Assembly (NCBI RefSeq): GCF_001718415.1
Contig: NZ_CP013378.1
Location: 3,286,001 to 3,350,000, forward strand
Direction: 5' to 3'
From: Burkholderia pseudomultivorans
GTDB lineage: Bacteria; Pseudomonadota; Gammaproteobacteria; Burkholderiales; Burkholderiaceae
Length of the DNA: 64,000 nucleotides
In this document: in pieces, positions 1 through 64,000 of the stretch
How the letters are laid out: the number at the start of each line of letters is the position of its first letter
How positions within the stretch are numbered: position 1 is the first letter of the stretch
The notes under the pieces: model-generated
Databases searched by the model: none
Told to the model about the DNA's origin: nothing
What the model saw: only the letters and a program-made list of their open reading frames with translations
Translations under genes and position numbers: made by a program

Positions 1-45
1 ACACATGAAAGGTTCCAAATCCATATGTTTTGCGCCGCCCGGCCA

Positions 46-74
46 TTGAAACCTCGCGGCGCGGAACGTATCTT
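46..74 (+). promoter_or_regulatory. candidate sigma-70 promoter for the Bax-inhibitor-like gene
   Basis: TTGAAA at 46-51 and TATCTT at 69-74 are separated by 17 bp. This predicts a start near 81 and an 80-nt leader before the ATG at 162. It rests on sequence match only. Confidence 0.45.
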
Positions 75-161
75 AGCCATAGCTGCTCCGGTTTGCTGCG
101 CCGCACACCGCACGCGCCGAACCGGCCCCGGACGCCCATGCGTTCAATGTTAGGAGAAACC

Positions 162-860
162 ATGAACGACTATCCGTACAATTTCGGCCGCGGCGGCTCC
201 GTCACCACCGCCGAGGTTCGCAACCGCGTGCTGCGCAACACGTACTGGCTGCTCGCGCTGTCGATGGTGCCGACCGTGCTCGGTGCGTGGGTCGGCGTCG
301 CGACGGGCTTCTCGCTGTTCGCGGCCACCAGCCCGATGATGAGCCTGCTGGCGTTCTTCGCGATCGCGTTCGGCTTCATGTTCGCGATCGAGCGGACGAA
401 GAACAGCGCGGCCGGCGTATTCGTGCTGCTCGGCTTCACGTTCTTCATGGGCCTGATGCTGTCGCGCCTGCTGAGCTTCATCCTCGGCTTCTCGAACGGG
501 CCGTCGCTGATCATGCTCGCGTTCGGCGGCACCGGCATCATCTTCGCCGCGATGGCGACGATCGCCACGGTCAGCAAGCGCGATTTCTCGGGCCTCGGAA
601 AGTGGCTGTTCATGGGCGTGATCGTGATCCTGCTCGCCTCGGTCGCGAACATCTTCCTGCAGCTGCCGGCGCTGATGCTGACCGTGTCGGTGCTCGCGAT
701 CGCGATCTTCTCCGCGTACATGCTGTTCGACGTCCAGCGCGTCGTGAACGGCGGCGAGACGAACTACATCACCGCCACGCTCGCGATCTATCTCGACCTG
801 TACAACGTGTTCACGAACCTGCTCGCGCTGCTCGGCATCTTCGGCGGCAACCGCAACTGA
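162..860 (+). CDS. Bax inhibitor-1/YccA family inner membrane protein
   Basis: This 232-aa protein is almost entirely hydrophobic, with about seven membrane segments, and is close to the usual length of bacterial BI-1/YbhL proteins. The C-terminal region has the family-type pattern of an acidic residue in a late helix (FDVQRVV) followed by LYNVFTNLLALLG. Bacterial members are inner-membrane proteins linked to ion leak or membrane protein quality control; the exact role here is unknown. The ATG at 162 is chosen because AGGAGA lies 5 bases upstream; the open frame extends further 5' with no ribosome binding site. It appears monocistronic, followed by a strong terminator. Confidence 0.9.
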   Translation: MNDYPYNFGRGGSVTTAEVRNRVLRNTYWLLALSMVPTVLGAWVGVATGFSLFAATSPMMSLLAFFAIAFGFMFAIERTKNSAAGVFVLLGFTFFMGLMLSRLLSFILGFSNGPSLIMLAFGGTGIIFAAMATIATVSKRDFSGLGKWLFMGVIVILLASVANIFLQLPALMLTVSVLAIAIFSAYMLFDVQRVVNGGETNYITATLAIYLDLYNVFTNLLALLGIFGGNRN

Positions 861-879
861 CGTTCGCGGCACCTCACGA

Positions 880-908
880 AAAACCGGCCCTCACGGGCCG
901 GTTTTTTT
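880..908. terminator. bidirectional intrinsic terminator
   Basis: The stem AACCGGCCC/GGGCCGGTT has T runs on both strands: seven T on plus, five on minus. It sits between the convergent ends of the BI-1-like gene and rlmD and can serve both. Confidence 0.8.
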
Positions 909-931
909 ACGTCCGCTGCCGCCCGCCCCGC

Positions 932-2329
932 TCAGTCGCGCTCGAACAGCGCGATCGATTCGACGTGCGACGTATTCGGGAACATGTTCACGACGCCGGC
1001 GCCCTTGAGCCGGTAGCCGGCTTCGTGCACGAGCAGGCCTGCGTCGCGCGCGAGCGTCGACGGATTGCACGACACGTAGACGATCCGCTTCGGCAGCGGG
1101 CCTTCCCCGCTCTGCGCGATCTCGGCCAGCGCCTTCGACACCGCAAGCGCGCCCTCGCGCGGCGGATCGATCAGGAACTTGTCGAAGGCGCCGAACGCGC
1201 GGATGTCGTCGGCCGTCACCTCGAACAGGTTGCGGCATGCGAAGGTCGTATGGCCGTCCACGCCGTTCTCGCGCGCGTTTGCGAGCGCGCGCGTGGTCAG
1301 CGCTTCGCTGCCCTCGATGCCCATCACCTCGCGTGCGAGGCGCGCGAGCGGCAGCGTGAAGTTGCCGATTCCGCAGAACAGGTCGAGCACGCGATCGTCG
1401 CGCGCCGGCGCGAGCAGGCGCAGCGCGCGGCCCACCAGCACGCGGTTGATCTGGTGATTGACCTGCGTGAAGTCGGTCGGCTTGAACGGCATCCGGATGC
1501 CGAACTCGGGCAGCGTGTAGTCGAGCGGCACGTCGAGCGGATAGAACGGCGTCACCGTGTCCGGCCCCTTCGGCTGCAGCCAGAACTGCACCTTGTGCTC
1601 GTCCGCGAACGCGCGCAGCAGCGCTTCGTCGTCCGCGTTGATCGGCTCCAGCACGCGCAGCACGAGCGCGGTGACCTGCGAGCCGACCGCCAGCTCGATC
1701 TGCGGCATCCGGTCGCGAATCGACAGCCCTTCGACGAGACGGCGCAGCGGCACCAGCATCGCCGATACGTGCGGCGGCAGCACCTCGCAGCTCGTCATGT
1801 CGGCGACGTAGCTGCTCTTCTTCTCGTGGAAACCGACCAGCACGCCGCCCTTCTTCACGACGTTGCGCACGGTCAGGCGCGCCCGGTAGCGGTAACCCCA
1901 GGACGGCCCATGGATCGGCGAGTACATCGTCTCCGCGCGCAGCTTCGCGAGATGCCACAGGTTGTCTTCCAGCACGCGCTGCTTGATCGCGACCTGCGCG
2001 CGCATGTCGAGATGCTGCATCGAGCAGCCGCCGCAGGTGCCGAAGAACGCGCATTTCGGCTGCGTGCGCATCACGCTCGGACGCAGGATGTCGACCACCG
2101 TCGCCTGCTCGTAGCTCGGCTTGCGGCGGTAGCTCGAATAGGTCACGCGCTCGCCGGGCAGCGCGCCCTCGACGAAGATGACCTTGCCCGGCTCGCCGTC
2201 CTCGTTCATCACGCGGCCGACACCGCGCGCGTCCATGTCGAGCGACTCGATCTCGAGAATCGGGGCGACGCCGGGCTCGGCGGGCACGCTTTTCAATTTG
2301 CGCGCAGAAGTGGGGACGGCTTCAGACAC
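932..2329 (-). CDS. rlmD: 23S rRNA (uracil(1939)-C(5))-methyltransferase RlmD
   Basis: RlmD (465 aa) methylates U1939 of 23S rRNA using S-adenosylmethionine. An N-terminal TRAM-like region is followed by the four Fe-S ligand cysteines C93, C99, C102 and C181. The SAM-binding [10 protein letters not shown] motif lies near residues 315-324 and the catalytic nucleophile C421 is in [11 protein letters not shown]. All expected residues are present and the length is normal for the family. It is transcribed alone on the minus strand, divergent from the EEP-family gene. Confidence 0.95.
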
Positions 2330-2470
2330 CAGCTTTTCCTGACAAACGTTGAAGAAGGCGAGATTGTAGACGAAGCTTGCAGGTGAAGGACCGCCTCATC
2401 CGATTTGCATGAGACCCGAGTCGGCGCCGATACGCAAGACCGGCGCGACGGCATGACAGGAGATGCGCAC

Positions 2471-3325
2471 ATGCGACTGATCGACTGGAACATTCAATGG
2501 GGTCGGGACGCGGACGGCGTCGTCGACCTCGGCCGCACCATCGCGGCCGCCCGCGCGCTCGCCGACTTCGACGTGCTGTGCCTGCAGGAAGTCACGCGCG
2601 GCTTCGGCGCATTGCCGGGCGGGCCCGGCGCCGACCAGTTCGCCGAGCTGGCCGCGCTGCTGCCCGGCTATACGATCTTCGACGCGACCGGCGCCGACCT
2701 GCCGCCCGCCACACCCGGCGCGCCGCGCCGCCAGTTCGGCAATGCGATCGCGACGCGGCTGCCGGTCGGGCGCGTGCTGCGCCAGCTGCTGCCCTGGCCG
2801 GCCGACGCGAGCGCGCCGTCGATGCCGCGCGTCGCGCTCGACGTCGAAGTGCATACGGCGTCAGGCGCGCTGCGCGTGGTTACCACCCATCTCGAGTTCT
2901 ACTCCGCGCACCAGCGGCTCGCGCAGGTCGACGCGCTGCGCGACCGCCATCGCGAAGCCTGCGCGCACGCGGACCGGCCGGCGCCCGCCGAGAACGCCAC
3001 CGGGCCGTTCAGCGCGACCGGCCAGCCGCGCGATGCAATCATCTGCGGCGATTTCAACAGCGCATTCGGCAGCGACGCGTACCGGCGCCTGCTCGAACCG
3101 ATCGACGACGCGCCGGCGTTCGTCGACGCATGGATCGCACGCCATCCGGGCCGCACGCCGCCGCCGACGGCCGGCGTCTACGATACGGCGCAATGGTCCG
3201 ACGGACCGCTCGCGTGCGACTTCCTGTTCGTGACCGACACGCTGCTGCCGCGCGTCGCGCGCTGCGAGATCGACGGCGACGTGCGCGCGTCGGATCATCA
3301 GCCGGTCGTGCTCGAACTGAACTGA
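2471..3325 (+). CDS. endonuclease/exonuclease/phosphatase (EEP) family protein
   Basis: This 284-aa protein begins with the EEP signature RLIDWNIQW (metal-binding Asn) and LQEVTRG (Glu). It continues with TTHLEFYS, ICGDFNSAF and a C-terminal SDHQPV, the set expected of an active DNase I-like or phosphodiesterase fold. The substrate cannot be told from sequence; bacterial members act on DNA, phospholipid or other phosphoesters. No signal peptide is seen, suggesting a cytoplasmic enzyme. The ATG at 2471 has AGGAG eight bases upstream; an upstream in-frame ATG at 2405 lacks a clear site. Confidence 0.85.
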   Translation: MRLIDWNIQWGRDADGVVDLGRTIAAARALADFDVLCLQEVTRGFGALPGGPGADQFAELAALLPGYTIFDATGADLPPATPGAPRRQFGNAIATRLPVGRVLRQLLPWPADASAPSMPRVALDVEVHTASGALRVVTTHLEFYSAHQRLAQVDALRDRHREACAHADRPAPAENATGPFSATGQPRDAIICGDFNSAFGSDAYRRLLEPIDDAPAFVDAWIARHPGRTPPPTAGVYDTAQWSDGPLACDFLFVTDTLLPRVARCEIDGDVRASDHQPVVLELN

Positions 3326-3349
3326 TCGGGCCGGCGCGGCCGGTCCGCG

Positions 3350-4126
3350 TTATGCGTCGAACGCGGCCAGATACTCAGCCCAGTGCGGCGCGGCTTCCTG
3401 CGCGAGCGCATTCTTCACGAGCAGGATCTCGTCCGCGTACTCGTTCGGGGTCAGGCCGCCGCGCATCAGCTGGAACCGGCAATACAGCAAGTAGGTGTTG
3501 ACGACGTCGGTTTCGCAATAGTTGCGGATCTCGTCGATCCGCCCGTCCTGGAACGCGGTCCATACCTGGCTGCCGTCCATCCCGAGCTTGCCCGGAAAGC
3601 CGCACAGCTTCGCGAGCGCGTCGAGCGGCGCGTTCGCGCGCGCCTGATACATCGCGAGCAGGTCCATCAGGTCCGTATGCCGCGAGTGATAGCGCGAGAT
3701 GTAGTTGTTCCACTTGAAGTCGCGGTCGTCCTCGCCGAGATCCCAGTAGCGGGTTGCGGCGATTCCGTGCACGAGCGCGCGGTAATGGAGCACCGGCAGG
3801 TCGAAACCGCCGCCGTTCCACGACACCAGCTGCGGCGTGTACTTCTCGATCACGCGATAGAACGACTGGATAAGCGTCGCCTCGTTGTCCTGCGGCGTGC
3901 CGAGCGAGCGCACGCGAAAACCGTTGTTGTCGCGAAACACGCACGAGATCGCCGCGACGCGCTGCAGATGGTGCGGCAGGAAATCGCTGCCGGTCTTCTC
4001 GCGGCGCGCGGCGAACGCGTGTTCGGCCACCGCGGCATCGTCGAGCGTCGCGGGCAAATCTTCCAGACGGCGAATGCCGTCGACATCGGGAATCGTCTCG
4101 ATGTCAAAAACGAGAATCGGTGTCAT
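3350..4126 (-). CDS. 3'-5' exonuclease related to the PolB exonuclease domain
   Basis: This 258-aa DEDD-type exonuclease shows the metal-binding motifs FDIETIP near the N terminus, WNGGGFDLPVL in the middle and YCETDVVNTY near the C terminus. It is a stand-alone nuclease domain without a polymerase. It probably trims 3' ends of DNA or RNA; the substrate is not established. Its ATG lies three bases after the rpoS stop, so it is probably the last gene of the surE-pcm-nlpD-rpoS unit and may rise in stationary phase. Confidence 0.85.
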   Translation of the reverse strand: MTPILVFDIETIPDVDGIRRLEDLPATLDDAAVAEHAFAARREKTGSDFLPHHLQRVAAISCVFRDNNGFRVRSLGTPQDNEATLIQSFYRVIEKYTPQLVSWNGGGFDLPVLHYRALVHGIAATRYWDLGEDDRDFKWNNYISRYHSRHTDLMDLLAMYQARANAPLDALAKLCGFPGKLGMDGSQVWTAFQDGRIDEIRNYCETDVVNTYLLYCRFQLMRGGLTPNEYADEILLVKNALAQEAAPHWAEYLAAFDA

Positions 4127-4129
4127 CAG

Positions 4130-5218
4130 TTACAGAACGGCGTCCTTGCGCACGCCGTTGGAGGCGAAGAACCGCTTGAGGCGCACCAGCGCTTCCTGCT
4201 GGATCTGCCGCACGCGCTCGCGCGTCAGCCCCATCTCGTCGGCCAGCTCCTCGAGCGTCGCCGGTTCGATGTGGTTCAGCCCGAAGCGGCGCTCGATCAC
4301 GTGCCGGTGCTTGTCGGACAGCCGCGACAGCCACGCGCGCGTGAGCGTCTCGAGCTCGCGGTGCTGGACCTCGGCGTCGGGCGACTGGCTCTGGTCGTCG
4401 GGCAGCAGGTCCAGCAGGCTGCTCGCGGGATCGAGATCGAGCGGCGCGTCGAGCGATGCGGTGTGCTCGTTCAGCGCGAGGATGTCGGTGACTTCCTCGG
4501 CGGTCTTGCCGGTGAGATAGGCGATGTCGTCGATGCTGGCTTCGCGGCGCTCGGCCGCCTCGCCCGTCGACATCGAATTCTTTTCGAGGTGGCGCTTCGC
4601 GCGCAGCACCTGGTTCAGTTCGCGGATCACGTGCACCGGCAGGCGCACGGTGCGGGCCTGGTTCATGATCGCCCGCTCGATGCTCTGGCGGATCCACCAC
4701 GTCGCGTAGGTCGAGAAGCGAAAGCCGCGCGTCGGGTCGAACTTCTCGATCGCGTGCATCAGGCCGAGGTTGCCTTCCTCGATCAGGTCGAGCAGCGGCA
4801 CGCCGCGGTTCAGATAGCCCTTCGCGATGCTGACGACGAGCCGCAGGTTGCGCTCGATCATCACCTGCCGCGCTTCGAATTCGCCGGCCTTCGCGAGGCG
4901 CGAATAGCGCTGCTCCTCCTCGACGGTCAGCAGCGGCTTCACGCTGATGCGGTTCAGGTAATGCTGGATCGTGTCGGCCGTGAGTTCGGCCTGCAGCAGC
5001 GCGCGAAAATCGTCGACGTCGGGCGCCGCTTCCGCGCGCCCTTCGCGCTCGTCGTCGCCGCCTTCCGTGTCGGCGTCGCGCGCTTCGAAATCTCGCTCGT
5101 TGTCCGCGACGTCGTCTTCGTCGTCCGTCGAAGCACCAGACCGTTCCACCGATGCTTGCGTGGCTCGACTGATCTTCTCAGAATCGGCTTGCGGAGCTTG
5201 GCGCTTCGATTTCGGCAT
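4130..5218 (-). CDS. rpoS: RNA polymerase sigma factor RpoS (sigma-38)
   Basis: RpoS (362 aa) directs RNA polymerase to stationary-phase and general stress promoters. Seen are an acidic N-terminal extension rich in D/E (about 70 residues), region 1.2 (LLQAELTADTIQHYLNRI), region 2 with the core-binding and -10 recognition helices (DLIEEGNLGLMHAIEKFD, FSTYATWWIRQ), and region 4.2 with the TRERVRQIQ recognition helix. It follows nlpD with an 11-bp gap, the conserved order in beta- and gammaproteobacteria. In other species the main rpoS promoter lies inside nlpD; that was not demonstrated here. Confidence 0.97.
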   Translation of the reverse strand: MPKSKRQAPQADSEKISRATQASVERSGASTDDEDDVADNERDFEARDADTEGGDDEREGRAEAAPDVDDFRALLQAELTADTIQHYLNRISVKPLLTVEEEQRYSRLAKAGEFEARQVMIERNLRLVVSIAKGYLNRGVPLLDLIEEGNLGLMHAIEKFDPTRGFRFSTYATWWIRQSIERAIMNQARTVRLPVHVIRELNQVLRAKRHLEKNSMSTGEAAERREASIDDIAYLTGKTAEEVTDILALNEHTASLDAPLDLDPASSLLDLLPDDQSQSPDAEVQHRELETLTRAWLSRLSDKHRHVIERRFGLNHIEPATLEELADEMGLTRERVRQIQQEALVRLKRFFASNGVRKDAVL

Positions 5219-5229
5219 GGTCGTCTCGG

Positions 5230-6102
5230 TTATTGAGGCGGCAAATACTTCAGCGGATCGACAGGCTTACCCTGCCGGCGAACCTCGAAATGCAGCATCA
5301 CGCGGTCGGAATCGCTGTTCCCCATCTCGGCGATCTTCTGCCCTTTGGTGACCGCGTCCCCCTCTTTTACCATCAAAGCGCGATTGTGTGCATATGCCGT
5401 GAGGTAAGTTGCATCGTGCTTGATGATAATGAGGTTGCCGTAGCCGCGCAGGCCGTTGCCCGCGTAGACCACACGGCCGTCCGCCGCCGCCTTCACGGCC
5501 TCGCCGGCCGAGCCGCCGATATTGACGCCCTTGTTCTTCGCGTCGTCGAAACCGTTCAGCACCGGGCCGCGCGCGGGCCACGCGAACGTCACGGGACCGC
5601 TCGGCGCGGCCGCGGTGTCGCTCGACGCAGAGGCTGCTGCGGGCGGCGTGACCGTCGAGGCCATGCCGGCGGCAGGCGCTGCAGGGCCGCTGCTCAGCGG
5701 TGCGGTCGCGACACCGGCACCGGCGATCGGCGCGCCCGCCATCGCGGCGCCGCCCGGCGGCGCGACGCGCAGCAGCTGGTCGACCTCGATCTGATTCGGG
5801 TTGGCCAGGTTGTTCCACGCGGCGATGTCGCGATAGTTCTGCCCGTTCTCGAGCGCGATCCGGTACAGCGTGTCGCCCGGCTTCACGCGGTAGAAACCCG
5901 GAGGCGGCGGACCGAGCGGCACCGCGGGCTGCGCGCTGGCGGTCGTGCCGAGCGAACCGGAGCGGTCGACGACGGGCGCGTTGTCGAGCCGCGTCGCACA
6001 GGCGGCCAGTAGCGTGGAGAATGCAGCCACACAGATCGCGCGCTGGGCGAATGTGAGCGGTTCCCTGGAACGGTTGTTTTGCATCGCGCGCAACATACTC
6101 AT
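5230..6102 (-). CDS. nlpD: NlpD-like LysM/M23-family murein hydrolase activator lipoprotein
   Basis: About 290 aa. The N terminus has a signal peptide and lipobox (LLAACAT), then a LysM domain (YRVKPGDTLYRIALENG), an Ala/Pro/Ser-rich linker, and a C-terminal LytM (M23-like) domain with VVYAGNGLRGYGNLIIIKH and HFEVR. The LytM domain lacks part of the canonical HxxxD/HxH zinc set, as in NlpD, which activates amidases rather than cutting peptidoglycan itself. The start is uncertain. A TTG at 6111 overlaps the pcm stop; the ATG at 6102 is preferred here, with further ATGs at 6096 and 6084. Confidence 0.9.
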   Translation of the reverse strand: MSMLRAMQNNRSREPLTFAQRAICVAAFSTLLAACATRLDNAPVVDRSGSLGTTASAQPAVPLGPPPPGFYRVKPGDTLYRIALENGQNYRDIAAWNNLANPNQIEVDQLLRVAPPGGAAMAGAPIAGAGVATAPLSSGPAAPAAGMASTVTPPAAASASSDTAAAPSGPVTFAWPARGPVLNGFDDAKNKGVNIGGSAGEAVKAAADGRVVYAGNGLRGYGNLIIIKHDATYLTAYAHNRALMVKEGDAVTKGQKIAEMGNSDSDRVMLHFEVRRQGKPVDPLKYLPPQ

Positions 6103-6107
6103 CGGTT

Positions 6108-7061
6108 TCAAATCACTCCGGATTTTAAAGGGACAAAGAAAACGCGATCAAGCCGGGACTCTCGCCATTGCGCGTGCGCGACACGCTCGACGAGCGTGAG
6201 CACCTGGGGCTGCCCGCTCTGCGCGCCGACCGGCGCGATCAGGCGCCCGCCGATCGCGAGCTGCTCGAGCAGCGCCTGCGGCACGTCGAGCCCCGCCGCC
6301 GCGATCACGATCGCGTCGAACGGGGCCGCGGACGGCAGACCGACACGCCCGTCGCCGTAGTGCAGACGGATGTTCGGCACGCGCAGCGGCCGCAGGTTCA
6401 GCTTCGCGCGCTCGTAGAGCGGCTTGATGCGTTCAATCGAATACACGTCGCGCGCCACATGACTCAGCACCGCGGCCTGATAGCCGCAGCCGGTGCCGAT
6501 TTCGAGCACGCGCTCGAGGGGGCGGCCGGCCATCGCGAGCTCGATCATGCGCGCAACGACCGACGGCTTGGAAATCGTCTGCTGGTGGCCGATCGGCAGC
6601 GCCGAATCCTCGTAGGCCTGCGTCGCGAGACCCGGATCCACGAACAGGTGGCGCGGTACCGCGGCCATTGCCTCCAGCACGCGCGGATCGGTCACGCCGT
6701 TCGCGCGCAAGCGTTCGACCATGCGCTCCCGCACACGTTCCGACGTCAGCGCGAACGCACCGGCCGGCGCGACGCCCGGCGCGGCCATGGGCTTCGGCGC
6801 CGCCGACCGCGGTGCGGCCGGCGTCGGCAGCGCGGCCCGGATCGCGGTCGGCTTCGGTCCGCTCGCGGGCTTCGCGGCGGCGCCGGACGAGGCCGCGCGC
6901 GCCGCGCCCGGCTTCGCCGCAACCGGTTTCAGCACGACCGCGGGTTTGTCGGCGGCCTTCGACGCGGCGCCGCGTTCTCCGGCCCGGCCTTCCGACTTGC
7001 GTGGCGCTCGCTTGAGATCTTCGAGCGCGAGCGGAAATCGCTTCGCGCGCTCGCCGCTCAT
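6108..7061 (-). CDS. pcm: protein-L-isoaspartate O-methyltransferase, with N-terminal extension
   Basis: Pcm (317 aa) repairs isoaspartyl residues in aged proteins using S-adenosylmethionine. The catalytic domain fills the C-terminal two thirds, from [13 protein letters not shown], with the SAM motif [16 protein letters not shown] and a late IAPVG. It differs from the usual ~210-aa enzyme by about 95 N-terminal residues rich in Ala, Pro and Lys, likely disordered. The ATG at 7061 overlaps the surE stop (ATGA), supporting translational coupling and this start. Confidence 0.93.
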
Positions 7062-7819
7062 GAAGCCCGCCCTCCGGCGCGCGCCCATTCGCGCGTCGCG
7101 GGCAGCATCTGGGTATGCGTGAGATCGAGCTGCAGCGGCGTGATCGACACGAAACCGTTTGCGACCGCGTGAAAATCGGTGCCCTCGCTCGCATCGAGCG
7201 CCGCGCCCGCCGCGCCGATCCAGTAGATCGGTTCGCCGCGCGGGTCGGTCTGGCGAATCACCGGCTGCGACGGGTGACGCTTGCCGAGGCGCGTTACCTT
7301 CCAGCCCTTCAGTTCGTCGTACGGCAGGTTCGGGATGTTGACGTTCAGCAGCGGCTGGCCCGGCAGCGGATGCGCGAGGTAATGCTCGACGATTTCCGCC
7401 GCGACGCGCGCCGCGTCGGCGAGATGGGCCCAGCCCTTGTCGGCCAGCGAAAACGCGATCGCCGGCACGCCGAACATGATGCCTTCGGTGGCCGCTGCTA
7501 CTGTCCCCGAATAGAGCGTGTCTTCGCCCATGTTCTGGCCGTTGTTGATTCCCGACACGACGAGGTCCGGCTTCGCATCGGCCATCCCGGTCAGCGCGAC
7601 GTGCACCGAGTCGGTGGGCGTGCCGTTCACGTAGAAGAAACCCGTACTGGGCGCGCGCTGCACGGACAGCGGCCGCGACAAGGTCAGGGAATTCGATGCG
7701 CCGCTGCAGTTCTGCTCGGGCGCGATCACCGTGAGTTCGGCCAGCGGCCGCAGCGCTTCGTCGAGCGCGGCAAGACCCGGGGCGAGATAGCCGTCGTCGT
7801 TGCTGAGTAGGATTCGCAT
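7058..7819 (-). CDS. surE: 5'/3'-nucleotidase SurE
   Basis: SurE (253 aa) is a divalent-metal nucleotidase and exopolyphosphatase of stationary-phase survival. The N terminus [11 protein letters not shown] holds the metal-binding Asp pair, and the NSLT and SGINNGQN motifs complete the active site. Length and order (surE-pcm-nlpD-rpoS) are as expected. Its stop overlaps the pcm start. It is probably the first gene of the minus-strand operon, preceded by about 105 bp that I cannot assign. Confidence 0.95.
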
Positions 7820-7925
7820 CCGGCGATTGTAACCGAGGAAAGATGGCGCGCGAGCGACAGTCCGGCGGCCGCCGATGCACGCGCGCGCAGCGTGCGCCGC
7901 CGCGTTGCGCGGCGGCGTTCGGTGC

Positions 7926-9131
7926 TCAGATCGCGCCCGCCTCGCGCAGCGCGGCGATCGCCTGCGCGTCGTAGCCGAGGCCGCGCAGCACCTCGTCCGT
8001 ATGCTCGCCGAGCTCGGGGCCGAGCCAGCGCGTTTCGCCCGGCGTGCCCGACAGCTTCGGCGTGACGTTCGGCAGCGGAATGTCGGTGCCGTCGGCCAGC
8101 TTGAAGTGCTGGATCATCTGCCGCGCGGCGAACTGCGGATCGGTGAACATGTCGGCGGCGCTGTAGATGCGCCCGGCCGGCACGTCGGCCGCATTGAGCA
8201 CCTCGAGCGCTTCGTCGATCGTGCGCGGCGCGAGCCACGCGGCGATCGCGTCGTCGATCTCCTGCGTGCGCGGCACGCGCCCGTCGTTGCGTGCGAGCGC
8301 GGGATCGTCCGCGAGATCGTCGCGGTCGATCGCCTTCATCAGCCGCTTGAAGATCGGATCGCTGTTGCCGCCGATCACGATGCTGCCGTCGCGGCACGCA
8401 TAGGTATTCGACGGCACGATGCCCGGCAGCGATGCGCCGGTGCGCTCGCGCACCATCCCGTACACGCCGTACTCGGGCACCACGCTTTCCATCATGTTGA
8501 ACACGGCTTCGTATAGCGCGACGTCGACCACCTGCCCTGCGCCGCCGTTCACCTTGCGGTGATGAAGCGCCATCAGCCCGCCGATCACGCCGTGCAGCGC
8601 CGCGATCGAATCGCCGATCGAGATGCCGATGCGCGGCGGCGGCAGATCCGGATAGCCGGTGATGTGGCGCAGCCCGCCCATCGATTCGGCGATCGCGCCG
8701 AAACCGGGCCGGTCGCGGTACGGACCCGTCTGCCCGTAGCCGGACAGGCGCACCATCACGAGGCCCGGATTGTCGGCGGACAGGACGTCGTAGCCGAGCC
8801 CGAGCTTTTCGAGCAGGCCCGGGCGGAAATTCTCGATCACGATGTCGGCCTCGCGCGCGAGCTGGCGCGCGATCGTCTTGCCGGCATCGGCCTTCAGGTT
8901 CAGCGTGACCGATTTCTTGTTGCGCGCCTGGACCGACCACCACAGCGACGTGCCGCCCTGCTCCGGATGAAGCTTGCGCCACTTGCGCAGCGGGTCGCCG
9001 CCGTTCGGATCCTCGATCTTGATCACTTCCGCGCCGAATTCGGCGAACAGCCGCGACGCGAACGGCCCCGCGATCAGCGTTCCGAATTCGAGCACTTTGA
9101 CGCCCGCGAGCGGGCCCTGGCTGGTGCTCAT
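7926..9131 (-). CDS. CaiB/BaiF family CoA-transferase
   Basis: This 401-aa class III CoA-transferase moves CoA between carboxylic acids without a ping-pong enzyme-CoA intermediate. Features include the N-terminal [29 protein letters not shown] and the probable catalytic Asp in [12 protein letters not shown]. The substrate is not predictable; neighbours give no pathway hint. The start at ATG 9131 follows GGGAG; the longer frame adds only five residues. It lies 49 bp after recR on the same strand, possibly in the same transcript. Confidence 0.88.
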
Positions 9132-9180
9132 GTGTCTCCCTGACATGAGGAACGGCGCCGCCGGCGGGCGGCGCCGGCAA

Positions 9181-9777
9181 TTACATCGTGCGGCGATCGA
9201 GCATCGCGCGGGCGATCGTGCCCGCGTCGACGTATTCGAGTTCGCCGCCGACCGGCACGCCGCGCGCGAGGCGCGTGACCGCGAGCCCGCGCGCCTTCAG
9301 CGTCTGGCCGAGGTAGTGCGCGGTGGCTTCGCCTTCGTTGGTGAAGTTGGTCGCGAGCACGACCTCCTTGACGATGCCGTCGGACGCGCGCCGCACGAGC
9401 CGGTCGAAATGGATTTCCTTCGGGCCGATCCCGTCGAGCGGGCTCAACCGGCCCATCAGCACGAAATACAGCCCGCGATAGGTCATCGTCTGCTCGAGCA
9501 TGATCTGGTCGGCCGGCGTCTCGACGACACACAGCAGCGTCGGATCTCGCTCCTCGTCGCTGCAGACCTCGCAGGTCTGCGCTTCGGTAAACGTATTGCA
9601 CTTCTCGCAGTGCTGCAGATGCTCGGTTGCAAACAGCAGCGAGCGGCCGAGCCGCTCCGCGCCCTCCCGATCGTGCTGCATCAGGTGGTACGCCATGCGC
9701 TGCGCGGATTTCGGCCCGACACCGGGCAGCGCGCGCAGCGCTTCGACGAGCGCGGACAGAGCGGACGGCTGTTTCAT
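9181..9777 (-). CDS. recR: recombination mediator protein RecR
   Basis: RecR (198 aa) acts with RecO/RecF to load RecA on gapped DNA. Seen are an N-terminal helix-hairpin-helix ([15 protein letters not shown]), the four-cysteine zinc finger ([16 protein letters not shown]) and a Toprim domain. Length is standard. It is the third gene of dnaX-ybaB-recR, a conserved bacterial order; the gap to ybaB is 31 bp. Confidence 0.96.
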
Positions 9778-9808
9778 ACGGCGACAGAAAGTGGCACGGA
9801 CGCCGCGC

Positions 9809-10135
9809 TCAGAACGGCAGCTTGAAGCCCGGGGGCAGCGGCAGGCCCGAGGTCATGCCGCTCATCTTTTCCTGCGACGTCGCCTCGGCCTTGCGCACCG
9901 CGTCGTTGAACGCGGCCGCGACGAGATCCTCGAGCATGTCCTTGTCGTCCGCGAGCAGGCTCGGGTCGATCGACACGCGGCGCACTTCGTTGCGGCAGGT
10001 CATCGTCACCTTGACGAGGCCCGCGCCCGACTGCCCTTCGACTTCGATCTGCGCAAGCTGCTCCTGCATCTTCTTCATGTTTTCCTGCATTTGCTGCGCT
10101 TGCTTCATCAGTCCGGCGATGTTGCCTTTCAACAT
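9809..10135 (-). CDS. YbaB/EbfC family nucleoid-associated protein
   Basis: This 108-aa protein is a small DNA-binding nucleoid-associated factor of the YbaB/EbfC family. The N-terminal half is a Gln/Met/Lys-rich helix ([20 protein letters not shown]), followed by [20 protein letters not shown] and a Gly/Pro-rich tail. The ATG at 10135 is preceded by AAGGAG; an upstream in-frame start would add non-conserved sequence. It sits between dnaX and recR as in most bacteria. Confidence 0.93.
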
Positions 10136-10229
10136 GGGAATACTCCTTCTTGATCGTGTGAAAACCGGCACGCGGCGCGTGCCGGCCAATGGGTGGGGGC
10201 GTGATTGTGCCCGTCCCGGCGCAATCCGT

Positions 10230-12707
10230 TCAATGCAGCGTCGGCGGCGCGCCGTCCGACGCCGGATCGGCGAGCGGACGCACGGAGCCTTCGACGATGC
10301 GTGCGCCGAAATCGCGCACGAGCTGCTGGACGAACGGATCGCCGTGAATCTCCTGCTCGGCTTCGCGCTGGCGCGCCGCGCGCGCGGCCGCGTCGAGCGC
10401 CGCCGCGGTGCGGCGCGCGGGCCCGACCTCGACCGTCACGTCGACGGGCTTGCCGAGCGCGTCGGCCAGCGCGGCCTTCAGCTTCGCGACCTGGGCCGCG
10501 TCCGCGTACTGCGGGACCGGCACCGACAATTTCAGCGTCGTGGCGTCGACGGCCGTCAGCTCGCTGTTGAACGCGAGCTGATAGGCGACGCCCTTGAGCG
10601 GCAGCCGCGCGGCGAGCGCCGGCCATTCGCCGTCGAAGCCGACCGGATCGAGCGCGATCGCGGGCGGCAGCGGACGCGTGTCGACCGGTGCGGCCGGCCG
10701 CGCTTCCGCCGGCGCGACGCGCACGTCGTCGGGGCCGCTGTCGAACACGGGCACGAAGCCGTCGTCGGGCGGGCCGCCGAACATCTCGTCGGCACTGAGC
10801 GGCACGTAATCGTCCGGCGGGATGTCCTCCCACGGCGGCGGCGCGTGGCGCGTGTCCGCGCCGGCCTGCGGCGCGCGGGCGGCGGCGCGCGGCGTCGGCA
10901 CCTGTACGGCCGGACGCGCCGGCGCCGGCTTCGCGGCGGCCGGCTGGGCCGCCGGCTTGGGTGCAGCGCCCGCGCGAGAACGATCGGACGACACGCGCAT
11001 CCCGGCGTTGCGCAGCACGTCGAGCGCGGCGGCCGCGCCGCCCGAACGGGCGGCCGGGCGCGCGGCGGACTCGGCCGGCGCGGCACGCGGCGCCGGTTCG
11101 GCCGGCGGTGCGGGCTCGTCATTGCGCTGCGCGGCGGCGGGCGATTGAGGTTCGCCCTCCTGCTGTGCAGCGACGAGCGGTTCCGGCGCGCTGCTTCGCT
11201 GTGCGCCGATTGGCGCGCCGGGTTCGGTGCCGTGCTGCGCGGCGGCGGAAGGTTCAGGTTCGGCGCGAACGGCAGCCGGCATATCGGCCTCGGCTGTCGC
11301 CGTTTCCGCTCGGGCACTTGCGTCCGACGGCGACATGGTTCCAGCGTCCGCCGCCTTCGCGGCGGGCGAAGCCGGCGCGGCTTGCGGCGCAGGCGCGGGC
11401 TTCATGGCCGGCCGAGCGGCCGTGTCGCCGCTCGGTTCCGGCGCAATCGCTACCGGACGTGCAACAGGCGCAGCCGGAGCAGCAGCTTGCGGGCGGGCGG
11501 CCGACGCCGGCGCTGCCGACACGGGCTTCGCCGCAGGCGCGGCCGACGCAGCCGCCGCCGCGCGCGGCGGCGCCACGGCCCGCGGCACCGACGGCTGACC
11601 GCCCGGCGCGCTGCCGGCGCTTACGCCCGGCTCGAACGCGAGCATGCGCAGCAGCGTCATCGTGAAACCGGCATATTCGTCCGGCGCGAGGCCGAGCTCC
11701 GCGCGGCCGACCGTGGCGATCTGATAGAACAGCTGCACCTGCTCGGGGCTCAGCGTCTCCGCGAAACGGCGCAGATCGGCCGCCTCCGGCCATTCGTCGA
11801 GCACCGAGCCGGGCGCGAACTGCGCCCACGCGATCCGGTGCAGCAGGCTCGCGAGATCCTGCAGCGCGGTGGAAAACGACAGGCTGCGCAGCGACATCTC
11901 GTCGGCGATCGCGAGGATCTCCGGGCCGCTGCCGGCCGCGAGCGCGTCGAGCAGGCGCACCATGTAGGTCTGGTCGAGCGCGCCGAGCATGCCCGACACC
12001 GCCGCTTCGGTCACCTCGTTCGCCGAATACGCGATCGCCTGGTCGGTCAGCGACAGCGCGTCGCGCATGCTGCCCTGCGCGGCGCGCGCGAGCAGGCGCA
12101 GCGCCTGCGGCTCGAACGTGATCTGCTCTTCGCCGAGGATCCGTTCGAGATGCGACACGATATGCCCGGCCGGCATCTGCTTCAGGTTGAACTGCAGACA
12201 GCGCGACAGCACGGTAACGGGGATCTTCTGCGGATCGGTCGTCGCGAGGATGAACTTGACGTGCGGCGGCGGCTCCTCGAGCGTCTTCAGCATCGCGTTG
12301 AACGCGTGGTTCGTCAGCATGTGCACTTCGTCGATCATGTAGACCTTGAAGCGCGCATCGACGGGCGCGTACACCGCGCGCTCGAGCAGCGCGGCCATTT
12401 CGTCGACGCCGCGATTGCTCGCGGCGTCCATTTCGACGTAGTCGACGAAGCGGCCTTCGTCGATCTCGCGGCACGCGCGGCAGACGCCGCACGGCTGCGA
12501 CGTGACGCCGGTTTCACAGTTGAGCGCTTTCGCGAAGATCCGCGACAGCGTCGTCTTGCCGACGCCGCGGGTACCGGTAAACAGATAGGCGTGATGGAGA
12601 CGCCCGCCGTCGAGCGCGTGCGTGAGCGCCCTGACGACGTGCTCCTGGCCGACGAGCGAAGCGAAATCCTTCGGACGCCACTTGCGTGCGAGAACTTGAT
12701 AGGTCAT
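10230..12707 (-). CDS. dnaX: DNA polymerase III subunits gamma/tau
   Basis: DnaX (825 aa) is the clamp-loader ATPase that ties the replisome together. The N terminus has Walker A ([10 protein letters not shown]), a zinc module ([16 protein letters not shown]) and the DEVHML box. Residues roughly 370-620 form a long Ala/Pro/Glu low-complexity linker, then a conserved tau C-terminal domain ([19 protein letters not shown]) precedes a charged tail. I see no A-rich slippery heptamer of the E. coli kind, so gamma formation by frameshifting is not evident. First gene of the dnaX-ybaB-recR operon. Confidence 0.95.
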
Positions 12708-12883
12708 CGGGAAATTGTATCAGCAACGCTGCGTCGCGCCGACACGCGAAACGGCGTCGGCAGCCGCATTGCACGCCGCGCGTCGCGCGCCGGAAAACGA
12801 CCGGCGAAACGAACGCGAAACGAAACGCATCGGCGTCGACGAACCAACGGTCGCGCAGCGAAACGAAAAACCAGCGGGAGAAA

Positions 12884-12908
12884 TAAAAATCGCCCGACGA
12901 ACGGGGCG
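12884..12908 (-). terminator. intrinsic terminator after the SRP RNA gene
   Basis: On the minus strand CGCCC and GGGCG form a stem with an 8-base loop, followed by A then five T. It begins about 10 bases after the SRP RNA 3' end. Confidence 0.65.
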
Positions 12909-12916
12909 AGATGGAA

Positions 12917-13016
12917 GGTGACGAGCCCAACCCTCGGCACTGGCGGAAAACGGCTGTGGCTGCTTCGTTCCCGACCTGACCAGGTTCACCGGCCCACCAT
13001 GCGAGGAGGCCCGTCA
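12917..13016 (-). ncRNA. ffs: signal recognition particle RNA, small bacterial type (4.5S)
   Basis: The minus strand carries the conserved SRP core: GGTCAGGTCGGGAACGAAGC followed closely by AGCCACAGC, which is the Ffh-binding symmetric/asymmetric loop region with its GGAA-type tetraloop neighbourhood. Flanking arms (GGGCCTCC at the 5' end, GGGTTGGGC at the 3' end) pair to close the hairpin. It forms the RNA scaffold of the particle that targets nascent membrane proteins with Ffh. The ends are estimated to within a few bases. An extended -10 (TGATAGAAT, TAGAAT at 13023-13028) lies seven bases upstream of the proposed 5' end. Confidence 0.92.
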
Positions 13017-13022
13017 CGGCGT

Positions 13023-13030
13023 ATTCTATC
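13023..13030 (-). promoter_or_regulatory. extended -10 element of the SRP RNA promoter
   Basis: TG-A-TAGAAT on the minus strand, about seven bases upstream of the predicted SRP RNA start. No good -35 hexamer is visible, consistent with an extended -10 promoter. Confidence 0.5.
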
Positions 13031-13404
13031 ACCGCTTCAAACCCAATGCGACAGTTTGTTCGCGTCGATGCGACCGAACCCTCCAGGCAGCCGAAACCGG
13101 CTCGCGCGCGCAGCTGCGCTGTTGTCGCTCTTGTAATTGGCGAGCTCACCTCCACCTGTTGCATGCACCGGCCGGACGGCGCGTCGTACCCCTACTCGCG
13201 AAGCGGCTACTATCGCCGCCCGCAGCAGATAGCAATTTAGGCTAATATGACGCCCGAACGACCCGCGAGCCGCGGTATGCAGCGCTTACGCCCTTCTTTC
13301 CCGGAGAGCGGAGCTACCTGCCGCAGCGGCCGGCAGCCCTCGGCGGCCGGTACGCCGCAACGCGCGAAGCAGGCAGTCCCCGAACCGAAAGAGGTATTGA
13401 CCCA
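13031..13404. other. intergenic region between the SRP RNA gene and trxA
   Basis: About 370 bp with no convincing gene. It contains a possible -10 for trxA (TAATAT, 13243-13248) without a clear -35, which would give a long GC-rich leader before the ATG at 13405. Short open frames here have no ribosome binding sites. Confidence 0.4.
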
Positions 13405-13731
13405 ATGAGCGAACAGATCAAACACATCAGCGACGCATCGTTCGAACAGGACGTCGTCAAATCCGACAAGCCCGTGCTCGTCGACTTCTGGGCCGAATGG
13501 TGCGGCCCGTGCAAGATGATCGCCCCGATCCTCGACGAAGTCGCGAAGGACTACGGCGACAAGCTGCAGATCGCGAAGATCAACGTCGACGACAACCAGG
13601 CGACGCCGGCCAAATTCGGCGTGCGCGGCATCCCGACGCTGATCCTGTTCAAGAACGGCGCGGCCGCCGCGCAGAAGGTCGGCGCGCTGTCGAAGTCGCA
13701 GCTCACCGCATTCCTGGACAGCCACCTGTAA
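13405..13731 (+). CDS. trxA: thioredoxin TrxA
   Basis: TrxA (108 aa) is the cytoplasmic disulfide reductase. The active site WCGPCK (C33, C36) and the cis-proline segment GIPTLILF are intact, and length is standard. It keeps ribonucleotide reductase, peroxiredoxins and other proteins reduced. It is followed by a 14-bp perfect hairpin and then rho on the same strand, a common trxA-rho arrangement. Confidence 0.97.
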
Positions 13732-13745
13732 TCACCGGTCGTCCC

Positions 13746-13777
13746 GCGGACGTGTTGTCTACCGACAACACGTCCGC
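13746..13777 (+). repeat. perfect 14-bp hairpin between trxA and rho
   Basis: GCGGACGTGTTGTC and its exact reverse complement are separated by TACC. There is no T tract after it, so it is not a canonical intrinsic terminator. It could stabilise the trxA 3' end, pause transcription or take part in rho leader control. Confidence 0.7.
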
Positions 13778-13818
13778 CGTCAAGCCGCCGATCGGCCGCT
13801 CAAGCGCGAATCGGCGTA

Positions 13819-13827
13819 TGCTAGAAT
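13819..13827 (+). promoter_or_regulatory. candidate extended -10 promoter element for rho
   Basis: TGCTAGAAT (TG-N-TAGAAT) lies about 100 bp before the rho start, with no clear -35. It would give rho a roughly 95-nt leader. Confidence 0.45.
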
Positions 13828-13928
13828 CAAAAAACGTCGACAAGACGCATTTAAGTCTCTGAGCGCTTCCGCTCGCCCTCCTCCCTTTATTTCTTTTCGT
13901 CGCTTCTCCTCCCTGGCGGGTTCTCCGT

Positions 13929-15191
13929 ATGCATTTATCCGAGCTCAAGTCTCTGCACGTCTCCGAACTGATCGAAATGGCCAACGGCCTGGAGATCGAA
14001 AACGCGAACCGCCTGCGCAAGCAGGAGCTGATGTTCGCCATTCTCAAAAAGCGCGCCAAGACGGGAGAGACGATCTTCGGCGACGGTACGCTCGAAGTGC
14101 TGCCGGACGGCTTCGGCTTCCTGCGCTCGCCGGAAATGTCGTACCTCGCGAGCACCGACGACATCTACATCAGCCCGTCGCAGATCCGCCGCTTCAACCT
14201 GCACACCGGCGACACGATCGAAGGCGAAGTCCGTACGCCGAAGGACGGCGAGCGCTACTTCGCGCTGGTGAAGGTCGACAAAGTCAACGGGCAGCCGCCC
14301 GAGGCCTCGAAACACAAGATCATGTTCGAGAACCTCACGCCGCTGCACCCGAACAAGCCGCTGTCGCTCGAGCGCGAAATGCGCGGCGAGGAAAACGTCA
14401 CGGGCCGCATCATCGACATGATCGCGCCGATCGGCAAGGGCCAGCGCGGCCTGCTCGTCGCATCGCCGAAGTCCGGCAAGACCGTGATGCTCCAGCACAT
14501 CGCGCATGCGATCAAGCAGAACCACCCGGACGTGATCCTGTTCGTGCTGCTGATCGACGAGCGCCCTGAAGAAGTGACCGAAATGCAGCGCTCGGTCGCC
14601 GGCGAAGTGATCGCGTCGACCTTCGACGAACCGGCCACGCGTCACGTGCAGGTCGCCGAAATGGTGATCGAGAAGGCCAAGCGCCTCGTCGAGATGAAGC
14701 ACGACGTCGTGATCCTGCTCGACTCGATCACGCGTCTCGCCCGCGCCTACAACACCGTGATCCCGGCGTCGGGCAAGGTGCTGACGGGCGGTGTGGACGC
14801 GAACGCGCTGCAGCGCCCGAAGCGCTTTTTCGGCGCGGCGCGCAACATCGAGGAAGGCGGTTCGCTGACGATCATCGGCACCGCGCTGATCGAAACCGGC
14901 AGCCGCATGGACGACGTGATCTACGAAGAGTTCAAGGGCACCGGCAACATGGAAGTGCACCTCGAGCGCCGTCTCGCGGAAAAGCGCGTGTACCCGTCGA
15001 TCAACCTGAACAAGTCGGGCACGCGCCGCGAGGAAATGCTGATCAAGCCCGAAATTCTTCAGAAGATCTGGGTGCTGCGCAAGTTCATCCACGACATGGA
15101 CGAAGTCGAGGCGATGGAATTCCTGCTCGACAAGATCCGCCAGACGAAGAGCAACTCCGAGTTCTTCGACCTGATGCGCCGCGGCGGCTAA
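13929..15191 (+). CDS. rho: transcription termination factor Rho
   Basis: Rho (420 aa) is the hexameric RNA-dependent ATPase that ends transcription. The N-terminal helical domain starts [18 protein letters not shown]. The cold-shock-like RNA-binding domain contains [16 protein letters not shown], and the ATPase domain has Walker A SPKSGKT (179-185) and the [11 protein letters not shown] segment. All conserved parts are present and the length matches E. coli Rho (419 aa). It is followed by a strong terminator. Confidence 0.97.
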
Positions 15192-15212
15192 GCGCCGTTC
15201 CGCCCGCCACCG

Positions 15213-15249
15213 ACGGCCGCCCGAGCGTTTCGCCCGGCGGCCGTTTTTT
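15213..15249 (+). terminator. intrinsic terminator after rho
   Basis: ACGGCCGCC and GGCGGCCGT form a stem, followed by a run of T. It lies about 20 bases after the rho stop. Confidence 0.8.
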
Positions 15250-15259
15250 CGCGTCAACC

Positions 15260-15289
15260 TGTACGCGAACGTACACGTTTATCTATAAT
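15260..15289 (+). promoter_or_regulatory. palindromic operator and -10 box upstream of the MerR-MFS pair
   Basis: TGTACGCGAACGTACA (15260-15275) is a perfect 6+4+6 inverted repeat directly upstream of TATAAT (15284-15289). This placement suits binding by the MerR-family product of the next gene. The -35 is not clear. Confidence 0.55.
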
Positions 15290-15323
15290 CGAGCCGTTAC
15301 CTGCACCGAATCGATCCCGCCCG

Positions 15324-15824
15324 ATGTCGAACCCCGCCCCCGCCTTGCTGCTGACCGTCGGCGACGCCGCCGCGCGGCTCGGCGTCACGCCGCGCACGCT
15401 GAAGTATTACGAGGAGCGCGGGCTCGTCACGCCATCGCGCAGCGAGGGCCGCTACCGGCTCTACGACGAAGCCGATCTCGAGCGCTTCGCGCGCATCCTG
15501 CGGCTGCGCGCGCTCGGCTTCTCGCTGCACGGCATCACCGAGATGCTGAAGCGGCCGCTGGAGGAAACCGGCGACGGGCGGCGGCGCTATTCGGACGCGT
15601 CGCTGCGCGAGATCCGCGCGGGTCTCGCCGAACAGATCGGCACGCTCGATCGACGCATCGCGGCGGTCCAGCGCGAGCTGAAGGAAGCCGTCGCGCTGCG
15701 CAAGGAACTGCAGCACGACATCGACTACGTCGAACGGCGCCTCGCCGGCGAGAACGCCGATGCGCTGATCGCGCAGCGGCAGGCCGAAGCCGGCGCGCGG
15801 CGCACGCGCAAGGATCGCGAATGA
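15324..15824 (+). CDS. MerR family transcriptional regulator
   Basis: This 166-aa regulator has the MerR winged helix at the N terminus (TVGDAAARLGVTPRTLKYYEERGL), a second helix region (YRLYDEADLERFARIL), then a dimerising coiled coil to about residue 140. There is no cysteine set for metal sensing, so a small-molecule or drug ligand is more likely. Its last codons overlap the start of the MFS gene (ATGA), so the pair is one operon and the regulator probably controls the transporter. Confidence 0.9.
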   Translation: MSNPAPALLLTVGDAAARLGVTPRTLKYYEERGLVTPSRSEGRYRLYDEADLERFARILRLRALGFSLHGITEMLKRPLEETGDGRRRYSDASLREIRAGLAEQIGTLDRRIAAVQRELKEAVALRKELQHDIDYVERRLAGENADALIAQRQAEAGARRTRKDRE

Positions 15825-17377
15825 GCGCGGTGCCGGGCCGCCCGTCGTCATGGAGCCGCGCGAACCTGCGCGCGGACCTGTTCCCCTGGGCGCTCGCACT
15901 CGTCACCGGCATCGACTACTTCGACAACGCGATCTTCTCGTTCTTCGCCAGCTATATCGCGGGCGGCATCAACGCGTCGCCGGACGAGCTCGTGTGGTCG
16001 TCGAGCGCGTATGCGGTCACGGCGGTGCTCGGCATCCTGCAGCAGCAATGGTGGGTCGACCGACTCGGTCATCGCCGCTACGTCGCCGGCTGCATGCTGA
16101 TGTTCTCGCTCGGCGCGGTCGCGGCCGCGCTCGCCGATACGTCGCTCGAACTCGCGTTCGCGCGCGGCTTCCAGGGCTATTTCATCGGCCCGATGATGGG
16201 CGCATGCCGGATCCTGATCCAGATCAGCTTCAAGCCGCAGGCGCGGCCGCCCGCGACGCGCGCGTTCCTGATCATGATCCTGCTCGGCAGCGCGCTCGCG
16301 CCGATCGTCGGCGGGCTGCTGGTCGCGCACTCGACATGGCGCGCGCTGTTCGCGTGCAGCGCGCCGGCCGGCGTCGCGTTTGCGATCCTCGCGCTGCTCA
16401 CGCTGCCCGACTCGGGCCGCACGCCCGACGGCGAACGCGGCTCCGGGCATTTCTGGCCGTACGTCGTGTTCGCGCTCGCGCAGGGCGCGCTGCAGATCGT
16501 GCTGCAGCAGGTGCACTACCAGCTCTACAGCGGCTCGCCGATGCTGATCTTCCTGACGGCCGCCGGCCTCGGCGCGCTCGCGTGGTTCGCGTATCACCAG
16601 TGGCACCACCCGACGCCGCTCGTGCGGCTGCACGCGTTTCGCGAGCGCACGTTCCAGATCGGGCTGCTGCTCTACATGTTCTATTACTACGAGACGACCG
16701 GCTTCAGCTACCTGACCTCGCGCTTTCTCGAATCGGGCCTCGGCTATCCGGTCGAGAACGCCGGGCGCCTGGTCGGCACGATGTCGCTGATTTCGGCCAC
16801 CGCGCTGTTCGCGTACCTGCGCTACGCGAAGCACGTCACGCACAAGAAATGGTTCATCGTGCCGGGTTTCGCGATCGCGATCGCCGCCGCGCTGTGGATG
16901 ACGCGCCTCACGCCGCAGGTCGGCGAAGCCGCGCTGATCGTGCCGCTGCTGCTGCGCGGGCTGCTGTTGCTGTTCATCGTGCTGCCGGTCGCAAACCTGA
17001 CGTTCCGGATCTTCGCGATCGACGAGTACACGCACGGCTACCGGCTGAAGAACATCGTGCGGCAGCTGACGATCTCGTTCGCGACGTCGTCGGTGATCAT
17101 CGTCGAGCAACACCGGCTCGCGCTGCACCAGACACGGCTCGTCGAGCGCGCGAACGTGTTCGACCCGCTGTTCGCGCAGACGCTCGACGCACTCGCGCGC
17201 GGCTATGCGGCCGCCGGCCATGCAGCGACCGAAGCGCACGGGCTCGCGATCGCGTCGATCGCACGAATGGTCGCGCAGCAGGCGTCGTTCCTCGCGTCGC
17301 TCGACGGTTTCTATTTCCTGGCCGGCGTCGCGCTGGTCGGCGGCCTGTTCGCGGCATGGCAAAAAGAGATCGATTGA
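15821..17377 (+). CDS. MFS transporter (DHA2-like efflux permease)
   Basis: This 518-aa polytopic protein has about 14 predicted membrane segments. The MFS loop motif appears as WVDRLGHRRYV, and a motif C-like segment (LLGSALAPIVGG) lies in the fifth helix, which points to a proton-driven exporter. Substrate is unknown. It is translationally coupled to the upstream MerR gene, suggesting inducible efflux. The C terminus ends in a short cytoplasmic tail; the mtfA gene follows 37 bp later. Confidence 0.88.
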   Translation: MSAVPGRPSSWSRANLRADLFPWALALVTGIDYFDNAIFSFFASYIAGGINASPDELVWSSSAYAVTAVLGILQQQWWVDRLGHRRYVAGCMLMFSLGAVAAALADTSLELAFARGFQGYFIGPMMGACRILIQISFKPQARPPATRAFLIMILLGSALAPIVGGLLVAHSTWRALFACSAPAGVAFAILALLTLPDSGRTPDGERGSGHFWPYVVFALAQGALQIVLQQVHYQLYSGSPMLIFLTAAGLGALAWFAYHQWHHPTPLVRLHAFRERTFQIGLLLYMFYYYETTGFSYLTSRFLESGLGYPVENAGRLVGTMSLISATALFAYLRYAKHVTHKKWFIVPGFAIAIAAALWMTRLTPQVGEAALIVPLLLRGLLLLFIVLPVANLTFRIFAIDEYTHGYRLKNIVRQLTISFATSSVIIVEQHRLALHQTRLVERANVFDPLFAQTLDALARGYAAAGHAATEAHGLAIASIARMVAQQASFLASLDGFYFLAGVALVGGLFAAWQKEID

Positions 17378-17414
17378 GTTAAAAGACAGGCTTTGCATTC
17401 CCGCACGCCGCCTC

Positions 17415-18248
17415 ATGCTCTCGAAACTGACCCGCTGGCTCGACGATCGCCGCCGCGACCGCGCGCTGCGCAGCCATCCGATTCCCGATGCGCTGTGGCG
17501 CGACACCGTCGAGCGCCTGCCGTTCCTGGACGCGCTCGCGCCCGACGATCTCGCCCGGCTGCGCGAGCTGACGAGCCTGTTCATCGCGAAGAAATCGTTT
17601 TCGACCGCGCACGGCCTCGAACTGACCGACGCGATGGTCGTCGCGATCGCCGTGCAGGCCTGCCTGCCCGTGCTGAACCTCGACCTGTCGCTGTACGACG
17701 GCTGGGTCGGCGTGGTCGTCTATCCGGGCGAATTCGTGATCCGCAAGACCGTGCAGGACGAGGACGGCGTCGTGCACGAAGTCGAGCAGGACGCGAGCGG
17801 CGAGGCGTGGGAAGGCGGCCCCGTGATCCTGTCGTGGGAAGACGCGCAGATGACGGACGGCCGCGACGCGTACAACGTCGTGATCCACGAGTTCGCGCAC
17901 AAGATCGACATGGTCAACGGCGCGGCCGACGGCTATCCGCCGCTGTTTCGCCGCTGGCACGCGCCGCACCTCGACGCGCAGGCGTGGGCCGACGTGTTCG
18001 AACACGCGTACGACCAGTTCTGCGCGCGGGTCGACGCGGTACCGGACCGCGCGTGGGCGCGCTTCGAGCGCGATTCGCTGATCGATCCGTATGCGGCCGA
18101 CCATCCGTCCGAGTTCTTCGCCGTCTGCAGCGAGGCGCTGTTCGTGCGGCCCCGCGCGTTCGAGTCCGAATTTCCGGAGCTGTATAGACTGCTTGCCCGC
18201 TATTACCGGCAAGACCCGGCCCGGACCGGCGCGCTCGAGCCGGCGTGA
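17415..18248 (+). CDS. mtfA: MtfA-like zinc-dependent peptidase (M90 family)
   Basis: This 277-aa protein resembles E. coli MtfA, the Mlc titration factor and a cytosolic aminopeptidase. The HEFAHKID motif (HExxH zinc site) is intact, with a downstream Glu in the PSEFFAVCSEALF segment as the likely third ligand. In enterics MtfA binds the repressor Mlc and affects glucose uptake; whether that applies here is unknown. The ATG at 17415 is chosen because the sequence resembles family N termini from MLSKLTRWL onward. Confidence 0.88.
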   Translation: MLSKLTRWLDDRRRDRALRSHPIPDALWRDTVERLPFLDALAPDDLARLRELTSLFIAKKSFSTAHGLELTDAMVVAIAVQACLPVLNLDLSLYDGWVGVVVYPGEFVIRKTVQDEDGVVHEVEQDASGEAWEGGPVILSWEDAQMTDGRDAYNVVIHEFAHKIDMVNGAADGYPPLFRRWHAPHLDAQAWADVFEHAYDQFCARVDAVPDRAWARFERDSLIDPYAADHPSEFFAVCSEALFVRPRAFESEFPELYRLLARYYRQDPARTGALEPA

Positions 18249-18278
18249 AAATTAATCGCCAACCGTCTGATTTTCTGG

Positions 18279-18284
18279 CATAAT
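18279..18284 (+). promoter_or_regulatory. candidate -10 box for rpmE2
   Basis: CATAAT lies about 120 bp before the rpmE2 start. The -35 is poor, and the long leader could hold autogenous control elements, but I cannot define one. Confidence 0.35.
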
Positions 18285-18405
18285 CGCCGTTTTTCGACCT
18301 TAGGCAAGTGGCTCGCGCCGAGCTTGACGTCGGCCGAAACGCGCGAATGGCGCGGCTCGGCACGGCAAGGCGGCGGGTTGGCTACCGCTCTCACCAAGGA
18401 AAATC

Positions 18406-18669
18406 ATGAAACCTGGCATTCACCCGGATTACCGCGAAGTCGTCTTCCAAGACATGTCGAACGGCTTCAAGTTCATCACGCGCTCGACGATCCAGACGCG
18501 TGAAACCATCGAACTCGACGGCAAGACCTACCCGCTCGCCAAGATCGAAGTGTCGTCGGAATCGCACTCGTTCTACACGGGTCAGCAAAAGATCATGGAC
18601 ACGGCCGGCCGCGTCGAGAAGTTCAAGAACAAGTTCGGTTCGCGCGCAAGCGGCAAGGTCGCGAAGTAA
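18406..18669 (+). CDS. rpmE2: 50S ribosomal protein L31, type B (zinc-free form)
   Basis: This 87-aa L31 has the type B sequence ([20 protein letters not shown]) and an IDTAG-like C-terminal [15 protein letters not shown]. It contains no cysteine, so it is the zinc-independent paralogue type. In many bacteria this form replaces the CxxC-containing L31 under zinc limitation. No Zur-type palindrome is obvious upstream. The gene stands alone between a promoter-like region and a strong terminator. Confidence 0.95.
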
Positions 18670-18694
18670 GCTTCGCACCGCACCGGTACCGCAC

Positions 18695-18723
18695 AAAAGG
18701 GCAGCCTCGGCTGCCCTTTTTTG
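18695..18723 (+). terminator. intrinsic terminator after rpmE2
   Basis: AGGGCAGCC and GGCTGCCCT form a stem with a minimal loop, followed by six T. Confidence 0.85.
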
Positions 18724-18768
18724 TCTCTGCCGCCCGCCCGGCCGCCGTCCGAGCGCCCGGGCAGCCAC

Positions 18769-18798
18769 CTGACGCGCAACGGCCGGCGCGTCTACAAT
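18769..18798 (+). promoter_or_regulatory. candidate sigma-70 promoter for the GT39-MATE pair
   Basis: CTGACG (18769-18774) and TACAAT (18793-18798) are separated by 18 bp. This is downstream of the rpmE2 terminator. Confidence 0.45.
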
Positions 18799-18871
18799 GC
18801 CGGATGCTCGAAACCGGCTCGGCCGCGCGCGATCGCGCCGGCCGCCTGCTCATAACAAATCGCTCATCTGC

Positions 18872-20629
18872 ATGAAGCCTGTCGTTCGTCTCACCGCCTC
18901 CGCCACGCGCGCGCTGCCGCGCTGGCTGCTGCTCACGCTCTGCATCGTCTATGCCGCGTTCGGCCTCTTCGGCCGCGACCCGTGGAAGAACGAGGATGCG
19001 GCGGGTTTCGGCGTGATGTGGACGATGGCCACCGGCAGCTGGCACGACTGGCTGCTGCCGAACCTGGTCGGCAAGTTCATCACGACCGACGGGCCGCTCG
19101 GCTACTGGCTCGGCGCGCTGTCGATCCGCGCGCTCGCGCCGTGGGTCGATGCGAGCAACGCGTCGCGCGTCGACACCGGCGTGCTGTTCTGCGTCGCATG
19201 CGCGTTCGTCTGGTACGCGGCCTACCTGCTCGGCCGGCGCGCCGAAGTCCAGCCGTTCAAGTACGCGTTCGGCGGCGAGCCCGAGCCGCGCGACTACGGC
19301 CGCACGCTCGCCGACGGCGCGCTGCTGATCCTCGTCGCCTGCTTCGGCCTCGCCGAGCGCGGGCACGAAACGACGCCGCAGCTCGCGCAGTTCGCGTGGA
19401 TCGCGATGCTCGTGTACGGCATCGTGCGCGGCATCGACAAGCCGATGCAGGGCGCGCTGTGGTGGGGGCTCGCGATCGGCCTCGTCGCGCTGTCCGGCAA
19501 CCCGGTGCTGGTCGTCGCGCTGCTGGCCGGCACCGCCGTGCTGTGGCTCGTCACGCCCGAAATGCGCAACCTGCGCCTGCCGGTCGTCGGCCTGCCGCTC
19601 GCGGCCGCGATCTTCGCGCTGTGGCCGCTCGCCGCGCACGTCGCGGCGCCCGACGACGCCGCGTGGTTCTTCAACCAGTGGATCCACGGCAGCCTGATGC
19701 GCTTCTCGGGGCCGCCGACCGCGGTGCTCGGCTATGCCGCGAAAAACCTGCCGCTGTTCACGTGGCCCGCCTGGCCGCTCGCGATCTGGGCGTGGTGGAG
19801 CTGGGCCGGCCTGCGCCGCCGCGCGCACATCGCGATCCCGCTGTCGGTCGTGGTGCCGCTCGTCGCGCTGGTGATCCTGCAGAGCCAGCAGTCGAACCGC
19901 ATGTACATGCTGCTGCTGCCGCCGCTCGCGGTGCTCGCGACCTTCGCGCTGCCGACCCTCAAGCGCGGCGCGATCAATGCGATCGACTGGTTCGCCGTGC
20001 TGAGCTTCACGATCCTCGGCACCTTCGTGTGGCTCGTATGGCTCGCGTCGCTCACCGGCTTCCCCCACCCGCTCGCGCGCAACCTCGCGCGGCTCGTGCC
20101 CGGCTACGAACCGCATTTCAACGCGCTGTCGTTCGTCTGCGCGGTGATCGTCACGGTGTGCTGGTTCATGCTCGCGCGCTGGCGCGTGTCGCGCCAGCCG
20201 AAGGTGCTGTGGCGCAGCGTCGTGCTGTCGGGCGCGGGCACCACGCTGATGTGGGTGCTGCTGATGACGCTGTGGCTGCCGATCGTCAACTACGGCCGTA
20301 CCTATCGCGACGTCGCGCAGCAGATCGCGACGCACCTGCCGGCCGACTACGAATGCATCTCGCCGGTGCGCCTCGGCGACGCGCAGATCGCGACCTTCGC
20401 GTATTTCGGCGACATGCACTTCGACTTCTCCGGCGACTGCGACGTGATCCTGCGCCAGGATCGCTCGGACTTCGGCGAGCCGAGCGCGATGTCGCAGTAT
20501 GTGTGGCGCCTCGTGTGGGAAGGCCGCCGCGTCGCCGACCGCGACGAGCGCTTCCGCCTCTACGAACGCATCGAGCGTCCGAAGACGCCGGTCAAGCGCC
20601 GGCCGCCGCGCCGTCAGGCGGCCGGTTGA
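18872..20629 (+). CDS. glycosyltransferase family 39 (ArnT/PMT-like) membrane protein
   Basis: This 585-aa integral membrane protein resembles the polyprenyl-phosphate-dependent glycosyltransferases of the ArnT/PMT superfamily. An acidic motif in the first periplasmic loop (GRDPWKNEDAAGFG) sits where the catalytic Asp lies in ArnT. About 11-12 membrane segments follow, then a soluble C-terminal domain of about 120 residues. The donor and acceptor are unknown; it is distinct from the arnT gene at 44 kb. The ATG at 18872 is chosen because the hydrophobic region follows directly; an upstream in-frame start adds 25 Arg-rich residues. MATE starts 2 bp after its stop. Confidence 0.82.
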   Translation: MKPVVRLTASATRALPRWLLLTLCIVYAAFGLFGRDPWKNEDAAGFGVMWTMATGSWHDWLLPNLVGKFITTDGPLGYWLGALSIRALAPWVDASNASRVDTGVLFCVACAFVWYAAYLLGRRAEVQPFKYAFGGEPEPRDYGRTLADGALLILVACFGLAERGHETTPQLAQFAWIAMLVYGIVRGIDKPMQGALWWGLAIGLVALSGNPVLVVALLAGTAVLWLVTPEMRNLRLPVVGLPLAAAIFALWPLAAHVAAPDDAAWFFNQWIHGSLMRFSGPPTAVLGYAAKNLPLFTWPAWPLAIWAWWSWAGLRRRAHIAIPLSVVVPLVALVILQSQQSNRMYMLLLPPLAVLATFALPTLKRGAINAIDWFAVLSFTILGTFVWLVWLASLTGFPHPLARNLARLVPGYEPHFNALSFVCAVIVTVCWFMLARWRVSRQPKVLWRSVVLSGAGTTLMWVLLMTLWLPIVNYGRTYRDVAQQIATHLPADYECISPVRLGDAQIATFAYFGDMHFDFSGDCDVILRQDRSDFGEPSAMSQYVWRLVWEGRRVADRDERFRLYERIERPKTPVKRRPPRRQAAG

Positions 20630-20631
20630 CG

Positions 20632-21987
20632 ATGCTCGGCGACATCCGCCGGATCGTCGGCCTCGCGTGGCCGGTGCTGGTCGGCCAGCTCGCGATCATC
20701 GCGTTCGGCGTGATCGACACCGCGATGGTCGGCCGCTATTCGGCCGTCGATCTCGCCGCGCTCGGGCTCGGTTCGTCGATCTATGTCTCCGTCTATATCG
20801 GCCTGACCGGCATCCTGTCCGCACTGCAGCCGATCACGGGCCAGCTGTACGGCGCACGCCGCTACGCCGAGATTGGCGAGGAAGTCCGCCAGGCGCTGTG
20901 GCTCGCGCTGCTGCTCGCGACGCCGGGCTTCCTGCTGCTGCATTTTCCCGAACCGCTGCTGCGCGTCGCGCACGCGCCCGCCGCGCTCCACGACCGCACG
21001 ATCGACTATCTGAGGATCCTCTCTTACGGCCTGCCGGCGAGCCTCGTATTTCGCATCTACAACGCACTGACCAACGCGGCCGGCAAGCCGCGGCTCGCGA
21101 TGATCCTGCAGATCGGCGCGCTGCTGCTGAAGTTTCCGCTCAACGTCTGGTTCATCTTCGGCGGCTTCGGCGTGCCGGCGCTCGGCGGCCCCGGCTGCGG
21201 GCTCGCGAGCACGCTGATCAACTGGGCGCTCGCGCTGATCGGCTTCACGCTGCTCGCCAGGCTCGACGTGTTCGCGCCGCTCGCGATCTTCTCGCGCTTC
21301 TGCTGGCCCGTCTGGGCGCGCCAGAAGGCGATCCTCCGGCTCGGCGTGCCGATGGGGCTGTCGTACCTGATCGAGGTCACGTCGTACACCTGCATGGCGC
21401 TGTTCATCGCGCAGTTCGGCACGACCACGCTTGCCGGCCACCAGATCGCCGGCAATATCGGCGCGGTGCTGTACATGACGCCGCTGTCGATCGGCGTCGC
21501 CGCGTCGACGCTGGTCGCACGCGCGCTCGGCGCCGGCCGGCCCGACGAGGCGCGCCTGCTCGGCCGCCACGGCGTGATGCTCGCATGCGGCGTCGCCGCC
21601 GCGTACGGCGTAATCGTGTTCGCGCTGCGGCCGCTGATCGTCGGCGGCTACACGCCCAATCCGGCCGTCGCGGCCGCCGCAATGCCGCTCGTCGCGATCG
21701 TCACCTGCTATCACTTCTTCGACGCGCTGCAGATCACCTCGGCGTTCGTGCTGCGCGCGTACAAGGTCGCGGTCGTGCCGACCGTGATCTATGCGGTCGC
21801 GCTGTGGGGCGTCGGGCTTGGCGGCGGCTACCTGCTCGGCTTCGACGTCGGCGGGATCGCGCCGGCCTGGCTGACCGGTGCGCGCGGCTTCTGGTTCGCG
21901 AACACCGTCAGCCTGATGCTCGCGGGCGCGGGCCTCGCGCTGTACCTGCGCCACGTCGGGCGCGCGCAGCTGTCCGCGCACGCGTAG
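20632..21987 (+). CDS. MATE family efflux transporter
   Basis: This 451-aa protein has 12 predicted membrane segments in two related halves, typical of MATE exporters driven by sodium or proton gradients. Family-like stretches are LAWPVLVGQLAIIAFGVIDT and GVPMGLSYLIEV. It begins two bases after the GT39 gene and is almost certainly cotranscribed with it. MATE proteins share a fold with lipid-linked glycan flippases, so a role with the neighbouring glycosyltransferase is possible but only inferred. Confidence 0.9.
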   Translation: MLGDIRRIVGLAWPVLVGQLAIIAFGVIDTAMVGRYSAVDLAALGLGSSIYVSVYIGLTGILSALQPITGQLYGARRYAEIGEEVRQALWLALLLATPGFLLLHFPEPLLRVAHAPAALHDRTIDYLRILSYGLPASLVFRIYNALTNAAGKPRLAMILQIGALLLKFPLNVWFIFGGFGVPALGGPGCGLASTLINWALALIGFTLLARLDVFAPLAIFSRFCWPVWARQKAILRLGVPMGLSYLIEVTSYTCMALFIAQFGTTTLAGHQIAGNIGAVLYMTPLSIGVAASTLVARALGAGRPDEARLLGRHGVMLACGVAAAYGVIVFALRPLIVGGYTPNPAVAAAAMPLVAIVTCYHFFDALQITSAFVLRAYKVAVVPTVIYAVALWGVGLGGGYLLGFDVGGIAPAWLTGARGFWFANTVSLMLAGAGLALYLRHVGRAQLSAHA

Positions 21988-22002
21988 CGCCCCACCCGCC
22001 CG

Positions 22003-22968
22003 CTACGCGTCTTCCAGCACCTCGGCCGCGTGATACGACGACCGCACGAGCGGCCCGGCCACGACTTCCCTGAAACCGAGCGCCAGCCCCTGTTCGCGCC
22101 ATGCGTCGAACGCGTCGGGGCTCACGTAGCGCCGCACCGGCAAATGATGCTCGGACGGCGCGAGATACTGGCCGAGCGTCAGCACGTCGACGCGATGCGC
22201 ACGCAGGTCGCGCAGCGTGTCGCGCACCTCGTCGTCGCGCTCGCCGAGCCCGAGCATCAGGCCCGACTTCGTCACGAGCGACGGATGCGCGTCCTTCGCG
22301 CGCGCGAGCAGTTCGAGCGAGCCGCGATAGTCGGCGCCGGGACGCGCGGCGCGATACAGCGACGGCACCGTCTCGATGTTGTGGTTGAACACGTCCGGCC
22401 ACGCGACCGACAACGCATCGAGCGCGCGCGCGACCCGGCCGCGGAAGTCGGGCGTCAGCACCTCGACGCCGATTCCCGGCGTGCTCGCGCGCACCGCGGC
22501 GATGCAGGCGGCGAAGTGCGCGGCGCCGCCGTCGCGCAGATCGTCGCGATCGACCGACGTGATCACGACGTAGCGCAGCCCGAGCGCCGCGACCGCGTCG
22601 GCGAGCCGCGCCGGCTCGTCGGGATCGAGCGGCTCGGGACGTCCGTGCGCGACGTCGCAGAACGGGCAGCGCCGCGTGCACAGGCCACCCATGATCATGA
22701 AGGTCGCGGTGCGCTGCGCGAAGCATTCGCCGATGTTCGGGCACATCGCCTCCTCGCAGACGGAATGCAGCCGGTGGTCGCGCAGCACGGCCGCCATGTC
22801 GGCGACCGCCGCGCTCATCATCGGCCGCGCACGCAGCCACGGCGGCTTCGGCAGCGCCGCGCCGGCCGCAGGCTCGACGCGCACCGGAATGCGCGCGAGC
22901 TTGTCGCGGCTTCTCGCGCCCGGCTGGCCGAGCGCGGTGAGGCTGGGTCGTTCGAGCGCGGCAGCCAT
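22003..22968 (-). CDS. lipA: lipoyl synthase (aco-operon copy)
   Basis: LipA (321 aa) is a radical SAM enzyme that inserts two sulfurs into protein-bound octanoyl groups to make lipoate. The auxiliary cluster ligands C71, C76 and C82 ([13 protein letters not shown]) and the radical SAM triad C97, C101 and C104 (CTRRCPFC) are all present. The gene is last in the acetoin operon and starts two bases after acoC, which encodes a lipoyl-domain protein. It is probably a dedicated second copy to the housekeeping lipA, which would be elsewhere on the chromosome. Confidence 0.93.
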
Positions 22969-22970
22969 CG

Positions 22971-24086
22971 TCAGTCTCCGAGGAACGCGGCGATCAGGCG
23001 GTTCACCTCGGTGGCCGCCTCCATCTGTACCATGTGGCCGCTGCCCGTGATCACCTCGGCCCGCACGCCGTCCGGCAAGCCCTGCGCGTGCTGCGCGGGG
23101 ATCACCTGGTCGCGCTCGCCCCAGATCACCAGCGTGCGCGGCGCAAGCGACACGAGCCGGTCGCGGAACACGCGCCGCTGCGTCGCGCCGTCGAAGGCCG
23201 CGTCCGCGATCTTCTCGAGCGCGGCCTGCACGCCTTCGAGCCGCTTGTACTTGACGAGATCGTCGACGAGCTGCCGCGTGACCAGCGCGCCGTCCGCAAA
23301 CAGCGCACCGAGATGCGGCTTCAGCGTGTTGCGGCTGTTGCCGGCGACGAAGCCGTCGATATAGTCGCGGTTGATCTCGGTGCCAAGCCCCGCGCTGGCG
23401 ATCAGCGTCAGCGACGCGACGCGGCCCGGCGCGCGCTCGGCCGCCGTCATCGCGACCGCACCGCCCATCGAATGGCCGATCAGGTGGGCCTGGTCGATGC
23501 CTTTCGCGTCGAGCAGCGCGAGCACCGCGTCGGCCAGTTCGTCGAGGCTGCCGGTCTCGACCGCCTTGCCGGACTCGCCGTGCCCGGGCAGGTCGAGCGC
23601 CCATACCGGCCGGCTCGCGGCGAGCTCCGCGTGGTTGAACAGCCAGTTGTTCAGGTCGCCGCCGAAGCCGTGGATCAGCACGGCGGGCGCGCCCGTACCG
23701 TCGCCGAGCTTCAGGAAGCGCACCGTCCGGCCGCCGATCTGCGCCTTCTCCGGCTGCGGACCCGCCGCTTCGTCGGACGCCGCGCTCGGCGTGAAATCGC
23801 GCTGGAACTCGGCGATCGCCGCGTCGATGTCGGCATCGCTCGCGTCCGCGGCCGCGACGACGCCGAGCAGCGCGCCGACCGGCAGCGTCTCGCCCTCCTG
23901 CGCGACCTGCCGGCGCAGCGTGCCGTCGAACGCGCACTCGACGCCCGACGAGATCTTGTCGGTCTCGACGTCGAGCACCTCGTCGCCCTTGGTCACGCGC
24001 TCGCCGACGGCCTTCAGCCAGCCGTTGACCTGCCCCTGCTCCATCGACAGCCCCCACTTGGGCATCGTGATCATGTGAATCGACAT
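22971..24086 (-). CDS. acoC: acetoin dehydrogenase E2 component (lipoyl domain plus alpha/beta hydrolase)
   Basis: This 371-aa protein has an N-terminal lipoyl domain with the lipoylated lysine K44 in [12 protein letters not shown] linker leads to an alpha/beta hydrolase domain with the nucleophile S206 in GHSMGG and a late catalytic His region (GSGHMVQME). This matches AcoC of the acetoin dehydrogenase complex, where it carries the acetyl group to CoA. It has no canonical E2 acyltransferase domain, as expected of this subtype. It follows acoB by 4 bp. Confidence 0.93.
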
Positions 24087-24090
24087 CGTG

Positions 24091-25095
24091 TCAGCTCCTC
24101 GTCTTCAGTACCGCCTGCGCGATCGCATCGGCGGACGGGATATACAGGTCTTCGAGCACGCTCGCGAACGGCGCGGGCGTGTGCGGCGCGGTCACCAGCT
24201 CGATCGGCGCCTTGAGCGTCCGAAACGCGCGCTGCGCGACCAGCGCGGCGATGTCGGTCGCGATCGAGCAGCGCGGGTTCGCCTCGTCGACCACCACCAC
24301 GCGCCCGGTGCGCGCCGCGCTTTCGAGAATCGTCTCCTCGTCGAGCGGCGAGGTCGTGCGCAGGTCGATCACGTCGACCTGAATGCCGTCCTTCGCGAGC
24401 TTCGCGGCCGCGTCCATCGCGAGATGCACCATCCGGCCGTAGGTGACGATCGTCGCGTCGTCGCCGTCGCGCATCACGTTCGCCTCGCCGAACGGAATTG
24501 CATAGGACTCCTCGGGCACGTCGCCTTCACGCGTATAGAGCAGCTTGTGCTCGAGGAAGATCACCGGATCGTTGTCGCGGATCGACTGGATCAGCAGACC
24601 CTTCGCGTCGTACGGCGTCGACGGGCACACGACCTTCAGCCCCGGGATATGCGTAAACAGCGACGTGAGCATCTGCGAGTGCTGCGCCGCCGCGCGCAGG
24701 CCCGCGCCGTACATCGCGCGGATCACGACCGGCGTCACCGCCTTGCCGCCGAACATGTAGCGGAATTTCGCGGCCTGGTTGAAGATCTGGTCGAAGCACA
24801 CGCCCATGAAATCGATGAACATCAGTTCCGCGACGGGCCGCATCCCGCACGCGGCCGCGCCGACCGCCGCGCCGATGTAGCCGCCTTCCGACAGCGGTGT
24901 GTCGAGCACGCGGCCCGGGAACTTGTGGAACAGCCCCTTCGTCACGCCGAGCACGCCGCCCCATGCGTCGTCCTCGCCCGGCGCGCCCGCGCCGCCTGCG
25001 TTGTCCTCGCCCATCACGATCACGCTGTCGTCGCGCGCCATCTCCTGCGCGAGCGCCTCGTTGATCGCCTGCGAATAAGTGATCTTCCTTGCCAT
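24091..25095 (-). CDS. acoB: acetoin dehydrogenase E1 component, beta subunit
   Basis: This 334-aa transketolase-like protein forms with AcoA the thiamine-diphosphate E1 enzyme that cleaves acetoin to acetaldehyde and an acetyl group. Seen are YSQAINEALAQEMARD, the cofactor-facing MGEDN segment and the C-terminal transketolase domain (VDVIDLRTTSPLDEETI). Length is normal. It lies 64 bp after acoA on the same strand. Confidence 0.93.
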   Translation of the reverse strand: MARKITYSQAINEALAQEMARDDSVIVMGEDNAGGAGAPGEDDAWGGVLGVTKGLFHKFPGRVLDTPLSEGGYIGAAVGAAACGMRPVAELMFIDFMGVCFDQIFNQAAKFRYMFGGKAVTPVVIRAMYGAGLRAAAQHSQMLTSLFTHIPGLKVVCPSTPYDAKGLLIQSIRDNDPVIFLEHKLLYTREGDVPEESYAIPFGEANVMRDGDDATIVTYGRMVHLAMDAAAKLAKDGIQVDVIDLRTTSPLDEETILESAARTGRVVVVDEANPRCSIATDIAALVAQRAFRTLKAPIELVTAPHTPAPFASVLEDLYIPSADAIAQAVLKTRS

Positions 25096-25159
25096 GTCTG
25101 TCTCCTGGAATATTCGGTTCGCCGTGTCGGCCGTTAGGTTGCGCGGTGGTGCGCCGCGC

Positions 25160-26143
25160 TCACGGATACGACACGTAGACGTCGGTCAGCAGGTCGGCCG
25201 CGTCGGGCAGCGGCGCGGCCTTCGCCTGCGCGACCGCGTCGTCGATCAGCGTCTTCACCTGTGCGTCGACCGCGCGCAGTTCGCCGCTCGTCAGCGCTTC
25301 GGCGCGCACCACGCGCGACTCGAAATGCTTCAGGCAGTCCTTCTCGTCGCGCAGCTTCTGCACCTCGCCCGGCGCGCGATAGGTCTGCGCATCGCCTTCG
25401 AAGTGGCCGAAGTAGCGCGTGAACTTCACCTCGACGAGCGTCGGGCCGCCGCCGTTGCGCGCGCGTTCGACGGCCTCGCCGAGCGCCTCGTGCACCGCGA
25501 AGAAGTCGAAGCCGTCGACGATCACGCCCGGCATCCCGAAACCGTTCGCGCGATCGGCGATGTTGTCGGTCGCGACCGACCAGCTCGACGAGGTCGCTTC
25601 CGCGTAGCCGTTGTTCTCGGCGACGAAGATCGCGGGCAGCCGCCACACCGACGCGAGGTTCATCGATTCGAAGATCACGCCCTGGTTCGAGGCGCCGTCG
25701 CCGAAGAAACACACGCCGACGCCACCCGTCTTCTTGTGTTTCGCCGCGAGCGCCGCGCCGCATACGAGCGGCCCGCCCGCACCGACGATGCCGTTCGCGC
25801 CGAGCATCCCCATCGACAGGTCCGCGATATGCATCGAGCCGCCCTTGCCGTGGCAGACGCCGGTCTTCTTGCCGTAGATCTCGGCCATCATCCCGTGCAC
25901 GTCGACGCCCTTCGCGATGCAGTGGCCGTGGCCGCGGTGCGTGGTCGCGACATAGTCGGCGATGCCGAGATGCATCATCGTGCCGACCGCGGACGCCTCC
26001 TCGCCCGCATACAGGTGAACGAAGCCGGGAATCTCGCCGGTCGCGAACTCGACGTGCAGGCGCTCCTCGAATTCGCGGATCGTGCGCATCAGCCGGTATG
26101 CCTCCAGCAGCGTGTCCCTGCTGAGCTGTGTCGAAACGGACAT
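25160..26143 (-). CDS. acoA: acetoin dehydrogenase E1 component, alpha subunit (ThDP-dependent)
   Basis: This 327-aa E1 alpha subunit has the thiamine-diphosphate motif from GDG (148-150) to NN (177-178), with GDGASNQG and FVAENNGY. The family phrase HLYAGEEASAVG lies near residue 43. With AcoB it attacks acetoin at the first step of the pathway. Its order between an SDR gene and acoB, plus AcoC-type E2 downstream, distinguishes it from pyruvate dehydrogenase E1. Confidence 0.93.
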   Translation of the reverse strand: MSVSTQLSRDTLLEAYRLMRTIREFEERLHVEFATGEIPGFVHLYAGEEASAVGTMMHLGIADYVATTHRGHGHCIAKGVDVHGMMAEIYGKKTGVCHGKGGSMHIADLSMGMLGANGIVGAGGPLVCGAALAAKHKKTGGVGVCFFGDGASNQGVIFESMNLASVWRLPAIFVAENNGYAEATSSSWSVATDNIADRANGFGMPGVIVDGFDFFAVHEALGEAVERARNGGGPTLVEVKFTRYFGHFEGDAQTYRAPGEVQKLRDEKDCLKHFESRVVRAEALTSGELRAVDAQVKTLIDDAVAQAKAAPLPDAADLLTDVYVSYP

Positions 26144-26238
26144 GTGTGTCTCCTAGGTAGGTCTGACTGCGAATGCCGCCGCGGCAGCGCCGTGGCGACG
26201 GATTGCTCGATGTACTCGGCGACGGCCCGCCGCGGCCG

Positions 26239-27015
26239 TCAATGGAACGTGAAGCCGCCGTCGACGTTCACGGCCTGGCCCGTCACGTTGTCCATCGTCG
26301 CGAAGAACAGCGCGAGCCGGCCCATGTCTTCGGGCGTCTGCGCGCGGCCTTGCGGAATCAGCGTCAGCTGATGCCGCTGCCACGATTCCTCGACCGACTC
26401 GCCGTCGGCCTTCCACTCGTCGGAAAGCCGGTCCCACATGTAGGTGCGCACGATGCCGGGACAGATCGCGTTGACGGTCACGCCGTCGCGCGCGAGTTCC
26501 TTCGCGAGCGCGTTCGTGAAGCCGACGACCGCGAACTTCGAGGCGCTGTAGTGCGCGAGATTCGGAAAGCCTTCCTTGCCGGCGATCGACGCGACGTTGA
26601 TGATCCGGCCGCTGCGCTGCGCCTTCAGGTGCGGCAGCGCGGCGCGGCAACCGAGAAACGTGCCCTTCGCGTTCACGTCCATCACGAAATCCCAGTCGCG
26701 TTCGGTCAGCGCTTCGACCGGATGGATGCTGATCACGCCCGCGCAGTTGACGAGGATGTCGAGCCGGCCGAGTTCGGCGAGCGCCTGCGCGACCATCGCG
26801 TCGACCTGCGCGGCCTGCGTGACGTCGACCTTCGCAACCGCTGCGCGCCGGCCGAGCGCGCGCACCTCGCGCGCGGTGGCGTCGAGCGCATCGTCGAGCA
26901 GGTCGGCCAGCAGGATGTCGGCGCCCGCGCCGGCGAGTGTCAGTGCAATGCCGCGGCCGATGCCGCGTGCGGCGCCGGTGACGATGGCGACCTGTCCTGC
27001 GAGTGGGGCTGGCAT
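26239..27015 (-). CDS. SDR family oxidoreductase (possible acetoin reductase / 2,3-butanediol dehydrogenase)
   Basis: This 258-aa short-chain dehydrogenase has the NAD(P)-binding TGAARGIG motif near residue 14, NCAG and the catalytic YSASK. It is placed between acoX and acoA, so oxidation of 2,3-butanediol to acetoin (feeding the pathway) is the likely job. This is inferred from context, since SDR sequences do not fix substrate. The start at 27015 has GGAGA at a good distance; the upstream extension in the same frame is unlikely. Confidence 0.85.
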
Positions 27016-27055
27016 GGCGATGTCTCCTGTGATCGATGTAAAAGGCGGTGCGCGT

Positions 27056-28108
27056 TCAGTCGCGCCCGGCGTCGCGCAGCAGTTGCCGCGACGATGCATG
27101 GCGCAGCGTGCGGCCGACGTCGATGGTCAGCGGGCCGCGCCAGTCGAGCGCGATCTCGTAGCGGTCGCCGCGCGCGACCTCGATCTCGCGCTCGCCGTCG
27201 AACGCGAGCGTGCCCTGCTCGAACGGGATCGTCTGCCACGCGCCCGGCTCGAGCCGCTCGCAGCTGCGCATCACGACGCGGTCGACGCGGCCCGGCGCGA
27301 TCGGCGCGACGAGCGGCGTGCCGGCCGTCTTGCCTTCGCCGGCGAAGCGCATCGCGAGCCCGTGCGGCGCGCTGCGCTCGAGCGGCGCCCACGCGCCGCC
27401 GAGCGCGGACAGGCCGATGCCGTCCGGCTCGGCGAAGGTCAGGTAGAGCGAGTCGATGTCGTCGGGCCCCGAGATCGCGCGCGCGCCGACGAAGCGCTGC
27501 CGCGCGGCGCAGACGTCGACCAGCGCAATCTCCTCGCGTCCCGCTTCCGGGCCCGCCACGCAGCGCACGACGAGCCGCTTGTTGCGCGACAGCGCGACCT
27601 CGGGCGGCACGGCGCCGGTCGCCGCGAGCCCGGCGGCGACGCCGGCGACGGTCGCCTCGCGATGTTCGGGAAAGGCGTTGTTGGTGCCGGTCGACAGCGC
27701 GACGAGCGGCGTCGCGCCGCAGTGCGCGGCCACCGCGCGATGGGTGCCGTCGCCGCCGAGCACGACGATCAGCGCGACTTCGTTGCGGTGCATGTAGGCG
27801 GCGCCGGCCTGCGTGTCGGCGACGGTGCCGGTGATCGGCAGGTCGACGAATTCGACTTCGGGCCAGCGTTCGTGCGGCGCGACCGCGCGATGCGTGTCGA
27901 TCGCGCGCAGCAGCAGCGTCGCGATGCCCGTGCGGTCGCGCAGCGTCAGCACGCGCTCGACGCCCATCGCGCCGAGGCCGGCCAGCAGGCGCACGATCAT
28001 GTTGGCCTTCTCGGCCGTCGGGAATACCGATGCATGCGTCGTGAGGCGGCGGATGTCGCGCCCCGATGCGGGGTTTGCGATCACGCCGACGGTAACGGGC
28101 GTCGTCAC
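27056..28108 (-). CDS. acoX: AcoX-like protein (ATP-NAD kinase-related)
   Basis: This 350-aa protein resembles AcoX, the first gene of the acoXABC operon of Cupriavidus. The N-terminal half has NAD-kinase-like motifs ([34 protein letters not shown]). Its biochemical role in acetoin use is not established. The GTG start at 28108 follows GGAGACAAGCCC; no ATG fits the N terminus. It lies downstream of a sigma-54 promoter with a leader of about 120 nt. Confidence 0.88.
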
Positions 28109-28240
28109 GGGCTTGTCTCCATCCAGTGCGCCGGTGCGGCGCTCGCGCGCCTGCTCCGGCCTGTCTGTCTCGTCCGCTGCCGTCGCCGGGCTGCGGATCG
28201 TCGTCGCCGACGCGACCGCGTCGGACTTGCCCGTCATCTC

Positions 28241-28256
28241 TGCAAGCGGCGTGCCA
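28241..28256 (-). promoter_or_regulatory. sigma-54 (-24/-12) promoter of the aco operon
   Basis: The minus strand reads TGGCAC-GCCGC-TTGCA, a full match to the sigma-54 consensus TGGCAC-N5-TTGC(A/T). The predicted start is near 28230, about 122 nt before the acoX GTG. It fits regulation by the adjacent sigma-54-dependent activator. Confidence 0.85.
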
Positions 28257-28501
28257 TGGTGCCCGCGCGCGCGACGACAGCCGCGCCGGTGCTGGCGCGG
28301 CGGGCGTGCGCGGCCGTTTTGCGCGAGGTCGAAGCGGCGCCGGATGCCGCGAATCCGCTGCGACGTCTCAGGCGATCGGCATCGCGACACGCGCGCGCCG
28401 CCGCCCGCCGACACGCGTCGTTTCGCGTGCAAACCCGCGCGCGTCGCGGGCCGGCGCGCATCAGCGCGATTCGTCCGCAGACCGGATGCCGCGCGTGCGC
28501 G

Positions 28502-28551
28502 CGTCTCAGCGATGCGAGATCGGGCGAGACGCCGCTGAGACGAACGTCTCA
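28502..28551. promoter_or_regulatory. candidate AcoR enhancer (UAS): CGTCTCA inverted repeats
   Basis: TGAGACG-AA-CGTCTCA (28536-28551) is a perfect inverted repeat. GCGTCTC (28501-28507) and GAGACGC (28526-28532) form a second, widely spaced pair, and another CGTCTCA lies at 28364-28370. They sit 110-300 bp upstream of the sigma-54 promoter, a typical enhancer distance. Assignment to AcoR is inferred. Confidence 0.55.
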
Positions 28552-28642
28552 CGCGTGCCGCGTGCTGCGGCGCAATGTGATCCGCCGCGACGGATGTGCT
28601 ACAAGAACATCGAATTCCCCGCCGTACGGACCGGAGCCGACC

Positions 28643-30562
28643 ATGCCCTACGTCGTTCCCCAGGCCCAGCATGCCGACCGCGTGCTGGGCGCGCTCGCCG
28701 GACGCCTGCCCGCGCCGGCCGATTCGACGCGTCTCGTGTCGTCGTGGCAGCGCTCGCTCGAGCGCTACCGGCTCGACCCGGCATCGTCGATCGGGCCGCG
28801 CGTGCTGACCGCGGCCGAGCTGCGCGAGGTGCGCGACAAGGAGGAGGCGTTCCTGCGCGCGTCCGGCCAGTGCCTGACGCGTCTGCACGAGATGATTCGC
28901 GTGGCCGACTACTGCGTGATGCTGACCGACGCGCACGGCGTGACGATCGACTACCGGATCGATCGCGAGCGCCGCAACGATTTCCGTCACGCGGGGCTGC
29001 ATATCGGCTCGTGCTGGTCGGAGAGCGAGGAAGGCACCTGCGGCGTCGCCAGCGTGCTGACCGACCTCGCGCCGATCACCGTGCACAAGACCGATCATTT
29101 CCGCGCGGCGTTCACGACGCTGACCTGCAGCGCGGCGCCGATCTTCGCGCCGGGCGGCGAACTGATCGGCGTGCTCGACGCGTCGGCCGTGCAGTCGCCC
29201 GACAGCCGCGACAGCCAGCGCCTCGTCTACCAGCTGGTGCGGCAGAGCGCGGCGCTGATCGAAGACGGGTATTTCGTGCACAGCACCGCGCAGCACTGGA
29301 TATTGTTCGGGCATCCGAACCGTCACTATGTCGAGGCGCAGCCGGAGTGGCTGATCGCGTTCGACGAATGCGGCAACATCGTCGCCGCGAACCGGCATGC
29401 GCGCGACGCGCTGCCGGCGCTGCGCGAGCCGCGCCATATCGACGAAATCTTCGACGCGACCGAGATGCCGCTGCGCGACGCCGCGCGCCTCGACGCGATC
29501 GTCGCGCTGCGGCTGCGCGCGACCGGCGCGCCGCTCTATGCGCGGCTACGCGCGCCGCTGCGCCGCACCGGCCGCGAAGCGGGGGCGGCCACGCGCCGCC
29601 CGGGCACCGCCGAACGCCAGGTCGGCGCGCTGACGCCGTTCCTGCGCAGCAGCGACACGCAGATCGCCCAGCAGGCCGAACTGGCGCTGCGCGTCGCGAG
29701 CAAACGGCTGCCGATTCTCGTGCTCGGTGAAACCGGCGCGGGCAAGGAGGTATTCGCACGCGCGATTCATGATGCCGGCGCGCGCCGCACGCGGCCGTTC
29801 GTCGCCGTCAACTGCGGCGCGCTGCCGGAAGCGCTGATCGAGAGCGAACTGTTCGGCTATGCGGCCGGTGCGTTCACCGGCGCGCGCAAGCATGGCGCGC
29901 GCGGCAAGATCGCGCAGGCCGACGGCGGCACGCTGTTTCTCGACGAAATCGGCGACATGCCGCTCGCGCTGCAAACGCGCCTGCTGCGCGTGCTCGCCGA
30001 CGGCGAGGTCGTGCCGCTCGGCAGCGACACGCCGGTGCGCGTCGATCTCGACGTGATCTGCGCGACGCACCGCGATCTCGTGCAGATGGTCGCGGACGGC
30101 ACGTTCCGCGAGGACCTCTATTACCGGCTGAGCGGCGCGACCTTCGAGCTGCCGCCGCTACGCGCACGGGCCGACGTGCGCGACGTGATCGCCGCCGTCT
30201 TCGCCGAGGAAGCGCAGGCGACCGGCCACGTGCTCACGCTCGACGCGACGCTCGCCGAGCAGCTCGCCGCATACCCGTGGCCCGGCAACGTGCGGCAGTT
30301 GCGCAACGTGATGCGCTACGCGTGCGCGGTGTGCGACGGCGCGCGCGTGACGCGGCGCGACCTGCCGGCCGATCTCGCGGCGCAACTGGGCGCCGAGGCG
30401 AGCGGCGGCGCCCTGCCCGACGACGAACGCGGCCGCATCGTCGCGGCGCTCACCGCACACCGCTGGCGGCCCGACGCGGCCGCGCAGGCGCTCGGCATTT
30501 CGCGCGCGACGCTGTACCGGCGCATCGCCAAGCACCGGATCGTCGCGCCGCATCGCGCGTGA
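28643..30562 (+). CDS. acoR: sigma-54-dependent transcriptional activator AcoR
   Basis: This 639-aa activator has an N-terminal GAF-type sensor region (about residues 60-200, including [12 protein letters not shown]) and a central AAA+ domain with Walker A GETGAGKE, the sigma-54 contact GAFTGA and the Walker [13 protein letters not shown]-terminal Fis-type helix-turn-helix ([16 protein letters not shown]) completes it. It is divergent from the acoX operon, which carries a consensus sigma-54 promoter, so it is the probable acetoin-responsive activator. The start is at MPYVVPQ, where conserved sequence begins. Confidence 0.94.
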
Positions 30563-30575
30563 TGCGCCGCTTGCG

Positions 30576-31010
30576 TCATGCGGTGTGCGCGGGCGCGTCG
30601 CGCATGGCGTTAGCGGCGCCGGTCTGCGCGTCGCGCTGCCGGAACACCTCGTGTGCGGCGAACAGCGCGTTGAGCGCGGCCGGCATGCCTGCGTAGACGG
30701 CCATCTGCATGAACACCTCGACGATCTCGTCGCGCGTGCAGCCGACGTTCAGCGCGGCCTCGACATGCACCTTCAACTGCGGCTGCGCGTTGCCGAGTGC
30801 GGCCAGCGCGGCGATCGTCGCGATCTCGCGCGCCCGCAGGTCGAGTTGCGGCCGGCTGTAGATGTCGCCGAACGCGAACTCGATCAGCAGCCGGCTGAAA
30901 TCCGGCGCGATCGGCTCGAGCGCCGCGATGACGCGCTCGCCTGCTTCGCCGTCGATTTCCTTGAGCTTGTCCCAGCCGCGCGCGTAGCGGTCTTCAACGA
31001 GTCGTTCCAT
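30576..31010 (-). CDS. carboxymuconolactone decarboxylase (CMD) family protein
   Basis: This 144-aa protein has the CMD/AhpD-like fold, with LDLRAREIATIAALAAL and the conserved GCTRDEIVEVFMQMAVYAGMPAALN segment (written here in parts: GCTRDEI, EVFMQM, YAGMPAA). Only one Cys is present, so it is not an AhpD-type CxxC peroxidase; a gamma-CMD-like enzyme is possible. The start at 31010 overlaps the end of the upstream MerR gene by 17 bp, so the two are cotranscribed and the MerR protein probably regulates it. Confidence 0.85.
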   Translation of the reverse strand: MERLVEDRYARGWDKLKEIDGEAGERVIAALEPIAPDFSRLLIEFAFGDIYSRPQLDLRAREIATIAALAALGNAQPQLKVHVEAALNVGCTRDEIVEVFMQMAVYAGMPAALNALFAAHEVFRQRDAQTGAANAMRDAPAHTA

Positions 31011-31455
31011 GATGTTCGTCCTGCTCCGTGAGTGAATGAGAAGTACTCGCCTGTCGTTCCGTCCCACGCTCCAGCGCCTCGTAGTGCGCGATCTTGTCGC
31101 CGATTGCGTCGAGGCTCGCCTGCAGCTCCGCGATATGCGCGCGCACCGCATCGCGATGCGCAACGAGCAGCCGACGCCGCGCGGCGAGCGTCGGCTCGCC
31201 TTGTGCGCGCAGCGCCGCGAACTGCTGCATCTGCGCGATCGGCATGCCGGTCGCCTTCAGGCGCATCACGAACGCGAGCCAGTCGAGATCGGCCGGCGCA
31301 TAGAGCCGGTGCCCGGCCGCCGTGCGCGAAATCGCGCGCAGCAGGCCGGCCTGCTCGTAATACCGCAACGTATGCGTCGACACGCCCATCAGCTCGGCGA
31401 CTTGACCGATCGTCAGCGGACCGGCGGCGGAAGGTTGGGATGCGGTGATCGACAT
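30994..31455 (-). CDS. MerR family transcriptional regulator controlling the CMD gene
   Basis: This 153-aa MerR-type regulator has the DNA-binding part TIGQVAELMGVSTHTLRYYEQAG and YAPADLDWLAFVMRL, then a dimer coiled coil. It lacks a cysteine metal site. A perfect dyad lies within the 19-bp spacer of its own promoter, the hallmark of MerR promoters. The predicted transcript start is only about 4 bases before the ATG, so the mRNA is nearly leaderless. Upstream in-frame starts are not available. Confidence 0.9.
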   Translation of the reverse strand: MSITASQPSAAGPLTIGQVAELMGVSTHTLRYYEQAGLLRAISRTAAGHRLYAPADLDWLAFVMRLKATGMPIAQMQQFAALRAQGEPTLAARRRLLVAHRDAVRAHIAELQASLDAIGDKIAHYEALERGTERQASTSHSLTEQDEHHGTTR

Positions 31456-31465
31456 GGCACGCTCA

Positions 31466-31496
31466 AGGTTAGGAGTTAGAGTTCACTCTAAGTCAA
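31466..31496 (-). promoter_or_regulatory. MerR-type promoter with 19-bp spacer and operator
   Basis: On the minus strand, TTGACT (31491-31496) and TAACCT (31466-31471) are separated by 19 bp. The operator TTAGAGTGAACTCTAA (31476-31491) is a perfect 7+2+7 dyad centred in that spacer. Confidence 0.85.
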
Positions 31497-31736
31497 GCGC
31501 TGTCGAACGGCCAGTGCGTCGATTGGCACGGACACCGTAAAGAATCGTCAAAATCGCCGCCCGGCGCGGCATTCGGCCTTTACAGCGGCGCAAGCCTTCA
31601 GCAAGATTCGGACAGCTTGTCTTAAAAAGGGCACGCATTTGTCCTATGCTTAACGGCGACGCACGGCCACGCCGCGCACGGTCGTCCGTTGCAACCGCCA
31701 TTCATCCGCCAGAACCGGAACCAGGGAGCCTTTGCC

Positions 31737-32348
31737 ATGCTGAAAAAGCTGCTGATGCTGTTCGTTGCGCTGTCGCTGTCGCTTGCCGCCGGCCTTGCCG
31801 CGGCGGTCGAGGTCAACACGGCCGACCAGGCCGCGCTCGAATCCGTGAAGGGTCTCGGGCCGGTGAAGTCGAAGGCGATCATCGACGAACGCACCAAGAA
31901 CGGCCCGTTCAAGGATGCCGACGATCTCGCCAACCGCGTGAAGGGCCTCGGCACGAAGTCGGTCGGGCACCTCGAGGAAAACGGCCTGACGATCGGCGGG
32001 TCCTCGACGCCGCCGAAGGGCGTGAAGCTGTCGAAGCCGGCCGCGACGACCTCGGCCACCACGTCGACGACGACGTCGGCAGGCACCGCATCGACGTCGA
32101 CGACCGCGACGGCCGGCACCACGGCCACCGCCCCGACGCCGGCCGCGAGCGCGCCGGACGCGGCGACCAAGCCGGCCAGGAGCAAGCGCGCGTCGAAGAA
32201 GGAAAAGGCGGCAGCCGCCGCAGCGGCGTCCGTCGATGCGGGCGCGAGCGCGCCGGCCGCCGCTTCGTCGACGAAGGCGACGAAGGGTTCGAAGAAGAAG
32301 AGCAAGAAGGACAAGGCCGCCTCCGCCGCCGCGGCGTCGGGCGCCTGA
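31737..32348 (+). CDS. ComEA-like helix-hairpin-helix DNA-binding protein
   Basis: This 203-aa protein has an N-terminal signal peptide (MLKKLLMLFVALSLSLAAGL), then a ComEA-type helix-hairpin-helix module (VNTADQAALESVKGLGPVKS, DADDLANRVKGLG). The rest is a Thr/Ala/Lys-rich tail ending in lysine repeats. It is predicted to be periplasmic and to bind DNA, possibly in uptake or envelope-associated roles. The basic tail is unusual compared with compact ComEA proteins. The ATG at 31737 is preferred because the signal peptide starts there. Confidence 0.85.
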   Translation: MLKKLLMLFVALSLSLAAGLAAAVEVNTADQAALESVKGLGPVKSKAIIDERTKNGPFKDADDLANRVKGLGTKSVGHLEENGLTIGGSSTPPKGVKLSKPAATTSATTSTTTSAGTASTSTTATAGTTATAPTPAASAPDAATKPARSKRASKKEKAAAAAAASVDAGASAPAAASSTKATKGSKKKSKKDKAASAAAASGA

Positions 32349-32436
32349 CATGCGCCGCGTGCACGATGGCGTGCGCGCGGCATTCTTTCAACGGGCGCCG
32401 TCGTCACGGCGCCCTTTTCAGTGAAGGTGAACAACC

Positions 32437-32868
32437 ATGGGTCTTCTCGACATCGTCGGCGGTCTGATCGGCGGCCAGGCCGGCGGCAACTCGCAAAGCG
32501 CGCTCATCGCGACCGCGCTCGAATTCATCAACAACCAGCCGGGCGGGCTGAACGGCCTGATCGAGAAGTTCAAGGCCGGCGGCGCCGGCGAGATCATCGG
32601 CTCGTGGGTCGGCAACGGCCAGAACCAGCCGATCTCGCCCGACACGCTGCAGAACGTGCTCGGCTCGGACGCGATCGGCGCGCTGGCGAGCAAGGTCGGG
32701 ATCGATCCGGGCCAGGCGTCGTCGATCCTCGCGCAGGTGCTGCCGCACGTCGTGAACCATGCGACGCCGAACGGCGAAGTGCCGGCCGACGGCCAGGTCG
32801 ACACGTCGAACGTGCTCGGCGCGCTGTCGCAGCTGGCCGGCATGTTCGGCGGCAGCAAGCAGGCCTGA
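32437..32868 (+). CDS. YidB family protein (DUF937)
   Basis: This 143-aa protein matches the YidB/DUF937 family: MGLLDIVGGLIGGQAGG, then QPGGLNGLIEKFKAGGAGEII with a following GSWVGNGQN segment. The function is not known. It has no signal peptide or membrane helix. Ribosome-binding sequence AAGGTGA lies upstream of the ATG. A strong terminator follows. Confidence 0.88.
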   Translation: MGLLDIVGGLIGGQAGGNSQSALIATALEFINNQPGGLNGLIEKFKAGGAGEIIGSWVGNGQNQPISPDTLQNVLGSDAIGALASKVGIDPGQASSILAQVLPHVVNHATPNGEVPADGQVDTSNVLGALSQLAGMFGGSKQA

Positions 32869-32915
32869 GCGCGCGGCCTGCGCGGCTCGGCAGCCGTCGC
32901 GCTGCCCCATAAGCA

Positions 32916-32946
32916 AACACCCCGCCGAGGCGGGGTGTTCGTTTTT
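32916..32946 (+). terminator. intrinsic terminator after the YidB-like gene
   Basis: AACACCCCGCC and GGCGGGGTGTT pair almost back to back, followed by a T-rich tract. It also lies just past the clpB stop, but has only a weak T tract on that strand. Confidence 0.8.
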
Positions 32947-32983
32947 GCGCGCCCGGCGCGAACCGGGCGTGGGCCGATGGCGA

Positions 32984-35581
<2,598 letters not shown>

Positions 35582-35615
35582 TTAGTCGAGACCTCCAATT
35601 TTCGATTAACACCAA

Positions 35616-35642
35616 AGTGAGGATGGTTATGCGGCTTTCAAG
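35616..35642 (-). promoter_or_regulatory. candidate sigma-32 (heat-shock) promoter of clpB
   Basis: On the minus strand the perfect -35 CTTGAAA (35636-35642) is followed 13 bp later by CCTCACT, a partial match to the -10 CCCATNT. The spacing fits sigma-32. Confidence 0.5.
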
Positions 35643-35664
35643 CGGAATTCGGGTTGATTCGGCG

Positions 35665-35691
35665 CAAAAAAACGCCCGGCGGCGACGGGGC
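35665..35691 (-). terminator. candidate intrinsic terminator after the Rrf2-family gene
   Basis: On the minus strand GCCC and GGGC flank a GC-rich loop and are followed by G and seven T. The stem is short, so this is tentative. Confidence 0.45.
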
Positions 35692-35736
35692 ACCCCGAAT
35701 GAGGGGCGGAACGAGGCGGGCAGCCAGGCCGGCGGC

Positions 35737-36243
35737 TCAGTCGGCCTTCGACGGCGGTTCGGCGGATCCGGCCTCCGCCGGCTCGGCGCGCACGACCGCG
35801 ATCGGCCGGATGCCGAGCAGCGACACGAGCGACGACGCGGGGGCAGCCAGTTCCCCAAGCGTGTGACGGTCGAGCTCGGCGAAGAACGCGTCGCGCGCGG
35901 CGGCCAGCACGCCCTTGAGGCGGCACTGCGGCTCGATCACGCAGCCGCGCGACCCGGCGTCGGCCGCGAAGCAGCCGACCAGCGCGAAATCGGCTTCGGT
36001 CGCGCGCACGACCTCGCCGACCGTCAACCGCAGCGACGCAGGGAACAGCCGCAGGCCGCCGTTGCGGCCGCGCACCGTGTCGACCCAGCCCAGCTCGCCG
36101 AGCCGCTGCACGACCTTCATCAGATGATTCTTCGAGATGCCGTATGCGTCCGAGATCTCCTGGATCGTCGCGAGTCCCTCGCCGTGTACGGCCAGGTACA
36201 GCATCACGCGCAGCGAATAGTCGGTGTAGTCGGTGAGTCTCAT
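35737..36243 (-). CDS. nsrR: Rrf2 family regulator, NsrR-like
   Basis: This 168-aa protein has the Rrf2 winged helix (MRLTDYTDYSLRVMLYLAVH, IQEISDAYGISKNHLMKVV) and three cysteines in C-x9-C-x5-C, near GCVIEPQCRLK, the Fe-S cluster ligands in Rrf2 regulators. The sequence around DRHTLGELAAP resembles NsrR, the nitric-oxide-sensing repressor. The spacing of the first two Cys is wider than in E. coli NsrR. The divergent neighbour is a truncated haemoglobin, which supports NO-related control; the NsrR call is by homology and context. Confidence 0.8.
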   Translation of the reverse strand: MRLTDYTDYSLRVMLYLAVHGEGLATIQEISDAYGISKNHLMKVVQRLGELGWVDTVRGRNGGLRLFPASLRLTVGEVVRATEADFALVGCFAADAGSRGCVIEPQCRLKGVLAAARDAFFAELDRHTLGELAAPASSLVSLLGIRPIAVVRAEPAEAGSAEPPSKAD

Positions 36244-36331
36244 CGGCGAATACGGTGGTGACTGATCATGCCCTGTTACACGTGGCGCGCTGTTTCACGG
36301 CGCCGGGTTGCCTGGAAGGCGCGCACGCAAT

Positions 36332-36347
36332 AAGATGCATTCCATCT
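36332..36347. promoter_or_regulatory. candidate NsrR-type operator upstream of the haemoglobin gene
   Basis: AAGATGCATT matches the first ten bases of the NsrR half-site consensus, and AGATG-CATTC-CATCT (36333-36347) is a short inverted repeat. It lies about 105 bp upstream of the globin ATG and 90 bp upstream of the regulator. Confidence 0.5.
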
Positions 36348-36450
36348 ATACGTTTTTCACGGGCAAGTGGCCGCTATTTTGCGGCAAAATCCCGCCGGCG
36401 TCGCGCGCTTCGCCCGTGCCGCCGCTCCGGATGCCCGCCCCCTTTTCGCC

Positions 36451-37023
36451 ATGACCGCCACACTCGCCTCACCCGACACTGCACCGGCCCGCCCGCGCGA
36501 CGCCGAGCCGACCGAAGCCAATATCCGCGACCTCGTCTACGCGTTCTACGACCGCGTGCGTGCGGATCCGCTGCTCGGGCCCGTGTTCGACGCGAAGCTG
36601 GCCGGCCGCTGGGACGATCATCTGCCGAAGATGGTCGGCTTCTGGTCGAGCCTCGTGCTCGGCACCAAAGGCTACCGCGGCAACGTGCAGCAGGCGCACC
36701 AGCCGCTCGACGGGCTCGAGCCCGCCCATTTCAGCCGCTGGCTGTCGCTGTTCCTGAAGACCGTCGACGCACGCTACACGCCGCCCGCGGCGGTCCGCTT
36801 CATGGAACCCGCGCTGCGAATCGCGCAGAGCCTGCAACTGAGCCGGTTCGGCTGGGATTACCGGATTCCGCCCGAGCAGCAGGCGCTGCTCGACGCAATC
36901 GCGCCGCGACGGGACGCGGACGGCGACGCGCCGGACGGCGCCCCGCATCGCCTGCCGTCGCGCGCACGCGGCGAGCCGTTTCCGGCGAAGATCATCGGAC
37001 GCGGCAGCGACCCGGACGCCTGA
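36451..37023 (+). CDS. group III truncated haemoglobin
   Basis: This 190-aa protein has a globin core of about 125 residues (IRDLVYAFYDRVRADPLLGPVF, HLPKMVGFWSSLVLG) with a proximal histidine region in the FSRWLSLFLKTVD segment, typical of group III truncated globins. The C-terminal 40 residues are a charged tail. It may detoxify nitric oxide or peroxide. The ATG at 36451 is chosen since family homology begins shortly after. It is divergent from an NsrR-like gene. Confidence 0.87.
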   Translation: MTATLASPDTAPARPRDAEPTEANIRDLVYAFYDRVRADPLLGPVFDAKLAGRWDDHLPKMVGFWSSLVLGTKGYRGNVQQAHQPLDGLEPAHFSRWLSLFLKTVDARYTPPAAVRFMEPALRIAQSLQLSRFGWDYRIPPEQQALLDAIAPRRDADGDAPDGAPHRLPSRARGEPFPAKIIGRGSDPDA

Positions 37024-37097
37024 CGCCGCGTGCGGCCAAAAGCCGCAGCGGCGCGGCCATCGCCCGCGGCCGCATTCGCGCTGCCGGGCACCCGCGC

Positions 37098-37574
37098 TCA
37101 GCGCGGCGCATTGCCCGATTCGACGCCCCAGCGGGCGAGCGCCGCATCGTCGGTGCTGCGCGCGTCGACCCAGCGCTCGCCTTCCGGCGTCGTTTCCTTC
37201 TTCCAGAACGGCGCTTCCGTCTTCAGATAATCCATCACGAACTCGCACGACGCGAACGCGTCGCCGCGATGCGACGCGACCGTCGCGACCAGCACGATCT
37301 GGTCGAGCGGATACAGCTTGCCGACGCGATGCACGATCGCGACATCGATGCCGGGCCAGCGCCGGCCCGCCTCCGCCGCGATCTTCTCGAGCGCCTTTTC
37401 GGTCATGCCCGGATAGTGCTCGAGCTCCATCGCGGCGACCGACTCGCCTTCGTTCAGGTCGCGCACCGTGCCGACGAAGCAGGCCACGGCGCCGATCTTC
37501 GGATTGCGCGCGCGCAGCGCCGCCACTTCGGCGTTCAGATCGAAGTCGTCGGCCTGGACTCGTACCGTCGCCAT
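37098..37574 (-). CDS. moaE: molybdopterin synthase catalytic subunit MoaE
   Basis: MoaE (158 aa) is the large subunit of molybdopterin synthase, which adds dithiolene sulfur to precursor Z. Family residues include CFVGTVRDLNEG, MELEHYPGMTEKAL, VAIVHRVGKLYPLDQIV and the C-terminal KTEAPFWKKE. The ATG at 37574 has AGGAGG at good spacing and is preferred to the GTG one codon upstream. It follows moaD by 55 bp in moeA-moaD-moaE order. Confidence 0.95.
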   Translation of the reverse strand: MATVRVQADDFDLNAEVAALRARNPKIGAVACFVGTVRDLNEGESVAAMELEHYPGMTEKALEKIAAEAGRRWPGIDVAIVHRVGKLYPLDQIVLVATVASHRGDAFASCEFVMDYLKTEAPFWKKETTPEGERWVDARSTDDAALARWGVESGNAPR

Positions 37575-37629
37575 CACTTGCCTCCTGCCGGCCTGGCGCC
37601 GGCGCTGCGGGTGCCGGGCATCGTCGCGC

Positions 37630-37887
37630 TCAACCGCCCGTCACCGGCGGGAAGAACGCGACCTCGCAGCCTTCGGTGAGCCGCGTGCCCGCATCGGTCA
37701 TCTCGTGGTTGCAAGCCATGCGCAGCGCGCGCCCTTCGGCGAGCGTGTCGGCCCACGCGCCGCCGCGCACACGCAGCCAGGCCCGCACGTCGCCGACGGT
37801 GTTCACGCCGTCCGGCACGTCGACCTGCTCGTCGGCCACGCCCAGCGCCTCGCGCACGCTTGCAAAGAATTTCAGTTGAATCTTCAT
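37630..37887 (-). CDS. moaD: molybdopterin synthase sulfur carrier subunit MoaD
   Basis: MoaD (85 aa) is a ubiquitin-like sulfur carrier with the expected C-terminal Gly-Gly (FFPPVTGG). The thiocarboxylated C terminus gives sulfur to MoaE. The N terminus MKIQLKFFASVREALG is typical. It lies between moeA and moaE, with a 17-bp gap after moeA, so all three are cotranscribed. Confidence 0.95.
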   Translation of the reverse strand: MKIQLKFFASVREALGVADEQVDVPDGVNTVGDVRAWLRVRGGAWADTLAEGRALRMACNHEMTDAGTRLTEGCEVAFFPPVTGG

Positions 37888-37904
37888 GTCGGGAAGCCGT
37901 CGCG

Positions 37905-39152
37905 TCAGGACAGCAGTTCGGAAAACGGAATGAAACGCACGGTCTCGCCCGCGCTGATCGCGTGCTGCGGCGGATTGTCGATCAGGCCGTCGCCCCAGAC
38001 CGTCGAGGTCAGCACCGCCGAGCTCTGGTTCGGGAACAGGTCGAGGCCGCCCGCCGCGTTCACGCGCGCGCGCAGGAATTCGTTGCGCCGGTCGCCCTTG
38101 TGCTGCGAGAAATCGGCGCGCAGCGACAGCGCGCGCGGCGCGACGTCGCGCACGCCCGACAGCCGCAGCAGGAACGGCCGGACGAACAGCAGGAAGGTGA
38201 CGAAACTCGATACGGGGTTGCCGGGCAGGCCGATGAAGTGCGCATCGCCGCGCGCGTCGCCGCGGCGCACCGCGCCGTAGGCGAGCGGCTTGCCGGGCTT
38301 CATCGCGATCTGCCACAGCGCGAGCCGCCCTTCGGCCTCGACGGCCGGCTTCACGTGGTCTTCGTCGCCGACTGACACGCCGCCGCTCGTCAGGATCACG
38401 TCATGGTCGCGCGCGGCTTCGCGCAGCGTGTCGCGCGTCGCGGCGAGCGAATCGGGCACGATCCCGTAGTCGGTCACGTGGCAGCCGAGCCGTTCCAGCA
38501 GCCCGCGCAGCGTGAAGCGGTTCGAGTTGTAGATCGCACCGGGCTTGAGCGGCTCGCCGGGCATCGTCAGCTCGTCGCCGGTGAAGAACACCGCGACGCG
38601 GATCCGCCGCGCGACCGGCAGCTGCGCGCAGCCGACCGACGCGGCAAGGCCCAGCGCCTGCGGCGTGAGCCGCGTGCCGGCCGGCAGGATCACGGCGCCC
38701 TGCCGGATGTCGGCGCCCTGGGCGGTGATCCATTCGCCGGCCTTCGGCGTATGCAGGATCTCGACCGCGTCGCCGTCGATGGCGGTCTGCTCCTGCATCA
38801 CGACCGCGTCGGCGCCGGGCGGCACCGTCGCGCCCGTGAAGATCCGGGCGGCCGTGCCGGCCGCGAGCGGCGCGGCCGGATGGCCGGCCGGGATGCGCTG
38901 CGAGACGGGCAGGCGGCGCTCGCCGTGCAGCAGGTCGGCGACACGCACCGCATAGCCGTCCATCGCGCTCGTATGCATCGGCGGCACGTCGAGCGGCGAG
39001 CTCACGTCGGCCGCCAGCGCGCGGCCGAGCGCGTCGAGCGTGGCCACGGTTTCAGCGCCGGCCAGCGGCTTCGCCGCGTCGAGCAGCGCGGCCAGCGCCT
39101 CGGCGGTCGACAGCATCGGCGCGCGCGGCGCCGCGGGATTCGGGTTCGACAT
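37905..39152 (-). CDS. moeA: molybdopterin molybdenumtransferase MoeA
   Basis: MoeA (415 aa) inserts molybdate into adenylylated molybdopterin. Seen are SPLDVPPMHTSAMDGYAV, the TGATVPPGADAVV segment and VILTSGGVSVGDEDHV, all conserved. The ATG at 39152 places the conserved N terminus correctly; a longer frame upstream has no support. It is first of the moeA-moaD-moaE unit, and is separated from thrC by a terminator. Confidence 0.95.
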   Translation of the reverse strand: MSNPNPAAPRAPMLSTAEALAALLDAAKPLAGAETVATLDALGRALAADVSSPLDVPPMHTSAMDGYAVRVADLLHGERRLPVSQRIPAGHPAAPLAAGTAARIFTGATVPPGADAVVMQEQTAIDGDAVEILHTPKAGEWITAQGADIRQGAVILPAGTRLTPQALGLAASVGCAQLPVARRIRVAVFFTGDELTMPGEPLKPGAIYNSNRFTLRGLLERLGCHVTDYGIVPDSLAATRDTLREAARDHDVILTSGGVSVGDEDHVKPAVEAEGRLALWQIAMKPGKPLAYGAVRRGDARGDAHFIGLPGNPVSSFVTFLLFVRPFLLRLSGVRDVAPRALSLRADFSQHKGDRRNEFLRARVNAAGGLDLFPNQSSAVLTSTVWGDGLIDNPPQHAISAGETVRFIPFSELLS

Positions 39153-39260
39153 CGATGGAATCGGAGATCGTGGAAGGCAATACGTCATTGTAGCGACGCC
39201 GTCGCGCGGGCGCGCGATATGGCGGTCATGCGGAAATCGTGATCGGCGCGAACGCCAAGC

Positions 39261-39308
39261 AAAACGGCCGGAACCCCGATCCGTTCGACGAATCGGCATT
39301 CCGGCCGT
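39261..39308 (-). terminator. intrinsic terminator after thrC
   Basis: On the minus strand ACGGCCGGAA and TTCCGGCCGT form a 10-bp stem with an inner GC-rich arm, followed by TTTT. Confidence 0.65.
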
Positions 39309-39341
39309 CCGACGCCGCCGGGCGCGCGGCCCGGCGTCACG

Positions 39342-40793
39342 TCATGCGCCCGTATGCGCGGCGATGAACTCCTTCACCTGCTGCGCGTCGGCCTTCACGA
39401 CCTCGAAGCGCTGCGGCAGCGCCTCGAGCCCGTCGAACGCGGCCGGACGCTCCGGCTCGCGATCGAGCGCCTCGCGGATCGTCTCGCCGAACTTGATCGG
39501 CTGCGCGGTCTCGAGCACGATCATCGGCACGCCCGCATCCAGATGCTCGCGCGCGACCTTCACGCCGTCGGCCGTATGCGTGTCGATCGTCGTGCCGTAG
39601 CGCGAGAACACGTCGCGGATCGTCGCGAGACGGTCCGCATGGCTGCTGCGACCCGACACGAAGCCGAACTCGGCGACGCGCGCGAAATCGCCGCTCGCCG
39701 CGAGATCGAAGCCGCCCTTCTCCTCGACGTCGCGGAACAGCTGCACCACGCGCGCGGGGTCGCGGCCGAGCAGGTCGAACACGAAGCGCTCGAAGTTCGA
39801 CGCCTTCGAGATGTCCATGCTCGGGCTGCTCGTGTGATAGGTGTTCTCGGCGCTGCGCACGCGATACGCGCCGGTGCGGAAGAACTCGTCGAGCACGTCG
39901 TTCTCGTTGGTCGCGACCACCAGCTTCGCGATCGGCAGCCCCATCATCCGCGCGATATGGCCCGCGCAGACGTTGCCGAAGTTGCCCGACGGCACCGTGA
40001 ACGACACGCGCTCGTCGTTCGAGCGCGTCGCCGCGAAATAGCCCTTGAAGTAGTACACGACCTGCGCGACGACGCGCGCCCAGTTGATCGAGTTGACCGT
40101 GCCGATCTTCTGCTGCGCCTTGAACGCGTGATCGTTGGACACGGCCTTCACGATGTCCTGGCAATCGTCGAACACGCCTTCGACCGCGAGATTGAAGATG
40201 TTCGGATCCTGCAGGCTGTACATCTGCGCCGTCTGGAACGCGCTCATCTTCTTGTGCGGCGACAGCATGAACACGCGCACGCCGGCCTTGCCGCGCATCG
40301 CGTATTCGGCCGCGCTGCCGGTGTCGCCGGAGGTCGCGCCGAGGATGTTCAGCGTCTCGCCGTGCTTGGCCAGCGTGTACTCGAACAGGTTGCCGAGCAG
40401 CTGCATCGCCATGTCCTTGAACGCGAGCGTCGGGCCGTTCGACAGCTCGAGCAGCGACAGCGGCGCGCCGTGCTCGGCGCCGAGCGTCTTCAGCGGCGTG
40501 ATGTCGGCCGCGTTTTCGCCGTGGCGCGTGTTGCGGTACACGTCGGCCGTGTACGTGCGGCGCGTGATCGCGCGCAGGTCGTCGGCCGGCACGTCGTCGC
40601 AGAACTTCGACAGGATCTCGAACGCGAGATCCGCGTACGGCAGCGTGCGCCAGCGCGCGAGTTCGTCGGCGGACACCTTCGGATAGTCGGCGGGCAGGTA
40701 GAGCCCGCCGTCCTTCGCGAGACCGCCGAGCAGGATGTCGGAGAACGTGTGGCGCTCGCCGATGCCGGCGCCGCGCGTGGAGATGTAGTTCAT
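39342..40793 (-). CDS. thrC: threonine synthase
   Basis: ThrC (483 aa) is the PLP enzyme converting O-phosphohomoserine to threonine. The PLP lysine lies in LAFKDMAMQLLG, and the ATSGDTGSAAEYAM, SGNFGNV and NYISTRG segments are typical of the long, proteobacterial type. It begins 19 bp after hom, with which it forms the methionine/threonine branch operon. Confidence 0.96.
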   Translation of the reverse strand: MNYISTRGAGIGERHTFSDILLGGLAKDGGLYLPADYPKVSADELARWRTLPYADLAFEILSKFCDDVPADDLRAITRRTYTADVYRNTRHGENAADITPLKTLGAEHGAPLSLLELSNGPTLAFKDMAMQLLGNLFEYTLAKHGETLNILGATSGDTGSAAEYAMRGKAGVRVFMLSPHKKMSAFQTAQMYSLQDPNIFNLAVEGVFDDCQDIVKAVSNDHAFKAQQKIGTVNSINWARVVAQVVYYFKGYFAATRSNDERVSFTVPSGNFGNVCAGHIARMMGLPIAKLVVATNENDVLDEFFRTGAYRVRSAENTYHTSSPSMDISKASNFERFVFDLLGRDPARVVQLFRDVEEKGGFDLAASGDFARVAEFGFVSGRSSHADRLATIRDVFSRYGTTIDTHTADGVKVAREHLDAGVPMIVLETAQPIKFGETIREALDREPERPAAFDGLEALPQRFEVVKADAQQVKEFIAAHTGA

Positions 40794-40812
40794 GTCGTCC
40801 TCAGTCGTCAGC

Positions 40813-42141
40813 TCAGTTCAGCGCTTCCATGCGCAGCTTCGTCACCTTCGACACGACCGTCGACAGGCTCTCGATGCGCGCGATCGCCGCGTTGACGTTC
40901 TTCTCGAGCGTCTCGTGCGTGATCAGGATGATGTCGGTCTCGCCGTTCGCGTCGTCGACCTGCTCCGATTCCTTCTGCAGCAGCGCGTCGATCGAGATGC
41001 CCGAATCGGCGAGGATGCGCGTGATGTCGGCCAGCACGCCGGTTTCGTCGGCGACGCGCAGCCGCAGGTAGTAGCCGCTCGTGACTTCGTCGATCGGCAG
41101 GATCGGCGTGTTCGACAGGCTGTCCGGCTGGAACGCGAGATGCGGCACGCGATGCTCGGGATCGGCCGTGTGCAGGCGCGTGACGTCAACGAGGTCCGCG
41201 ACCACCGCCGAAGCCGTCGGCTCCGCGCCCGCGCCCTTGCCGTAGTACAGCGTCGTGCCGACCGCGTCGCCGTGCACGACGACCGCGTTCATCGCGCCTT
41301 CGACGTTCGCGAGCAGGCGCTTCTCGGGGATCAGCGTCGGGTGCACGCGCAGCTCGATGCCGTTTTCGGCGCGGCGCGCGATGCCAAGCAGCTTGATCCG
41401 GTAGCCGAGCTCTTCCGCGTAGCGGATGTCAGTCGCATCGAGCTTGCTGATGCCTTCGACGTATGCGCGATCGAACTGCACCGGCACGCCGAACGCGATC
41501 GCGCTCATGATCGTCGCCTTGTGCGCGGCGTCGACGCCCTCGATGTCGAAGGTCGGGTCCGCTTCCGCGTAGCCGAGTTCCTGCGCGGCCTTCAGCGCGG
41601 TCGCGAAGTCGAGCCCGCGGTCGCGCATTTCCGACAGGATGTAGTTGGTCGTGCCATTGATGATGCCGGCGATGTACTGGATGCGGTTGGCGGTCAGCCC
41701 TTCGCGCAGCGCCTTGATGATCGGGATCCCGCCCGCGACGGCCGCTTCGAACGCGACCATCACGCCCTTCTCGCGCGCGGCCTCGAAGATCTCGGTGCCG
41801 TGCACCGCGAGCAGCGCCTTGTTGGCGGTCACGACGTGCTTGCCGTTCGCGATCGCGCGCAGCACGAGCTCGCGCGCGATGCCGGTGCCGCCGATCATCT
41901 CGGCGACGATCGAGATCGACGGATCGTCGACGACCGCGTTGAAGTCGTCGGTGATCTGCGCGCCGGCGGTGTCACCGCCGAGCGCAGCCTGCGCCTTGGC
42001 CGGGTTGCGCACCGCGATGCGCGCCACCTCGATGCCGCGCCCCGCGCGTCGCTTGATTTCTTCCTGGTTGCGGCGCAACACCGTGAAGGTGCCGCTGCCC
42101 ACCGTGCCGAAGCCCAACAGGCCAACTTTGATCGGTTCCAT
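40813..42141 (-). CDS. hom: homoserine dehydrogenase
   Basis: Hom (442 aa) reduces aspartate semialdehyde to homoserine. The NAD(P)-binding GLLGFGTVGSG lies at the N terminus, with NGTTNYILS and the EADPTFDIEG segment in the catalytic domain, and a C-terminal ACT domain (YYLRLRVADETGVLADI) for feedback control by threonine. Length suits the monofunctional ACT-bearing form. The ATG at 42141 starts at MEPIKVGLLG, where homology begins. Confidence 0.96.
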   Translation of the reverse strand: MEPIKVGLLGFGTVGSGTFTVLRRNQEEIKRRAGRGIEVARIAVRNPAKAQAALGGDTAGAQITDDFNAVVDDPSISIVAEMIGGTGIARELVLRAIANGKHVVTANKALLAVHGTEIFEAAREKGVMVAFEAAVAGGIPIIKALREGLTANRIQYIAGIINGTTNYILSEMRDRGLDFATALKAAQELGYAEADPTFDIEGVDAAHKATIMSAIAFGVPVQFDRAYVEGISKLDATDIRYAEELGYRIKLLGIARRAENGIELRVHPTLIPEKRLLANVEGAMNAVVVHGDAVGTTLYYGKGAGAEPTASAVVADLVDVTRLHTADPEHRVPHLAFQPDSLSNTPILPIDEVTSGYYLRLRVADETGVLADITRILADSGISIDALLQKESEQVDDANGETDIILITHETLEKNVNAAIARIESLSTVVSKVTKLRMEALN

Positions 42142-42194
42142 GCTGCGTGTGATCGATGATTGAAAAGGTGTGAATGCCGTCCGGTTCCGCCCGC

Positions 42195-43433
42195 TCACGC
42201 CGTGTGGCGCTTGCGATAACCGTCGAGGAAGCGCGCGATCCGCTCGATCGAATCGGCGAGATCCTCGAGGTTCGGCAGGAAGACCACGCGGAAGTGGTCC
42301 GGCGTCGGCCAGTTGAAGCCCGTGCCCTGCACGAGCAGCACGCGCTCCTCGAGCAGCAGGTCGAGTATGAACTGCTGGTCGTTCTGGATCGGGTAAAGCT
42401 TCGGATCGAGACGCGGGAACATGTACAGCGCGGCCTGGGGCTTCACGCAGGTCACGCCGGGAATCGAGGTGAGCATGTCGTAGGCGAGCTCGCGCTGCTT
42501 GAACAGGCGGCCGCTCGGCACGATCAGCTCGTTGATGCTCTGGTAGCCGCCAAGCGCGGTCTGGATCGCGAACTGCCCGGGCACGTTCGCGCACAGGCGC
42601 ATCGACGACAGGATCCCGAGCCCCTCGAGGTAGTCCTTCGCGCGCCGGCGGTTGTCGCCGCCGAGGCCCGACACGGCCATCCAGCCCGCGCGGTAGCCGC
42701 ACGAGCGATAGCTCTTCGACAGGCTGTTGAACGTGACGGTGATCACGTCCTCCGACAGCGCGCCCATCGCCGTGTGCTCGAGGCCGTCGTAGACGATCTT
42801 GTCGTAGACCTCGTCGGCGAACACGATCAGCCCGTGCTGACGCGCGATCTCGAGCAGTTCGAGCAGCAATGCGTCGGAATAAAGCGCGCCGGTCGGGTTG
42901 TTCGGGTTGATCACGACGATCGCCTTCGTGTTCGGCGTGATCTTGCGGCGGATGTCGTCGAGATCGGGCATCCACGCGTTCTGCTCGTCGCAGATGTAAT
43001 GCACGGGCGTGCCGCCCGACAGGCTCACCGCGGCCGTCCACAGCGGATAGTCGGGCGCCGGCAGCAGCACTTCGTCGCCGTCGTTCAGCAGCGCCTGGGT
43101 CGCCATCACGATCAGCTCGGACGCGCCGTTGCCAATGTAGATGTCGTCGAGGCCGACGCCGACCACGCCCTTTTGCTGCGTGTAGTGCATCACGGCCTTG
43201 CGCGCCGAGAACACGCCCTTCGAATCCGAGTAGCCGGACGACGTGGGCAGGTTGCGGATCATGTCCTGGATGATCTCGTCCGGCGCGTCGAAGCCGAACG
43301 GCGCGAGGTTGCCGATGTTCAGCTTGATGATGCGGTGGCCTTCTTCCTCGAGGCGCTTCGCGTGCTCGAGCACCGGGCCACGGATGTCGTAGCAGACGTT
43401 GAGCAGCTTGTTCGACTTCTGAATCGGTTTCAC
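42195..43433 (-). CDS. alaA: PLP-dependent aminotransferase AlaA (alanine transaminase)
   Basis: This 412-aa class I aminotransferase resembles E. coli AlaA over its length, including NVCYDIRGPVLEHAKRLEEE and LNIGNLAPFGFDAPDEI. PLP lysine lies in SLSKSYRSCGYRAG. It makes alanine from pyruvate and glutamate; its position before hom-thrC suggests coordination of aspartate-family and alanine supply. The start is GTG at 43433. The gap to hom is 53 bp. Confidence 0.92.
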   Translation of the reverse strand: MKPIQKSNKLLNVCYDIRGPVLEHAKRLEEEGHRIIKLNIGNLAPFGFDAPDEIIQDMIRNLPTSSGYSDSKGVFSARKAVMHYTQQKGVVGVGLDDIYIGNGASELIVMATQALLNDGDEVLLPAPDYPLWTAAVSLSGGTPVHYICDEQNAWMPDLDDIRRKITPNTKAIVVINPNNPTGALYSDALLLELLEIARQHGLIVFADEVYDKIVYDGLEHTAMGALSEDVITVTFNSLSKSYRSCGYRAGWMAVSGLGGDNRRRAKDYLEGLGILSSMRLCANVPGQFAIQTALGGYQSINELIVPSGRLFKQRELAYDMLTSIPGVTCVKPQAALYMFPRLDPKLYPIQNDQQFILDLLLEERVLLVQGTGFNWPTPDHFRVVFLPNLEDLADSIERIARFLDGYRKRHTA

Positions 43434-43747
43434 GACGACACGGTTCCTGGGTTGGCCTTGCGGCCGGGGGCGGGATCAAAAACTGGAGAGCGGCTGGTCT
43501 GCGCACGCTGTCTAGACTGGGAAAAGCGGGCGGTCGGGCGCGGCTTGTGGCGACGCGCGACGCGAGTGGCGCCCGGAGGCAACCAAAAAGTTATAATTTA
43601 GCGGATTTTGGCCGACTTTCGCAATGCACCATGGCCGTGCCGGGCCCGCGCCGTCGGGCATCCGGCGCCGGACGGCGCGCGAAGCCGGCCGCCCGGGCCC
43701 GCGCGGCCCGGCCAGACATTCCCCTTACGGAACCGCGGAATACCGAT
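43434..43747. other. intergenic region between alaA and the Mth938-like gene
   Basis: About 310 bp. It contains TATAAT at 43592-43597 without a clear -35, probably for the plus-strand gene. If the longer ATG at 43631 were used, part of this region would be coding. Confidence 0.45.
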
Positions 43748-44122
43748 TTGAAACTGCACCAGGACACGAGCGGCGCGCTCAACACCGTTACCGGCTACGG
43801 CCCCGATTATGTCGACGTCAACCTCGAACGCCATGAAACGAGCGTCATCGTGCTGCCCGGCGCACCGGTACGGGAATGGCCGGTCGCGTCGTTCGACGCG
43901 CTCGCGCCCGAGCATTTCGCGATGCTGCTCGACCCGGCGCCCGAGCTCGTGATCTTCGGCAGCGGCGCGCGGCTGCGCTTTCCGCACCCGCGGCTGCTCG
44001 CGGCGCTCGCCGCAAAGCGGATCGGCGTCGAGACGATGGATTTCCAGGCCGCCTGCCGCACGTACAACATCCTGATGGCCGAAGGCCGCAAAGTCGCCGC
44101 CGCGCTCTTAATTGAACGTTAA
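43748..44122 (+). CDS. Mth938-like domain protein (DUF498)
   Basis: This 124-aa protein matches the Mth938-like family: LKLHQDTSGALNTVTGYG, VIVLPGAPVREW and ELVIFGSGARLRFPHP with the final GVETMDFQAACRTYNIL region. The function is unknown, though relatives are associated with respiratory complex I assembly in eukaryotes. The TTG start is preferred because the preceding 67 residues of the open frame are low-complexity Arg/Ala/Pro. An ATG at 43631 would add 39 residues. Confidence 0.8.
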   Translation: MKLHQDTSGALNTVTGYGPDYVDVNLERHETSVIVLPGAPVREWPVASFDALAPEHFAMLLDPAPELVIFGSGARLRFPHPRLLAALAAKRIGVETMDFQAACRTYNILMAEGRKVAAALLIER

Positions 44123-44123
44123 T
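44107..44123 (+). promoter_or_regulatory. candidate PmrA-like box upstream of arnT
   Basis: CTTAAT-TGAAC-GTTAAT is a direct repeat with 11-bp period, one mismatch from the PmrA consensus YTTAAK-N5-YTTAAK. It overlaps the stop of the preceding gene and lies 123 bp before arnT, with a possible -10 (TAAAAC) at 44135-44140. Confidence 0.4.
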
Positions 44124-44246
44124 CACCGATACGGTAAAACTCGGGCCGGCGCATCGGGACGATCCCCGCAGGTCGCCGCCCGGCAAGCCGCCCGCCCCGG
44201 CGCAACCCGCCGGCGCCCATCACAACAACCAACAGGCTGAAAATCC

Positions 44247-45923
44247 ATGAACGATACGCCGTCGAGGCTACCGCTCAATCGCATCGCGCTCGTCCTCCTG
44301 CTGATCGCGTTCGCCGTGATCTGGTTCGCGCCGCTCGGGCTGCGCCACCTGATCCCGAGCGACGAAGGCCGCTACGCGGAAATGGCGCGCGAGATGTTCG
44401 TCACCGGCGACTGGATCACGCCGCGCTACAACGGCTACAAGTACTTCGAGAAGCCGCCGCTGCAGACCTGGCTCAACGCGCTGACGTTCGCGTGGTTCGG
44501 TATCGGCGAATGGCAGGCGCGCCTGTACACGGCGCTCGCGAGCTTCGGCGGCGTGCTGCTGGTCGGCTTCACCGGCGCGCGGCTGTTCAACCCGCTGTCC
44601 GGCTTCCTCGCCGCGGTCGTGCTCGCGTGCTCGCCGTACTGGAACCTGATGGGCCATTTCAACGCGCTCGACATGGGGCTCGCGTTCTGGATGGCGCTGT
44701 CGCTCTGCGCGCTGCTGCTCGCGCAGCGGCCCGGGCTGCGCCCCGCCGCGGTGCGCGGCTGGATGTGGACGTGCTGGGCGGCGATGGCGTTCGCCGTGCT
44801 GTCCAAGGGCCTGGTCGGGCTGATCCTGCCCGGCGCCGTGCTGGTGCTCTATACGCTGATCGCGCGCGACTGGGCGCTGTGGAAGCGGCTCTATCTCGTC
44901 AGCGGGCTGGTGATCTTCTTCGCGATCGCGACGCCGTGGTTCGTGCTCGTGCAGCAGCGCAACCCCGAATTCTTCAACTTCTTCTTCATCGTCCAGCAGT
45001 TCCGCCGGTACCTGACCCCGGAACAGAACCGTCCGGGCCCGTTCTACTACTTCGTCCCGGTGCTGCTGGTCGGCTTCCTGCCGTGGCTGTCGGTCGCATG
45101 GCAGAGCCTGCGCCACGCGCTGCGCATGCCGCGCCAGCCGAACGGCTTCTCGCCGATGCTGGTGCTGCTGATCTGGAGCGCGTTCATCTTCCTGTTCTTC
45201 AGCGCGTCGCATTCGAAGCTGATCTCGTACGTGCTGCCGGTCGCGCCGGCGCTCGCGCTGATGATCGGCGCGTACCTGCCGCTGATGACGGCCGACCGGT
45301 TCCGCCGCCACCTGCTCGGCTATCTGGTGTTCTTCGTCGTCGCCGCGTTCGGCATCATCTTCCTCGCGCGCCTGGGCGACGCCCGCACGCCGAACGCGCT
45401 GTATCGCGCGTTCCAGGTGTGGCTGTACGCGGGCCTCGCGGTCGCCGCCGCGCTGACGCTCGCGGCCGCATGGCTGAACCGCCGCGCGGGCGCCGCCGCC
45501 GCAATCACGATGTTCGGCGCGGCCTGGCTCGCGTTCGGCACGATCGGCGGCACCGGCCACGACGAGTTCGGCCGCTACAGCTCGGGCGCGCTGATCGCGC
45601 CGGCCGTGCGCGCGGAACTGGCGAAACTGCCGCCCGACACGCCGTTCTACTCGATCGAGATGCTCGATCACACGTTCCCGTTCTACGTCGGCCACACGAC
45701 GATCATGGTGCAGCGCCAGGACGAGCTCGCGTTCGGCATCTCGGTCGAGCCGAACAAGTGGATTCCGACCGTCGACGAGTGGGTCGCGCGCTGGAAGCAG
45801 GACACCCACGCGCTCGCGATCATGGCGCCCGGCCAGTACGACACGCTGGTCAGGCAAGGCGTGCCGATGCGCGTGATCGCGCGCGACAACCGCCGCGTGA
45901 TCGTCGAGAAACCCCAGTCGTAA
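44247..45923 (+). CDS. arnT: lipid A 4-amino-4-deoxy-L-arabinose transferase ArnT
   Basis: ArnT (558 aa) moves L-Ara4N from undecaprenyl phosphate to lipid A at the outer face of the inner membrane, lowering negative charge and giving resistance to polymyxin and cationic peptides. The catalytic acidic motif SDEGRYAEMAREM lies at residues 38-50, with the TPRYNGYKYFEKPPLQTW segment after it. About 12 membrane helices and a periplasmic C-terminal domain follow. It leads the arn operon rather than ending it as in enterics. Confidence 0.93.
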   Translation: MNDTPSRLPLNRIALVLLLIAFAVIWFAPLGLRHLIPSDEGRYAEMAREMFVTGDWITPRYNGYKYFEKPPLQTWLNALTFAWFGIGEWQARLYTALASFGGVLLVGFTGARLFNPLSGFLAAVVLACSPYWNLMGHFNALDMGLAFWMALSLCALLLAQRPGLRPAAVRGWMWTCWAAMAFAVLSKGLVGLILPGAVLVLYTLIARDWALWKRLYLVSGLVIFFAIATPWFVLVQQRNPEFFNFFFIVQQFRRYLTPEQNRPGPFYYFVPVLLVGFLPWLSVAWQSLRHALRMPRQPNGFSPMLVLLIWSAFIFLFFSASHSKLISYVLPVAPALALMIGAYLPLMTADRFRRHLLGYLVFFVVAAFGIIFLARLGDARTPNALYRAFQVWLYAGLAVAAALTLAAAWLNRRAGAAAAITMFGAAWLAFGTIGGTGHDEFGRYSSGALIAPAVRAELAKLPPDTPFYSIEMLDHTFPFYVGHTTIMVQRQDELAFGISVEPNKWIPTVDEWVARWKQDTHALAIMAPGQYDTLVRQGVPMRVIARDNRRVIVEKPQS

Positions 45924-45937
45924 GGACCGCCTTCCGC

Positions 45938-46309
45938 ATGAACCCGATTTCGTTCGTCTGCATCATTACCGGCGTGATGCTCAACGCCTGCGCGCAACTT
46001 CTGCTGAAAGCCGGCGTCAACGCGGTTGGACACTTCGAATTCAGCCGTGCGAACATCATCCCGGTCGGCCTGAAGATCGCGACCCAGTTGCCGATCATCG
46101 GCGGGCTCGGCTGCTACGTGCTGAGCGTCGTCGTGTGGATCGTCGGGCTGTCGCGGGTCGACGTGTCGATCGCGTATCCGATGCTGTCGCTCGGCTATGT
46201 CGTCAACGCGTTCGCGGCCTGGTACCTGTTCGGCGAGGTGCTGTCGGTCCAGCGGCTCGTCGGCATCGGCATCATCCTGATCGGGGTGCTCGTGCTCGCG
46301 CGCAGCTGA
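45938..46309 (+). CDS. SMR-like L-Ara4N-undecaprenyl phosphate flippase subunit (ArnE/ArnF-like)
   Basis: This 123-aa protein has four predicted membrane helices with the SMR/EamA pattern (GVMLNACAQLLLKAGVN, SRVDVSIAYPMLSLGYV). In enterics the flippase is the ArnE-ArnF heterodimer. Only one such gene is seen here, just after arnT (14-bp gap), suggesting a homodimer or a second subunit elsewhere. The start follows at ATG 45938. Confidence 0.87.
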   Translation: MNPISFVCIITGVMLNACAQLLLKAGVNAVGHFEFSRANIIPVGLKIATQLPIIGGLGCYVLSVVVWIVGLSRVDVSIAYPMLSLGYVVNAFAAWYLFGEVLSVQRLVGIGIILIGVLVLARS

Positions 46310-46443
46310 GCCGCGGCATCCGGCGGCGTTAAGCGTCCGCCTACAAAAAATCACGGTACGAATCCGCCAACCGGTGTTTAATGCCGGTTTCGGACGGGAC
46401 TGCCCGACCCTTTTATTACACGCCATTACAGGCCTACGCGTTC

Positions 46444-47595
46444 ATGAGCCAGACTACCGCACCGTTTCTGCCGTTCACCCGCCCCGAGATCGACGAGGAA
46501 ACCATCCAGGGCGTCGTCGAAGTGCTGCGCTCGGGCTGGATCACCACCGGCCCGCAGTGCCAGAAGTTCGAGGCCGCGCTGTCCGAGTACTGCGGCGGCC
46601 GCCCGGTGCGCGCGTTCAACTCGGGCACCTGCACGCTGGAGATCGGCCTGCGCATCGCGGGCGTCGGCCCCGGCGACGAGGTGATCACGACGCCGGCGTC
46701 GTGGGTGTCGACCAGCAACGTGATCCTCGAGACCGGCGCGACGCCCGTGTTCGCCGACATCGACCCCGTCACGCGCAACATCGATCTCGACAAGCTCGAA
46801 CAGGCGATCACGCCGCGCACCAAGGCGATCATCCCCGTCTATCTGGCCGGCCTGCCGGTCGACATGGACCGCCTCTACGCGATCGCGCGCGCGCACAACC
46901 TGCGCGTGATCGAGGATGCCGCGCAGGCGCTCGGCTCGACGTGGAACGGCAAGCGCATCGGCGCGATCGGCGACATCGTGTCGTTCAGCTTCCACGCGAA
47001 CAAGAACCTGACGACGATCGAGGGCGGCGCGCTCGTGCTGAACAACGACGACGAAGCGACGCTCGCGCAGAAATACCGGCTGCAGGGCATCACGCGCAGC
47101 GGCTTCGACGGCATGGACTGCGACGTGCTCGGCGGCAAGTACAACCTGACCGACGTCGCCGCGCGCGTCGGCCTCGGCCAGCTGCCGCACCTCGAGCGCT
47201 TCACCGCGCAGCGCCGCGCGCTCGTGCGTGCGTATTTCGCCGCGTTCGAGGGCGGTGCGGCCGCGAAGCTCGGCGTCGGCCTGCCGGTCGCCGATTTCGA
47301 GAACTGCAACTGGCACATGTTCCAGGTCACGCTGCCGCTCGATAGGCTGTCGATCTCGCGCGCCGAGTTCATGGCGCAGATGAAGGAGCGCGGGATCGGC
47401 ACGGGCGTGCACTACCCGGCGATCCATCTTTTCACGCTGTACCGCGCGCGCGGCTTCACGGAGGGCATGTTCCCCCACGCCGAGCGGTACGGCGCGTCGA
47501 CCGTCACGCTGCCGCTCTTCACGCAGATGACGGAAGACGACGTGCGTCGCGTCGTCGACGCCACCAATCAGATTTGCGAACAATACGGAAAGTAA
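46444..47595 (+). CDS. arnB: UDP-4-amino-4-deoxy-L-arabinose--oxoglutarate aminotransferase ArnB
   Basis: ArnB (383 aa) is a PLP enzyme that aminates UDP-4-keto-arabinose. The PLP lysine lies in SFHANKNLTTIEGG and the N terminus (PFLPFTRPEIDEETI) and GSGWITTGP-like RSGWITTGP segment are characteristic. The ATG at 46444 is preferred; an in-frame ATG at 46381 lacks family homology. There is a 134-bp gap before it, within which the arn transcript probably continues. Confidence 0.94.
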   Translation: MSQTTAPFLPFTRPEIDEETIQGVVEVLRSGWITTGPQCQKFEAALSEYCGGRPVRAFNSGTCTLEIGLRIAGVGPGDEVITTPASWVSTSNVILETGATPVFADIDPVTRNIDLDKLEQAITPRTKAIIPVYLAGLPVDMDRLYAIARAHNLRVIEDAAQALGSTWNGKRIGAIGDIVSFSFHANKNLTTIEGGALVLNNDDEATLAQKYRLQGITRSGFDGMDCDVLGGKYNLTDVAARVGLGQLPHLERFTAQRRALVRAYFAAFEGGAAAKLGVGLPVADFENCNWHMFQVTLPLDRLSISRAEFMAQMKERGIGTGVHYPAIHLFTLYRARGFTEGMFPHAERYGASTVTLPLFTQMTEDDVRRVVDATNQICEQYGK

Positions 47596-47601
47596 GCGTA
47601 C

Positions 47602-48624
47602 ATGAGTCACCTTGAAGCACGCGCCGGCCATCCTGGCGCCGCGAGCCCGGAAGTATCGATCGTCATCCCCGTGTACAACGAGGAAGACGGCCTTGCCGCG
47701 CTGTTCGCGCGCCTGTACCCGGCCCTCGACGCGCTCGGCACGTCGTACGAAGTGATCCTGATCAACGACGGCAGTCGCGACCGCTCGGCCGCGATGCTCG
47801 CGGACCAGTTCCACGTGCGTCCCGACACGACGCGCGTCGTGCTGCTCAACGGCAACTACGGGCAGCACATGGCGATCCTCGCCGGCTTCGCACAGTCGCG
47901 CGGCGAGATCGTGATCACGCTCGACGCCGACCTGCAGAACCCGCCCGAGGAAATCGGCAAGCTGATCGCGAAGATGCGCGAGGGCTACGACTACGTCGGC
48001 TCGATCCGCAAGCAGCGCCAGGACAGCCTGTGGCGCCGCAAGGCGTCGCAGATGATGAACCGCCTGCGCGAACGCATCACGCGGATCAAGATGACCGACC
48101 AGGGCTGCATGCTGCGCGCCTACAGCCGCCGCATCATCGACACGATCAACGTGTGCGGCGAGGTCAACACGTTCATCCCCGCACTCGCCTACACCTTCGC
48201 GCAGAAGCCGACCGAGATCGAGGTCGCGCACGAGGAGCGTTTCGCCGGCGAATCGAAGTACTCGCTGTACAGCCTGATCCGGCTGAACTTCGACCTCGTG
48301 ACCGGCTTCTCGGTCGTGCCGCTGCAATGGCTGTCGTTCATCGGCGTGATCCTGTCGCTCGGCTCGGCCGCGCTGTTCGTGCTGCTGCTCGTGCGCCGCT
48401 TCATCGTCGGCGCGGAAGTGCAAGGCGTGTTCACGCTGTTCGCGATCACGTTCTTCCTGCTCGGCGTGATCCTGTTCGCGCTCGGCCTGCTCGGCGAGTA
48501 CGTCGGCCGCATCTACCAGCAGGTGCGCGCGCGGCCGCGCTACCTGATCCAGGCGGTGCTCGAACAGCATGACGGCATGCCGGCGGCGCCGGTCGGCGCG
48601 CATCACACCGGAGCGCAATCGTGA
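47602..48624 (+). CDS. arnC: undecaprenyl-phosphate 4-deoxy-4-formamido-L-arabinose transferase ArnC
   Basis: ArnC (340 aa) is a GT2 enzyme moving L-Ara4FN from UDP to undecaprenyl phosphate. Seen are SIVIPVYNEEDGLAALF, NDGSRDRS, the DADLQNPPEE motif and two C-terminal membrane helices (WLSFIGVILSLGSAALFVLL and a later one). It starts 6 bp after arnB. Its stop overlaps the GTG start of the formyltransferase gene (GTGA). Confidence 0.94.
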   Translation: MSHLEARAGHPGAASPEVSIVIPVYNEEDGLAALFARLYPALDALGTSYEVILINDGSRDRSAAMLADQFHVRPDTTRVVLLNGNYGQHMAILAGFAQSRGEIVITLDADLQNPPEEIGKLIAKMREGYDYVGSIRKQRQDSLWRRKASQMMNRLRERITRIKMTDQGCMLRAYSRRIIDTINVCGEVNTFIPALAYTFAQKPTEIEVAHEERFAGESKYSLYSLIRLNFDLVTGFSVVPLQWLSFIGVILSLGSAALFVLLLVRRFIVGAEVQGVFTLFAITFFLLGVILFALGLLGEYVGRIYQQVRARPRYLIQAVLEQHDGMPAAPVGAHHTGAQS

Positions 48625-49568
48625 AGCCGCGCGCCGTCGTATTCGCGTACCACAACGTCGGCGTGCGCTGCCTGCAGGTGCTGCTGGCGCGCGGCGTCGA
48701 CGTCGCCCTCGTCGTCACGCACGAGGACAACCCGAACGAGAACATCTGGTTCGGCAGCGTCGCCTCGGTCGCGGCCGAGCACGGCATCCCGGTGCTCACG
48801 CCGGCCGACCCGGCCGATCCGGCGCTGCGCCGCGCGGTATCGGCCGCGCAGCCGGATTTCATCTTCTCGTTCTACTACCGCCACATGCTGCCGGCGGACC
48901 TGCTCGCGATCGCGCCGCGCGGCGCGTACAACATGCACGGTTCGCTGCTGCCGAAATACCGGGGTCGGGTGCCGACCAACTGGGCCGTGCTGAACGGCGA
49001 GACCGAGACCGGCGCGACGCTGCACGAGATGGCCGCCAAGCCCGACGCGGGCGCGATCGTCGGCCAGACCGCGGTGCCGATCCTGCCGGACGACACCGCC
49101 GCGCAGGTGTTCGACAAGGTCACGGTCGCCGCCGAGCAGACGCTCTGGCGCGTGCTGCCGGCGCTGCTCGCCGGCGAAGCGCCGCATCTGCCGAACGATC
49201 TGGCGGCCGGCAGCTACTACGGCGGGCGCAAGCCCGAGGACGGCCGCATCGACTGGTCGAAACCGGCCGCGCAGGTCTACAACCTCGTGCGCGCGGTCGC
49301 GCCCCCTTACCCGGGTGCGTTTACGGAGATCGACGGCATGCGCTTCGTCGTCGCGCGCGCGCGCCTCGCCGCGCCCGGCAGCGCCGCTGCGATCGCGGCC
49401 GCGGATTTGCCGCCCGGCCTGCACGTAAGCGATAATGCGCTATTCGGCGTCTGCGGCGACAGCCGCGCCCTATCCATACTCGAGCTGTGGCAGCAGCGCG
49501 ACGGCGGCGAAACCGTCGTGACGCCCGCGGAATTCGCGCAGTTCATTCATTCTTCCCGTCATTCATGA
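48621..49568 (+). CDS. arnA: UDP-L-Ara4N formyltransferase (stand-alone ArnA N-terminal domain)
   Basis: This 315-aa enzyme matches the formyltransferase half of E. coli ArnA. The 10-formyl-THF site has YNMHGSLLPKYRGRVPTNW and the catalytic Asp in AAKPDAGAIVGQ. It adds a formyl group to UDP-L-Ara4N. In enterics this domain is fused to a decarboxylase; here the decarboxylase is a separate gene starting within its stop codon (ATGA). Confidence 0.93.
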   Translation: MKPRAVVFAYHNVGVRCLQVLLARGVDVALVVTHEDNPNENIWFGSVASVAAEHGIPVLTPADPADPALRRAVSAAQPDFIFSFYYRHMLPADLLAIAPRGAYNMHGSLLPKYRGRVPTNWAVLNGETETGATLHEMAAKPDAGAIVGQTAVPILPDDTAAQVFDKVTVAAEQTLWRVLPALLAGEAPHLPNDLAAGSYYGGRKPEDGRIDWSKPAAQVYNLVRAVAPPYPGAFTEIDGMRFVVARARLAAPGSAAAIAAADLPPGLHVSDNALFGVCGDSRALSILELWQQRDGGETVVTPAEFAQFIHSSRHS

Positions 49569-50620
49569 AAGCAAAAAAAGTCCTGATCCTGGGTGTGAAC
49601 GGCTTCATCGGCCACCACCTGTCCAAGCGCATTCTTGAAACCACCGATTGGGAAGTGTTCGGCATGGACATGCAGACCGACCGGCTGGGCGACCTCGTCA
49701 AGCACGAGCGGATGCATTTCTTCGAAGGCGACATCACGATCAACAAGGAGTGGGTCGAGTATCACGTGAAGAAGTGCGACGTGATCCTGCCGCTGGTCGC
49801 GATCGCGACGCCCGCGACCTACGTCCAGCAGCCGCTGCGCGTGTTCGAGCTCGACTTCGAGGCGAACCTGCCGATCGTGCGTTCGGCCGTCAAGTACGGC
49901 AAGCACCTCGTGTTCCCGTCGACCTCCGAGGTCTACGGCATGTGCTCGGACGAGCAGTTCGATCCGGACGCGTCGGCGCTCACCTACGGCCCGATCAACA
50001 AGCCGCGCTGGATCTACGCCTGCTCGAAGCAGCTGATGGACCGCGTGATCTGGGGCTACGGGATGGAAGGCCTGAACTTCACGCTGTTCCGTCCGTTCAA
50101 CTGGATCGGCCCGGGCCTCGACTCGATCTACACGCCGAAGGAAGGCAGCTCGCGCGTGGTCACGCAGTTCCTCGGCCACATCGTGCGCGGCGAGAACATC
50201 AGCCTCGTCGACGGCGGCTCGCAGAAGCGCGCGTTCACCGACATCGACGACGGCATCAGCGCGCTGATGAAGATCATCGAAAATCCGAACGGCGTCGCGT
50301 CGGGCAAGATCTACAACATCGGGAATCCGAAGAATAATTTCTCGGTGCGCGAACTCGCCCACAAGATGCTCGAGCTGGCCGCGGAATTCCCCGAGTACGC
50401 CGATTCGGCGAAGCAGGTGCAGCTCGTCGAGACGACCTCCGGCGCGTACTACGGCAACGGCTACCAGGACGTGCAGAACCGCGTGCCGAAGATCGACAAC
50501 ACGATGCAGGAACTCGGCTGGGCGCCGCAGTCGACCTTCGACGACGCGCTGCGCAAGATCTTCGAAGCGTATCGCGGCCACGTCGCCGACGCGCGCGCAC
50601 TCGTCGAGCAGCAAGGCTGA
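49565..50620 (+). CDS. arnA: UDP-glucuronic acid decarboxylase (stand-alone ArnA C-terminal domain)
   Basis: This 351-aa SDR-type enzyme matches the C-terminal half of ArnA, which oxidatively decarboxylates UDP-glucuronate to UDP-4-keto-arabinose. The NAD-binding GVNGFIGHHLSKRI is at the N terminus, PSTSEVYGM holds the catalytic Ser/Glu and YACSKQ the Tyr-Lys pair. Its ATG overlaps the stop of the formyltransferase. The two halves of ArnA are thus encoded separately but adjacent and coupled. Confidence 0.93.
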   Translation: MKAKKVLILGVNGFIGHHLSKRILETTDWEVFGMDMQTDRLGDLVKHERMHFFEGDITINKEWVEYHVKKCDVILPLVAIATPATYVQQPLRVFELDFEANLPIVRSAVKYGKHLVFPSTSEVYGMCSDEQFDPDASALTYGPINKPRWIYACSKQLMDRVIWGYGMEGLNFTLFRPFNWIGPGLDSIYTPKEGSSRVVTQFLGHIVRGENISLVDGGSQKRAFTDIDDGISALMKIIENPNGVASGKIYNIGNPKNNFSVRELAHKMLELAAEFPEYADSAKQVQLVETTSGAYYGNGYQDVQNRVPKIDNTMQELGWAPQSTFDDALRKIFEAYRGHVADARALVEQQG

Positions 50621-50632
50621 CGGGACGCTCGC

Positions 50633-51529
50633 TTGGCTCGCATCGTCCTCAAGATCGACGTCGACACGCTGCGCGGCACGCGCGAAGGCGTGCCGAACCT
50701 CGCGCGCATCTTCGACCGCTTCAGCGCGCGCGCAACCTTCCTGTTCAGCCTCGGCCCCGATCACACGGGCTGGGCGCTGCGGCGCGTGTTTCGGCCCGGC
50801 TTCCTGAAGAAGGTGTCGCGCACGTCGGTGGTCGAACACTACGGCGTGAAGCAGCTGATGTACGGCGTGCTGCTGCCCGGCCCCGACATCGGCCGCCGCG
50901 CGCTCGCCGACATGCGCGCGATTCACGAAGCCGGCTTCGAATGCGGGATCCATACCTGGGATCACGTGTACTGGCAGGACAACGTGCGCATGCGCGACCG
51001 CGACTGGACCGCGCGTGAAATGCAGAAGAGCCACGCGCGCTTCGTCGAGGTCTTCGGTGCGCCGCCCGCCACGCACGGCGCGGCCGGCTGGCAGATGAAC
51101 GACGCGGCGTTCGAGCAGATCGACGCGTGGGGGATGCGCTATGCGTCCGATGGTCGCGGCCATTCGCCGTACCTGCCCGTCGTCGGCGGCCGCACGCTGT
51201 CGCACGTGCAGATGCCGACCACGCTGCCGACGCTCGACGAGGTGCTCGGCGTCGACGGCATCGACACGCACAACGTCGCCGCGCACATCCTCAAGTTCAC
51301 CGAAACCAATCCGCACGACCAGGTGTTCACGCTGCATGCGGAGCTGGAAGGCCAGAAGCTCGCGCCGGTGTTCGAGCAACTGCTCGCCGGCTGGCGCGCG
51401 CAGGGCCACACGTTTGCGACGATGGGCGACTACCACGCGACGCTGGACCGCGACTCGCTGCCATCGTACCCTGTCACGTGGGGCGAAATCCCCGGCCGCT
51501 CCGGCGAACTGATCGTCCAGCCCGACTGA
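50633..51529 (+). CDS. arnD: 4-deoxy-4-formamido-L-arabinose-phosphoundecaprenol deformylase ArnD
   Basis: ArnD (298 aa) is a polysaccharide-deacetylase-type enzyme that removes the formyl group on the lipid carrier. The NodB-like metal site has KIDVDTLRGTREGVP and CGIHTWDHVYWQD with a late THGAAGW segment. The TTG start at 50633 is the most 5' option and lies 12 bp after the decarboxylase stop. It is the last gene of the arn operon. Confidence 0.92.
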   Translation: MARIVLKIDVDTLRGTREGVPNLARIFDRFSARATFLFSLGPDHTGWALRRVFRPGFLKKVSRTSVVEHYGVKQLMYGVLLPGPDIGRRALADMRAIHEAGFECGIHTWDHVYWQDNVRMRDRDWTAREMQKSHARFVEVFGAPPATHGAAGWQMNDAAFEQIDAWGMRYASDGRGHSPYLPVVGGRTLSHVQMPTTLPTLDEVLGVDGIDTHNVAAHILKFTETNPHDQVFTLHAELEGQKLAPVFEQLLAGWRAQGHTFATMGDYHATLDRDSLPSYPVTWGEIPGRSGELIVQPD

Positions 51530-51628
51530 GTTCGCGCGCGAGCCCGCGCTGCCTGCGGCGCGCCGCGGCAGCGCGCTCCGAATCGCGCCGCCGCGCGCGG
51601 CGCCCTTCCATAACAACAGGAGAAACAC

Positions 51629-52090
51629 GTGTCCGTCGAAGTTGACCGTCAAGTTCCCGATTTCACCGCACCGGCCACGGGCGGCGATATTTCGCTGTCC
51701 GACCTGCGCGGCAAGAAGCTCGTGCTGTATTTCTATCCGAAGGACAACACGCCGGGCTGCACGACCGAAGGGCTGCAATTCCGCGATCTCTATCCGAAGT
51801 TCAAGAAGGCCGGCGCGGAAGTCATCGGCGTATCGCGCGACAGCCTGCGCTCGCATGACAATTTCAAGGCAAAGCTCGAACTGCCGTTCCCGCTGATCTC
51901 CGATGCCGACGAGGCGCTGTGCGCGCTGTTCGATGTCATCAAGATGAAGAAAATGTATGGCAAGGAAGTACGCGGCATCGAGCGCTCGACCTTCCTGATC
52001 GACGCCGACGGCGTGCTTCGTCAGGCATGGCGCGGCATCAAGGTGCCGGGTCACGTGGACGACGTGCTAAGTGCTGTACAAGCGCTTTGA
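51629..52090 (+). CDS. bcp: peroxiredoxin of the Bcp/PrxQ type
   Basis: This 153-aa peroxiredoxin has the peroxidatic cysteine C44 in KDNTPGCTTEG. The resolving Cys at +5, present in E. coli Bcp, is absent (TTEGL), so it looks like a 1-Cys member or uses another thiol. It reduces peroxides with thioredoxin or similar donors. The GTG start at 51629 follows AGGAGA. It is not obviously coupled to arnD, from which it is separated by 99 bp. Confidence 0.92.
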   Translation: MSVEVDRQVPDFTAPATGGDISLSDLRGKKLVLYFYPKDNTPGCTTEGLQFRDLYPKFKKAGAEVIGVSRDSLRSHDNFKAKLELPFPLISDADEALCALFDVIKMKKMYGKEVRGIERSTFLIDADGVLRQAWRGIKVPGHVDDVLSAVQAL

Positions 52091-52422
52091 GGCGCGTTAT
52101 ATTGGGCCGCAATGAATGCCAGTTCGCCCCATATTTCTCGTAGCTGCGCCGGTGCTCGTTGCGATGCTTCCCGGCACCTGACGCGCATCACGACGGTATC
52201 AGCCGAGCCGCATGTCCCGGTCCACGGGGCAGCGGCTTTTTTTATGGACTGCGCGCCGGCTCTCGGTCCGGCCCTCAACCCGTGAAGGAGTTGATCGACA
52301 CTTAGGCGAACCGGCTAGACGAAATTCCTGTGCGCCACCGCGCGCAAACTGCATGCGTTTTCGTCACGCAGGATGCGATCAGCGGCGCACGCCATGCGAC
52401 ACGATTCCTCCCGAGGGACACC
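52091..52422. other. intergenic region between bcp and phoH
   Basis: About 330 bp with no convincing gene. It holds an intrinsic terminator at 52206-52243 and a possible -10 (TATATT, 52098-52103). I see no other defined element. Confidence 0.5.
52206..52243 (+). terminator. intrinsic terminator after bcp
   Basis: AGCCGC and GCGGCT pair outside an inner CCCG/CGGG arm, followed by seven T. It lies about 115 bases beyond the bcp stop. Confidence 0.7.
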
Positions 52423-54219
52423 ATGCCTTTGCCTACTCCCCCCAGCAAGCTCGGCAGCCTGCTGCCGCCCGATGAATACAAGGCGAAAGCGCGGCCCGCG
52501 AAAGCCGCGAAGAAATCCGCCGAAGGGGACGCATCCACAGCCGGTGACTATGGCCCGGCCAGCGTGGCCCAACCGATGACCGAAGCCGCGAACACGGCAG
52601 CGCCGCTGCGCGCCGTCGCGCCGGCCCAGGAAACCGCGAGCGCGCCCGCGCGCACGCGCAAGAGCAAACAGACCGCTGCGCTGCTGCAGCCGATGCCGGC
52701 GCCCGTCGAAGCCGACGCGCCCGTCGCGCGCAGCGACAAGCCGGCCGACGCGAAACCGGTCGCGGCGCCCGCGCGCGATGCCGGCGCCGCGACGAAGTCG
52801 CGCAGCCGCAAACCGGCCGACGCCGAGCTGCAGAAGCTGTTCGTGCTCGACACCAACGTGCTGATGCACGACCCGAGCAGCCTGTTCCGTTTCGAGGAAC
52901 ACGACGTCTATCTGCCGATGATGACGCTCGAGGAACTCGACAACCACAAGAAGGGGATGTCCGAAGTCGCGCGCAATGCACGCCAGGTCAGCCGCACGCT
53001 CGACGCACTGGTCGCCGACGCGGGCCCGATCTCGGCCGGCATTCCGCTCGCGCGCCTCGGCAGCCGCGAGGCGCTCGGCCGCCTGTACTTCCAGACCAAG
53101 CTCGCCGACATCGCGCCGGTCGAGGGCCTGCCCGAAGGCAAGGCCGACAACCAGATCCTCGGCGTCGTGCGCGCGCTGCAGCGCGACCGGCCGGACCGCC
53201 AGGTCGTGCTGGTGTCGAAAGACATCAACATGCGGATCAAGGCGCACGCGCTCGGCCTGCCCGCCGAAGACTACTTCAACGACCAGGTGCTCGAGGACAA
53301 GGACCTCCTCTACACCGGCGTGCGCGAACTGCCGCAGGACTTCTGGACCCGGCATGCGAAGGGCATGGAGAGCTGGCAGGACACCAAGACGGGCACCACG
53401 TACTACCGCGTGACGGGGCCGCTCGTCGCGTCGATGCTCGTCAACGAGTTCGTCTATCTCGAGCCGCAGAACGGCGAACCGACGTTCCATGCGATCGTGC
53501 GCGAGCTGAACGGCAAGACCGCGCTGCTGCAGACGCTGCGCGACTACAGCCACCACAAGAACAACGTGTGGGGCATCACCGCGCGCAACCGCGAGCAGAA
53601 TTTCGCGCTGAACCTGCTGATGAACCCCGAGATCGACTTCGTCACGCTGCTCGGCCAGGCTGGCACCGGCAAGACGCTCGTCGCGCTCGCAGCCGGCCTC
53701 GCGCAGGTGCTCGACGACAAGCGCTACAACGAGATCATCGTCACGCGCGCGACCGTGCCCGTCGGCGAGGACATCGGCTTCCTGCCGGGCACCGAGGAAG
53801 AGAAGATGCAGCCGTGGATGGGCGCCTTCGACGACAACCTCGAAGTGCTGCAGAAGACCGACGACGCGGCCGGCGAATGGGGCCGTGCGGCGACGCAGGA
53901 GCTGATCCGCTCGCGACTGAAGGTCAAGAGCATGAACTTCATGCGCGGCCGCACGTTCGTCGACAAGTACCTGATCATCGACGAGGCGCAGAACCTGACG
54001 CCGAAGCAGATGAAGACGCTCGTCACGCGCGCGGGCCCCGGCACGAAGATCGTGTGCCTCGGCAACATCGCGCAGATCGACACGCCTTATCTGACGGAAG
54101 GCAGTTCGGGCCTCACCTATGTCGTCGACCGCTTCAAGGGCTGGGGCCACAGCGGTCACGTGACGCTCGCGCGCGGCGAACGCTCGCGACTCGCCGACTA
54201 CGCGTCGGACATCCTGTAA
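52423..54219 (+). CDS. PhoH family protein with N-terminal PIN domain
   Basis: This 598-aa protein has a low-complexity N terminus (Ala/Lys/Pro, about 135 residues), a PIN-like nuclease domain (KLFVLDTNVLMHDPSSLF, TLEELDNHKKGMSE), and a C-terminal PhoH ATPase with Walker A GQAGTGKTL and the IIDEAQNL box. PIN-PhoH proteins are RNA helicase/RNase-type enzymes (PhoH2-like). The ATG at 52423 is chosen because CTCCCGAGGGACA precedes it; a longer frame from 52330 is less likely. Confidence 0.92.
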   Translation: MPLPTPPSKLGSLLPPDEYKAKARPAKAAKKSAEGDASTAGDYGPASVAQPMTEAANTAAPLRAVAPAQETASAPARTRKSKQTAALLQPMPAPVEADAPVARSDKPADAKPVAAPARDAGAATKSRSRKPADAELQKLFVLDTNVLMHDPSSLFRFEEHDVYLPMMTLEELDNHKKGMSEVARNARQVSRTLDALVADAGPISAGIPLARLGSREALGRLYFQTKLADIAPVEGLPEGKADNQILGVVRALQRDRPDRQVVLVSKDINMRIKAHALGLPAEDYFNDQVLEDKDLLYTGVRELPQDFWTRHAKGMESWQDTKTGTTYYRVTGPLVASMLVNEFVYLEPQNGEPTFHAIVRELNGKTALLQTLRDYSHHKNNVWGITARNREQNFALNLLMNPEIDFVTLLGQAGTGKTLVALAAGLAQVLDDKRYNEIIVTRATVPVGEDIGFLPGTEEEKMQPWMGAFDDNLEVLQKTDDAAGEWGRAATQELIRSRLKVKSMNFMRGRTFVDKYLIIDEAQNLTPKQMKTLVTRAGPGTKIVCLGNIAQIDTPYLTEGSSGLTYVVDRFKGWGHSGHVTLARGERSRLADYASDIL

Positions 54220-54257
54220 CGCACGGCGCGGCCAGCCGGCCGGCTTCCGATGCCTGA

Positions 54258-54289
54258 CGGCGCTCCCTTCCGGAGCGCCGTTTTATTTT
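54258..54289 (+). terminator. intrinsic terminator after phoH
   Basis: CGGCGCTCC and GGAGCGCCG form a 9-bp stem with a 5-base loop, followed by TTTTATTTT. Confidence 0.85.
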
Positions 54290-54456
54290 GGGGTCGCAAA
54301 CCCTGATAACGCTCTGTTACGAAAACGACGACGGTTTACGCGCGAAACTTCAAGTAAATTCTCAGGAATGGTTGCGCAAGCCCTGTCGGAGCGTCTACCA
54401 TCGGGCCTATCCGTTGTCATACGAATGACGGGCGCGTCGCGCCCGTCCCGTCTTTC

Positions 54457-55554
54457 ATGCTTCGAATCTGGGTTCCCGTCGCCGTCGTTTCGCTGCTCGC
54501 GGCCTGCTCCAGCGTGCCGCCGCAGACGGCATCGCGCTCGTCCGGCATGACGATCACGACGCCGCGCGCGTTCCCGCCGCCCGCCAATTTCCCGAAATTC
54601 GTCGACCACAGCGTCGGCCAGGAAGAAATCTCGATCCAGGCGATGAGCCTGGTCGGCGTGCCCTATCGCTGGGGCGGCAACACGCCGACCAGCGGCTTCG
54701 ACTGCAGCGGGCTGGTGCGCTACGTGATCGGCCGCGCGGCCGACGTGAACCTGCCGCGCACGACCGCCGACATGAGCAGCCGCGGCGTGTCGATCGATCC
54801 CGACCAGATCGCGCCCGGCGACCTGATCTTCTTCAATACGACCGGGCGGCCGCATTCGCACGTCGGCATCTACGTCGGCAAGCTGCGCTTCGTGAATGCG
54901 CCGTCGACCGGCGGCACCGTGCGGCTCGACTATCTGACGAACCCGTACTGGGCGAAGCGGTTCGACGGGATTCGCCGCGTCGCGCCGCCTCGCGCGAAGC
55001 CGACGCCGTTCGATGCGCCGACGTATGAAGCGCGGCGCGACGAGCCGCGCACGCCGGCGGCGGCCGCAGCTGTGCCGGCGCCTGCACCCGCGCCGGTCGT
55101 GGCGGCTGCCGCGCCGCAGCCGCCGGCTTATGCGGCGACGCAACGCGTGTCGGCGCCCTCGCCCGCGCCAGTCGTTGCCGCCGCACCGCCCGCATCCACC
55201 GTATCGACCGCCGCAGCCGCGCCCGCCGATCCGTACGAGCCGCCGCCGGCCCGCCTGTCCGCGGCGCGGCAACAGGCGGCGTCCGCGGGCGGCGATGCGA
55301 TTGCCGCGACGTCGAATGCGACGTCGAACGCGGCAGCCGCCGGCGCGCCGGAGGTCGGCACGCAGATTCCGACGACGGCGCTGACCGCCGCCGAAGCCGC
55401 CGCCTTCGATGCGGAGCCGCCGGCCGCGCCTTCTCGTAATAGCGAGCCGGCCGCCGTGCAGGTGCTGCGCGCATCGACGCAGTCCGCGCCGGTCGGGGCC
55501 CGCACCGGCACCGCCGACGACCCGATCGCCCGCTTCGCGAACGGCAGCTATTGA
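54457..55554 (+). CDS. C40 (NlpC/P60) family peptidase, lipoprotein
   Basis: This 365-aa protein has a signal peptide with lipobox (LLAACSS) and an NlpC/P60 domain from about residue 50 to 165, with the catalytic Cys in GFDCSGLVRYV and His in RPHSHVGIYVG. It probably cleaves peptidoglycan cross-links at the envelope. The remaining 190 residues are an Ala/Pro-rich, low-complexity tail with no recognisable domain, unusual in length. Confidence 0.9.
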   Translation: MLRIWVPVAVVSLLAACSSVPPQTASRSSGMTITTPRAFPPPANFPKFVDHSVGQEEISIQAMSLVGVPYRWGGNTPTSGFDCSGLVRYVIGRAADVNLPRTTADMSSRGVSIDPDQIAPGDLIFFNTTGRPHSHVGIYVGKLRFVNAPSTGGTVRLDYLTNPYWAKRFDGIRRVAPPRAKPTPFDAPTYEARRDEPRTPAAAAAVPAPAPAPVVAAAAPQPPAYAATQRVSAPSPAPVVAAAPPASTVSTAAAAPADPYEPPPARLSAARQQAASAGGDAIAATSNATSNAAAAGAPEVGTQIPTTALTAAEAAAFDAEPPAAPSRNSEPAAVQVLRASTQSAPVGARTGTADDPIARFANGSY

Positions 55555-55860
55555 CGGCGTCGGGCCCGTCACGCCGGGGTTCGCGCATGTCGCGGGAGCC
55601 CGGCGACCACGATGGCGCCCTTCCCGCATCGGCGTTAGTCATCGTCATTTCGCCTGCTTGCCGATCGTCCCGGCGACCGGCGCTTCCTGTCGGGTCATCA
55701 ACGGCACGCGCCACTTCTCGGACACACGCGCAGACCAGCATCGCAAGCCCGTCTCCCACACCGCAAACCGCCCCTCCACACGCGCAAAAAAAAACGCCGC
55801 AGCCTGTTCGGCATGCGGCGTTTCGTGCGTCGAAGCGTCGAGCGTTGCGCGCGTCGGCAA
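55555..55860. other. intergenic region between convergent genes
   Basis: About 305 bp with only a minus-strand terminator (55786-55822). No gene is supported. Confidence 0.55.
55786..55822 (-). terminator. intrinsic terminator after pit
   Basis: On the minus strand ACGCCGCA and TGCGGCGT form a stem, followed by a run of nine T. It lies about 40 bases after the pit stop. Confidence 0.85.
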
Positions 55861-56871
55861 TCAGAAGATCCGGTGTCCGAGCCACCAGCCGCCGGCTGCG
55901 ATCAGCGCGGAGGCCGGAATCGTCAGCACCCACGCCCACACGATATTGCCGGCCACGCCCCAGCGCACGGCCGACAGCTTCTGCGTCGCGCCGACGCCGA
56001 CGATCGCGCCGGTAATCGTATGCGTGGTCGAGACCGGAATGCCGAGGAACGACGCGATGAACAGCGTGATCGCACCGCCGCTTTCCGCGCAGAAGCCGCC
56101 GACCGGCTTGAGCTTCGTGATCTTCTGGCCCATCGTGCGCACGATGCGCCAGCCGCCGAACAGCGTGCCGAGGCCCATCGACAGGTAGCACGCGCCGATC
56201 ACCCATGCCGGCGGCGCATCGGACGTCGCCGACGCATAGCCGGACGCGATCAGCAGCATCCAGATGATGCCGATCGTCTTCTGCGCATCGTTGCCGCCGT
56301 GTCCGAGGCTGTACAGCCCGGCCGACAGCAGCTGCAGCCGGCGGAAGCGCCGGTCCACCTTGCTGGGCGCGGTGCGGAAATACAGCCACGACACGCCGAG
56401 CATGAACAGCGAGCCGAGGATGAAGCCGAGCAGCGGCGAAATGAAGATGAACGCGACGGTCTTCATCAGGCCGTCGAGGTTCAGCGAGCTCCAGCCCGAC
56501 TTCGCGAGCGCCGAGCCGACGAGGCCGCCGATCAGCGCATGCGACGAGCTCGACGGGATCCCGTAGTACCAGGTGATCACGTTCCAGCCGATCGCGCCGA
56601 CCAGCGCGCCGAACACGACGTAGTGGTCGACGATGTCAGGGTCGATGGTGCCTTTGCCGACCGTCTGCGCGACCTTCAGGTGGAAGATGAAGTACGCGAT
56701 GACGTTGAACGCGGCGGCGAACACGACGGCCTGCTGCGGCTTCAGCACGCCGGTGGACACGACCGTGGCGATCGAGTTCGCCGCGTCGTGGAAGCCGTTC
56801 ATGAAGTCGAATACGAGCGCGACGAGCACCAGCGTCGCGACCATCCATAGGGCGAGTTGTATCGAATGCAT
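55861..56871 (-). CDS. pit: inorganic phosphate transporter (Pit family)
   Basis: This 336-aa low-affinity phosphate transporter of the inner membrane has the duplicated Pit signature: FDFMNGFHDAANSIATVV near residue 22 and GGNDAQKTIGII in the second half. About ten membrane helices are predicted. It starts 10 bp after the DUF47 gene, a widespread pairing in which DUF47 (PhoU-like) proteins modulate Pit. Confidence 0.95.
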   Translation of the reverse strand: MHSIQLALWMVATLVLVALVFDFMNGFHDAANSIATVVSTGVLKPQQAVVFAAAFNVIAYFIFHLKVAQTVGKGTIDPDIVDHYVVFGALVGAIGWNVITWYYGIPSSSSHALIGGLVGSALAKSGWSSLNLDGLMKTVAFIFISPLLGFILGSLFMLGVSWLYFRTAPSKVDRRFRRLQLLSAGLYSLGHGGNDAQKTIGIIWMLLIASGYASATSDAPPAWVIGACYLSMGLGTLFGGWRIVRTMGQKITKLKPVGGFCAESGGAITLFIASFLGIPVSTTHTITGAIVGVGATQKLSAVRWGVAGNIVWAWVLTIPASALIAAGGWWLGHRIF

Positions 56872-56881
56872 CGTGGTCCGC

Positions 56882-57508
56882 TCAGGCGTTTTCCAGCACG
56901 ATGCCTTCGATGATGTTGGCGACGTCCTCGCATTTGTCGGTGATCTCTTCGAGCAGCTCGTAGATCGCCTTCAGCTTGATGAGCGTCTTCACGTCGTCTT
57001 CCTCGCGGAACAGCTTCGACATCGCCGAGCGCAGCACGCGATCGGCTTCCGACTCCCAGCGATCGATCTCCTCGCACTGCTTGAGGATCTGCGCGGACTG
57101 CTTCATGTCGGACAGCAGCGCAACGGCCTGCTGCACGTGCTGCGCCGACTGCGTGACGATGTGCGCGAGCTGGCTCGCCTCGGACGTGACGGCACGCACG
57201 TCGTACAGCGACACGGCCGTCGCGACGTCCTCCATCAGGTCGAGGATGTCGTCCATCGTCGTGATCAGCTTGTGGATTTCGTCGCGATCGAGCGGCGTGA
57301 TGAAGGTCTTGTGCAGCAGATCGATCGCTTCGTGCGTGAGCTTGTCCGCGGCCTTCTCGGCCGACTGCACGTTTTGCTTGTGGATCTCGGCATCGGCGAG
57401 ATTGTCGATCAGCAGTTCGAGCTCGCGGCCACCGGAAACGATGTGCTTCGCGTGCGCGTTGAAGAGTTCAAAGAACTTGCCCTCGGTGGGCATGAATCGA
57501 CCGAACAT
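56882..57508 (-). CDS. DUF47 family protein (PhoU-like Pit accessory)
   Basis: This 208-aa all-helical protein belongs to the DUF47/TIGR00153 family, related to PhoU. Typical stretches are FMPTEGKFFELFNAHAKHI and DILDLMEDVATAVSLYDV with repeated acidic E/D positions that may bind metal. It probably regulates the adjacent Pit transporter. It is the first gene of a two-gene operon. Confidence 0.92.
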   Translation of the reverse strand: MFGRFMPTEGKFFELFNAHAKHIVSGGRELELLIDNLADAEIHKQNVQSAEKAADKLTHEAIDLLHKTFITPLDRDEIHKLITTMDDILDLMEDVATAVSLYDVRAVTSEASQLAHIVTQSAQHVQQAVALLSDMKQSAQILKQCEEIDRWESEADRVLRSAMSKLFREEDDVKTLIKLKAIYELLEEITDKCEDVANIIEGIVLENA

Positions 57509-57646
57509 GGGATTCCTGAGAAATTGTCAAACGACTGTCACGAAAACGGGCGATATTGTACCGTTTTCGGTTGCGCCGCGACGCGCGCATATGCGCACGC
57601 CGGGATTGGATACAACGCTCGGCGAAATAAGGGTTTACATCCAGCC

Positions 57647-60070
57647 TTACTCGCCGTAGAAGTTTTGCGCCCCCGCAAAGTTGTCGAACTTCGTGTATTG
57701 CCCCAGGAACGTGAGTCGAACGGGGCCGATCGGACCGTTACGCTGCTTGCCGATGATGATTTCGGCCGTGCCCTTGTCGGGGCTGTCCGGGTTGTAGACT
57801 TCGTCGCGGTAGATGAACAGGATCACGTCCGCATCCTGTTCGATTGCGCCCGATTCACGCAGGTCCGACATCACCGGGCGCTTGTTCGGCCGCTGCTCGA
57901 GACCGCGGTTGAGCTGCGACAGCGCGATCACCGGCACGTCGAGTTCCTTGGCCAGACTCTTCAGCGAACGCGAGATTTCCGAGATTTCGGTTGCCCGGTT
58001 CTCGCCCTGCGACGAGCCCGACATCAGCTGCAGATAGTCGACGATGATCAGGCCGAGCTTGCCGCACTGGCGCGCCAGACGCCGCGCGCGCGAGCGCAGC
58101 TCCATCGGGTTCAGGCCGCCCGTTTCGTCGATGAACAGCTGCGCCTCGCTCATCTTCTGCACCGCATGCGTCAGCTTCGGCCAGTCTTCGTCCGTCAGGC
58201 GGCCGGTACGCATCCGGTGCTGGTCGAGCCGGCCGATCGAGCCGAGCATCCGCATCACGAGCTGGGTGCCCGGCATTTCCATCGAGAACACTGCGACCGG
58301 CAGGCCGTACTCGACCGCGACGTATTCGCCGATGTTCATCGAGAACGCCGTGTTGTGCGTCACGACGTAATCGTCGGTCACGTACAGCCGCGACGGATGC
58401 GAGACCGAAATGCACTGCGTGGCCGTCCGGCGCGTCGGCTCGATGCCGACGATGACCGGCATCTTGCGGCGTGTGCGCCCGCCCGTGAGACGCTCGCGCT
58501 TGCCCTCGAACAGGAACAGGCTCTGCGGGTCCGGATGGCTGATCGTGCATACGTAAGCCGTCGCACCGGCCTTGCGCTCGCCGCCGACCGTGAAGCTCGT
58601 CGCCTTTTCGGCGACCTGGCACCACGCCCCGAGCGAGCGCGCCAGTTCGCGCACGTCGTTCGCCAGTTGCGCACTGGCGGTCGAATAACGCACCGTCCCC
58701 CACGATTCGACCCAGCCGTCCGTGTCGAGCAGCCCGCGCAGCAGGTCCAGTCGCGCGTCCTTGTCCGCATCGAGGTAAATGCGCGGGATGAACTTGTCGT
58801 AGCTCGTCCTGCCCCATACCCCGAGCCGCTCGAGCGCCGCCTTGAGCGGATTGGCGGACGGCCGGGCCTCGTCGGCCGTCGACGGCCGGCGCTTGATGCG
58901 CCAGTCGTACTGGCCCGCGTATTCGAGCTCGAGCGACGCGTCGACGCGCGCGCGCATCCGATTCAAGGTTTCCTCGGCCTTCACGCTGAAACGCACGGCC
59001 GTACCGCCGAGCGCGCCGTCGCCGAGCAGCGCGCCGAGCACCCACGGATCGACGGGCAACGCCTCGCGGTGACCGAACTCGCCGCTCGGCATGTCGATCC
59101 ACAACCGGTTCCGGTAGCGCTCGCGCGTCAGTAGCGTGCGAATCTCCGCGGTCGACAGCACGCGCGGCTTTTCCCATTCGCGGAAATGTACGCACCACAG
59201 GTGCTCGTCGCAGCATTCGGCCGAGCGCCCGTCCGAAAAGCGGACCCGATAGACCTGGCGTTCGCCCTGCGGGTAGATGCCCGTCACGATCGACGGCGCG
59301 CCGTCGACCGATGCAAGCGCGTCGCCGACCGCCAGTTCGCCCATCGGCTTCCAGCCCGTCAGCGTCCTGACGCGCGCGTCGAGCGGCTGGGCCTTGCCCA
59401 TCGACGGCCGCCCGGCCACGATGATCAATTCGCCGCCATGCATCCCCGACGTCATCCGGTCGAGGTCGACGAAGCCCGTCGGCGTGCCCGTGACGTCGCT
59501 CGGGTTCGCGGTGTGGTACAGCGTGTCGATGCGCTCGACGACCTGCGTGAGCAGCGGTCCGATCTCGAGGAAGCCCTGGTTGCCGCGCGCGCCCTCTTCG
59601 GCGATCGAGAACACCTTCGACTCGGCCTCGTCGAGCAGCTGGCGGACTTCCTTGCCCTGCGGATTGAACGCGTCGGCCGAGATTTCGTCGGCGACCGACA
59701 CGAGCCGGCGCAGCACCGCGCGGTCGCGCACGATTTCCGCATAGCGGCGGATGTTCGCGGCGCTCGGCGTGTTCTGGGCCAGCGCATTCAGGTAGGCGAG
59801 CCCGCCGACGTCCTCGGCCTTGCCGGACGTCGTCAGCGCTTCGTACACGGTCACGACGTCGGCCGGGCGCGTCGCCGCGATCAGCCGGCCGATATGCTCG
59901 TAGATGATCCGGTGGTCGTAGCGGTAGAAGTCGCCCTGCGACAGGAAGTCGGCAATCCGGTCCCATGCCGCGTTGTCGAGCAACAGGCCGCCCAGCACCG
60001 ACTGTTCGGCTTCGACCGAGTGCGGCGGGACTTTCAGCGAATCGAGTTGGGGATCTTGCGGCGCGTTCAT
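57647..60070 (-). CDS. dnaB: replicative DNA helicase DnaB, intein-containing
   Basis: The 807-aa precursor is DnaB (extein 460 aa, the usual size) interrupted by a 347-aa intein. DnaB is the hexameric helicase that unwinds DNA ahead of the replisome. The N-terminal domain covers residues 1-180. The P-loop GRPSMGK ends at K226, then resumes after the intein with T574 (TAFSMNIGEYV), followed by VFSMEMP, IIVDYLQLMSG and LSQLNRGLEQRPNKRP. The intein splits the ATP-binding GKT, so the unspliced protein should be inactive. The gene follows the rplI terminator, consistent with its own promoter, which I could not define. Confidence 0.96.
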   Translation of the reverse strand: MNAPQDPQLDSLKVPPHSVEAEQSVLGGLLLDNAAWDRIADFLSQGDFYRYDHRIIYEHIGRLIAATRPADVVTVYEALTTSGKAEDVGGLAYLNALAQNTPSAANIRRYAEIVRDRAVLRRLVSVADEISADAFNPQGKEVRQLLDEAESKVFSIAEEGARGNQGFLEIGPLLTQVVERIDTLYHTANPSDVTGTPTGFVDLDRMTSGMHGGELIIVAGRPSMGKAQPLDARVRTLTGWKPMGELAVGDALASVDGAPSIVTGIYPQGERQVYRVRFSDGRSAECCDEHLWCVHFREWEKPRVLSTAEIRTLLTRERYRNRLWIDMPSGEFGHREALPVDPWVLGALLGDGALGGTAVRFSVKAEETLNRMRARVDASLELEYAGQYDWRIKRRPSTADEARPSANPLKAALERLGVWGRTSYDKFIPRIYLDADKDARLDLLRGLLDTDGWVESWGTVRYSTASAQLANDVRELARSLGAWCQVAEKATSFTVGGERKAGATAYVCTISHPDPQSLFLFEGKRERLTGGRTRRKMPVIVGIEPTRRTATQCISVSHPSRLYVTDDYVVTHNTAFSMNIGEYVAVEYGLPVAVFSMEMPGTQLVMRMLGSIGRLDQHRMRTGRLTDEDWPKLTHAVQKMSEAQLFIDETGGLNPMELRSRARRLARQCGKLGLIIVDYLQLMSGSSQGENRATEISEISRSLKSLAKELDVPVIALSQLNRGLEQRPNKRPVMSDLRESGAIEQDADVILFIYRDEVYNPDSPDKGTAEIIIGKQRNGPIGPVRLTFLGQYTKFDNFAGAQNFYGE
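58352..59392 (-). mobile_element. class 3 intein with LAGLIDADG endonuclease, in the DnaB P-loop
   Basis: Residues 227-573 of the DnaB precursor. The intein begins with Ala (AQPLDARVRT), not Cys or Ser, and ends with THN before Thr+1. The class 3 triad is present: W292 in block B (DEHLW, with H290 two positions before), C553 in block F (QCISVSHPSRLYVTDDY) and T571 in block G (VVTHN). The endonuclease motifs LLGDGALGG (348-356) and LLDTDGWVE (447-455) are 99 residues apart, with a block D-like KFIPRIY between. In class 3 inteins C553 acts first in place of residue 1. Removal leaves an intact P-loop. Confidence 0.95.
58706..59029 (-). other. LAGLIDADG (DOD) homing endonuclease core of the dnaB intein
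   Basis: The two motifs at 59003-59029 (LLGDGALGG) and 58706-58732 (LLDTDGWVE) each keep the catalytic Asp before Gly. The intervening sequence is in frame and without stops. The enzyme would cut intein-free dnaB alleles at the P-loop codons. Activity is inferred from motif integrity. Confidence 0.8.
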
Positions 60071-60127
60071 GGGTTGGGATTATCGCGAATTGAACGCCGG
60101 TACGCTACCGCTCACCGGCGATCGGCA

Positions 60128-60168
60128 ATAAAAAAGGCAGGCCCCGGTTGCCCGGGCGCCTGCCCCTG
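60128..60168 (-). terminator. intrinsic terminator after rplI
   Basis: On the minus strand GGCAGG and CCTGCC bracket a CCCGGG/CCGGGG inner arm, followed by six T. It lies between rplI and dnaB, ending the ribosomal protein operon. Confidence 0.8.
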
Positions 60169-60212
60169 TTCCTGCCCGGACGGCGCGAGCCGCCCGGCAA
60201 GAGTGCGTACGC

Positions 60213-60665
60213 TTAAGCGTGGTCGCCGATCACGTTGATCGTGACGTCGACGACGACGTCCGTGTGCAGCGCGACCTGGACGTTGTGCTCGCCGATCATC
60301 TTCAGCGGGCCTTCCGGCATGCGAACCTGCAGCTTCTCGACCGCGAAGCCTGCCTTCTTCAGCAGTTCGGCGACGTCTGCGTTCGTGACCGAGCCGAACA
60401 GACGGCCGTCCACGCCCGACTTCTGCGTGATTTCGAACGACTGGCCAGCCAGCTTCTCGCCGACAGCCTGCGAAGCAGCCAGCTTTTCAGCGGCGATCTT
60501 CTCGAGCTCTGCACGGCGCACTTCGAATTCGGCGATCGCTTCCTTCGTTGCACGGCGAGCCTTGCGGTTCGGGATCAGGAAGTTGCGAGCGTAACCGTCC
60601 TTGACCTTGACGATATCGCCGAGGTTGCCCAGATTGGCGACTTTTTCCAACAGAATGATTTGCAT
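60213..60665 (-). CDS. rplI: 50S ribosomal protein L9
   Basis: L9 (150 aa) has the N-terminal rRNA-binding domain ([24 protein letters not shown], given in parts: [13 protein letters not shown] and [12 protein letters not shown]) and a long connecting helix to the C-terminal domain. Length is standard. It ends the rpsF-priB-rpsR-rplI operon, 27 bp after rpsR. Confidence 0.97.
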
Positions 60666-60692
60666 TCGAATTCTCCTTATTGCGTCGCCTGA

Positions 60693-60968
60693 TTACGCCT
60701 TGTGCTGATCGGTGTACGGCAGCAGCGCGAGGAAACGCGCGCGCTTGATCGCCGTATCCAGCTGACGCTGATAGTGCGCCTTCGTACCCGTCAGACGAGC
60801 CGGCGTGATCTTGCCGTTTTCGCCGATGAAGTCCTTCAGCGTTTCCGTGTCCTTGTAGTCGATCTGCTCGACGCCGGCTGCCGTGAAGCGGCAGAACTTC
60901 TTGCGCTTGAAGAGCGGGTTTTGTTGCTGACGACGCTTGTCGAATTTCTTACCAGTGGGGCGGGCCAT
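60693..60968 (-). CDS. rpsR: 30S ribosomal protein S18
   Basis: S18 (91 aa) binds S6 on the 30S platform. The core motif [19 protein letters not shown] and [17 protein letters not shown] is intact. It starts 2 bp after the priB stop. The S6:S18 complex may also bind its own mRNA leader in some bacteria. Confidence 0.97.
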
Positions 60969-60970
60969 GT

Positions 60971-61270
60971 TCAGTCCTTTCCAATGTCCTGCAATGCTGT
61001 GATGTGAAACACCAAGGTTCGCGCGTTGCGGCTTTTCCTGGCCAGGAAGCCCGTGAACAGCGTTTCGACGCCCAGTTCACATCGCTCCAGCCTGCCGCTC
61101 GCCTCGCCGGCCGCCACCGCCTCGATCGTCATGTCGACCCGACGGGGAATGCCTGCCTCGACGACTTCCGTGCTGTGCTGCAACGTCGCGCTTGCGATCG
61201 GAACGCCGGCGGGCGTGTATCGCACCGCTGCGCGCTCGACGACGCTTGCCGTCAATTGCAACCTGTTCAC
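60971..61270 (-). CDS. priB: primosomal replication protein N (PriB)
   Basis: PriB (99 aa) is a small OB-fold ssDNA-binding protein of the replication-restart primosome, working with PriA. Typical stretches are [21 protein letters not shown] and [17 protein letters not shown]. It starts at GTG. Its position between rpsF and rpsR is conserved in beta- and gammaproteobacteria. Confidence 0.94.
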
Positions 61271-61309
61271 GTGAGTGGCGTGCTCCTTGGTGGCTTAATC
61301 GAGACGAGC

Positions 61310-61684
61310 TTAAGCCTGCGCTTCGGTCGGCTGAGCAGCAGCCGCCTTCTTGGCTTCTTCGCGCTGAACTTCCTTCATCATCGGCGACGGGCCGGTTTCG
61401 GCCTTCTTCATCTTGACGATGAGGTGACGCAGCACGGCGTCGTTGAACTTGAACGCGTGTTCGAGTTCGTCGAGCGTCGTCTGGTCGCACTCGATGTTCA
61501 TGCAGACGTAGTGAGCCTTCGCGAGTTTCTCGATCATGTAGGCCAGCTGGCGACGGCCCCAGTCTTCGACGCGGTGGATCTGGCCACCGTGCGACGTGAT
61601 CGTGGTCTTGTAACGCTCGATCATCGCGGGCACTTGCTCGCTCTGATCGGGGTGCACGATGAAGACGATTTCGTAATGACGCAT
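61310..61684 (-). CDS. rpsF: 30S ribosomal protein S6
   Basis: S6 (124 aa) is a primary 30S platform protein. The N terminus [19 protein letters not shown] and the [17 protein letters not shown] segment are conserved. The C-terminal tail is rich in Lys/Ala/Glu. The ATG at 61684 follows AAGGAG; the longer frame adds nine non-conserved residues. It leads the rpsF-priB-rpsR-rplI operon, with a strong promoter and a hairpin leader. Confidence 0.96.
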
Positions 61685-61706
61685 TACACACTCCTTGTGG
61701 ATTGAA

Positions 61707-61734
61707 GCCACCCGGGCGTCTGAACCGGTGTGGC
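61707..61734 (-). promoter_or_regulatory. rpsF leader hairpin, candidate S6:S18 autoregulatory motif
   Basis: On the minus strand GCCAC-A-CCGG pairs with CCGG-GTGGC around a TTCAGACGC loop, about 20 bases before rpsF. A CCG trinucleotide near a helix, as in the S6:S18-binding mRNA motif, is present. Function is inferred. Confidence 0.4.
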
Positions 61735-61750
61735 AAGTGAGAAGCCGAAG

Positions 61751-61779
61751 ATTCTAACCCGATTACGGGGCGCGTGCAA
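61751..61779 (-). promoter_or_regulatory. sigma-70 promoter of the rpsF operon
   Basis: On the minus strand TTGCAC (61774-61779) and TAGAAT (61751-61756) are separated by 17 bp. The predicted start is near 61744, giving a 60-nt leader. Confidence 0.75.
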
Positions 61780-61938
61780 GGCTGATCGACGATTCGCGAC
61801 CGGATTCGGCCGTGTTTTCAACGACTTGAAGGGCTCCGGCCGCCGCAAACCGCGCCGGCATGGTCGTTTGCGGATCGGGGACGGATCGCAATGCGCGTGT
61901 TGACAGGGCGAGCCTTCGGGGCGGCCCGCCGCCCGCGG

Positions 61939-62844
61939 TCACTCCACGCGCGTGCCCGCCAGCCGCGCGTCGAGCGCCGTCCGGAACGCCGCGAGCGCGG
62001 ACGGTTCCGCGTCGGTCACGGCCCACCACGTCATCCCGGCCGCGTCCCAGCGGTCGAGCGCGTAGCCCTGCGACACGGTCGCATACGGCGCGCCGCGGCC
62101 CTCGCCCGCCGGTCGCACGTAGACGTCGATCACGTGCTGCCGGTAGCGGTACACGAGCACCGCGACGCGCCGACGCCCGACATAGTCGAGCCGGCCGCCG
62201 ACCAGCGCGAAGCCGCTCGCGGCCAGATCCTCGACCGGCGGCGCATAGTCGAGCCGCCCGTTGAACCACGGCTTGACCGTGTGCCGGTCGGTCGAGATCA
62301 CGTCGATGTCGCGCGCGGACAGACCCGCCCGCACGTGGCTCGCGACGAGTTCGTCGACCGTGCGGTCGGTGTCGGCGCGGTGCGCGGACAGCGCCATCCC
62401 GGCCGCGGCCGCCAGCGCGACCAGCAGCGCGACGCCCCAGCCGAGGCCCGGCAGCGCGCCGACGCGCGGCCCCGGGCCCGCGGACGCCGGGCGCGCCGAC
62501 GCGCCGCGACCGCCCGGCCACGAGAACCAGTGACGGCCGCGCGGCTGCGGCTGCGGCTGAGATTCGAACCCGGGACGGGACGCCGGCTCCGGCTGCTGCG
62601 CTGCGCGGCCCGCCGACGCGCCCTCCGCCCCCGGCAAACCCGCGAGGATGCGCGCACGCAGCGCGTCCGGCGCGCGATGATAATCCGCCTGCCGCACGGC
62701 CCGCCCCAGCGCGACGATCCGCGCGCGCTCGCGACGGCACGCGTCGCACCCTTCGACATGCCGCTGCACACGCAGCGCATCAGGCGCCGACAACTCGCGA
62801 TCGACGTCCGCATCCAGCAGCGCGCGTGCTTCGTTACAGTCCAT
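61939..62844 (-). CDS. anti-sigma factor with zinc-finger (ZAS-like) domain
   Basis: This 301-aa protein starts with a zf-HC2/ZAS domain: an N-terminal Cys (MDCNEARALL) and HVEGCDACRRE (H-x3-C-x2-C). A single membrane helix (ALLVALAAAAGMALS) follows at about residues 150-170, then a periplasmic domain. It probably binds the ECF sigma factor encoded immediately upstream until a periplasmic signal releases it. The start at 62844 overlaps the sigma gene by 11 bp. Confidence 0.9.
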   Translation of the reverse strand: MDCNEARALLDADVDRELSAPDALRVQRHVEGCDACRRERARIVALGRAVRQADYHRAPDALRARILAGLPGAEGASAGRAAQQPEPASRPGFESQPQPQPRGRHWFSWPGGRGASARPASAGPGPRVGALPGLGWGVALLVALAAAAGMALSAHRADTDRTVDELVASHVRAGLSARDIDVISTDRHTVKPWFNGRLDYAPPVEDLAASGFALVGGRLDYVGRRRVAVLVYRYRQHVIDVYVRPAGEGRGAPYATVSQGYALDRWDAAGMTWWAVTDAEPSALAAFRTALDARLAGTRVE

Positions 62845-63475
62845 CGATCGCCTCCGATGCGGTTCCGCCGGCCGCCGCCCGCCCCGGCCTGGCGCCGGCT
62901 GACGGCGTTGGCGGGCCGTCCAGCAGCGCGGCAAGCCGGCGCCGGCCGCGCGCGAGCCGCGACATGACCGTGCCGACCGGCACGTCCGCGATCGCCGCGA
63001 TCTCGCGGTAGCTCAGGTCCTCCATCTCGCGCAGCACCAGCACCTCGCGGTACTCGGCGGGCAGCTTCGCGAGCGCGTCGTTCACGAGCCGGACGTTCTC
63101 GCCGCGCAGCAGATGCGCGAGCGGATCCTCGCTCGCCGGCTGCCAGTCGTCGGGCAAGTCGGCGTCGTCGAGCGCCTCGGGCACCGCGACTTCATGCGCA
63201 TGGGTGCGGCGCCGCCACTCGGTGTACCAGGCATGGCGCACGATCGTCAGCAGCCATGGCCGCGCGTTGTCGCCGCGACACGAATCGATGAAGCGCAGCG
63301 CGCGCACGCAGGCCTCCTGCACGACGTCGTCGGCGTCGCCGGCGCTGCCGCTCAGCCAGCGCGCAAGGTTGTACGCGGCGTCGAGATGCGGCAGCACGAG
63401 CGCGCGAAACCGCTCGCCGCGCGCCGCCGCGTCGCGCTCCGACTGCCCATCGACCGCCTGTCCGGCTTGCCCCAC
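62834..63475 (-). CDS. ECF-type RNA polymerase sigma factor
   Basis: This 213-aa sigma-70-like factor has region 2 (AYNLARWLSGSAGDADDVVQEA) and region 4 (LPAEYREVLVLREMEDLSY, GTVMSRLARGRR). It has no region 1.1 or 3, typical of ECF factors. The GTG start at 63475 follows GGGAGG. The gene overlaps its anti-sigma partner; the pair probably responds to envelope stress. The C-terminal 25 residues are Ala/Pro/Gly-rich. Confidence 0.92.
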   Translation of the reverse strand: MGQAGQAVDGQSERDAAARGERFRALVLPHLDAAYNLARWLSGSAGDADDVVQEACVRALRFIDSCRGDNARPWLLTIVRHAWYTEWRRRTHAHEVAVPEALDDADLPDDWQPASEDPLAHLLRGENVRLVNDALAKLPAEYREVLVLREMEDLSYREIAAIADVPVGTVMSRLARGRRRLAALLDGPPTPSAGARPGRAAAGGTASEAIDGL

Positions 63476-63560
63476 ATGGCCTCCCTGGTCCCGGCGGCCG
63501 AAGCCGCGCCCCTGCTGCGCGATGCCCGGACAGACCGGCTTCGCGCGCGCTCGATGACCT

Positions 63561-63587
63561 ATACCGGCGCTGTGTCGAGTTTATTCC
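63561..63587 (-). promoter_or_regulatory. possible ECF-type promoter of the sigma/anti-sigma pair
   Basis: On the minus strand GGAATAA (63581-63587) lies 15 bp upstream of GGTAT (63561-63565), resembling an autoregulated ECF promoter. This is tentative. Confidence 0.3.
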
Positions 63588-63659
63588 CGCCGCATGGATG
63601 CAAAACGGAAAATAACCGGATACCCACGCCGGGACAGGCGCAGACAAGCACTGCCCGCG

Positions 63660-64000
63660 TTACGGCGTGCTGCTCCAGTAACCGGGGCGCGCATAGGCGT
63701 CGCGCAGATAGTCGATGAAATAGCGCACGCGCGCGGGCACATAGCGCTGCTGCGGATAGACCGCAAGAATGTCGTAGTCGGGCAGCGCGTATTCGTCGAG
63801 CACGGTCTCGAGTTCGCCCGTTTCGAGCTGGGCGGCGATTTCCCACGTCGAGCGCCAGCCGAGCCCGAGGCCTTCGGCCACCCAGCGATGCAGCAGTTCG
63901 CCGTCGTTGCAGTCGAGATTGCCCGTCACGCGCATCGTCACGATCTTGCCGTGACGCTGGAAATACCAGCCGCGGTTCTGCCCGCCCTGCAGGTTGAACG
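63660..64000 (-). CDS. LysR family transcriptional regulator, C-terminal part (cut by window end)
   Basis: Only the C-terminal ~113 residues are inside the window; the frame stays open to 64000 and its 5' part lies beyond. The sequence (GNLDCNDGELLHRWVAEGLG, LGWRSTWEIAAQL, VYPQQRYVPARVRYFIDYL) matches the effector-binding domain of LysR-type regulators, including the usual LPxYxx-like DILAVYP segment. The N-terminal helix-turn-helix and target cannot be judged. Confidence 0.85.
   Translation of the reverse strand, partial: FNLQGGQNRGWYFQRHGKIVTMRVTGNLDCNDGELLHRWVAEGLGLGWRSTWEIAAQLETGELETVLDEYALPDYDILAVYPQQRYVPARVRYFIDYLRDAYARPGYWSSTP

What the first reader, a model, noticed from the sequence alone, without database searches (positions are those of the whole stretch)
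58352..59392. Class 3 intein splits the P-loop of the replicative helicase DnaB
The dnaB reading frame carries a 347-residue insertion exactly between GK and T of the Walker A motif. Its ends (Ala1; His-Asn, Thr+1) and the W292/C553/T571 triad identify a class 3 intein, which uses an internal Cys rather than residue 1 as first nucleophile. Class 3 inteins are uncommon and best known from phages and actinobacteria. In this core Burkholderia-type gene it makes replication depend on protein splicing. Removing it restores a DnaB of normal size (460 aa).
Basis: partly seen in the sequence, partly recalled or inferred. Interest (0 to 1): 0.92.

Follow-up and report, generated by a model that had tools for sequence, protein, structure and literature searches.

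The report
Self-splicing insert in a replication helicase
A Burkholderia's only copy of its main DNA-replication helicase is interrupted, in the middle of its ATP-binding loop, by a self-removing protein segment of a known kind that also carries the machinery to spread, so the cell probably cannot replicate until the segment cuts itself out.

The parts
57647..60070 (-). dnaB, intein-containing precursor, 807 aa
   Evidence: Pfam DnaB and DnaB_C; NCBIfam PRK07004, 1000.3 bits against a cut-off of 834
59393..60070 (-). N-extein, residues 1-226, ending in GRPSMGK (Walker A up to the Lys)
   Evidence: lined up with empty alleles
58352..59392 (-). class 3 intein, 347 aa (residues 227-573)
   Evidence: AF2 model, pLDDT 92.5
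59195..59197 (-). Trp of the WCT triad (block B12), intein residue 66
   Evidence: 80 of 80; 120 of 120
59210..59212 (-). Cys at block B7 (intein residue 61), three residues before the block-B His64; CxxH in place of TxxH/DxxH
   Evidence: 120 of 120 proteins; 3 of 4 phage/plasmid loci read; Val in the distant hit L190; coordinates by arithmetic
58412..58414 (-). Cys of the WCT triad (block F4), intein residue 327, presumed first nucleophile
   Evidence: 80 of 80; 120 of 120
58352..58360 (-). Thr-His-Asn end of the intein (block G5 Thr of the triad, penultimate His, terminal Asn)
   Evidence: 80 of 80; 120 of 120
58493..59107 (-). LAGLIDADG homing endonuclease domain (about intein residues 96-300, boundary mine), with acidic residues D125 and D223
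   Evidence: LAGLIDADG_3 over its cut-off; profile alignment to PI-SceI; fold match
57647..58351 (-). C-extein, residues 574-807, beginning with the Walker A Thr (+1), plus stop codon

Best explanation
It is an active, mobile class 3 intein in the chromosomal dnaB. Splicing (inferred from class 3 chemistry): C327 attacks the Lys226-Ala1 bond; the N-extein passes to Thr+1; Asn347 cyclises with help from His346; the exteins join by a normal bond. That rebuilds the Walker A motif GKT and a 460-aa DnaB, since the precursor's P-loop is split at the Lys-Thr junction that holds ATP-Mg. Spread (inferred from fold, conservation and distribution): the excised intein's LAGLIDADG endonuclease cuts intein-free dnaB alleles at the conserved P-loop site, and repair copies the intein in. 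Shown here: location, residues, empty sites, fold prediction, purifying selection, scattered occupancy and tree discordance. Inferred: splicing, DNA cleavage, and loss of DnaB function without splicing.
Against: No splicing or cleavage data. Pfam's Hom_end model scores below its cut-off (17.6 against 21.1), and no generic intein splicing model was listed for the protein by Pfam or NCBIfam at E <= 1. Of 120 close proteins, one has Ser and one Cys at position 1. Purifying selection on the endonuclease could partly reflect its packing with the splicing domain. The C-extein tree is weakly resolved (8 of 60 inner branches starred; starred branches force only 4 changes), and the protein trees are quick ones on 34 of 80 loci plus the window, with long branches that the tool warns about.
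Confidence: 0.93

Rival explanations
1. Conditional intein: besides being mobile it serves as a switch that holds back DnaB under oxidative or metal stress, using C327 together with the fixed block-B cysteine C61 (and C60).
For: C61 in 120 of 120 and C60 in 114 of 120 close proteins, although one study says class 3 inteins in general show no conserved residue at this position (N3:7) and were characterised with Gly or Asp there, its own intein having Ser (PMC7891396, passage). The P-loop class 3 DnaB intein of M. smegmatis is inhibited by H2O2 through a Cys118-Cys48 disulfide (PMC6195587, section 11 read, passages).
Against: There is no Cys in residues 1-59, so no Cys48 equivalent. A cysteine can be conserved for catalysis or folding alone. 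The patchy distribution and conserved endonuclease are explained by mobility without any benefit. Of 4 phage/plasmid relatives read, 1 lacks C61, and the distant hit L190 has Val there.
Confidence: 0.2
2. Inactive or misassembled insertion: the insert no longer splices or is a sequencing artefact, and DnaB works as the long form.
For: No direct evidence; class 3 intein pseudogenes exist (Arsp-FB24, PMC3196547, passages).
Against: All catalytic residues kept; low dN/dS; intact frame in 11 genomes. The insert splits the Walker A motif of the only strong DnaB match.
Confidence: 0.03
3. Old vertically inherited intein kept by descent in Burkholderia and lost many times, with little recent homing.
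For: For some pairs intein and extein dS are alike (for example G000-G029 and G060-G036). The tree cannot by itself tell gain from loss.
Against: G016 and G051 inteins differ from the others about two to three times more at synonymous sites than their exteins do, and so do some other pairs such as G005-G043. 9 of 11 occupied genomes have an empty allele as nearest extein. Cross-class tree discordance. Endonuclease still constrained.
Confidence: 0.1

Closest known systems
Mycobacterium smegmatis DnaBi1 / M. leprae DnaB intein (class 3, DnaB insertion site b, P-loop)
   Different: DnaBi1 is a mini-intein without endonuclease, with Ser+1, block-B Asp (DxxH) and Cys48; this one is full length with a LAGLIDADG domain, Thr+1, block-B Cys (CxxH) and no Cys48 equivalent
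Deinococcus radiodurans Snf2 class 3 intein
   Same: Starts after GK with Ala-Gln and ends THN|T, as read from the cloning primers printed in PMC7664689 (passage)
   Different: Host is an Snf2 protein; a comparison with the whole Dra intein was not made here
Jumbo-phage DnaB inteins, e.g. Xanthomonas phage LucasX (MW825358)
   Same: Full-length, GK|T site, WCT-type ends, annotated by the depositors as intein-containing DnaB
   Different: 38.5% identity to the window intein over its whole length
PI-SceI (yeast VMA intein)
   Different: Class 1 mechanism with Cys1 (recalled), different host protein, 19% identity
Burkholderia vietnamiensis G4 IcmO intein
   Same: Class 3 intein of the same genus, shown to splice (PMC5222942, abstract and passages)
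   Different: Mini-intein in IcmO, Cys+1; not in DnaB

Membership tests
class 3 inteins | No Cys/Ser/Thr nucleophile at position 1 | tested here: met
   Ala1; Ala in 80 of 80, 117 of 120 (one gap, one S, one C)
class 3 inteins | WCT triad: Trp B12, Cys F4, Thr G5 | tested here: met
   W66, C327, T345; aligned to Mch DnaB-1; 80 of 80
class 3 inteins | His-Asn end and Ser/Thr/Cys at +1 | tested here: met
   H346, N347, T+1; 120 of 120
class 3 inteins | Block-F branched intermediate and splicing | not testable with these tools
   needs expression
class 3 inteins | Falls in the monophyletic class 3 clade | tested here: inconclusive
   nearest solved relatives by sequence are class 3 DnaB inteins and the gp41-1 intein, but no tree with class 1 inteins was built
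DnaB-b (P-loop) inteins | Insertion between the Walker A Lys and Ser/Thr of DnaB | tested here: met
   GK|T with 52 empty alleles
LAGLIDADG (DOD) intein endonucleases | Two LAGLIDADG motifs with acidic residues, and the fold | tested here: met
   LAGLIDADG_3 29.7 bits against 22.5, Hom_end below its cut-off; D125 118 of 120 and D223 120 of 120; PI-SceI fold
LAGLIDADG (DOD) intein endonucleases | Cuts the intein-free allele | not testable with these tools
   needs purified protein
redox-sensing mycobacterial DnaBi1 | Cys48 partner for the catalytic Cys | tested here: not met
   no Cys in intein residues 1-59
redox-sensing mycobacterial DnaBi1 | Mini-intein without endonuclease | tested here: not met
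   347 aa with endonuclease domain

The most novel reading that the evidence does not exclude
The P-loop DnaB inteins of Burkholderia and its relatives form a distinct class 3 subfamily whose active site holds two fixed cysteines, the nucleophile C327 and a block-B Cys61 (usually with Cys60), beside His64 and His346. These could form a reversible disulfide or a Cys/His metal site that stalls splicing. A mobile element would then put replication in the Burkholderia cepacia group under direct redox or zinc control, by a different cysteine pair from the mycobacterial switch.
Probability: 0.15. Interest if true: 0.65.

Novelty: new member of a known kind. Interest (0 to 1): 0.38.

Why it matters
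An essential, single-copy replication gene that seems to need protein splicing, in a group that includes opportunistic lung pathogens (recalled), would be a possible target for splicing inhibitors; the main text of a review of inteins in human pathogens does not contain the word Burkholderia. The genus offers a natural experiment: related species with and without the intein at the same base, with a conserved endonuclease and signs of transfer between bacterial classes. That makes homing, loss and any conditional splicing testable outside mycobacteria.

Tried and rejected
Frameshift or assembly error: rejected, since 10 further genomes of the genus carry it in frame. A second, intein-free DnaB in the genome: none at E <= 1e-60; the Pfam DnaB_C search gave three other, much weaker matches (29.6, 27.2 and 21.5 bits against 305.6; two just over the cut-off of 27), not followed up. 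A second intein of this family in the genome: not found at E <= 1. No generic intein splicing model was listed for the window protein; the names NCBI gives to relatives, where shown, are mostly 'replicative DNA helicase'. Invariance of the motif ECCDEHLW in the 80 aligned sequences is partly circular, because that peptide was one of the six retrieval patterns; I rely instead. One search covers the 120 best of 2603 hits, all close relatives; one search reads 4 of the 449 phage and plasmid records matched. A claim that the Dra Snf2 intein belongs to the same subfamily rests only on primer letters in a paper. L020 was left out because a contig end cuts it. Tori and Perler 2011, a main source on class 3 inteins, is not held, so earlier listings of betaproteobacterial DnaB inteins there or in InBase could not be checked. 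Literature searches were made; none showed a Burkholderia DnaB intein in the listings, starts of abstracts or passages that I saw. Atom distances in the model could not be measured (no coordinates are given).

Full report
What is there. The dnaB frame at 57647-60070 (minus strand) encodes 807 residues. Pfam sees the DnaB N domain, a DnaB_C domain in two stretches and a LAGLIDADG domain between them; NCBIfam PRK07004 matches at 1000.3 bits. Residues 227-573, window 58352-59392, are the insert; it begins AQPLDARV after GRPSMGK and ends DDYVVTHN before TAFSMNIG. The finding's W292, C553 and T571 are intein residues 66, 327 and 345. The gene sits in an ordinary housekeeping neighbourhood (ribosomal proteins L9 and S6 upstream; a DUF47/PhoU_div protein and a phosphate transporter downstream). 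The genome (7.96 Mb, 3 contigs) has one strong DnaB_C match, in two stretches of this frame; three others are far weaker, two of them just over the family's cut-off, and only one place matches the C-extein at E <= 1e-60. The nearest named relative is Burkholderia pseudomultivorans LMG 26883 (99% intein identity).

Empty sites. In the genus 65 genomes were searched (window's own included): 11 hold the intein. In one search, 64 of 65 had a C-extein match; after fetching, 63 could be read through the site: 52 empty (frame of 463 codons from the preceding stop, 460 aa if the start is the same Met) and 11 occupied (8 of 347 aa, 3 of 346 aa); G025 is cut by a contig end and G057 had no hit. 45 empties read PSMGK|TAFSMN and 7 read PSMGK|TALSMN. 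DNA on both sides of the point lines up base for base between occupied and empty rows (29 loci, 9 occupied with the window's own L097 among them, 20 empty; a thirtieth, L101, was shown as protein only because it reads TAFSMNV).

Spread and mobility. In the window's family 46 of 398 genomes drawn, in 6 of 25 genera, have it at E <= 1e-30; 45 of the 46 in frames of DnaB size (807-837 codons), one (G737) only 37% identical in a longer frame; 27 of the 46 belong to one genus, g2. In an even draw of the phylum it is 9 of 398 at E <= 1e-10. Of the 80 loci kept (92 found), 70 are in DnaB and 10 in other proteins (judged by C-extein identity); all 80 have T at +1, and the 79 whose N-junction is in view have GK before it. 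Of those 10, Pfam at E <= 1e-4 on the first 300 C-extein residues gives SNF2 for 5 (one below its cut-off), a RecD-like helicase for 1 and nothing for 4. Thus the insertion point is GK|T of Walker A in several P-loop families; one paper calls the Lys/Thr point a classic P-loop insertion (PMC5050341, passage). On the C-extein DNA tree of 63 genomes occupancy needs 10 changes, no fewer than shuffled labels (mean 10.3; 257 of 500 as low), though starred branches force only 4; the N-extein tree also needs 10. For 9 of 11 occupied genomes the nearest extein is empty. G016 and G051 inteins differ from the others at synonymous sites by about 0.69-0.94 while their exteins differ by 0.23-0.38 (pairs with the distant G014 aside); some other pairs such as G005-G043 show a like excess, and close pairs such as G000-G029 and G060-G036 show none. 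In protein trees (34 of 80 loci plus the window; quick method, long branches present) the inteins of Dyella (Gammaproteobacteria) and Paludibacterium sit in the Burkholderia/Trinickia/Paraburkholderia clade (100*), while Dyella's C-extein joins Lysobacteraceae (96*). dN/dS (55 pairs) is 0 to 0.22 in the splicing segment and 0.06 to 0.31 in the endonuclease segment. Together these favour repeated horizontal invasion by a working homing endonuclease.

The second cysteine. Three residues before the block-B His stands Cys61 (120 of 120), mostly preceded by Cys60 (114 of 120). Mycobacterial DnaBi1 has Asp62 there and uses Cys48 for its redox switch (PMC6195587, one section and passages); no Cys occurs in residues 1-59 here. 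PMC7891396 says class 3 inteins in general show no conserved residue at N3:7 and were characterised with Gly or Asp, its own intein having Ser (passage). Of four phage/plasmid relatives read, three keep C61; the distant hit L190 has Val there, and the other distant hits (L186-L189, L191) were not resolved at this position. This is a lead for a conditional switch, not evidence of one.

Verdict. A well-supported new member of a known kind: a full-length, probably mobile class 3 intein at the DnaB P-loop, recurrent in the family of Burkholderia. Splicing, cleavage and dependence of replication on splicing remain inferences.

Noticed in passing
L024 and L027 (C-extein frames of 652 and 655 aa); many of P0069-P0118 (about 950-1,260 aa) with PF14890: Several related DnaB proteins carry the P-loop class 3 intein plus, apparently, a second intein-type insert further on, as in M. 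smegmatis DnaB.
   Followed up: no
L075-L077, L079-L085: Relatives of this intein sit at GK|T of non-DnaB proteins, among them SNF2-type and RecD-like helicases; four hosts had no Pfam match in the first 300 C-extein residues.
   Followed up: partly
G012, G015, G022, G035, G046, G055: Six genomes of the genus have further DnaB-like proteins (54-68% identity in the C-extein, frames of 471-581 codons), perhaps of prophages; these six genomes have no match to this intein.
   Followed up: no
L027 (MAG labelled Chitinophaga pinensis): Its intein is very like that of Malikia (L029) in the alignment; the MAG label may be a binning error.
   Followed up: no
H22-H26, plasmid records: A relative of the intein (36.3% identity in all five) lies on plasmids of enterobacteria or of an unnamed bacterium; in H22 the gene is annotated traD, in the other four nothing is annotated there.
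   Followed up: no
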